DNA of 32,759 nucleotides from positions 1 to 32,759 of the forward strand of contig JAUPUG010000038.1 of the NCBI GenBank assembly GCA_030917685.1. The letters are read 5' to 3'. The notes below the pieces were generated by a model. The model searched no databases. It saw nothing but the letters and a program-made list of their open reading frames with translations, and was not told where the DNA came from. Position 1 is the first letter of the stretch. The number at the start of each line of letters is the position of its first letter. Of the stretch, positions 1 through 32,759 are shown piece after piece. Position numbers and translations under genes: made by a program. Source of the stretch: Patescibacteria group bacterium. GTDB lineage: Bacteria; Patescibacteriota; Minisyncoccia; Phycocordibacterales; CAIZLB01.

Positions 1-1023
1 ATCGCTGCAATGCCGAATGGAAAATTTATCACGCTTGGAGGATACTTGGTGTCGACTAGTTCTTCACAGATATATAGAGGAATAGTTCAGTTCAATTCAG
101 ATGGATCAATTGATGATTCGTTTGTGGCTACACCAGGATTTGTGGTCACTTCGGGTTATCCATATACCGTAACTCTTGATTCTCAAAATAATATATATGT
201 TGTTGGGTTGTTCACTTCATACAATGGTGTTTCTAGAAATAATGTAGTAAAGATTTTCGGTACAACAGAGGTTGAAGTCGTAGCCTCTGTACCTTCAGGT
301 GGTGGAGGTGGAGCATCTGGTGGTGGTTCATCAAGTGGGGGTGGTGGCGGAGGAAGTCCTTTCATTATTTTGACACCAGCTCAGACAGCAACCTCTACTA
401 CAAATATAAATGCACTGTCGAGAGCAGTTTCAAAACTCACTCCTGCACAACTCGCTACCTACGCTGGTTCTATTACGGTAAAAGAGACACAACAATTCTT
501 GAATCGAAATGGATTTAGTATTTCACAAAAAGGAGCTGGATCACTTGGGAATGAGACAAATTTCTTAGGTGGACTCACTCGAGCAGCATTAGTTAAATAT
601 CAAAAATCTCGTTCATTGCCGACTACAGGTATCCTTGATTCTGCAACACGTCTCTCTATTGCTAAAGAGAAAAATCCTGCAGTGCAAACTCCTGCTGTTC
701 AAAACCCTGTCGTCCCACAAAACAATAAACTGACCTGTACAGACCCAAAGTTCGCAGTATTTCCTAAGAATATAATCAGATATGGATATAAGAATAACGC
801 TACAGATGTTAAAGCCTTGGAAATGTTTTTGAATGCATATGAAGGCTTGTCATTGCGGGTTGATGGTATCTATTCCGCAGCAGATAGAAATGCAGTTATA
901 AAATGGCAAGAAAAAAATGCAAAGACCGTACTTACACCTGCGGGACTACGAAAGGGTACAGGTAATATCTTCGCTAATTCGCTACGAACTATGGCGGATT
1001 TGGTGGTGGCTAAGGGGTGCTAA
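1..1023 (+). CDS. Beta-propeller-like (delta-60-type repeat) surface protein, Gly/Ser-rich linker, two peptidoglycan-binding-like modules; 5' end outside window
   Basis: Frame 1 is open from the first base. DSQNNIYVVGLF-type repeat, GGGGGASGGGSSSGGGGGG linker, then NFLGGLTRAALVKYQKSRSLPTTGILDSATR and VKALEMFLNAYEGLSLRVDGIYSAADRNAVIKWQ, which resemble PG_binding_1. Confidence 0.75.
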   Translation: MAAMPNGKFITLGGYLVSTSSSQIYRGIVQFNSDGSIDDSFVATPGFVVTSGYPYTVTLDSQNNIYVVGLFTSYNGVSRNNVVKIFGTTEVEVVASVPSGGGGGASGGGSSSGGGGGGSPFIILTPAQTATSTTNINALSRAVSKLTPAQLATYAGSITVKETQQFLNRNGFSISQKGAGSLGNETNFLGGLTRAALVKYQKSRSLPTTGILDSATRLSIAKEKNPAVQTPAVQNPVVPQNNKLTCTDPKFAVFPKNIIRYGYKNNATDVKALEMFLNAYEGLSLRVDGIYSAADRNAVIKWQEKNAKTVLTPAGLRKGTGNIFANSLRTMADLVVAKGC

Positions 1024-1061
1024 ATAGTTGCGAGTTTTTCAAATATGCTACAATTTAATGT

Positions 1062-1658
1062 ATGAACATACATCCAATATTTGTACATTTTCCAATCGCA
1101 TTACTTACATTATATGCAGTGCTCGAAATAGCTATTCCTCTAAAGATTAAATTCTATAAGCTCTGTAAATGGGATAGACCTGAGTCTTCTCCTCGTCTAG
1201 CAAAACTGTATCAACTACTCATTACTCCAGTTTGGAATTATATAAAAGCATTTTTGGTAATAGTGGGTACAGTGCTCGCACTACCAACTCTACAGACAGG
1301 GGAATGGGCAGAGGAAAAGTATATGAGTTACGCATCTGACTATACAACTTTTGCACAATCAGAAGTAGGACAACTCATTGAACTCCATTCAACATTTGCA
1401 ACTACTACAGTCATCGTCTTTGCAATACTTGCTATAGCATACCTATTACGTCTTTTGCCTTCACTAATTTCATTACCACAAAGTGTGCAAGCTGTCAGTA
1501 CAAAAATACAGAGCATTGTTTTAAACGCATACATTGCTCCATTACTCGCGCTTCTTGGAATCATTGCGGTTACTATTACTGGTGCGCTCGGTGGTGCTAT
1601 AGCTCATGGTGCTGATACTGATCCAGTAGTGCAGATGATATATTCTTTGTTTTTCTAG
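1062..1658 (+). CDS. DUF2231-like multi-pass membrane protein
   Basis: MNIHPIFVHFPIALLTLYAVLE N-terminal motif and several hydrophobic helices. Extended -10 (TGC TACAAT) at 1046..1054, 7 nt before the ATG. Confidence 0.65.
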   Translation: MNIHPIFVHFPIALLTLYAVLEIAIPLKIKFYKLCKWDRPESSPRLAKLYQLLITPVWNYIKAFLVIVGTVLALPTLQTGEWAEEKYMSYASDYTTFAQSEVGQLIELHSTFATTTVIVFAILAIAYLLRLLPSLISLPQSVQAVSTKIQSIVLNAYIAPLLALLGIIAVTITGALGGAIAHGADTDPVVQMIYSLFF

Positions 1659-1684
1659 TACTCCTCCCAGATAGATTCCGCCAA

Positions 1685-1730
1685 TAAAAAAAACGCTACT
1701 TTAGATGCAAAAGAGTAGCGTTTTTTTTAT
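1685..1730. terminator. Bidirectional intrinsic terminator between convergent genes
   Basis: A-run + CGCTACT ... AGTAGCG + T-run. Confidence 0.85.
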
Positions 1731-1779
1731 TGTGTAAAATTTCTTAAATATACAGCGCGAGTGGGAATACTAGAGGATA

Positions 1780-2310
1780 CTACTTCGCCAACTTTCCAAT
1801 CTCATGTCCTGCAAGTTCTTGTTCAGGCTCTGGTCGGCCAGCATGTTTTTTAGTAAATGCACTTGTTCCGTCCTTTCCACAAATCTTGAGAATATTAGCG
1901 GCTCCTCCTGGGTGCTCTGTTATGAAATTTGTTAGATCATATACTGTGCCTCGAACTGCTGTATAACAACTACTTGCGTTTAGATGCTTAGCGATTTCGG
2001 CGAGGGTATATGTTTTTGCTGATGCTTGTGTGTTCGTCTGTACAGTTGGCTGTGTCACACTTTTTTCTGACTGCGCATCACTTTTTTTCTGAGCCTCATC
2101 TCTAGCTGATTGCTCCTGAAGTTTTTGAATAGTTGCAGCGTCATCCTCTTCACCATCAGCACCAAAGTCTCGAGTTTCTTCCTCGATTTCAGTTCCAGAT
2201 ACTTCAGGATTAGAAGGGGAGTATGCTTTTTGCACGCCCAACACCTCATATCCGATGTATGCACCTGCGATAGCTAGTAATACGATTAGTGAAATTAATA
2301 TGTGTTTCAT
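1780..2310 (-). CDS. Membrane-anchored cytochrome b5-like heme-binding domain protein
   Basis: N-terminal signal anchor, charged linker, C-terminal YTLAEIAKHLNASSCYTAVRGTVYDLTNFITEHPGGAANILKICGKDGTSAF...H with the HPGG heme motif. Confidence 0.85.
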   Translation of the reverse strand: MKHILISLIVLLAIAGAYIGYEVLGVQKAYSPSNPEVSGTEIEEETRDFGADGEEDDAATIQKLQEQSARDEAQKKSDAQSEKSVTQPTVQTNTQASAKTYTLAEIAKHLNASSCYTAVRGTVYDLTNFITEHPGGAANILKICGKDGTSAFTKKHAGRPEPEQELAGHEIGKLAK

Positions 2311-2330
2311 GATGTGTGTCTTATGTATGT

Positions 2331-2990
2331 TTACTGCTTATCTACTAGTATATCAATAAATTGTCGAATATCCTGCTTGTAGGTGTTGAAGAGGTAAATA
2401 AAATCATCAGTGAATGAATCTGTGTTTTTAACAATCTCTTTCTCAATTTCCTCAAATGAATATAACAACACTCCTTTAGCTTCTCGGTCTACTGGTTTGG
2501 TGGCACCTCCATATATACCAAAGAATAGATGCATCTTGTTCGCAATAGTTATTTTTTCATTTTTAATAACTTTTGGAATAGAGACGAGCTTTACGTCGTG
2601 ATATAAAATCACAGCAATAGTATCTAAATAGTTTTCGAGTAGAGTGTAGGTCTTTTTAAATTCATCTTTAGTATTTAATACAATAGATGGAGTCTGAAGT
2701 TCCTGAACACTTTCAATCATAGTTGTGTAGTATGGTTGATCACCAAACTGAATATGTCCACCAATAGTCTTATCGAGTAAATCAGGATTATGATTTTTTG
2801 TAGAAGATCTTTTTTGTACTAAAAATTCACCAGAGCGGTTAAATAGAAAAACGTCTATTACTTCAACTGCTTCAGTTGGTGCACCTGTATCTTTAAAAGC
2901 TTGTATTTGCTCAGAGTAAAATTCAGCTCTGTCTTTTGAATAAGACTTAAAAGGATTGTCGATTTTACATACAGAAACTTGTTCAGACAT
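2331..2990 (-). CDS. NUDIX hydrolase-like protein
   Basis: VIDVFLFNRSGEFLVQKRSSTKNHNPDLLDKTIGGHIQFGD...ESVQEL resembles a divergent Nudix box. Confidence 0.7.
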   Translation of the reverse strand: MSEQVSVCKIDNPFKSYSKDRAEFYSEQIQAFKDTGAPTEAVEVIDVFLFNRSGEFLVQKRSSTKNHNPDLLDKTIGGHIQFGDQPYYTTMIESVQELQTPSIVLNTKDEFKKTYTLLENYLDTIAVILYHDVKLVSIPKVIKNEKITIANKMHLFFGIYGGATKPVDREAKGVLLYSFEEIEKEIVKNTDSFTDDFIYLFNTYKQDIRQFIDILVDKQ

Positions 2991-3151
2991 ATTGAATCAT
3001 TATGGCGTTATTTACCCGCTTTTGCAAAGGGTGGGTTGGATAGGAGTGTCACTTTGAAAGGGGATAGTTCGCTGTCCAGACTGCGGAGCCATTACCTACA
3101 AATGCTTCCAAATTGATTTTCACAAGCAAAAATGGTAATCTAACCGAACAT

Positions 3152-3222
3152 TGGGAGATCGTCTAATGGTAGGACGAACGGTTCTGGTCCGTTTAATCGG
3201 GGTTCGAGTCCCTGTCTCCCAG
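3152..3222 (+). tRNA. tRNA-Gln(CUG)
   Basis: Acceptor TGGGAGA/TCTCCCA, anticodon arm AACGG-TTCTGGT-CCGTT (anticodon CTG at 3184..3186), T arm CGGGG-TTCGAGT-CCCTG, discriminator G; no encoded CCA. Confidence 0.93.
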
Positions 3223-3305
3223 CAGCCATGTGAGATAGACTGAGACGCCTAAATCAGTCATATTTCTCAACACATTTTAAACACGAGTCATGGGCTCGAA
3301 CTTTT
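3222..3305 (+). repeat. 84-nt element copy A, immediately 3' of tRNA-Gln
   Basis: Ungapped alignment to 6011..6094 gives about 56/84 identities by hand count. Shared ends are GCAGYCATGTGAGA and AGTCATGGGCTCGAACTTTT. Confidence 0.75.
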
Positions 3306-3420
3306 GTGATTTTTACAAAATCCAGAGTAGCCTTATTTTAAGGCGTTTTGTTGGTTCGAATCCTAGAAGGTTTTTTTATTGTAATGTGTGATTAGAAGGT
3401 TAAGGTCTGCTGAAAGTAAT

Positions 3421-3475
3421 TTGACGCCGGATTCATATTTATGTAAGATACTTACATAAATCATAAATATGAATC
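3421..3475 (+). promoter_or_regulatory. Promoter and nested inverted-repeat operator of the marR-like gene
   Basis: TTGACG-17 bp-TAAGAT. Perfect IR ATTTATGTAAG-ATA-CTTACATAAAT (3437..3461), nested in GATTCATATTTATG/CATAAATATGAATC (3430..3443/3462..3475). Confidence 0.7.
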
Positions 3476-3897
3476 GTTCCAAAAATGTCGAAGAAATAGT
3501 TGAGGGATTTAAGTTAATGAGACAACACTTGCGTGGATCGTCTTGCTCCGTATCTGAACTACCTCTGACACACTCACAATGGCTTGCGCTCATGGTGATT
3601 GGTCGTGGCCATTTGGTGACTATAGGAGACGTAAAGAAAACACTTGGAATATCAAGCAGTGCGGCAACACAGCTAGCTAATACTCTGGAGGAGAAAGGTC
3701 ATGTCATACGCACACCACTCTCCACTGATGCCCGTGCTTCAGTACTCGTGCTTTCATCTGACTCTAAGAAGAAGTTCGAGCACATGCGAACAAAAAAACT
3801 AAAGGAGTTTACAAAGTTATTTGATGTGTTCACGGACAATGAATTTTCTACATATGTACAATTGCAAGCTAAGCTAACAAAATCTATTTCCAAATAA
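3469..3897 (+). CDS. MarR family transcriptional regulator
   Basis: Winged-helix pattern LTHSQWLALMVIGRGHLVTIGDVKKTLGISSSAATQLANTLEEKGHVIRTPLSTDARASVLVLS. Confidence 0.85.
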   Translation: MNRSKNVEEIVEGFKLMRQHLRGSSCSVSELPLTHSQWLALMVIGRGHLVTIGDVKKTLGISSSAATQLANTLEEKGHVIRTPLSTDARASVLVLSSDSKKKFEHMRTKKLKEFTKLFDVFTDNEFSTYVQLQAKLTKSISK

Positions 3898-3900
3898 CTT

Positions 3901-5322
3901 ATGAACGAACGATCTAAAAAATTTCTAGAGGGACCTATCTTGACTTCATTGCTCACACTGGCTATTCCGATAGTTCTGGCAAATATCTTGCAGAGTCTCT
4001 ATCAGCTAACTGATGCTTTCTGGGTAGGACGATTGGGCGGTTCCGCGGTTGCTGCTGTTTCGGTGAGTTTTCCTGTCATTTTCTTGATGATAGCAGTTGG
4101 CGCAGGACTTGCAGTGGCTGGCTCAACACTTATCGCACAGTATGTGGGAGCAAGGAATGAAAAGATGGTCAGTCATGTAGCTTCACAAACCCTACTTATG
4201 GTTATCATTACCTCTGTAGTATTGGGAGCTATCGGATACGTTCTTGCACCGACAATTCTCCATGCGATAGGTGTTGCGCCAGATGTATTTGATCATGCAC
4301 TAGGATATATGCGGGTGTCATTTGTTGGTTTGGTATTTATGTTCAGCTTTGTAATGTTTCAGTCGATTATGCGCGGTATTGGACAAGTGACTCTGCCGAT
4401 GTTTATTGTTCTCGGCACTGTCCTACTAAATCTGGTACTAGATCCACTTTTTATATTTGGTTGGGGACCATTTTCAGGGCATGGTGTAATGGGAGCAGCG
4501 ATGGCTACATTGGTCACACAAGGTCTTTCAGCTTTGATTGGATTCGCAGTTTTATTTAAAGGAAAGCTTGGTATTCAGATACGGCTTCCCGATTTCAAAC
4601 CAGATTTTGCATTTATCAAAAGAGCATTCTTCTTGGGATTTCCTGCATCCATTGAACAATCGGCTCGCGCTCTTGGACTGGTCGTTATGACCGCTCTGAT
4701 TACTAGTTTTGGAACTTTGGCGATTGCTTCATATGGAGTAGGATCAAATATTCTGCAATTTATTATCATTCCGGCCATGGGAGTTTCTATGGCCGTCTCA
4801 ACATTAGTCGGTCAAAACATTGGCGCAGGAAATATAGAGCGAGCTTCTAGTATTGCAAAACTAGGAGCAATTATCTCATTTGTTGGTCTGACTCTTATTG
4901 GAGTTATAACTTTTATTTTTGCACCACATCTTATTGCTTTCTTTGTGCCTGGAGATGATGCGGTAATAGCGCTTGGTACAACGTTTGTACGTACTATGTC
5001 ACTTACATTCGGTTTTATGGGAGCACAATTGGCACTTACGGGGGTATTTCGTGCCTCAGGAAATATGATTGCCACTATGGTGATTGCACTAGTGTCGCAA
5101 TGGGGGTTGCAACTACCATTGGCTTTCATCTTGTCTCGGTACACGTCACTTGGTGTGAACGGATTATGGTGGGCATTTCCAATATCGAACGTCATCATTG
5201 CTGGTATTGCAATTGCTTGGTATGCAAAGGGTGACTGGAAAAAGAAACGACTCACCGATGATGAGCAGCTTGTAGAGGCGGTAAGTGAAGAGATTCTTGT
5301 TGAGGAGGGTATTAGAAAATAG
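3901..5322 (+). CDS. MATE family efflux transporter
   Basis: GPILTSLLTLAIPIVLANILQSLYQLTDAFWVGRLGGSAVAAVSVSFPV, typical MATE N-terminus; about 12 hydrophobic segments. Confidence 0.93.
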   Translation: MNERSKKFLEGPILTSLLTLAIPIVLANILQSLYQLTDAFWVGRLGGSAVAAVSVSFPVIFLMIAVGAGLAVAGSTLIAQYVGARNEKMVSHVASQTLLMVIITSVVLGAIGYVLAPTILHAIGVAPDVFDHALGYMRVSFVGLVFMFSFVMFQSIMRGIGQVTLPMFIVLGTVLLNLVLDPLFIFGWGPFSGHGVMGAAMATLVTQGLSALIGFAVLFKGKLGIQIRLPDFKPDFAFIKRAFFLGFPASIEQSARALGLVVMTALITSFGTLAIASYGVGSNILQFIIIPAMGVSMAVSTLVGQNIGAGNIERASSIAKLGAIISFVGLTLIGVITFIFAPHLIAFFVPGDDAVIALGTTFVRTMSLTFGFMGAQLALTGVFRASGNMIATMVIALVSQWGLQLPLAFILSRYTSLGVNGLWWAFPISNVIIAGIAIAWYAKGDWKKKRLTDDEQLVEAVSEEILVEEGIRK

Positions 5323-5376
5323 GTTAAGAAGTAATGATCAAAAGCAATTTAAAAATTATTAAATAATAAAAATAAC

Positions 5377-5967
5377 ATGGAACAAAACAAAATAAACATT
5401 AAAGTAATTGCAGGCAGTACCCGTGAAGGACGTTTTTCAGATAAAGCAGCTATATGGATTGCAGAAGAGGTTAAAAAACAAGACGGTGTTACCGTAGAGA
5501 TACTTGACCTACGTGATTATGAGATGCCATTTTTCAATGAGGCCGTCAGTCCTTCATTCAAAAGGGAACCGTACGAGAATGAAGCTGTTGCTCGCTTTAC
5601 AAAAAAAATTGAGGAAGGAGATGCGTTCATTATGGTAACTCCAGAATACAACCACAGCACTTCCGGTGTCTTGAAAAACGCTATTGATTGGGTCAGCCCA
5701 GAATGGAATAACAAACCTATTGCATTTGTGAGTTATGGATCTGTTGGTGGAGCGCGTGCTGTAGAGCAACTTCGTCTTATTGTCGTTGAACTCCAAATGG
5801 CACCTATCCGGGAAGCAATTCACATGAATGGAGAGCAGTATTTTCCAGTTGTTATGGGTAAAAGTAGTGCAGATGATTTATTTGCCAACTATGTTGAGAA
5901 AGCAGATGCGATGATTAAGCAGTTATTGTGGTGGACAAGCACATTAAAAGATGCGCGAAGTAAGTAG
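5377..5967 (+). CDS. NAD(P)H-dependent FMN reductase-like flavoprotein
   Basis: IKVIAGSTREGRFSDKAAIWI...MVTPEYNHSTSGVLKNAIDWVSPEWNNKPIAFVSYGS(V)GG. Confidence 0.92.
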   Translation: MEQNKINIKVIAGSTREGRFSDKAAIWIAEEVKKQDGVTVEILDLRDYEMPFFNEAVSPSFKREPYENEAVARFTKKIEEGDAFIMVTPEYNHSTSGVLKNAIDWVSPEWNNKPIAFVSYGSVGGARAVEQLRLIVVELQMAPIREAIHMNGEQYFPVVMGKSSADDLFANYVEKADAMIKQLLWWTSTLKDARSK

Positions 5968-6011
5968 ACCAGTCAAGGGCGACCGAGACGGTTCGAATCC
6001 CGTTGCGGCAG
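5968..6011 (+). pseudogene. Degenerate tRNA 3'-half remnant
   Basis: GACGGTTCGAATCCCGTTGCGGCAG resembles a T arm plus 3' acceptor strand and discriminator, but no matching 5' acceptor (TGCCGCA) is present and the T stem is broken. Confidence 0.5.
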
Positions 6012-6094
6012 CAGTCATGTGAGACCTACCTAAACGCCTAAAACGGCTGTTTAGGAAGAATAGTTTTGAGAGCCAGTCATGGGCTCGAACTTTT
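6011..6094 (+). repeat. 84-nt element copy B, immediately 3' of the tRNA remnant
   Basis: Same length and same ends as 3222..3305. Contains hairpin CCTAAAC-GCC-TAAAAC-GGC-T-GTTTAGG and GAGCC-AGTCATG-GGCTC. Confidence 0.75.
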
Positions 6095-6158
6095 CAAAAA
6101 GGTACATCACAAGATACTATTCCGTTAATTGCATACCTGCTGAGTGCAGTATCCAGAA

Positions 6159-6188
6159 CATAAAAGCACCCGATTGGGTGCTTTTATG
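6159..6188 (+). terminator. Hairpin, possible intrinsic terminator
   Basis: CATAAAAGCACCC GA TTGGGTGCTTTTATG, near-perfect inverted repeat with a T-rich 3' arm. Confidence 0.65.
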
Positions 6189-6218
6189 TTTATGCTTCAA
6201 AAATGATAAAATTGTGCT

Positions 6219-6986
6219 ATGGAATTGTCTACACAAAATAAGATCTCCCTACTCAAGACCGCTCTTGAAAAAGTAGACGATTTTTCTACTGAGTTTGGTT
6301 CTCAAATACAGAACATCTCTAATCAACACAAGACTAGTGGTGGTCACCTTGAGTATGCGTATGTTCAGCATTTCCATAAAGAAATTATAGGTCTGTCTAA
6401 GCTGTTTCAATATCTTCTAAAAGATGATTTTAATCAGAAGTATGTTTTCTTTGCTGTAAGAGGTTCGTTTGAAGTTATTTTCTACTTAGAATATGTGTTG
6501 AGATTGGCAAAAGAGGACAGTAAAAAAGTGCTTGAGTTACTCTCTCGGGATATGGCACAAATAGGAGCTGCACTTGATGTCGCAATTCCTCCAACAGAAG
6601 AACATGATATGCATAAGACATTGAAAGCTGTTGGTGTTGTAAATAAAATTCTCAAGACGGATTTTGATCTGACTAAAATAAAATCAAACACAAGAGTGTT
6701 TCCTTCGATAAAGGATCTGTGCGATAAAAGCTCGCTCAATCTTAAAGATTTAAAAGGGTCAGCTATGTACAGCATTTATGCTCTTTATAGTGAATCAAAT
6801 CATCTTCGTTTGGGCAATCAGCATGCCATCACTGACGATGTAGATTTGTTGACCTGTTGGGCTTTGGAATATTTCTTAGAAATCTATATTAAATTTTACC
6901 AACAGCTCATAGATACAAAAATCTTTCCTGAGAAATACGCCAATGGTTTGGCATCAATCAAGCAATCAGTGGGTATGAATTGGTAG
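6219..6986 (+). CDS. Hypothetical protein (possibly DUF5677-like)
   Basis: 255-aa ORF. TAAAAT -10 (6207..6212) lies 6 nt before the ATG. Conserved-looking YSESNHLRLGNQ; family only tentative. Confidence 0.6.
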   Translation: MELSTQNKISLLKTALEKVDDFSTEFGSQIQNISNQHKTSGGHLEYAYVQHFHKEIIGLSKLFQYLLKDDFNQKYVFFAVRGSFEVIFYLEYVLRLAKEDSKKVLELLSRDMAQIGAALDVAIPPTEEHDMHKTLKAVGVVNKILKTDFDLTKIKSNTRVFPSIKDLCDKSSLNLKDLKGSAMYSIYALYSESNHLRLGNQHAITDDVDLLTCWALEYFLEIYIKFYQQLIDTKIFPEKYANGLASIKQSVGMNW

Positions 6987-6988
6987 GA

Positions 6989-7501
6989 CTAGCTTACTAG
7001 GCTCAACTGCTTCTCTTTAAGAATCAGCTTGCTTCTTAGGTGACTCAGTAATTCGCGCTTCTCATATAATGGTCTCTTTCTTAGAATGTGCTTTGCATAG
7101 TTTCTAATGTCCACTTCCTTTATCTTCACTTTCTCTTTGACCTCTCTTCCTAGTACTGATTCTTGGAATTCATTATGTGATTCAATCTCTGTTCTAATTC
7201 TGTCTTTCATCCCGATTTCATCTAGCGAAATTGTGTCCAGAACCATCGCTAGTTGTTCAATCAGATCTTCCTCTCGTATGTATCCGCATGGACAATCTTT
7301 GTCTTTAAACTTCGTGCATCCGTAGTAGACGTAGCGATTTGTCGTTCCATCCTTAAGCTTTTTGAATTTCTCATCAGCTGTTATTCCAGATCCGCATAGT
7401 CCACAAGTGATCATCTTAGTAAAGGCGAACTCCTTATCCTGAGTCCTTGTAAGGTGATCGTTGCTTATCTTGTCTTGCACTTGGTTATATAAGTCTTTGG
7501 T
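6989..7501 (-). pseudogene. Serine recombinase (large resolvase/integrase) C-terminal fragment, 5'-truncated
   Basis: ITKDLYNQVQDKI followed by FAFTKMITCGLCGSGITADEKFKK...YYGCTK recombinase zinc-ribbon signature. The catalytic resolvase domain is missing; sequence upstream of about 7501 belongs to another gene. Confidence 0.8.
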
Positions 7502-9145
7502 GATGGTTCGGGAAACAACGGCTATGGTCTCGGTCTTGCGAGTGATGGTGGTGTGATTGTCTCAGGATATTCACAAGGGTCACTCGATCTTGATCCAGGT
7601 GCCGGTGTCGTTATGTCTACTCATGTAAATACATATGACGTATTTACGGTAAAGCTCAATAGTGCTGGTGAATATGTTTGGGGAAATAGTATTGGCGGGC
7701 AAGGAGACGATCGTCCTATAGAGCTTGCCGTTGATGCGTCTGACAATATTTATCTCCTGGGTTATTTCAATAATACAGTTGATTTTGATGCAAGTTCAGG
7801 AACAACCACTGCTGCGTCGCAAGGAGGTTCAGATACTTTTATTTTGAAATTGCAAAGTAATGGTCAGTTTGCATGGGTAAAGACTTTTGGTGGAAATTCA
7901 TATGATGAGGGGACAGGGCTCGCTGTTGATTCTGATGGTAATGCGTATGTCGCTTTTTATACCGTATCAACAAGCATCGATTTGGATCCTGGAGTTGGCA
8001 CAGATATTTATGAGCCTATAAGTGGAAATGCTTTTTTCTCAGTAGTGAAGCTTGCCACAAACGGTGACTACATATGGGGAAAGCCTTGGCGATCATCTCT
8101 TGATGCGTTTTATATATATCAAATAGCGCTCGACGAGCAGGGGGACGTGTATCTTGCTGGATATTCAGATGTAGCATTCGATATGGATCCAGGAGCTGGT
8201 ACGACGACACTCACTCCTCAACATGCAAATGATACATTTATAATCCGAATGGATTCGACGGGGGAATATATTTGGTCTGCACAAATAGCGGGACAAGCAG
8301 ATCAGGTTCCGTATGATATATCGGTCCGAGATGCGGGTGTGTATGTTGTTGGAATAACTGCAGGTAGTACCGACTTTGATCCTACTGCCGGCAGCTATCC
8401 TGTAGTCCCTACAGGCTCTGAGCAGTTTTTACTCAGACTATCTACTGATGTGACTGCACCTACGCTCGCTGAAGTATCATCTGTATCATCTGTTGGTACA
8501 GATACAACCCCTGATTATTCATTTAGTACCAATGAAGCTGGGACAGTTGTATATAGTGTGAATTGTCCAGGCTCACTTACAAATGCTCTAGTTGGTACAA
8601 ATGCTGTAACACTGCAGGAGCTCGCTGCGGGTACATACAGCTGTACTGTTGCGGTTCGCGATTCGTCTTACAATATAACTACGCTTGCACTATCACCATT
8701 TAGAATTGATTCAATTGCTGTGCCTTCTAGTTCAGCTACTGCGGGAGGTGGAATTATCCGAGGATGTACTGATGCAAAAGCAAAGAACTTTGCTTGGTTC
8801 GTACAACATGATCCATCGCTTTGTGTATACGGCGGTATGACTTTATCTACACAGGACACGACTTCAACAACTGCACCTAGTATATCAACTACAACAGTTG
8901 GCATATTTACACGGAATCTAACCGTAGGTTCTAAAGGAGCTGATGTACAGTCCCTTCAGAAATTATTAATTAGACTCAACCTTGGTCCATCTGCAAAACG
9001 TCTCATGGAACACGGTGCTACAAATCTATACGGTCCATTAACTCGAAATGCGGTGCGTGAGTTTCAGACTGCTGAGGGTATTAAACCATCTCATGGACTC
9101 ATGGGGCCTCTTACTCGAAATGCTCTTAGTTTGAAGGGGAGGTAG
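7493..9145 (+). CDS. SBBP-type propeller surface protein with C-terminal peptidoglycan-binding-like domain, apparently 5'-truncated
   Basis: VFGDGSGNNGYGLGLASDGGVIVSGYSQGSLDLDPGAG joins repeats of the type WGNSIGGQGDDRPIELAVDASDNIYLLGYF. C-terminus GSKGADVQSLQKLLIRLNL...LYGPLTRNAVREFQTAEGI. No signal peptide or plausible start in frame. Confidence 0.75.
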   Translation, partial: VFGDGSGNNGYGLGLASDGGVIVSGYSQGSLDLDPGAGVVMSTHVNTYDVFTVKLNSAGEYVWGNSIGGQGDDRPIELAVDASDNIYLLGYFNNTVDFDASSGTTTAASQGGSDTFILKLQSNGQFAWVKTFGGNSYDEGTGLAVDSDGNAYVAFYTVSTSIDLDPGVGTDIYEPISGNAFFSVVKLATNGDYIWGKPWRSSLDAFYIYQIALDEQGDVYLAGYSDVAFDMDPGAGTTTLTPQHANDTFIIRMDSTGEYIWSAQIAGQADQVPYDISVRDAGVYVVGITAGSTDFDPTAGSYPVVPTGSEQFLLRLSTDVTAPTLAEVSSVSSVGTDTTPDYSFSTNEAGTVVYSVNCPGSLTNALVGTNAVTLQELAAGTYSCTVAVRDSSYNITTLALSPFRIDSIAVPSSSATAGGGIIRGCTDAKAKNFAWFVQHDPSLCVYGGMTLSTQDTTSTTAPSISTTTVGIFTRNLTVGSKGADVQSLQKLLIRLNLGPSAKRLMEHGATNLYGPLTRNAVREFQTAEGIKPSHGLMGPLTRNALSLKGR

Positions 9146-9231
9146 TTTAAAATCACAACATTGCAACATTCAGACGGGCACGCACATTCTCATGAACATA
9201 CTCACTAGATTTGTAGTATAATTGGATCAAT

Positions 9232-9594
9232 ATGAAAAACATCGCAACAATTATCGTTATATTACTTATTGGCTTTGGGATTTACTATTTTGCAAATGAA
9301 TATGCTGTCACAAGACAGATGAATGAACAGATGATGGAGGAGTCATTTATGGACGAAAGCTTAGAAGGAGACTACCAAGAAAATGTACAAGGAGACGTAC
9401 AGACAGGCTCTCAAGGAAATGTGCAAGGAAAAATTAATATCAATGAAGTGTGTCAGGGTGCTTTGATTCGTATGACATTCCCTGACGGTGCTGCAGCAGA
9501 AAAATTTGTTGCAGAGTGTAAAGAAGGTAAGCACCCAGAAGTGATTGAACAGTTCAAGGCGGAGATGAATTTGGGGGATGGAGCGGAGATTTAG
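9232..9594 (+). CDS. Small membrane-anchored hypothetical protein
   Basis: Signal-anchor N-terminus MKNIATIIVILLIGFGIYYFANEY. TATAAT at 9217..9222. Confidence 0.65.
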   Translation: MKNIATIIVILLIGFGIYYFANEYAVTRQMNEQMMEESFMDESLEGDYQENVQGDVQTGSQGNVQGKININEVCQGALIRMTFPDGAAAEKFVAECKEGKHPEVIEQFKAEMNLGDGAEI

Positions 9595-9640
9595 TTTTAA
9601 GTATAAGAGTCGAGATTCAAATAAAATATTACCTATACAA

Positions 9641-10573
9641 ATGAATACAAACCAAGATGTCGAAAAAATGAAAAAAGAAGTTTCTAGAAGTGGAAGTTTT
9701 ATATATGCTGTGGGGTGGCTCACAATTGCAGTCAATATGGGAATATATATTTGGAGCCTTGTTGACGATGAAAGTTTTAGGAGTAGTGGATTGTTTGCAT
9801 CTGATCTCTTTGGTGTACTTATTACAATTTTTGGTGCAAGTATCTTTATTATCCTAGGTCAACGTATCAAAAAACTTGTCGACGTGAACACTCAAAGATA
9901 TTTATATATAGTGCTTTGTCTTGCGTTCTTGTTCTTAATTGGCTCTATTGCTACAGGAGGTCGTGTAGGTGTCATTGCACTCCTTTTGTTCGGATACATC
10001 ATTTACGGGCTCATGTTAATGCGCAAGTTAATGAAGATTCCAGAGTTTACTTCTACCTTATTAAAACCAAAGTATGTTCTTGATAAAAAGGGTTGGTTTG
10101 TATATATCGTTGGTACTTTCCTGTTGCTAGTAGTAGTTGCCAGTTTCATTACTATAGGGACAGAACCAACCGCTCTGACAACATCAGATACAGCGAATAC
10201 AAATTATATGACTAAAGAAGACTCAGCTAGATATGAAAGAATTGTAGAGACAGTAGAATATCTTAAGAGTGAATCCCCTTTGCCTCTCGAGGCTGACAGT
10301 GTCTTAACTTTAAGAGATATTGTTGCAGAGCCACAAGCAATTCGTTATGAATTCATTATCAATAGTATAAATACTGATGCATTGAGTAAGCTCTCCAGCG
10401 ATGATTTTAAGAAAAGACTAACTTCTGTATCTTGTAACGATGAAGGAACTATCGAGATGCTACGAGACGGTATTACAATTAAGAATCATTATAGTGTAAA
10501 AGATTCAGAGCAGACATTTGCTGCTGAAATAACAGAGGCTGATTGTATATCTGATGAAAAACTCTCAATCTAA
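9641..10573 (+). CDS. Hypothetical membrane protein, four or more TM segments
   Basis: ATG at 9641 (MNTNQDVEKMKKEVSRSG) is a more plausible start than 9578, which overlaps the upstream gene. Confidence 0.65.
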   Translation: MNTNQDVEKMKKEVSRSGSFIYAVGWLTIAVNMGIYIWSLVDDESFRSSGLFASDLFGVLITIFGASIFIILGQRIKKLVDVNTQRYLYIVLCLAFLFLIGSIATGGRVGVIALLLFGYIIYGLMLMRKLMKIPEFTSTLLKPKYVLDKKGWFVYIVGTFLLLVVVASFITIGTEPTALTTSDTANTNYMTKEDSARYERIVETVEYLKSESPLPLEADSVLTLRDIVAEPQAIRYEFIINSINTDALSKLSSDDFKKRLTSVSCNDEGTIEMLRDGITIKNHYSVKDSEQTFAAEITEADCISDEKLSI

Positions 10574-10610
10574 AATAGAATTCTCCAGTTTGGGGTGTAT
10601 AATATTCGGC

Positions 10611-11888
10611 ATGCACACCTCCAAAAATATCTTCCTCTGGGCGCTATACGACTTCGCGAACTATCTCATTTAGATTGTCTTATTTTTGTATTTTGCCCAG
10701 TGGATTGTTATTGAAAAAGGTTTGTCTGATCTTGCATTCAATCTTACTTTTACTGTCTCTACAATATTTTTGATCTGTACTGCACCATTTCTTGGGGTGA
10801 TGCTTGATAAAAAAATGAGAAGAATTACGGGGCTACGATGGACGACACTTTCAACTGCCATATTGTATGGAGCCTGTGCATTTTTTGCAGTTTCGGGTTC
10901 TGCTATTCCAGCCCTTATATTTTTTACTCTTGGTATGTTTTCATACCAGCTTACATTTACTTGTTATACACCTCTTATAAATGACATCGCTACACCAGAG
11001 AGACGAGGGCGAATTTCGGGTTATGGAATCGCTGCGAATTACTTCGGGCAATTTGTGGGCCTCTTGTTTGTACTTCCATTTTCAAAAGGAGCTATTAGTT
11101 GGTTTGAATCATCTCCTCGAGTTGAGACACTTTTTCCTGCGGTGATAGCTTTTGTATTGGTGTCTTTGCCTATGCTTATTTGGTTTAAGGAAGATCACAA
11201 AGCGTCACTTGGTGAGACTGGCAAAGAGTCGGGTGGCGAGGCTGTCGGTGCAAATAGTACCGAAATACAATTCGCATCAAGTACAAAAGAATTAATTCAC
11301 AAGACAAAACAATTGTTTGCAGTTCCTGGTGTTGGATTATTTATCCTCGCATATTTCTTTTTCAATGATGCGATTCTGACAGCTTCAAATAATTTTCCAA
11401 TATTCATGCAACAAGTGTGGGGAGTTTCTGATACGACGAAGACTTATATATTACTGGGGATTATTTTAACCTCTGCTATCGGAGGCTTGGTTTCTGGATT
11501 TGTGGCTGATAAGTTCGGACACAAAAGAACTCTATTTTACATTTTGGTGGGCTGGGTGTTCATTTTGCCTTTTGTAGGATTCATTCAAGATTTCACTTTG
11601 TTTGTAGTTGCGACTACAGTGATGGGTTTATGGTTTGGTTCAAACTGGGCAGTGTCACGGTCAGTTATGTCATATCTCACCCCGTCAGGATCCCACAATC
11701 TTGCGTTTTCATATTTTAATCTTATTGAGCGTGCATCATCGCTTGTTGGCCCTATTGTATGGGGACTTGTCGTTACAGGCTTGATATCTATGGGAAGTTA
11801 TCGATACCGGCTAGCTACACTTGCAGTGACCCTATTTATATTGTTGGGTCTTTGGTGTTTGACGAAGGTGAGGAGTGATAGGGTATAA
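10611..11888 (+). CDS. MFS transporter (UMF1-like) with an in-frame TAG at 10671..10673
   Basis: MHTSKNIFLWALYDFANYLI-TAG-IVLFLYFAQWIVIEKGLSDLAFNL. TATAAT at 10598..10603, 7 nt before ATG 10611. The rest of the transporter is intact. Confidence 0.78.
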
Positions 11889-11914
11889 TAACTATATAAT
11901 TTAATCATAAAAAT

Positions 11915-12163
11915 ATGAATTGCGAACAAAATTGCCAAAGTTGTTTAATGCCATTTACTAAAGATAAGGGAGTTAGAGAATCTGACAAGTACTGCAGTCT
12001 TTGTTTTAAAGACGGTAAACTTTGTTATGAAGGAAATAATCTGAAGGAGTTCCAAGATGTTTGTTATAGAAGCATGTTGGCGAATGGAACTAATCCAATA
12101 CTCGCCTGGTTTTATACAAAGATGATTGCGAGGGCACCAAGGTGGAAGAACACTGCAAAGTAG
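11915..12163 (+). CDS. Putative zinc-ribbon domain protein
   Basis: CQSCLMPFTKDKGVRESDKYCSLCFKDGKLCYEG...ILAWFYTKMIARAPRW, resembles the PF12674-type putative zinc ribbon. Confidence 0.75.
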   Translation: MNCEQNCQSCLMPFTKDKGVRESDKYCSLCFKDGKLCYEGNNLKEFQDVCYRSMLANGTNPILAWFYTKMIARAPRWKNTAK

Positions 12164-12184
12164 TTTGGACGGCGAGGTAATCTT

Positions 12185-12208
12185 AATGTTATTGAATTCA
12201 ATAACATT
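12185..12208. repeat. 24-nt perfect palindrome
   Basis: AATGTTATTGAATTCAATAACATT equals its own reverse complement. Confidence 0.95.
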
Positions 12209-12226
12209 TAAATGAGAACAAAGTGT

Positions 12227-12270
12227 GAGTGTCAACTATCTAAAGTATATACTTCGGATAGTTGACACTC
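12227..12270. repeat. 44-nt inverted repeat, 14-bp perfect arms
   Basis: GAGTGTCAACTATC-TAAAGTATATACTTCG-GATAGTTGACACTC, with an internal palindrome AAGTATATACTT. Confidence 0.95.
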
Positions 12271-12356
12271 TACTCACAGAAGGAGAACCTTTGCTATACT
12301 GATTGATGACCAAAACTAATTTGTAGCACTAATTTGCAACCAAACAAAAACTTATA

Positions 12357-12689
12357 ATGAAACACCTTATCCCATCAATTCAAGATCCGCTCGGTTCACA
12401 TATACATGCCAATTCTACAGCGCAGGTTATTGACCTTGCTGAGGAACAAAAACTCGCACGTGAGGTAGAGGGGCTTATTGAACTTCATGATTTTATAAAA
12501 GCTCATCCTGATGCGCCAGTGAAAGATATTGCAAAGTTTATGCCACCTGTTGATGCGCGTGTGGTAAATAAAGCGATACAGGCTCTGGCTATTCGAGACA
12601 AAAATCTCACAGCTGAAGAAAAAGAAGCTATTATACAAAGAGCTCGTTCAATACAGCTTGATCCAAAGGTGAAGAAGTGGGGGAAGTAG
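12357..12689 (+). CDS. Hypothetical protein, 110 aa
   Basis: Open frame with compact helical sequence. Upstream extended -10 TGC TATACT at 12295..12300. Confidence 0.6.
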   Translation: MKHLIPSIQDPLGSHIHANSTAQVIDLAEEQKLAREVEGLIELHDFIKAHPDAPVKDIAKFMPPVDARVVNKAIQALAIRDKNLTAEEKEAIIQRARSIQLDPKVKKWGK

Positions 12690-12720
12690 GTTTTTTTATC
12701 ACACAATCCACACCCATCAC

Positions 12721-12749
12721 TTGCACGTTAGATAGTATCCACGTATATT
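12721..12749 (+). promoter_or_regulatory. Promoter of the cys leader
   Basis: TTGCAC (12721..12726)-17 bp-TATATT (12744..12749). Confidence 0.7.
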
Positions 12750-12756
12750 GTCATAC

Positions 12757-12831
12757 ATGAATGCAATAGCAAAGACAAAAACAACTGCAACAGTATCTGT
12801 TTGTATGTGTAACTCTAGAACTCATATCTAG
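12757..12831 (+). CDS. 24-aa leader peptide MNAIAKTKTTATVSVCMCNSRTHI
   Basis: ATG 7 nt after the -10 box. Cys-Met-Cys codons (TGT ATG TGT, 12802..12810) directly precede RNA segment 1; TAG stop lies in segment 2. Confidence 0.72.
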   Translation: MNAIAKTKTTATVSVCMCNSRTHI

Positions 12832-12909
12832 GGTTAGTCTTGCTATCACCATTTCCTCCACGAGTATTGATATCAGAAACAAGCCCTAGAGATAGGGTTT
12901 GTTTTTTTT
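12811..12909 (+). promoter_or_regulatory. Transcription attenuator with alternative 1:2, 2:3 and 3:4 pairings
   Basis: Segment 1 AACTCTAGA (12811..12819), segment 2 TCTAGGGTT (12827..12835), segment 3 AAGCCCTAGA (2:3 pairing uses 12882..12890). 1:2 and 2:3 are each 9 bp with one G-U. Confidence 0.75.
12877..12909 (+). terminator. Intrinsic terminator, 3:4 hairpin of the leader
   Basis: AAACAAGCCCTA-GAGA-TAGGGTTTGTTT, 12-bp stem with one G-U, then a T-run. Confidence 0.9.
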
Positions 12910-12976
12910 ATTAATTAACTAATGAAAGAAAGTCGCACCATAAGGACGGTCGTGTGGCTTGATTTCGCAAAATCAC

Positions 12977-13882
12977 ATGACACAGAAACACAATAATCAT
13001 TTAGACCAACTTGAGTCTGAAGCAATATTTATTTTCCGAGAGGCAGTAGAACAGTTTGAGAATCCCGTGCTCCTATTTTCTGGAGGAAAAGATTCAATCA
13101 CGCTTGTTCATCTGGCTCACAAAGCCTTTTACCCAGCCAAGATTCCATTCTCATTACTCCATATAGATACTGGACATAATTTTACAGAGACATTGGATTT
13201 TCGTGATGAGCTTGTAAAAAAGTATGGCGTTGATCTTGAGGTCGGGTATGTACAAGACTTGATAGATAGAGGGGTGGTACAAGAGGAAAAGGGAATTAAT
13301 CCAAGTCGAAACGGCCTCCAGTCCGCGACATTGCTCGAAAAACTTTCACAAAAAAAGTATGACGCTGCATTTGGTGGTGGAAGACGTGATGAAGAAAAAG
13401 CGCGTGCAAAAGAACGATTCTTTTCACATCGAGACGAATTCGGTCAGTGGGATCCAAAGAATCAAAGACCTGAAGTGTGGAATCTGTTTAACGGCAAAAA
13501 AGCACCAGGAGAATCGTTTCGAGTATTTCCTATATCAAACTTGACTGAGACTGATGTGTGGGAGTACATACAACGAGAAAAGATAGATTTACCAAGTTTG
13601 TATTTTGCACATGAGCGTAGTGTGGTTGAACGTGACGGCACCCTGCTCGCAGAATCGTCATACAACACACTGCTTCCAGGTGAATCATATGAGAAGCGAC
13701 GTATTCGATATCGAACACTCGGTTGTGTGACTATAACCGGCGCTGTTGAATCAGATGCTGACACGATAGACAAAGTAATAGAAGAAGTTAGAAGCTCAAA
13801 AGTAACTGAAAGAGGGACGCGGGCAGATGATGCCCGTTCAGAAGTTGCGATGGAAGAACGAAAGAAACAGGGATATTTTTAG
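12977..13882 (+). CDS. cysD: Sulfate adenylyltransferase subunit 2
   Basis: LESEAIFIFREAVEQFENPVLLFSGGKDSITLVHLAHKAF...LLHIDTGHNFTETLDFRDEL...GGGRRDEEKARAKER. ATG 12977 preferred over TTG 12959. Confidence 0.93.
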   Translation: MTQKHNNHLDQLESEAIFIFREAVEQFENPVLLFSGGKDSITLVHLAHKAFYPAKIPFSLLHIDTGHNFTETLDFRDELVKKYGVDLEVGYVQDLIDRGVVQEEKGINPSRNGLQSATLLEKLSQKKYDAAFGGGRRDEEKARAKERFFSHRDEFGQWDPKNQRPEVWNLFNGKKAPGESFRVFPISNLTETDVWEYIQREKIDLPSLYFAHERSVVERDGTLLAESSYNTLLPGESYEKRRIRYRTLGCVTITGAVESDADTIDKVIEEVRSSKVTERGTRADDARSEVAMEERKKQGYF

Positions 13883-13922
13883 AAATAGTTGATGGAAATT
13901 ACATAAATTAAATAACAACCAA

Positions 13923-15413
13923 ATGAAACAAAAAGAATATATAGAACCTTCGCCAGTTAGGCATACAGGAACGGAGAGTGCCATAGCTGCACAAGCACCG
14001 CATTATAAAAAAACTCACCAAGTAGACCTCTTGCGGTTTATAACAGCAGGTAGTGTAGATGATGGAAAAAGTACACTCATAGGGCGACTGATGTACGATA
14101 CAAAATCAATATTTGAAGATCAGCTTAAAGCAATAGAAGCTTCTAGTAAAAAGCGTGGAGATGCACAAGTAGATCTTGCACTTCTGACCGACGGGCTTAA
14201 AGCTGAGCGTGAACAGGGTATTACTATCGATGTAGCATATAGATATTTTTCTACACCAAATAGAAAATTTATTATGGCAGACACTCCAGGACATATTGAA
14301 TATACACGTAACATGTTCACTGGTGCATCAACTGCTGATGCTGTAATTATTTTAATAGATGCACGACATGGAGTTATTGAGCAAACGCGAAGACATACTT
14401 TTATAGCTACGTTGCTCGGTATTCGTCACATCATCGTTGCTATCAACAAGATGGACTTAGTAGATTTTGATCAAAAAATTTTTGAAAAAATAAAAGAGGA
14501 ATATCAAACTTTGATAGCTTCGACGCTGTCTGGTTCAACGTCAAAAAATAAACACGAACTTCATTTCATTCCAATAAGTGCATTGCGTGGTGATAATGTA
14601 GTAGATATTTCAAAACACACACCATGGTATAAAGGCGATACGATTTTGGAGACTTTAGAAAATGTGGATGTGCATTCAGGTGTAAATGTAAATCAACACT
14701 CGCTGGCAGCAGACGCGAACCCTGTGTCTCTCGGTAGATTTCCAGTGCAGAGAGTAATACGTCCGCAGTCAGCTGAGTTCCCAGATTTTCGAGGTTATGC
14801 AGGGCGGGTCGAGGGTGGAGTATTTCGTCCTGGCGATTCGGTTGTGATATTTCCCTCAGATCAAAAGACGCGAATCGATAAGATATATAAATATAAAAAT
14901 GAGCCCACTGAAGCAGTATCTTCCGATTCGATTGTAATGACTCTAGTGGATGATATTGATATTAGCAGAGGGGATATGATAGTTCAGGATTATTTACAAA
15001 AATCTGCGCGACAACCTATACACCAGATACATCAACCTATACACCAGTATGCATATCAATCTTTGCCTCAAGTAAGTAATGAGCTGAATGTATTAGTGAA
15101 TTGGTTCAGTGCTACCAACTTGCAAATAGATAGGCTGTATATATTGAGACATACAACACTTGAAACAAAAGCAGTTGTGAAGTCAATTGAATACAAAATA
15201 GATATTCAGACACTTACGCCGATACATACCATGGAAAACAGAGTCGGCACCGATATTGATGTAAAAATTGGGAAAAACGATATCGCGCGGATACAAATAA
15301 AAACTGCAAAGCCATTATATTTTGATTTATTTTCTCAAAATAAAGTTACCGGTTCGATATTACTCATTGATTCGTATACAAATGAGACAGTGGCGGCTGG
15401 TGTTGTTGTGTAG
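13923..15413 (+). CDS. cysN: Sulfate adenylyltransferase subunit 1 (GTPase)
   Basis: LLRFITAGSVDDGKSTLIGRLMYDTKSIFEDQ...KAEREQGITIDVAYRYF...DTPGHIEYTRNM...INKMDLV. Confidence 0.95.
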   Translation: MKQKEYIEPSPVRHTGTESAIAAQAPHYKKTHQVDLLRFITAGSVDDGKSTLIGRLMYDTKSIFEDQLKAIEASSKKRGDAQVDLALLTDGLKAEREQGITIDVAYRYFSTPNRKFIMADTPGHIEYTRNMFTGASTADAVIILIDARHGVIEQTRRHTFIATLLGIRHIIVAINKMDLVDFDQKIFEKIKEEYQTLIASTLSGSTSKNKHELHFIPISALRGDNVVDISKHTPWYKGDTILETLENVDVHSGVNVNQHSLAADANPVSLGRFPVQRVIRPQSAEFPDFRGYAGRVEGGVFRPGDSVVIFPSDQKTRIDKIYKYKNEPTEAVSSDSIVMTLVDDIDISRGDMIVQDYLQKSARQPIHQIHQPIHQYAYQSLPQVSNELNVLVNWFSATNLQIDRLYILRHTTLETKAVVKSIEYKIDIQTLTPIHTMENRVGTDIDVKIGKNDIARIQIKTAKPLYFDLFSQNKVTGSILLIDSYTNETVAAGVVV

Positions 15414-15577
15414 AGATCTTATTGTGATGTCTATATTTCAGGTCATCCATCTTGTCTATTGGCGAATTAATTCTTCACACATCCTTCATATTTGCAGATA
15501 TATAGTAGTGTTATACTAAAGTAGTAATACAGTAAAAAAAGACTTACAAATAATATAACTCATAACATATACATAAT

Positions 15578-16054
15578 ATGCAAAAAAATAAAGTAATCGC
15601 GATTGCAGTTCTAATGCTCATAATCGGACTCGTGCTTGGCTCTGTATTAGATAATAAAATGGATAAGAAAGGTAAATATGGATATGGTAAAGACCGCGGA
15701 GGCCAGATGATGAATAAAGGTGAATTTGCGGGCGATATGAAAGGTGGTCATCAAATGGGTTCACATATGATGCCAAACGGAGAAATGATGAGCAATGGTA
15801 CAGAGAGTATGAGTATGGCAGATATGATGCAGAGTATGAATGCTGAGCTACAAGGAAAAACTGGTGATGCATTTGATCAGGCTTTTCTTTCTGAAATGAT
15901 TATTCATCATCAAGGTGCTGTGGAGATGGCGCAGCTTGCACTGACAAATGCAAAACATCAGGAAATTAAGGATCTAGCTAAAGCTATAATCGCGGCACAG
16001 AACAAGGAAATTGCAGATATGAAAGGGTGGATGAAAGAATGGTATCAGAAGTAG
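15578..16054 (+). CDS. Membrane-anchored DUF305 protein with Met/His-rich segment
   Basis: FLSEMIIHHQGAVEMAQLALTNAKHQEIKDLAKAIIAAQNKEIADMKGWMKEWY is characteristic of DUF305; preceded by GGHQMGSHMMPNGEMMSNG. Confidence 0.88.
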   Translation: MQKNKVIAIAVLMLIIGLVLGSVLDNKMDKKGKYGYGKDRGGQMMNKGEFAGDMKGGHQMGSHMMPNGEMMSNGTESMSMADMMQSMNAELQGKTGDAFDQAFLSEMIIHHQGAVEMAQLALTNAKHQEIKDLAKAIIAAQNKEIADMKGWMKEWYQK

Positions 16055-16224
16055 TTATTTGTTGATTTTTCTCGATTTTAAAATTTAGTCAAAATCTCTA
16101 GATTGGTTGCATTTTACAACCTTATATAAAAGTGTATTATCCTAGCTAGATTCATCTGCGAATCGAAATATCATTTTGTGTTCAGAAAATAAACATTAAC
16201 TTAAACAAAAGAAAGGACGAGCCA

Positions 16225-16818
16225 GTGAACAGTACTATACAAGAAAATACAAGTGTTACCTCAGAAAACATCATTCTAATCCAGAGGCTTCTAAAACAGG
16301 GTGAGGGTGGAATTCTGACTGTTGATTTGTTTTGGGAGTCTGATCCGTCTCATGGTTGCCATATGTATCTGTATAATCGGGCTGAGATCGAGCAGGTAGA
16401 TGGTAATGGCCCCGCAAGGTGGACTATTTCCACCGAAAGAGGAACTAAGAAAGTTGAAGGTGCAGACTATCAAACAGGCTGGGAGCATGACAGATGGTAC
16501 ACGTTTCGACCTCGCAGGATCGGAGAGGAAACTTTTCCAAATAAGATACTCGCTGATGAAAAGATTGCCTTCTTTCTTGGAATGCATAGCACCACACAGA
16601 AAGGTTTTGGTTTTACTGACCACAATCTGGCAATCTATATCCCCAATGTTGGTGGAAATCGTGAGCATGCTGTGCGGCAAGGATTGATGCATATCATCGA
16701 TGAAGTGCTTAAGATGCGTGCTGATATTGCTGACTCAGAATTCGATGAGCTCTGGCGGTATATCAGTCAAGATCTGAAAGATGGAAAAGCAGTCCTTGCG
16801 AGTCTTATTGGGTGTTAA
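16225..16818 (+). CDS. Hypothetical protein, 197 aa
   Basis: GTG start with upstream GAAAGGA; open frame, no family recognised. Confidence 0.6.
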   Translation: MNSTIQENTSVTSENIILIQRLLKQGEGGILTVDLFWESDPSHGCHMYLYNRAEIEQVDGNGPARWTISTERGTKKVEGADYQTGWEHDRWYTFRPRRIGEETFPNKILADEKIAFFLGMHSTTQKGFGFTDHNLAIYIPNVGGNREHAVRQGLMHIIDEVLKMRADIADSEFDELWRYISQDLKDGKAVLASLIGC

Positions 16819-16856
16819 CTCACTGAGTGCCCTGAGGTTTTGTTAGTCTATCTGTT

Positions 16857-16895
16857 AACCCGATAGTGTTCTTCATTGAATGCTGTCGGGTTTTT
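16857..16895 (+). terminator. Intrinsic terminator
   Basis: AACCCGATAG ... CTGTCGGGTT followed by TTT. Confidence 0.8.
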
Positions 16896-16917
16896 GTTTG
16901 ATATACTTATTTTGCAG

Positions 16918-17496
16918 ATGACATTTAAACTCCTCTACAACGAAATAGGTCCACTTGGTACACCATATCAAAAAGGAGATTGGAAAAAGTTTGCCATACA
17001 TATTGATACGGAGGTAAAAGGATTTTTTGGTGACTATCAGTTTTTGAGTAATTTTTGGCCGTGCCACGTGACCCTTGATGGCGTCTCGTACAAAAGTGTA
17101 GAGCTCGCATATCAAGCATCAAAGTGGAAAGCGGGTACAGACCGTGAATATTTTACAAACTGCACCAGTCTTCAGTCTATCGAATACAATAGAACTCACA
17201 CTGGATCCAGTGCCAGTGCGGGTGTTGACGGCGGTGCTCATGTAAGTGCTCCAAATGGATATACCCCTGACGAGTGGAATGCAGTTAAAGTTTCAATTAT
17301 GCGATCTCTCCTTGAACAGAAGTTTGATAGAGAGATGAATCCAGAGCTCTACGCACAACTGTTGGCGACTGGTACAAAACACCTAGAGGAAATGAATTGG
17401 TGGGGTGACACCTTCTGGGGTACTGATAAGGAGGGGAAGGGTGACAATATGCTGGGGAGGTTGTTGATGGAGGTTAGAGATAGGTCGGATCAATAG
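16918..17496 (+). CDS. NADAR-family (YbiA-like) protein
   Basis: GDYQFLSNFWPCHVTLDGVSYKSVELAYQASKW...WNAVKVSIMRSLLEQKFDRE...LLATGTKHLEEMNWWGDTFWGTDKEGKGDNMLGRLLMEVR. Confidence 0.9.
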   Translation: MTFKLLYNEIGPLGTPYQKGDWKKFAIHIDTEVKGFFGDYQFLSNFWPCHVTLDGVSYKSVELAYQASKWKAGTDREYFTNCTSLQSIEYNRTHTGSSASAGVDGGAHVSAPNGYTPDEWNAVKVSIMRSLLEQKFDREMNPELYAQLLATGTKHLEEMNWWGDTFWGTDKEGKGDNMLGRLLMEVRDRSDQ

Positions 17497-17568
17497 ATCA
17501 TCGCATAGACGGACAGTATAGTTCTATAGTTTGTAAAAGTACACACATTGGTCTACACTTGATGTATT

Positions 17569-18462
17569 ATGGCAATTCCAAAATTTGATGAGACAATGCT
17601 TCCTATATTAAGAGTTTTGAGTGATGGTAAACCAAGACAATTAATAGAGGTTTCTGGAATCCTGGAAAATGAATTCGGAGTAACGGATGAGGAGAGAGAA
17701 CAGACTGTTTCAAATGGGTATACAAAGTTCTATGACAGAGTCTCATGGGGAAGAACGTATTTAAAGAAAGCTGGATTAATAGTGCAAGAATCGCGAGGGT
17801 CAGATGTTTGTATAACAGAGGAGGGTTTAAAAATTATAAATGCAAAAATCGATAAAATGGATATAGATTTTCTTAAAAGATATCCATCTTTTATGTTGTT
17901 TGTAGACGGAGGAACTAAAACGCCCGAAGAGATAAATAATACTTTGTCAGGAAATCTCTCACCTCAAGACATGATTGATCAGGGTTTTGCAAGATTCTCG
18001 AATACCCTCAAGAGTGATCTTTTGGAAAAACTGCAGAGTACAAATCCATATTTCTTCGAAAGAGTTGCATTGATACTCTTCCAAAAAATGGGTTATGGTG
18101 ATTTTCAAGAAACTTCAAAATCGGGCGATGGAGGAATTGACGGAGTTATTAGTCAGGATAAGTTAGGTCTAGAGAAAATCTATATTCAAGCAAAGAGATT
18201 TGCGAGTACAAATAAAGTTAGAGAGCCAGAAATTAGAAACTTTATTGGCGCAATGAGTGGAGATGTAAGTAAGGGAATTTTTGTCACGACTTCATCTTTT
18301 GATGAATCTGCAGTACAGAAGGCTAAGAATGCAAGTCATAAGATTGTATTAATTGATGGCGATGCACTCACAGATTTAATGATTAAATATGGAGTAGGTG
18401 TTCAAACTGCCTCAGTCTATGAATTGAAAGAGATCGATACTGACTTTTTCGAAGTATCCTAA
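17569..18462 (+). CDS. mrr: Mrr-like restriction endonuclease
   Basis: Mrr N-terminal winged helix, then FFERVALILFQKMGYGDFQETSKSGDGGIDGVISQDKLGLEKIYIQAKRF. Confidence 0.92.
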   Translation: MAIPKFDETMLPILRVLSDGKPRQLIEVSGILENEFGVTDEEREQTVSNGYTKFYDRVSWGRTYLKKAGLIVQESRGSDVCITEEGLKIINAKIDKMDIDFLKRYPSFMLFVDGGTKTPEEINNTLSGNLSPQDMIDQGFARFSNTLKSDLLEKLQSTNPYFFERVALILFQKMGYGDFQETSKSGDGGIDGVISQDKLGLEKIYIQAKRFASTNKVREPEIRNFIGAMSGDVSKGIFVTTSSFDESAVQKAKNASHKIVLIDGDALTDLMIKYGVGVQTASVYELKEIDTDFFEVS

Positions 18463-18506
18463 AATCTAGCCAAAATGCATATAAAATATGCTAAAATACC
18501 CTACAC

Positions 18507-19973
18507 ATGTTCGAACAAGCCTTTAAAAATATAGATGATTCTCTGCGGAAAGATGCCGGTTCATCAAGCGAACTCGACTATATCGAGCAGACTTCATGGA
18601 TACTCTTTTTGAAGTATTTGGATGATTTGGAGAAAGATAGAGCTATCTCTGCAAAGCTAGCTGGTAAAAAATACCAATATGTACTACCCGAGGAATTGCG
18701 ATGGGAGACTTGGGCGTGTCCAAAAAACGCAGAAGGGAAGCTTGATCATACAAAAGCTCAAAATGGTGAAGACTTGAAAGATTTTGTTGATCAGAAGCTT
18801 TTTCCTACTCTCAAGAAGTTCAAAGTAGATGCAGAACATGCTGATACTATCGAATACAAGATTGGAGAGATTTTTAGTGAATTGAAAAATAAGATTCAAA
18901 GTGGATATACAATTCGAAATGTTTTAAATATTATCGACAAAATGCACTTTCGTTCGCAAGAAGAAAAGCATGAACTCTCACATCTTTATGAAGGAAAGAT
19001 CAAAAACATGGGTAATGCTGGTAAAAATGGAGGTGAGTACTATACTCCGCGTCCACTCATTAAAACTATTGTACAAGTAGTTGGTCCAAAGATCGGCGAT
19101 ACTATATATGACGGTGCTGTAGGCTCTGCGGGTTTTCTTGTAGAAGCTTTTGAGTATCTCAAAATGAGCAAGGGAAGTATTGAGAAACTTTCTGTAAAAG
19201 AAATGAATACTCTACAAAAAGAGACCTTCTATGGAAAAGAGAAAAAGTCTCTTGCGTACATCATTGGTATTATGAATATGATCTTGCATGGTATCGATGC
19301 ACCAAATATTATTCATACAAATACGCTGGGTGAAAACTTGATGGATATTCAAGAGAAAGATAGATACTCTGTAGTGCTCGCAAACCCGCCTTTTGGAGGT
19401 AAAGAACATACAGAGGTACAACAAAACTTTCCTATAAAAACAGGAGAGACTGCTTCATTGTTCTTGCAGCATTTTATAAAAATCCTCAAAGCAGGAGGAA
19501 AAGCTGGTGTGGTTATTAAAAATACTTTTCTCTCAAATACTGATAATGCATCTGTGGCTCTTCGAAAGCTTTTGCTTGAAAGTTGTAATCTTCATACAGT
19601 CCTCGATCTCCCAGGAGGAACTTTTACAGGTGCAGGGGTAAAGACTGTTGTACTTTTTTTCGAAAAAGGAAAAACGACAAAGAAAGTGTGGTTCTATCAG
19701 CTCAATCTCGATAGAAATCTCGGCAGAACTAATCCACTCAATGAAAAAGATTTGGCTGATTTCATAACTCTTCAAAAGACTAAGGCTGACTCTGAAAATT
19801 CATGGTCGGTGGATGTTTCGACTATTGATCAGAATACATTTGACCTTTCGGTAAAGAATCCAAACAAAGGTGGGGAAGTGAAGCTTCGTGAGCCGAAGGA
19901 TATTTTGAAGGAGATTTCTGAATTAGATAAAGAAAGTATAGAAATATTATCAGTAATAAAATCTATTATATAA
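18507..19973 (+). CDS. hsdM: Type I restriction-modification methyltransferase subunit
   Basis: GGEYYTPRPLIKTIVQVVGPKIGDTIYDGAVGSAGFL, ANPPFGG motif. Confidence 0.96.
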   Translation: MFEQAFKNIDDSLRKDAGSSSELDYIEQTSWILFLKYLDDLEKDRAISAKLAGKKYQYVLPEELRWETWACPKNAEGKLDHTKAQNGEDLKDFVDQKLFPTLKKFKVDAEHADTIEYKIGEIFSELKNKIQSGYTIRNVLNIIDKMHFRSQEEKHELSHLYEGKIKNMGNAGKNGGEYYTPRPLIKTIVQVVGPKIGDTIYDGAVGSAGFLVEAFEYLKMSKGSIEKLSVKEMNTLQKETFYGKEKKSLAYIIGIMNMILHGIDAPNIIHTNTLGENLMDIQEKDRYSVVLANPPFGGKEHTEVQQNFPIKTGETASLFLQHFIKILKAGGKAGVVIKNTFLSNTDNASVALRKLLLESCNLHTVLDLPGGTFTGAGVKTVVLFFEKGKTTKKVWFYQLNLDRNLGRTNPLNEKDLADFITLQKTKADSENSWSVDVSTIDQNTFDLSVKNPNKGGEVKLREPKDILKEISELDKESIEILSVIKSII

Positions 19974-19977
19974 AAAT

Positions 19978-20235
19978 ATGAACGGCATAAAATTTTCAGA
20001 TATAAAGACAGAGTTGCAGGCTGCCTTAGGTGAAAAATTAAAACAGACCCCAATTCTCGGGGAGGCCGGTTTTACGTTGATTGATGGTTTTATGACCTTG
20101 TCACTTAACGGTGAGTTATCAAACAATTTAATCATTGGTGGTCCAAGCATTCCTACTGTTGGAATTGTCGGTAACACGTCTGGTCGAATCTATACTTTTG
20201 CCTTGAAGGTTATTCTTCCTAATATTAAGATTTAA
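19978..20235 (+). CDS. Hypothetical protein, 85 aa, inside the hsd operon
   Basis: Starts 5 nt after hsdM and ends 1 nt before the next ATG. Confidence 0.6.
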   Translation: MNGIKFSDIKTELQAALGEKLKQTPILGEAGFTLIDGFMTLSLNGELSNNLIIGGPSIPTVGIVGNTSGRIYTFALKVILPNIKI

Positions 20236-20236
20236 T

Positions 20237-20767
20237 ATGAATGAAAATACTACAGAGGTATCATCAGATGTAAACGCTAAGCCTGCTGATTCTTCACAAA
20301 TTAGTGAAAATTTAGCTATTCAGAATACCGTAAATACCGAAACTTTTGATAATTTAAAGAAAGAAGTATTACAACTTAAAGATGATTTTAATAATGAAAA
20401 AAATAAAATTGTCTCGCTTAAAACAGATTTTGAAAAAAGTAAATTTGATCTAATTACGCTCATTGGTATTTTTGTAGGTTTAATTACTTATTTAGGTCTA
20501 GAAATTCAGGTGTTTAAAACTATTAACAATCCACTTTTAATCATTGGTGTATCAGTATTTTTTATCGCCTCGATCTTATTATTCATTCTCGGTATAAATT
20601 CAGTAATGAAGAAGATGGAGTCACTCACATGGAGAGATTTTAATAATCCTCTATACGTTATACTCACAGTTTTATTAATTATATCTATATTTTTTATTCT
20701 TATTGGTTATAAAGACTATTCAAATAGTAATCTCAATATTCACTATATAAGCAATTATGAAAACTAA
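20237..20767 (+). CDS. Coiled-coil plus transmembrane protein, inside the hsd operon
   Basis: NLKKEVLQLKDDFNNEKNKIVSLKTDFEKSKFD then three to four hydrophobic helices. Overlaps the hsdS start. Confidence 0.7.
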   Translation: MNENTTEVSSDVNAKPADSSQISENLAIQNTVNTETFDNLKKEVLQLKDDFNNEKNKIVSLKTDFEKSKFDLITLIGIFVGLITYLGLEIQVFKTINNPLLIIGVSVFFIASILLFILGINSVMKKMESLTWRDFNNPLYVILTVLLIISIFFILIGYKDYSNSNLNIHYISNYEN

Positions 20768-21968
20768 CTGGCAAACGAAAAAACTTGGAGAAGTTTGCGA
20801 GATTGTAAACGGCTCAACCCCATTGAGAAGTAATAAGGATTTTTGGGAGGGCGGTAATATTGATTGGTTTACAATTGAGGATATTAGGAAGCAGGGGAGA
20901 GTTATAAGGATTACTGAACAAAAAATTACTCAAAGAGCATTGAAAAAGATGGGTGATAGATTATTGCCGCCTGAGTCGGTATTGTTGTGCTGTACTGCAT
21001 CGGTGGGAGAATATGCCATAACAAAGGTACCTCTCGTAACAAATCAGCAATTCAATGGTTTGGTTATAAAAGATTCTAGAATTCTTAACCCTATGTTTTT
21101 GTTTTATTTTTCCTCAATGCTTAAGGATCATCTCCTGACACTTAGTGGCAAAGCTACAATTGATTTTATTCCTATAAGTAGATTGAAGAATATTGATATA
21201 AACTATCCTCAAATCTCTGAACAAAAGAGAATAGTCAAAATCCTAGATGAAACTTTTAAAAAAATTGAAAGAATAAAGAAGAATTTAGAAGCAAATCGGA
21301 GCAGTTCTATAGAGTTTTTTGACTCCTATTTGCAGGATGTGTTAAAAATGAATGCAAAAAAATGGAAAAGTTCAATTTTGAAGGAGTTGTCCATCAAAAT
21401 AGGGAGTGGGGCCACCCCTAGAGGAGGAAAGGATTCTTATACCAATGAAGGCACTTCTCTTGTTAGGAGTATGAATGTGCACGATAGATTTTTTAAAGAA
21501 AAGAATCTTGCTTACATAAACGAAAAACAAGCTAAGGATCTATCGAATGTTACTCTTGAAGAGAATGATGTGCTTGTAAATATTACAGGTGCATCAGTCG
21601 CGAGGTCGTGTGTATTTCCTGGAAAGTATTTGCCAGCAAGAGTCAATCAGCACGTATCAATCATCAGAGTGGATCAAGATGTGATTGATCCAAAATTCTT
21701 AAACTTCCTTTTAACTTCTAATTTTTATAAAAAGCAACTCCTTGCTACAGGTGAGCAAGGATCGACTCGACAAGCAATAACTAAATCGCAGCTAGAGTGT
21801 TTTGAGGTTGAATACCCATCTCTGGTAGAACAAAAATCCATCGTCAAAAAACTAGACGCCCTCTCAGAAAAAACTAAAAAACTAGAAGAAATCTACAAGA
21901 GAAAACTCCAGAATATAGATGAGCTTAAAAAGTCTATTTTGCAGAAGGCTTTTAATGGGAAGCTATAG
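20757..21968 (+). CDS. hsdS: Type I restriction-modification specificity subunit
   Basis: Two target-recognition halves (WQTKKLGEVCEIVNGSTP; WKSSILKELSIKIGSGATPRGG) and coiled-coil helices (SEQKRIVKILDETFKKIERIKKNLE; VEQKSIVKKLDALSEKTKKLEEIY). Confidence 0.95.
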   Translation: MKTNWQTKKLGEVCEIVNGSTPLRSNKDFWEGGNIDWFTIEDIRKQGRVIRITEQKITQRALKKMGDRLLPPESVLLCCTASVGEYAITKVPLVTNQQFNGLVIKDSRILNPMFLFYFSSMLKDHLLTLSGKATIDFIPISRLKNIDINYPQISEQKRIVKILDETFKKIERIKKNLEANRSSSIEFFDSYLQDVLKMNAKKWKSSILKELSIKIGSGATPRGGKDSYTNEGTSLVRSMNVHDRFFKEKNLAYINEKQAKDLSNVTLEENDVLVNITGASVARSCVFPGKYLPARVNQHVSIIRVDQDVIDPKFLNFLLTSNFYKKQLLATGEQGSTRQAITKSQLECFEVEYPSLVEQKSIVKKLDALSEKTKKLEEIYKRKLQNIDELKKSILQKAFNGKL

Positions 21969-22045
21969 GTTTGTATACATCTCTTGACTCAATGTATACA
22001 AACCTATATACTTTCTATACATTCAAAAAAAGATGTATACAAACC
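21967..22045 (+). promoter_or_regulatory. Promoter with three TGTATACA operator copies upstream of and over the fic start
   Basis: AGGTTTGTATACAT (21967..21980), ATGTATACAAACCT (21992..22005), ATGTATACAAACC (22033..22045). TTGACT (21984..21989)-17-TATACT (22007..22012). Confidence 0.8.
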
Positions 22046-23199
22046 CTAAAATCATGCAAATAGGCCAAAATATCCCACAGAAAGGAGGTTTTAAAGCTTT
22101 TATTCCAGACACCTTTCCACCAAAGGCTGGCTTTGAATTTGATTCAAGCATTATAAAAAAGAGTAATGAAGCTACACGACTTCTTGGTAAACTCGATGGT
22201 ATTACCAAGCTTCTTCCTGATGCTGACTTCTTTTTGCTTATGTATCTTAGAAAAGATGCGGCATCTTCAAGTCAGATTGAGGGAACAATGGCAACTATGG
22301 TAGATGCAATAGAAGTTGAAATACAACAAAGCTCAAATATTCCGCAAGATGTGGATGATATTTTGCATTACATAAAAGCACTCAACTACGGAATAAAAAG
22401 AGTGACCGACGAAGACTTTCCTATTTCACTCCGTTTTATTTGTGAGTTACATAAGCAACTTATGGACCAGGCTCGTTCGACACATCATGCGTATCCAGGT
22501 GAGTTTCGTCGAAGTCAAAACTGGATTGGTGGTACTAAACCAGAAACTGCTCGTTTTGTTCCACCGCCAGTAGAAGATATGCAGCGAGCACTCAATGATC
22601 TTGAAAAATTTATTCACTCAGAGGATTCTCTGTTGGATATTATTAAAGCTGGATTAATTCACTCGCAGTTTGAAACCATCCACCCTTTTACTGATGGTAA
22701 TGGAAGAACAGGGCGAATGCTTATTACGTTCTATCTATGGAAAGTTGGTCTACTTGAAAAGCCCGTTCTATTCCTCTCGTCATACTTTAAAAGACACCAA
22801 GAAGTGTATTACGAAAAGCTAGCAAGCTATCATAGTGATAACGGTAATATTTCAGATTGGATAAACTTCTTTCTTGATGGAGTTATTGAAATTGCAAAGG
22901 AAGCAATATCAACAGTTGAAAAAATCACTATTCTTCGAGAGAAAGATATGCTCAAGATCCAAAAACTTGGTAAGCGTGCATCAGAGAGTGCTTCTTTGGT
23001 GTTGCCAAAATTATACGCGCAGCCGATTATAAGTGTATCCCTTATCCAAAAGTGGACAGGTTTTACAAGAGCAGGAGCGCAGGCTGTTATTGATCGTTTT
23101 ATTGAACTCGGGATATTATCTCCTAAAGATAAGGATAAAAAGTATGGACAGTCGTATATTTACAAAAAGTATATTACTATATTCAGTGAGGGTGAATAA
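22033..23199 (+). CDS. Fic family protein with N-terminal inhibitory-type motif and C-terminal winged-helix-like region
   Basis: HPFTDGNGRTGR active-site motif; SSQIEGT; C-terminal LIQKWTGFTRAGAQAVIDRFIELGIL. Confidence 0.95.
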   Translation: MYTNPKIMQIGQNIPQKGGFKAFIPDTFPPKAGFEFDSSIIKKSNEATRLLGKLDGITKLLPDADFFLLMYLRKDAASSSQIEGTMATMVDAIEVEIQQSSNIPQDVDDILHYIKALNYGIKRVTDEDFPISLRFICELHKQLMDQARSTHHAYPGEFRRSQNWIGGTKPETARFVPPPVEDMQRALNDLEKFIHSEDSLLDIIKAGLIHSQFETIHPFTDGNGRTGRMLITFYLWKVGLLEKPVLFLSSYFKRHQEVYYEKLASYHSDNGNISDWINFFLDGVIEIAKEAISTVEKITILREKDMLKIQKLGKRASESASLVLPKLYAQPIISVSLIQKWTGFTRAGAQAVIDRFIELGILSPKDKDKKYGQSYIYKKYITIFSEGE

Positions 23200-23218
23200 A
23201 ATCAATTAATCTATTACC

Positions 23219-25591
23219 ATGAACGAATCCGAAACAAGAGCTGAACTCATAGACCCACAACTGCGTGAAGCTGGATGGGGTGTTATTGAGGACACAAAGA
23301 TACTTCGAGAATTTCGTATCACTCCTGGGAAAATAGAGATGGGTGACAATAGACGTAATCCTGAGATTGCGGACTATATTTTGGTATATAAAAATGAGAA
23401 GTTGGCTGTGGTTGAAGCAAAAAAAGAGTCACTCGACTATACCGAGGGTGTAGCTCAGGCAAAGACGTATGCGAAGAAGCTTACAATCCCTTTTGGATAT
23501 TCTACAAATGGAAAGGGAATCTATGAGATTTCCATGAATACCGGTGCTGAGCTTCCTGTATTAAAATTTCCAACACCTGCAGAACTCTGGGATAAAATAT
23601 ATTCAAAAGAATTACAAGCACGAAATGAGTGGAAAGAAAAGTTCCAGGCTGTTCCTTTTGAAGATGTGAATGCAACAAGACCTGCTCGATACTATCAAGA
23701 GATTGCAGTGAATTGTGTGGTCAATGCTGTTGCTGAAGATAAGCAGAGAATTCTTCTGACACTTGCAACTGGTACAGGTAAAACATTTGTTGCATTTCAA
23801 GTTGCTTGGAAACTATTCCAAGCTAGATGGAACAAGGCGAGAGATGGACAGAGACAACCTCGAATCCTCTTTTTGGCAGATAGAAATATTCTCGCAGATC
23901 AGGCGTACAATTCTTTCGGTGCATTTCCAGAAAATTCTCTAGTACGTATTACTCCTGCAAATATTAGAAGACACGGTGAAGTACCAATGAATGGAAGTGT
24001 ATTCTTTGCAATCTTTCAGACATTCATGAGCGGTCCAAATGAAACTCCATACTACGGTGATTATCCATCAGACTTTTTCGATTTCATTATCATAGACGAG
24101 TGTCATCGAGGTGGATCAAATGACGAATCAAATTGGCGTGGAATCTTGGATTATTTTTCACCTGCTGTACAACTCGGTCTTACGGCGACACCTAAGAGAG
24201 ATGACAACGCAGACACTTATAAATATTTTGGTGAGCCAGTCTATGTATATTCTCTCAAAGAAGGAATTAATGACGGGTTTCTCACGCCATTTAAAGTTAA
24301 GCGAATAAAAACTACACTCGATGAATATATCTATACACCTGATGACCGAGTAATAGAGGGAGAAGTAGAAGAAGGAAAAGTATATACCGAAGACGATTTT
24401 GCCAAAGGTGATATCCATATACAAGAACGAGAAGAAGCTCGTGTAAAAGTGTTTCTCAAGCAAATCAATCAGAATGAAAAGACCCTCGTGTTTTGTGCAA
24501 CCCAAAGTCATGCTTTGCTTGTTCGAAATTTGATCAATAAACACAAAGAGAGTGTTGACCCTGACTATTGTCATCGAGTAACTGCGAATGATGGAATGCT
24601 CGGTGAACAATATCTACGAGAGTTTCAGGATAATGAAAAGACAATTCCAACAATACTTACTACATCGCAGAAACTTTCTACTGGAGTAGATGCACGAAAT
24701 GTCCGAAATATCGTACTTATGCGACCTGTAAATTCAATGATTGAATTCAAGCAGATTGTTGGGCGAGGAACTCGACTTTTTGATGGTAAGAAGTACTTTA
24801 CGATTATCGACTTTGTCGATGCATATCATCATTTTCTTGATCCAGAATGGGATGGTGAGCCTGCAGAAAAAACTGATATAGAAGAAGGGGATGATGGGGA
24901 AACTGGAGAAGGAGACGAAGGTGGAAATACTCCACCAGGTCAGTCAAAAGTATGCGGTGATTGTGGGGAGAAACCGTGCGTATGTGAGACTGAACCAAAT
25001 CCTCCGAGAGTTGAAAAGCTAAAGATCAAGCTCGCTGATGGAAAAGAGCGAAAAATACAGCACATGGTTTCAACTTCATTTTGGAGTGCTGACGGTATGC
25101 CTATTTCAACAGAGCAATTTTTGCAGAATATGTTTGGTTCCTTACCTCAATTTTTTAAAGATGAAAACGAACTGCGACAGATTTGGTCAAATCCAACTAC
25201 TCGAAAGATATTCTTGGATAAGATTGCTATGGAAGGCTTTGAAATTGAACAGCTTGAAACACTGCAAAAGATGGTAGATGCTGAAAATTCTGATTTGTTC
25301 GATGTTCTCGCTTATATCGCTTTTACTAAAAAGCCTATCACTCGACTCGAACGTATTGAGAATACCAAGTACGACATTCTCGAAGGTCTTGATCAAAAGC
25401 ATAGAGAGTTTATTGAATTTGTACTCGCGAAATATCAAGAACGAGGAGTAGAAGAGTTGGATGAGGAAAAGCTGCCAGACCTTTTGAATCTCAAATATCA
25501 CTCTATTAGTGATGCGGAACGATTGCTTGGAGGTGTTGACGCTATTCGTACACTCTTCTTTAATTTTCAAAAGAATTTGTATTCGAAATAA
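23219..25591 (+). CDS. hsdR: Type I restriction enzyme restriction/helicase subunit
   Basis: EIADYILVYKNEKLAVVEAKKE nuclease motif, LATGTGKTFVAFQ Walker A, IIDECHRGG, LGLTATPKR, VGRGTRLF. Confidence 0.95.
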   Translation: MNESETRAELIDPQLREAGWGVIEDTKILREFRITPGKIEMGDNRRNPEIADYILVYKNEKLAVVEAKKESLDYTEGVAQAKTYAKKLTIPFGYSTNGKGIYEISMNTGAELPVLKFPTPAELWDKIYSKELQARNEWKEKFQAVPFEDVNATRPARYYQEIAVNCVVNAVAEDKQRILLTLATGTGKTFVAFQVAWKLFQARWNKARDGQRQPRILFLADRNILADQAYNSFGAFPENSLVRITPANIRRHGEVPMNGSVFFAIFQTFMSGPNETPYYGDYPSDFFDFIIIDECHRGGSNDESNWRGILDYFSPAVQLGLTATPKRDDNADTYKYFGEPVYVYSLKEGINDGFLTPFKVKRIKTTLDEYIYTPDDRVIEGEVEEGKVYTEDDFAKGDIHIQEREEARVKVFLKQINQNEKTLVFCATQSHALLVRNLINKHKESVDPDYCHRVTANDGMLGEQYLREFQDNEKTIPTILTTSQKLSTGVDARNVRNIVLMRPVNSMIEFKQIVGRGTRLFDGKKYFTIIDFVDAYHHFLDPEWDGEPAEKTDIEEGDDGETGEGDEGGNTPPGQSKVCGDCGEKPCVCETEPNPPRVEKLKIKLADGKERKIQHMVSTSFWSADGMPISTEQFLQNMFGSLPQFFKDENELRQIWSNPTTRKIFLDKIAMEGFEIEQLETLQKMVDAENSDLFDVLAYIAFTKKPITRLERIENTKYDILEGLDQKHREFIEFVLAKYQERGVEELDEEKLPDLLNLKYHSISDAERLLGGVDAIRTLFFNFQKNLYSK

Positions 25592-25607
25592 AATATAAGG
25601 TTTAAAA

Positions 25608-26090
25608 ATGAAACCCGATAAAAATAACATTGGAAATGCAGGAGAATATTATGTCGCTTCCAAGCTCTCTGCAATGGACTGTATTGTGACTGTGACGCTG
25701 GGTAGGGCAGAAGCGTTTGATTTGCTAATTGTTACTAAGAATGGAAAAGGTTCGCATTACAAGGTTTCTGTTAAAACTGCTTGGAGTGCGACGGCAGGTT
25801 CTTTTGTCTTAAATGAAAAAGCTGAATTAATCAATTCACCAGATTTATTTTATGCATTCGTTAAGATTAATGAGAATGTCAGTAGTCCAGAAGTTTGGGT
25901 AATACCTAGCTCTTTTGTTGCTTCTGTAGTTAAAAAATCTCATCAAAACTATATTGAGTCTGGTCATAACCAAAATTCATTACGTGGATTTCCTATTGCA
26001 AAGCCAAGGGGTTCATATGATAAATATTACGACTTTGTTGATTTCAATAAGATTGATAAGTACAAGGGTAATTATTCTGTTTTTGAATAA
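25608..26090 (+). CDS. Hypothetical protein, possibly PD-(D/E)XK nuclease-like
   Basis: GNAGEYYVASKLSAMDCIVTVTLGRAEAFDLLIVTKNGKGSHYKVSVKTAW; arrangement E...D...(V)K only suggestive. Confidence 0.55.
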   Translation: MKPDKNNIGNAGEYYVASKLSAMDCIVTVTLGRAEAFDLLIVTKNGKGSHYKVSVKTAWSATAGSFVLNEKAELINSPDLFYAFVKINENVSSPEVWVIPSSFVASVVKKSHQNYIESGHNQNSLRGFPIAKPRGSYDKYYDFVDFNKIDKYKGNYSVFE

Positions 26091-26107
26091 TCATTAATAC
26101 ATATCTT

Positions 26108-26659
26108 ATGAATCCTACAAATCTAAACCCAGAAATAAAAGAATTCGGCACACCACGTGAAAACGAAGAACGTCGTGATGGTGGATGCGGTATTGTGTAT
26201 GATCCTGCTACAAAGCTTTTTGCAGTTGGTAAACAACATCAGACTGACCCAGCGACTGGAGCACCTCTGCCTACAGATGGAGCACTTCGAATATTCTCAG
26301 GAGGAGTAAGTGCAGATGAAGATATTACAGAAGGAATACTCCGAGAGGTCCAAGAGGAAAGTGGTCTCTACGATTTCGCTCAAGTTGAACTGATTGGCCA
26401 AGCTTTTACCCATTATCACAATAGTCTGCGAAATGTGAATCGTGTAGCTCTCGCCACATGTCTCCTCATTGTATTGAAAAGCGCCGATGTGCGAGCTGTT
26501 GAACTTGAAGAACATGAAAAGTTTTCTCTCGTATGGGTAACTGCCGAAGAACTACTCGCTGATATGAAAGCTCGAAATGGAAATAAGGACAATGACCATT
26601 GGATATATTTTATGGAAAAAGCTACCCTGAGATTAGGGGAGTTGGGTTTTGGGATATAA
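26108..26659 (+). CDS. NUDIX hydrolase
   Basis: GALRIFSGGVSADEDITEGILREVQEESGLYDF, GX5EX7REXXEE-like Nudix box. Confidence 0.85.
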   Translation: MNPTNLNPEIKEFGTPRENEERRDGGCGIVYDPATKLFAVGKQHQTDPATGAPLPTDGALRIFSGGVSADEDITEGILREVQEESGLYDFAQVELIGQAFTHYHNSLRNVNRVALATCLLIVLKSADVRAVELEEHEKFSLVWVTAEELLADMKARNGNKDNDHWIYFMEKATLRLGELGFGI

Positions 26660-26689
26660 TTTGAATACAAACAGTATATAAAGACTACT

Positions 26690-26968
26690 ATGATTATCCT
26701 CGACGTACGAACACCAGAAGAATTTGAAGAAATGCACATTGCGAGTGCTTTGAATTTGCCGTTGAATGATATATACGAAAACACTGCACATGCACAAGAA
26801 GTGCTTGGTAAAATCGCGGCACTTGGAAAAGATGCGTCAATCAAAGTGCATTGTGCATCAGGTGGTAGAGCAGCTATTGCGTGTCAGTTGTTGAAACAGC
26901 AAGGCTTTACGAATGTAGAAAATCTCGGAGGATATGATGATGCATGTAAGTGTGTAGAGAAGGCTTAA
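26690..26968 (+). CDS. Rhodanese-like domain protein
   Basis: MIILDVRTPEEFEEMHIASALNLPL...IKVHCASGGRAAIACQLLKQQGFTNVENLGGY; Cys in the active-site loop. Confidence 0.93.
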   Translation: MIILDVRTPEEFEEMHIASALNLPLNDIYENTAHAQEVLGKIAALGKDASIKVHCASGGRAAIACQLLKQQGFTNVENLGGYDDACKCVEKA

Positions 26969-27031
26969 TAAAGTGTCGTGCACTAGTTCTATGTGCTAAG
27001 TCTGTACGCAAATATTTTTGATAATAAAAAG

Positions 27032-27066
27032 CCCGCGCACTCAGTGAAGAGTACGCGGGGTTAATT
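27032..27066 (+). terminator. Hairpin terminator candidate
   Basis: CCCGCGCACTC-AGTGAA-GAGTACGCGGG, one internal mismatch, T-rich downstream. Confidence 0.65.
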
Positions 27067-27119
27067 TTTTGACGAATCCTGTCACCTAAGCCTGATGAGC
27101 CTAAGTGGGTTGAATCAAA

Positions 27120-27650
27120 TCACTTCGCTTCATCTTTTGTCGGCTGAATGAGCAGTTTGTGAAGTCCTCGAATTATTTGGTGAGCTTCTGACTCCCAGAA
27201 CTCTTTATGTTTCACTCCGTCGACTACTTTGCCTCCTGATGATGTCATCATCTTATCGTTTTTTGGATCAAATGCCGCGTCGATTGTTCCATCGAGGTGA
27301 AGCGAAATAAACCAATCAGTGGTCGCTCTGACTTTTTTGCCTGGGTCATTCCAGCTAAACGAGATGTTCCCGATGCTCTCACCATTCACAGCTGGGATGT
27401 GTTGGATGGTCAGATGTTTACCACAGACTTCTTTTGAAATCTGATAGACTACCGCGGAAGCAGTAAGTGTCTCAGTGCTCAATCCTGAGTGTGTCACCAT
27501 CTTGTTGCTGTCCACTTTGATGACTTTGATGATCTGATCAAGCATCGTTGCGTATTCGCTTTGTTCCTGTGCAGTGGAAGCTTGAGTTCCGATGCCGAGG
27601 AAGAAACAAAAAAGGGCGATTGCTAGTGTGAGGGTCTTGGTCGTTTTCAT
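27120..27650 (-). CDS. Secreted hypothetical protein
   Basis: Signal-peptide-like N-terminus MKTTKTLTLAIALFCFFLGIGTQASTAQ. Ends with TGA, unlike the other genes. Confidence 0.7.
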   Translation of the reverse strand: MKTTKTLTLAIALFCFFLGIGTQASTAQEQSEYATMLDQIIKVIKVDSNKMVTHSGLSTETLTASAVVYQISKEVCGKHLTIQHIPAVNGESIGNISFSWNDPGKKVRATTDWFISLHLDGTIDAAFDPKNDKMMTSSGGKVVDGVKHKEFWESEAHQIIRGLHKLLIQPTKDEAK

Positions 27651-27930
27651 GAGTATGTAATTGTCAGGGTGCTGTTGATTTGTTGGCTGCTGTTCGTTGA
27701 TCTGAATCTCTGTCTACTTTGACTATTGCAATGAATCTTGCAAAGTTGACCAATAGTAGAACATTGATTCGATATATTGTCAAAGCTTTGGGAGGGTGAA
27801 TTCAGAGGGAAGGCTCTTTGGAGGACATTAATTTGAGCCTCGTGAAATACAAATCAGTCTCGCTCGTCTCTATGTGATACAATTTAAAAAAATAAACACG
27901 CGCTACACTCATAACTAACTCACACCAACC

Positions 27931-28140
27931 ATGAACCACCTCACACACAAAAAACTATATAGAAGTAAAACAGACCGAGTTTGGACAGGAGTATGCGGAG
28001 GACTAGCGGAATATTTAAACATAGACTCAAACTTCCTCAGACTTATTTGGGTGTTTGCAGTAATCATAACTGGACTCGTTCCAGGTGTACTTGTGTATTT
28101 TATTGCTCTCGCAATTGTTCCAGAAAAGTTAGCGGAATAA
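27931..28140 (+). CDS. PspC domain protein
   Basis: KKLYRSKTDRVWTGVCGGLAEYLNIDSNFLRLIWVFAVIITGLVPGVLVYFIALAIVP. Confidence 0.93.
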   Translation: MNHLTHKKLYRSKTDRVWTGVCGGLAEYLNIDSNFLRLIWVFAVIITGLVPGVLVYFIALAIVPEKLAE

Positions 28141-28192
28141 CATACTGTCACTAAATACCTTTACTCTCATAACACAGACACAAACAGATATC

Positions 28193-28732
28193 ATGAACAC
28201 AAAAACTACTATCGTCATTCTAATTATCCTACTCGTACTTGTAGGGTGGTTTGCGTATGACAAAGGATACAAAAATGGCGTCTTAAAAAACTCAAACCCC
28301 GTAATTGCGTCATTAAAAAACGAGCAATCCAACAGTGTTCCGGCAAACAGTGTGCCATCAAACATCACTCCTGCAACTCCCACATCCCCGGATATCGCAC
28401 AGATAGTTAGTCAAAGTATTGTCGGAGTTTGGAAAAGTACTCAGGACGAAAAATTTACTCGAGAGTTTACAAATGCAGGTGTGATTGTTGATTATTACGA
28501 CAATAAAGCAGTTACGACAGGTACATGGGTTGCTTTTACAAATCAGAAGCCTCTCAAGGTTTCATTTCCTCTAGAAAAAGAAGTGGTATATATTCAAATG
28601 ACTACAACTGATAATCATGCAGGTATTCCCGATAGTACGCTCAACTTTAAACTTACAAAATTAACTCCTGAAATTTTGGAACTGATATATATGGATCGAG
28701 GAGGGATGAATACATTTACACGGATACAGTAG
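28193..28732 (+). CDS. Membrane-anchored hypothetical protein
   Basis: N-terminal TM helix, extracytoplasmic domain of unknown family. Confidence 0.65.
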   Translation: MNTKTTIVILIILLVLVGWFAYDKGYKNGVLKNSNPVIASLKNEQSNSVPANSVPSNITPATPTSPDIAQIVSQSIVGVWKSTQDEKFTREFTNAGVIVDYYDNKAVTTGTWVAFTNQKPLKVSFPLEKEVVYIQMTTTDNHAGIPDSTLNFKLTKLTPEILELIYMDRGGMNTFTRIQ

Positions 28733-28824
28733 CTGGTGTTTGTTAGCACTAATTACTGTTGCTCAGTTTTGGTCAGATGTTGCTCGTTTGGTAATGGTAC
28801 ACATATTCAGTCGGCTTATAATGT

Positions 28825-29943
28825 ATGAATAAAAATATACTTATCGGAGTGGTAGTCACAGCACTTGTCCTTGTTTTGGGATATGCAGCTTTTAAAAATA
28901 ATCCAACTGACTTAGCTGTTATCGATACTACTACAAATACGCAGGGTACTTCTACATCTACTAATACAAATCCACCAAACACTACTCCACCTCCGACAAC
29001 GACTACTCCTCGAGCAATAGCCGCGCCTTCTGTTGAAACAAATATCCAAGCAATAATCTCGAATTCAACAGCGCTGGTATCTGGAAAAATTACTCCAAAC
29101 GGAGCACAGACTGCGTACTGGTATGACTATGGAACAAATACATCCATCACAAGTCATACGTCAAAACAAAATATTGGTAGTGGATATACACCTATTGCGG
29201 CGCCTACAAATATCATTTCGCTTAGTCCTAATACACAATACTATTTTCGTTTAATTGCTGAAAACAGTGTAGGTATCACAAGAGGTGAAGTACGATCATT
29301 TACTACAAATAATACGCCTGTAGTTTCAGGTAAGTTGCCAACATCACAAACAATTACTGCTACAAACATTACTCGTGGAAGTGTAAGTCTAAATGGTAAA
29401 ATAAATTCAAATGGTACAGCTACAACTTGGTGGTTTGAATACGGAGAGAATACAGCATTTGGTAATCTCACAACTTTCGGAAATATAAATAGTGATCAAG
29501 TTACAACTTCAGTGACATCTGCAGTGTCAGGTCTAAAGCCATTCACAAAATATTATTTTAGAATCAACGCTCAAAACCAATTTGGTACAGTGAACGGTGC
29601 AGTATCAAGCTTTACAACAATGGGTCCTATTGATTTAGGTGCACCTATTATCAAGACAAACAATCCAACAAATATCAGTACTTCTTCTGTGACCATGAAT
29701 GGAAGACTCGATCCAAATGATAGTAATACTACTTACTGGTTTGAATACAGTGATGAATCATTTGTAGGAGGCATAATCGGCACCATGACAGCTACTCAGA
29801 CAATGAATGGAGCAGATGTGGCTATCGGTGTAAAGTCTGATGTAACTGGCCTACGAAAAAATACAAAGTATTACTATCGTATGGTTGCACGAAATGAGTT
29901 TGGAACAGTTGCGGGTGGAACTGTATCGTTTAAGACTAAATAA
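28825..29943 (+). CDS. Membrane-anchored surface protein with three fibronectin-III-like repeats
   Basis: TM anchor, Thr/Pro-rich stalk, three repeats of type YWFEYG...V.GL.P.T.YYFR..A.N.FG...G..SFTT. Confidence 0.78.
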   Translation: MNKNILIGVVVTALVLVLGYAAFKNNPTDLAVIDTTTNTQGTSTSTNTNPPNTTPPPTTTTPRAIAAPSVETNIQAIISNSTALVSGKITPNGAQTAYWYDYGTNTSITSHTSKQNIGSGYTPIAAPTNIISLSPNTQYYFRLIAENSVGITRGEVRSFTTNNTPVVSGKLPTSQTITATNITRGSVSLNGKINSNGTATTWWFEYGENTAFGNLTTFGNINSDQVTTSVTSAVSGLKPFTKYYFRINAQNQFGTVNGAVSSFTTMGPIDLGAPIIKTNNPTNISTSSVTMNGRLDPNDSNTTYWFEYSDESFVGGIIGTMTATQTMNGADVAIGVKSDVTGLRKNTKYYYRMVARNEFGTVAGGTVSFKTK

Positions 29944-29951
29944 TAACCAAC

Positions 29952-30119
29952 ATGCAAAACAATAATACAAACACAAATACAATTCTCATCGTTCTTCTGA
30001 TTATAATTGTCGTAGCTTTAGGTACCTTTTGGTACAAAGGAATGGATGCAGAGCCAAAGGGTGAAGATAATGGTGCGTCACTCCAGATTGATTTAGGCGG
30101 GAAAAATGATACACAGTAG
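29952..30119 (+). CDS. 55-aa single-pass membrane protein, below the ORF-track length cut-off
   Basis: MQNNNTNTNTILIVLLIIIVVALGTFWYKGMDAEPKGEDNGASLQIDLGGKNDTQ. Confidence 0.6.
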   Translation: MQNNNTNTNTILIVLLIIIVVALGTFWYKGMDAEPKGEDNGASLQIDLGGKNDTQ

Positions 30120-30187
30120 GTGGGGTAAATTTGGGTCACATCACATACTACTTGATAATATCTAATCTAGACTGGTAAGATATAGGT

Positions 30188-30931
30188 ATGAAAAAATTCT
30201 TTCTAGTCCTGTTGGTTCTGGTTCTGCTGGTTGGGTTGACCGCTTACTACCAGCATCAGAAAAAGTGGTCATATCCAAACTATATTGATAATGAGCCTGT
30301 GATGGACAACCAAGTCAGTTACGGTGACTATAAAATTACTGATGCCACTTTAGAGAGTGTTACTGAGGATTCGGATGCTTACAAATTTGAGTCAAATATA
30401 CGAGTGTTATGGAGTACTGGAGCAGTTACAAACCATACTCAGAAACTTGATGAAAGAGTGATGTCAGTTGAAGTTACAGATATCAACTTTGATGGGCGAG
30501 ATGATCTTGAAATAGTTGTTAGTACTGGTGCATACAATATTGCTTCGTATTTTTACACATTTGATAGTGCTAAGGGCGAGTTTCTTGAATATATGAGTTT
30601 GGACGGAGCTGTATCACTAGATATAGAAAAAAGACAAATCGAGACTTTCTATAAAGGTAGGGGATTAGGAGATATGTACAGTATAGATAGGCATGTTTTT
30701 AGAAATAATATATGGCAGATCGTACAACAGGAGAGACAAGATATTGTAGATGACAGTCTCACAGAGGCAGGAGGTCCAACGTATTATATTAAGACTCTTG
30801 AAGATTTCGAGAATGGTACTTCGACTAAAAAAAACCTTACATACTACAAGGTCGAATCTTTAGATGAAGAGCCTTGGGATTTCATTGAGGTTTCAAAATC
30901 TGAGCTAGTGCAAAATGGAATTTTGAAGTAA
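30188..30931 (+). CDS. Membrane-anchored hypothetical protein
   Basis: N-terminal TM helix; VTDINFDGRDDLEIVVSTGAYNIASYFYTFD resembles FG-GAP/VCBS-like repeats. TTGATA-18-TAAGAT ends 6 nt before the ATG. Confidence 0.65.
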   Translation: MKKFFLVLLVLVLLVGLTAYYQHQKKWSYPNYIDNEPVMDNQVSYGDYKITDATLESVTEDSDAYKFESNIRVLWSTGAVTNHTQKLDERVMSVEVTDINFDGRDDLEIVVSTGAYNIASYFYTFDSAKGEFLEYMSLDGAVSLDIEKRQIETFYKGRGLGDMYSIDRHVFRNNIWQIVQQERQDIVDDSLTEAGGPTYYIKTLEDFENGTSTKKNLTYYKVESLDEEPWDFIEVSKSELVQNGILK

Positions 30932-30939
30932 CACAGGAT

Positions 30940-31554
30940 ATGTCTCACTACACCTACATCCTCGAATGTGCTGACGATACACTATATGTGGGTTCTACGA
31001 ACGATCTAGAAAAAAGGTTGCATCAACACAATAACCTTAAACAAGGTGCGCATTACACAAAGATTCGTAGACCTGTCGCGCTGGTGTATTCTGAAGCGTG
31101 TGAAAGTTTCAGTGTTGCGCGAAAGCGTGAAGCTGAACTAAAGCGACTGTCGAGAGCTGAGAAATTAGATTTGATTAAAAGTGGGACGGTGCGTGCTGCG
31201 AAAGCTCCCAAGAAGTCTCGTGTCAAAAATATTTCGGCGAAAGTTCACACTGCGAAAATTCCCGCAAAAAAGATTCCTTCAAAATACACAATCAACGCAA
31301 AAGTCTGGAAATGGGAAGAGGATATGGCTTGGTATTTTATCAATCTAGACACGGCACTTTCAGAAAAGATACGAGAATCACGAGGAAAAGGCATGGTCAA
31401 AATACAGGCACAGATTGGGAAGTCATCATGGAACACATCACTTCTGTATCACACCGAAGCTCGAACCTATTTGATAGCCATAAAGAAGCTTATTCGGAGG
31501 AAAGAACAACTCATTGAGGGGAGTGAAGTCAAGGTGAACTTTGCCCTAATATAA
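30940..31554 (+). CDS. GIY-YIG endonuclease domain fused to a DUF1905-like domain
   Basis: YTYILECADDTLYVGSTNDLEKRLHQHN...; Lys/Ala-rich linker; C-terminal AKVWKWEEDMAWYFINLDTALSEKIRES...IGKSSWNTSLLYH...YLIAIKKLIRRKEQLIEGSEVKVNF. Confidence 0.82.
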   Translation: MSHYTYILECADDTLYVGSTNDLEKRLHQHNNLKQGAHYTKIRRPVALVYSEACESFSVARKREAELKRLSRAEKLDLIKSGTVRAAKAPKKSRVKNISAKVHTAKIPAKKIPSKYTINAKVWKWEEDMAWYFINLDTALSEKIRESRGKGMVKIQAQIGKSSWNTSLLYHTEARTYLIAIKKLIRRKEQLIEGSEVKVNFALI

Positions 31555-31568
31555 TATATAATCGATAT

Positions 31569-32261
31569 ATGGATTTAGCTCTTATATCTACCTCAGGCTG
31601 GTTTCTTCCCGTTATTCTGAGTGCTGCACTTATCGATAGTATCAACCCGTGCGCATTTTCTATTCTCTTTTTGACCATTACATTTTTGTTTAGTCTGGAA
31701 AAAGACCGAAAGTTTATTTTGAAAGCTGGAGGACTATATGTGTTTGGAATTTTCTTAGTATATACACTCATTGGAGTAGGTCTTCTTCAGGTCCTCTCTA
31801 TTTTAAATATTCCAAACGGCCTCGCCAAAGTTGGTGCGGTCATTCTCATTGCATATTGTGTGATCGGTATTATCAATGAGTTTTTTCCAAAGTTTCCAAT
31901 CAAGCTCAAAATACCTGCAAGTTCACATCAAACTCTTGCAAAAGTAATTCATAAAGCATCAGTGCCCGCATCTTTTTTCCTCGGAGTGCTTGTTGGACTA
32001 TTCGAATTCCCATGCACGGGCGGTCCATACCTATTTGTACTCGGTTTACTTCATGATCAGGCGAACTTCTGGAAAGGGTTTATGTATTTGGTAATTTACA
32101 ATATTGTCTTTGTTGCACCTCTCATCGTGATTCTACTAGTGGCGGTCAACAAGGCGGTTCTCGAGAAGCTTGACCGATTGCGGAGACTTGAGACCAAGAA
32201 ATCCCGTCTAGTACTGCTTCTAGTATTACTCGCAATCGCTATCTTTATCTTTAATTTATAA
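31569..32261 (+). CDS. CcdA/DsbD-like thiol-disulfide transmembrane protein
   Basis: LIDSINPCAFSILFLTITFLF and LFEFPCTGGPYLFVLGLL motifs, six TM segments. Confidence 0.88.
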   Translation: MDLALISTSGWFLPVILSAALIDSINPCAFSILFLTITFLFSLEKDRKFILKAGGLYVFGIFLVYTLIGVGLLQVLSILNIPNGLAKVGAVILIAYCVIGIINEFFPKFPIKLKIPASSHQTLAKVIHKASVPASFFLGVLVGLFEFPCTGGPYLFVLGLLHDQANFWKGFMYLVIYNIVFVAPLIVILLVAVNKAVLEKLDRLRRLETKKSRLVLLLVLLAIAIFIFNL

Positions 32262-32311
32262 AATTTTGAACCGCGCATAAATCGCAAATTTACTAAACAT
32301 AATTAACACAT

Positions 32312-32759
32312 ATGACAAACACATCCGAATCACACAAACCCGAGCTTCCAAAAAACTTTGAAGAACTCAAACAAAAAATTCAGGATTTCAAAGAAAATAG
32401 AGGCGTGGATCTTTCAACAGAAGAAGATCTTGCTATTGGAGTTATGAATCTCATTAGTCTTGAAGAGCACTTTTTCTTTACAGGGGCAAAGACTGCCAAA
32501 AATGAATACTACGATATGTTGTATGAAGTGCGAGAAATGCGAAAAGTTTTGCTTGCGCGAATGATTGATAAGACTGAAGGGGAAAGTTGGTGTATTTCGA
32601 AACATCTTCTCGCTACAACTATGCGACTCATGGAGGTTGGTACAAAGCTAAACTCTGATGGTAAAAAAGAAGAAGCACGACAGATGTTCGAATTTGCATT
32701 TAAGACATTCAATATGTTCTTTGCACTACGTCTCAAAATCATTTCTGCGCCAGATGTTG
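32312..32759 (+). CDS. Hypothetical helical protein, 3' end outside window
   Basis: MTNTSESHKPELPKNFEELKQKIQDFKENRGVDLSTEEDLAIGVMNLISLEEHFFFTG..., open to window end. Omitted from the supplied ORF track. Confidence 0.65.
   Translation, partial: MTNTSESHKPELPKNFEELKQKIQDFKENRGVDLSTEEDLAIGVMNLISLEEHFFFTGAKTAKNEYYDMLYEVREMRKVLLARMIDKTEGESWCISKHLLATTMRLMEVGTKLNSDGKKEEARQMFEFAFKTFNMFFALRLKIISAPDV

Follow-up and report, generated by a model that had tools for sequence, protein, structure and literature searches.

Ribosome-mediated transcription attenuators of the trp/his/leu type are classically known from Proteobacteria and are also found in Actinobacteria. His leader peptides occur in Firmicutes (PMC2965389). 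In mycobacteria, leaderless polycysteine uORFs precede sulfur-metabolism genes (Shell et al. 2015, PMC4633059). According to two later papers, these uORFs were put forward as the first bacterial attenuators directed by Cys and described as translational, and Cys-responsive attenuation is given there as proposed or shown (Canestrari et al. 2020, via PMC9031893 and PMC13236596). By analogy, the mycobacterial uORFs appear to be the nearest precedent, in both signal and mode of start, for the leader described below. In the set of papers searched, neither attenuation nor leaderless genes were described for Patescibacteria.

The window analysed here is a stretch of 32,759 nucleotides that forms contig C25 of a patescibacterial assembly of 728.7 kb in 86 contigs (79% complete; hereafter G000). 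Genomes sampled in the family, order and class of this host almost all measure 0.4-1.4 Mb. We compared the window with G010, a relative of the same genus whose assembly is 91% complete. Judging from its sequence, the plus-strand region 12721-12908 is probably a ribosome-mediated transcription attenuator placed before a two-gene cysDN operon. It is located between a 110-codon ORF (12357-12689) and cysD (12977-13882, plus strand, PF01507), which codes for the small subunit of sulfate adenylyltransferase. The next gene on the same strand, cysN (13923-15413, PF00009 and PF22594), codes for the large subunit, an EF-Tu-like GTPase. For cysD, the ATG at 12977 was preferred over the TTG at 12959 based on the alignment with G010 and on the place that this ATG holds in a family of 5′UTR elements (see below). 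Further downstream, the window carries the type I restriction-modification genes HsdM, HsdS and HsdR (18507-25591), the latter two separated by a Fic-family gene.

The original prediction had named every part of a trp/his-type attenuator in this region, and each of them could be read at its place. The predicted sigma70-type promoter consists of TTGCAC (12721-12726), a 17-nt spacer and TATATT (12744-12749), and is moderate by consensus since it is absent from the listing of a consensus scan. The ATG at 12757, 7 nt past the -10 box, opens a 24-codon leader ORF (12757-12831) coding for MNAIAKTKTTATVSVCMCNSRTHI, in which the putative regulatory codons TGT-ATG-TGT (Cys-Met-Cys, 12802-12810) stand immediately before segment 1. 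Cys accounts for 0.66% of codons in the sampled genes of G000. Segment 1 (12811-12819) can form 9 bp with segment 2 (12827-12835), or 10 bp if T12810-A12836 is counted, and segment 2, which holds the leader stop codon TAG (12829-12831), can alternatively form 9 bp with positions 12882-12890. The latter belong to segment 3, which together with segment 4 forms a predicted intrinsic terminator (12875-12908) with a 14-bp stem (arms ~12875-12888 and 12893-12906, -17.7 kcal/mol), a 4-nt loop and a U-tract. The terminator stands between the leader ORF and the first structural gene, cysD, as trp/his-type attenuators require. Segments 2 and 3 are joined by a linker (12836-12876), the inner part of which lengthens the 2:3 antiterminator stem in the predicted folds; TTTCCTCC, found in the linker, was considered as an anti-SD and rejected because the lineage lacks SD motifs.

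The leader configuration is unlikely to have arisen by chance. When the terminator was kept fixed and the part upstream of it was shuffled 20,000 times, both alternative pairings reached the observed strength in 7 shuffles, 4 of which also had an ORF ending at segment 2; none of these 4 carried two Cys codons. Under loose criteria, some 1:2:3 alternative was present at 39 of the 235 terminator-like sites (many of them probably inside genes) in 106 loci, and CC or CxC occurred in ~4% of random ORFs of 15-35 codons, versus 0.4% of 24-residue windows of long ORFs. Since neither the geometry alone nor the Cys motif alone is convincing, the case rests on their combination and on conservation in G010.

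Folding reproduced the logic of a trp/his-type switch. The free leader (12757-12910) had a predicted energy of -43.9 kcal/mol, compared with a mean of -28.5 kcal/mol for dinucleotide-shuffled sequences (z = -4.3), and folded into hairpin 1:2, the terminator and an outer stem, overlooked in the original prediction, in which 12838-12853 of the linker pair with the start of the uORF when no ribosome is present. Duplex energies were -12.4 kcal/mol for 1:2, -15.0 kcal/mol for 2:3 (-18.8 kcal/mol for the full antiterminator with the linker folded inside) and -17.2 kcal/mol for 3:4, and the three pairings are mutually exclusive as they share segments. The 3′ edge of a ribosome lies ~15 nt from the first base of the P-site codon. 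A ribosome awaiting Cys at codon 16 or 18 was thus modelled as leaving the RNA free from ~12815 or ~12821, respectively. With the ribosome edge at 12814 or 12820 and the RNA made up to 12892-12900, the core 2:3 pairs formed with a probability of ~1.0 and no terminator was predicted. The terminator reached ~1.0 when the ribosome was placed on the stop codon (RNA free from 12842), and again when no ribosome was present and the RNA had been made to 12900. For the full-length RNA at equilibrium, the terminator outcompeted the antiterminator, with a probability of 0.64 with the edge at 12814 and 0.92 with the edge at 12820. The switch must therefore be decided kinetically, during transcription, as in trp.

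Translation of the uORF, termination, Cys-tRNA as the signal and cysDN as the output are what we infer. Transcription would start at or beside the ATG of the leaderless 24-codon ORF. Under a shortage of Cys-tRNA, the first ribosome would halt, its A site at Cys codon 16 or 18, and cover segment 1, allowing segment 2 to pair with segment 3 before RNA polymerase makes segment 4, and transcription would continue into cysDN. With plenty of Cys-tRNA, the ribosome would get as far as the stop codon and mask segment 2, so that 3:4 could form and transcription would stop at ~12908. Failure to translate the ORF would let 1:2 and the terminator form, giving a basal off state. Against this attenuator reading, the regulatory codons number only two and are split by a Met codon.

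The proposed leaderless start fits the habits of the lineage. In a 232-kb sample of G000, 178 of 189 genes (~94%) had no SD-like core, and the positions of TATAAT-like hexamers relative to the first ATG peaked at -13/-12, with 26 genes there and mostly 0-6 at other offsets. The same signature was obtained from G010; 20 stretches of each genome were surveyed, along with the window and the G010 stretch L088. The TATATT of the uORF lies at -13 from its ATG, within this peak, and the uORF has no SD. Leaderless initiation is thus the expected mode, and these lineage statistics support the claim, made statistically, that the uORF is leaderless. In 478 kb of the two genomes there were 38 leaderless-looking intergenic short ORFs, and the cysDN leader alone joined Cys-x-Cys, a terminator and a gene downstream. 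A possible second attenuator is the leaderless-looking short ORF MKRSKNFANAV (L155:15024, contig C13 of G010), behind which lie a terminator-like hairpin and an ORF of 398 codons.

Among the 14 genomes of the family, cysD was found in only one other than G000, namely G010 (contig C15), with 96% protein identity. The two cysD genes differ at 91 of 906 bases (10%), and 75 of these differences fall at third positions (25% of such positions). The G010 leader aligns throughout with that of the window. Its -10 hexamer is identical, its -35 hexamer reads TTGCGC instead of TTGCAC, and the spacer has changed at 10 of its first 11 bases, a pattern expected of a promoter. The ATG, frame and stop codon of the uORF are kept, with five substitutions in codons 1-13 (two of them silent) and none in codons 14-25, TGT-ATG-TGT being identical. 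From codon 14 to the U-tract there is no substitution and a single 1-nt deletion, located in the linker; segments 1-4, and the whole of 12877-12908, are identical. As only two sequences are compared and the helices are unchanged, they offer no test of covariation. Beyond the terminator, 44 nt are missing from the distance to cysD in G010, and the spacing from promoter to terminator is kept; a flexible gap before cysD combined with a preserved promoter-to-terminator unit fits transcriptional rather than translational control. Between the upstream ORF and the leader promoter, G010 has ~400 extra nt with a run of N (L088, ~2624-3030) that are absent from the window.

Conservation of the complete linker exceeds the needs of a minimal attenuator, which counts against the attenuator reading. 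The lack of substitutions across the entire stretch, loops and linker included, and the closed multi-stem structure with an outer stem adopted by the free leader would suit a ribosome-independent attenuator, in which the leader is an aptamer for a metabolite or protein that sets 1:2 versus 2:3 and the ORF is incidental. We consider such an aptamer unlikely: the outer stem is weakened in G010, where the part of the ORF that changes is the very part forming this stem, no Rfam riboswitch, T-box or leader family was detected at threshold, and it would have to be a coincidence that the Cys codons and the stop codon are placed so exactly with respect to segments 1 and 2. In particular, no Rfam 15 family reached its gathering score in the leader, and T-box and SAM families were absent even at E values up to 10, leading us to reject a T-box or SAM riboswitch.

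The minus strand of the same region also contains an ORF (~12754-12852, 33 codons), which raises the alternative that a conserved gene codes there for the 33-aa Cys-rich protein MVIARLTLDMSSRVTHTNRYCCSCFCLCYCIHV, starting near 12852 behind a GGAGG ribosome-binding site. This SD-like GGAGG and six Cys speak for a gene, and in G010 the frame is open and still has six Cys, with a GTG start shifted by the 1-nt deletion. However, forward ACA/GCA codons automatically yield Cys codons in the reverse reading, the lineage has almost no SD motifs, the start codon is not kept in G010, the changes fall mainly at first and second positions of the reverse codons, and the promoter-like conservation and the terminator point forward. 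A minus-strand gene is thereby very improbable, and the antisense Cys-rich ORF is probably a by-product of the plus-strand ACA/GCA codons.

The forward leader was well matched in only two of the 397 genomes of the order, which are the two carriers of cysDN. Ten other leader matches in this set were inspected and dismissed as chance similarities, mostly inside genes. In the other genomes of the family that were examined, the leader and cysD were both absent, G003 showing a chance-level 44-nt similarity inside a gene. In one of the ten matches, from G654 (L109, around 1501), the start of the uORF (ATGCAATAGCAAAGACAAA) is similar to the 3′ terminus of a gene that looks like ribosomal L10 and precedes a likely L7/L12 gene, which may be chance or a trace of where the uORF came from. 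The joint presence and joint absence of the leader and cysDN in the family bears on a further alternative, according to which the region yields a stand-alone short transcript, either a small RNA or a peptide, with its own terminator, and cysDN is transcribed from elsewhere. The strength of the terminator and the terminated state that the leader adopts by default are compatible with such a transcript, as is the insertion of ~400 nt just upstream in G010, next to which the unit behaves as a block. Yet neither G000 nor G010 has, between the terminator and cysD, a -10-like hexamer suited to a second promoter, and the 2:3 antiterminator pairing would be left without a role. Together with the shared distribution, these observations make a stand-alone transcript distinctly unlikely, and we retain the attenuator as the preferred reading.

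Outside the genus, none of the cysD genes examined had this leader. Bacteroidota supply the most similar CysD proteins (up to 70% identity), yet a Bacteroidota origin of the leader was rejected, as no comparable leader stood before cysD in a scan of 80 related loci, mostly from Bacteroidota and Verrucomicrobiota. Nor did inspection or scanning reveal a leader at three further cysD genes from this phylum: in G081, cysD begins 11 nt or less after cysC; in G1048, it lies closely behind another gene; and in G897, a cysN-like gene is upstream on the opposite strand. Of the cysD orthologues, whose alignment had been suggested along with the original prediction, the one in G010 keeps the Cys uORF, the terminator and the pairings, with no changes in the helices; the others examined have no leader. 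On present sequences, a Cys attenuator does not appear to be a general feature of cysD.

The RNA that would extend beyond the terminator contains a second structured element. A two-hairpin 5′UTR element (12928-12979, plus strand) ends in the cysD ATG and matched our model R1, built from 13 copies, with 63.6 bits. The family consensus comprises a stem GYCGCGC/GCGCGRC whose loop contains GGACG, then UGAUUU-CGCW-AAAUCA and, as a rule after a single base, AUG. The distance to the ATG is the same in 11 of the 13 copies first collected, and about two thirds of 41 aligned matches end in ATG, some lower-scoring ones lacking it. Across these 41 matches, 99.2% of the cells pair and double changes occur in 12 of the 13 pairs, which not one of 500 shuffles or slid controls equalled; the alignment itself was fitted to the model. 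Of 297 genomes searched within the order, 38 carry the family, one of them, of 0.5 Mb, with as many as 19 copies; a sample of 191 genomes across the class added a single carrier from outside the order. Read from the sequences, the genes that it precedes are unrelated: DnaK, DnaG, aminoacyl-tRNA synthetases, PurC, a response regulator and cysD. It has no match in Rfam and apparently has not been reported before, and no promoter at a fixed position was seen before its copies. At G010 cysD, the first hairpin has been lost through the 44-nt indel. The element may act in translation start or in regulation in this SD-poor lineage, and the family may bear on how translation starts without Shine-Dalgarno sequences in such cells.

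The metabolic setting gives the attenuator no evident use. No APS kinase (CysC), PAPS/APS reductase (CysH; no second PAPS_reduct protein) or cysteine synthase (CysK; no PALP-family protein) was found in G000 or G010, the same searches being positive in control genomes. Incompleteness of the assembly could explain the absence of these genes from one genome, and would less likely explain it in both. With no recognised consumer of APS in G000 or G010, feedback by cysteine has no obvious purpose. The proposal that a sulfur amino acid gates sulfate activation is thus unsupported, as the link from CysDN to cysteine is missing. The mechanism class of the original prediction fits the sequence, folding, conservation and lineage evidence, its physiological story finds no such support, and the mechanism is better supported than the purpose. 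It is possible, with considerable doubt attached to the picture as a whole, that a lineage seemingly unable to make cysteine has a leaderless transcription attenuator sensing Cys-tRNA, that scarcity of cysteine serves as a cue to make APS for another purpose, and that the mRNA continues into an undescribed structured 5′UTR element replacing the SD at cysD. If so, sulfate activation would be under the control of cysteine in a cell that has no recognisable way of making it, which is a puzzle in itself.

If the reading is right, ribosome-mediated attenuation with a cysteine signal extends to a streamlined lineage whose gene regulation is little known, and attenuation is tied to leaderless translation outside mycobacteria. 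Attenuating transcription ahead of sulfur genes is something that the cysDN leader would have in common with T-box and S-box (SAM) leaders. With the mycobacterial uORFs it shares a short ORF with Cys codons before sulfur genes, and its -10 box at -13 would fit a leaderless start like theirs; the Cys codons are contiguous in mycobacteria, whereas here Cys-Met-Cys is followed by six further codons, an intrinsic terminator and an antiterminator. Like attenuators of the trp/his/leu type, it places its regulatory codons before segment 1 and has three mutually exclusive hairpins, an intrinsic terminator and a stop codon positioned to mask segment 2. Unlike them, it would have Cys as its signal, in place of Trp, His or a branched-chain amino acid, with only two regulatory codons in an apparently leaderless uORF of a patescibacterial host, and it precedes genes that make APS in a genome without a recognisable route to cysteine.
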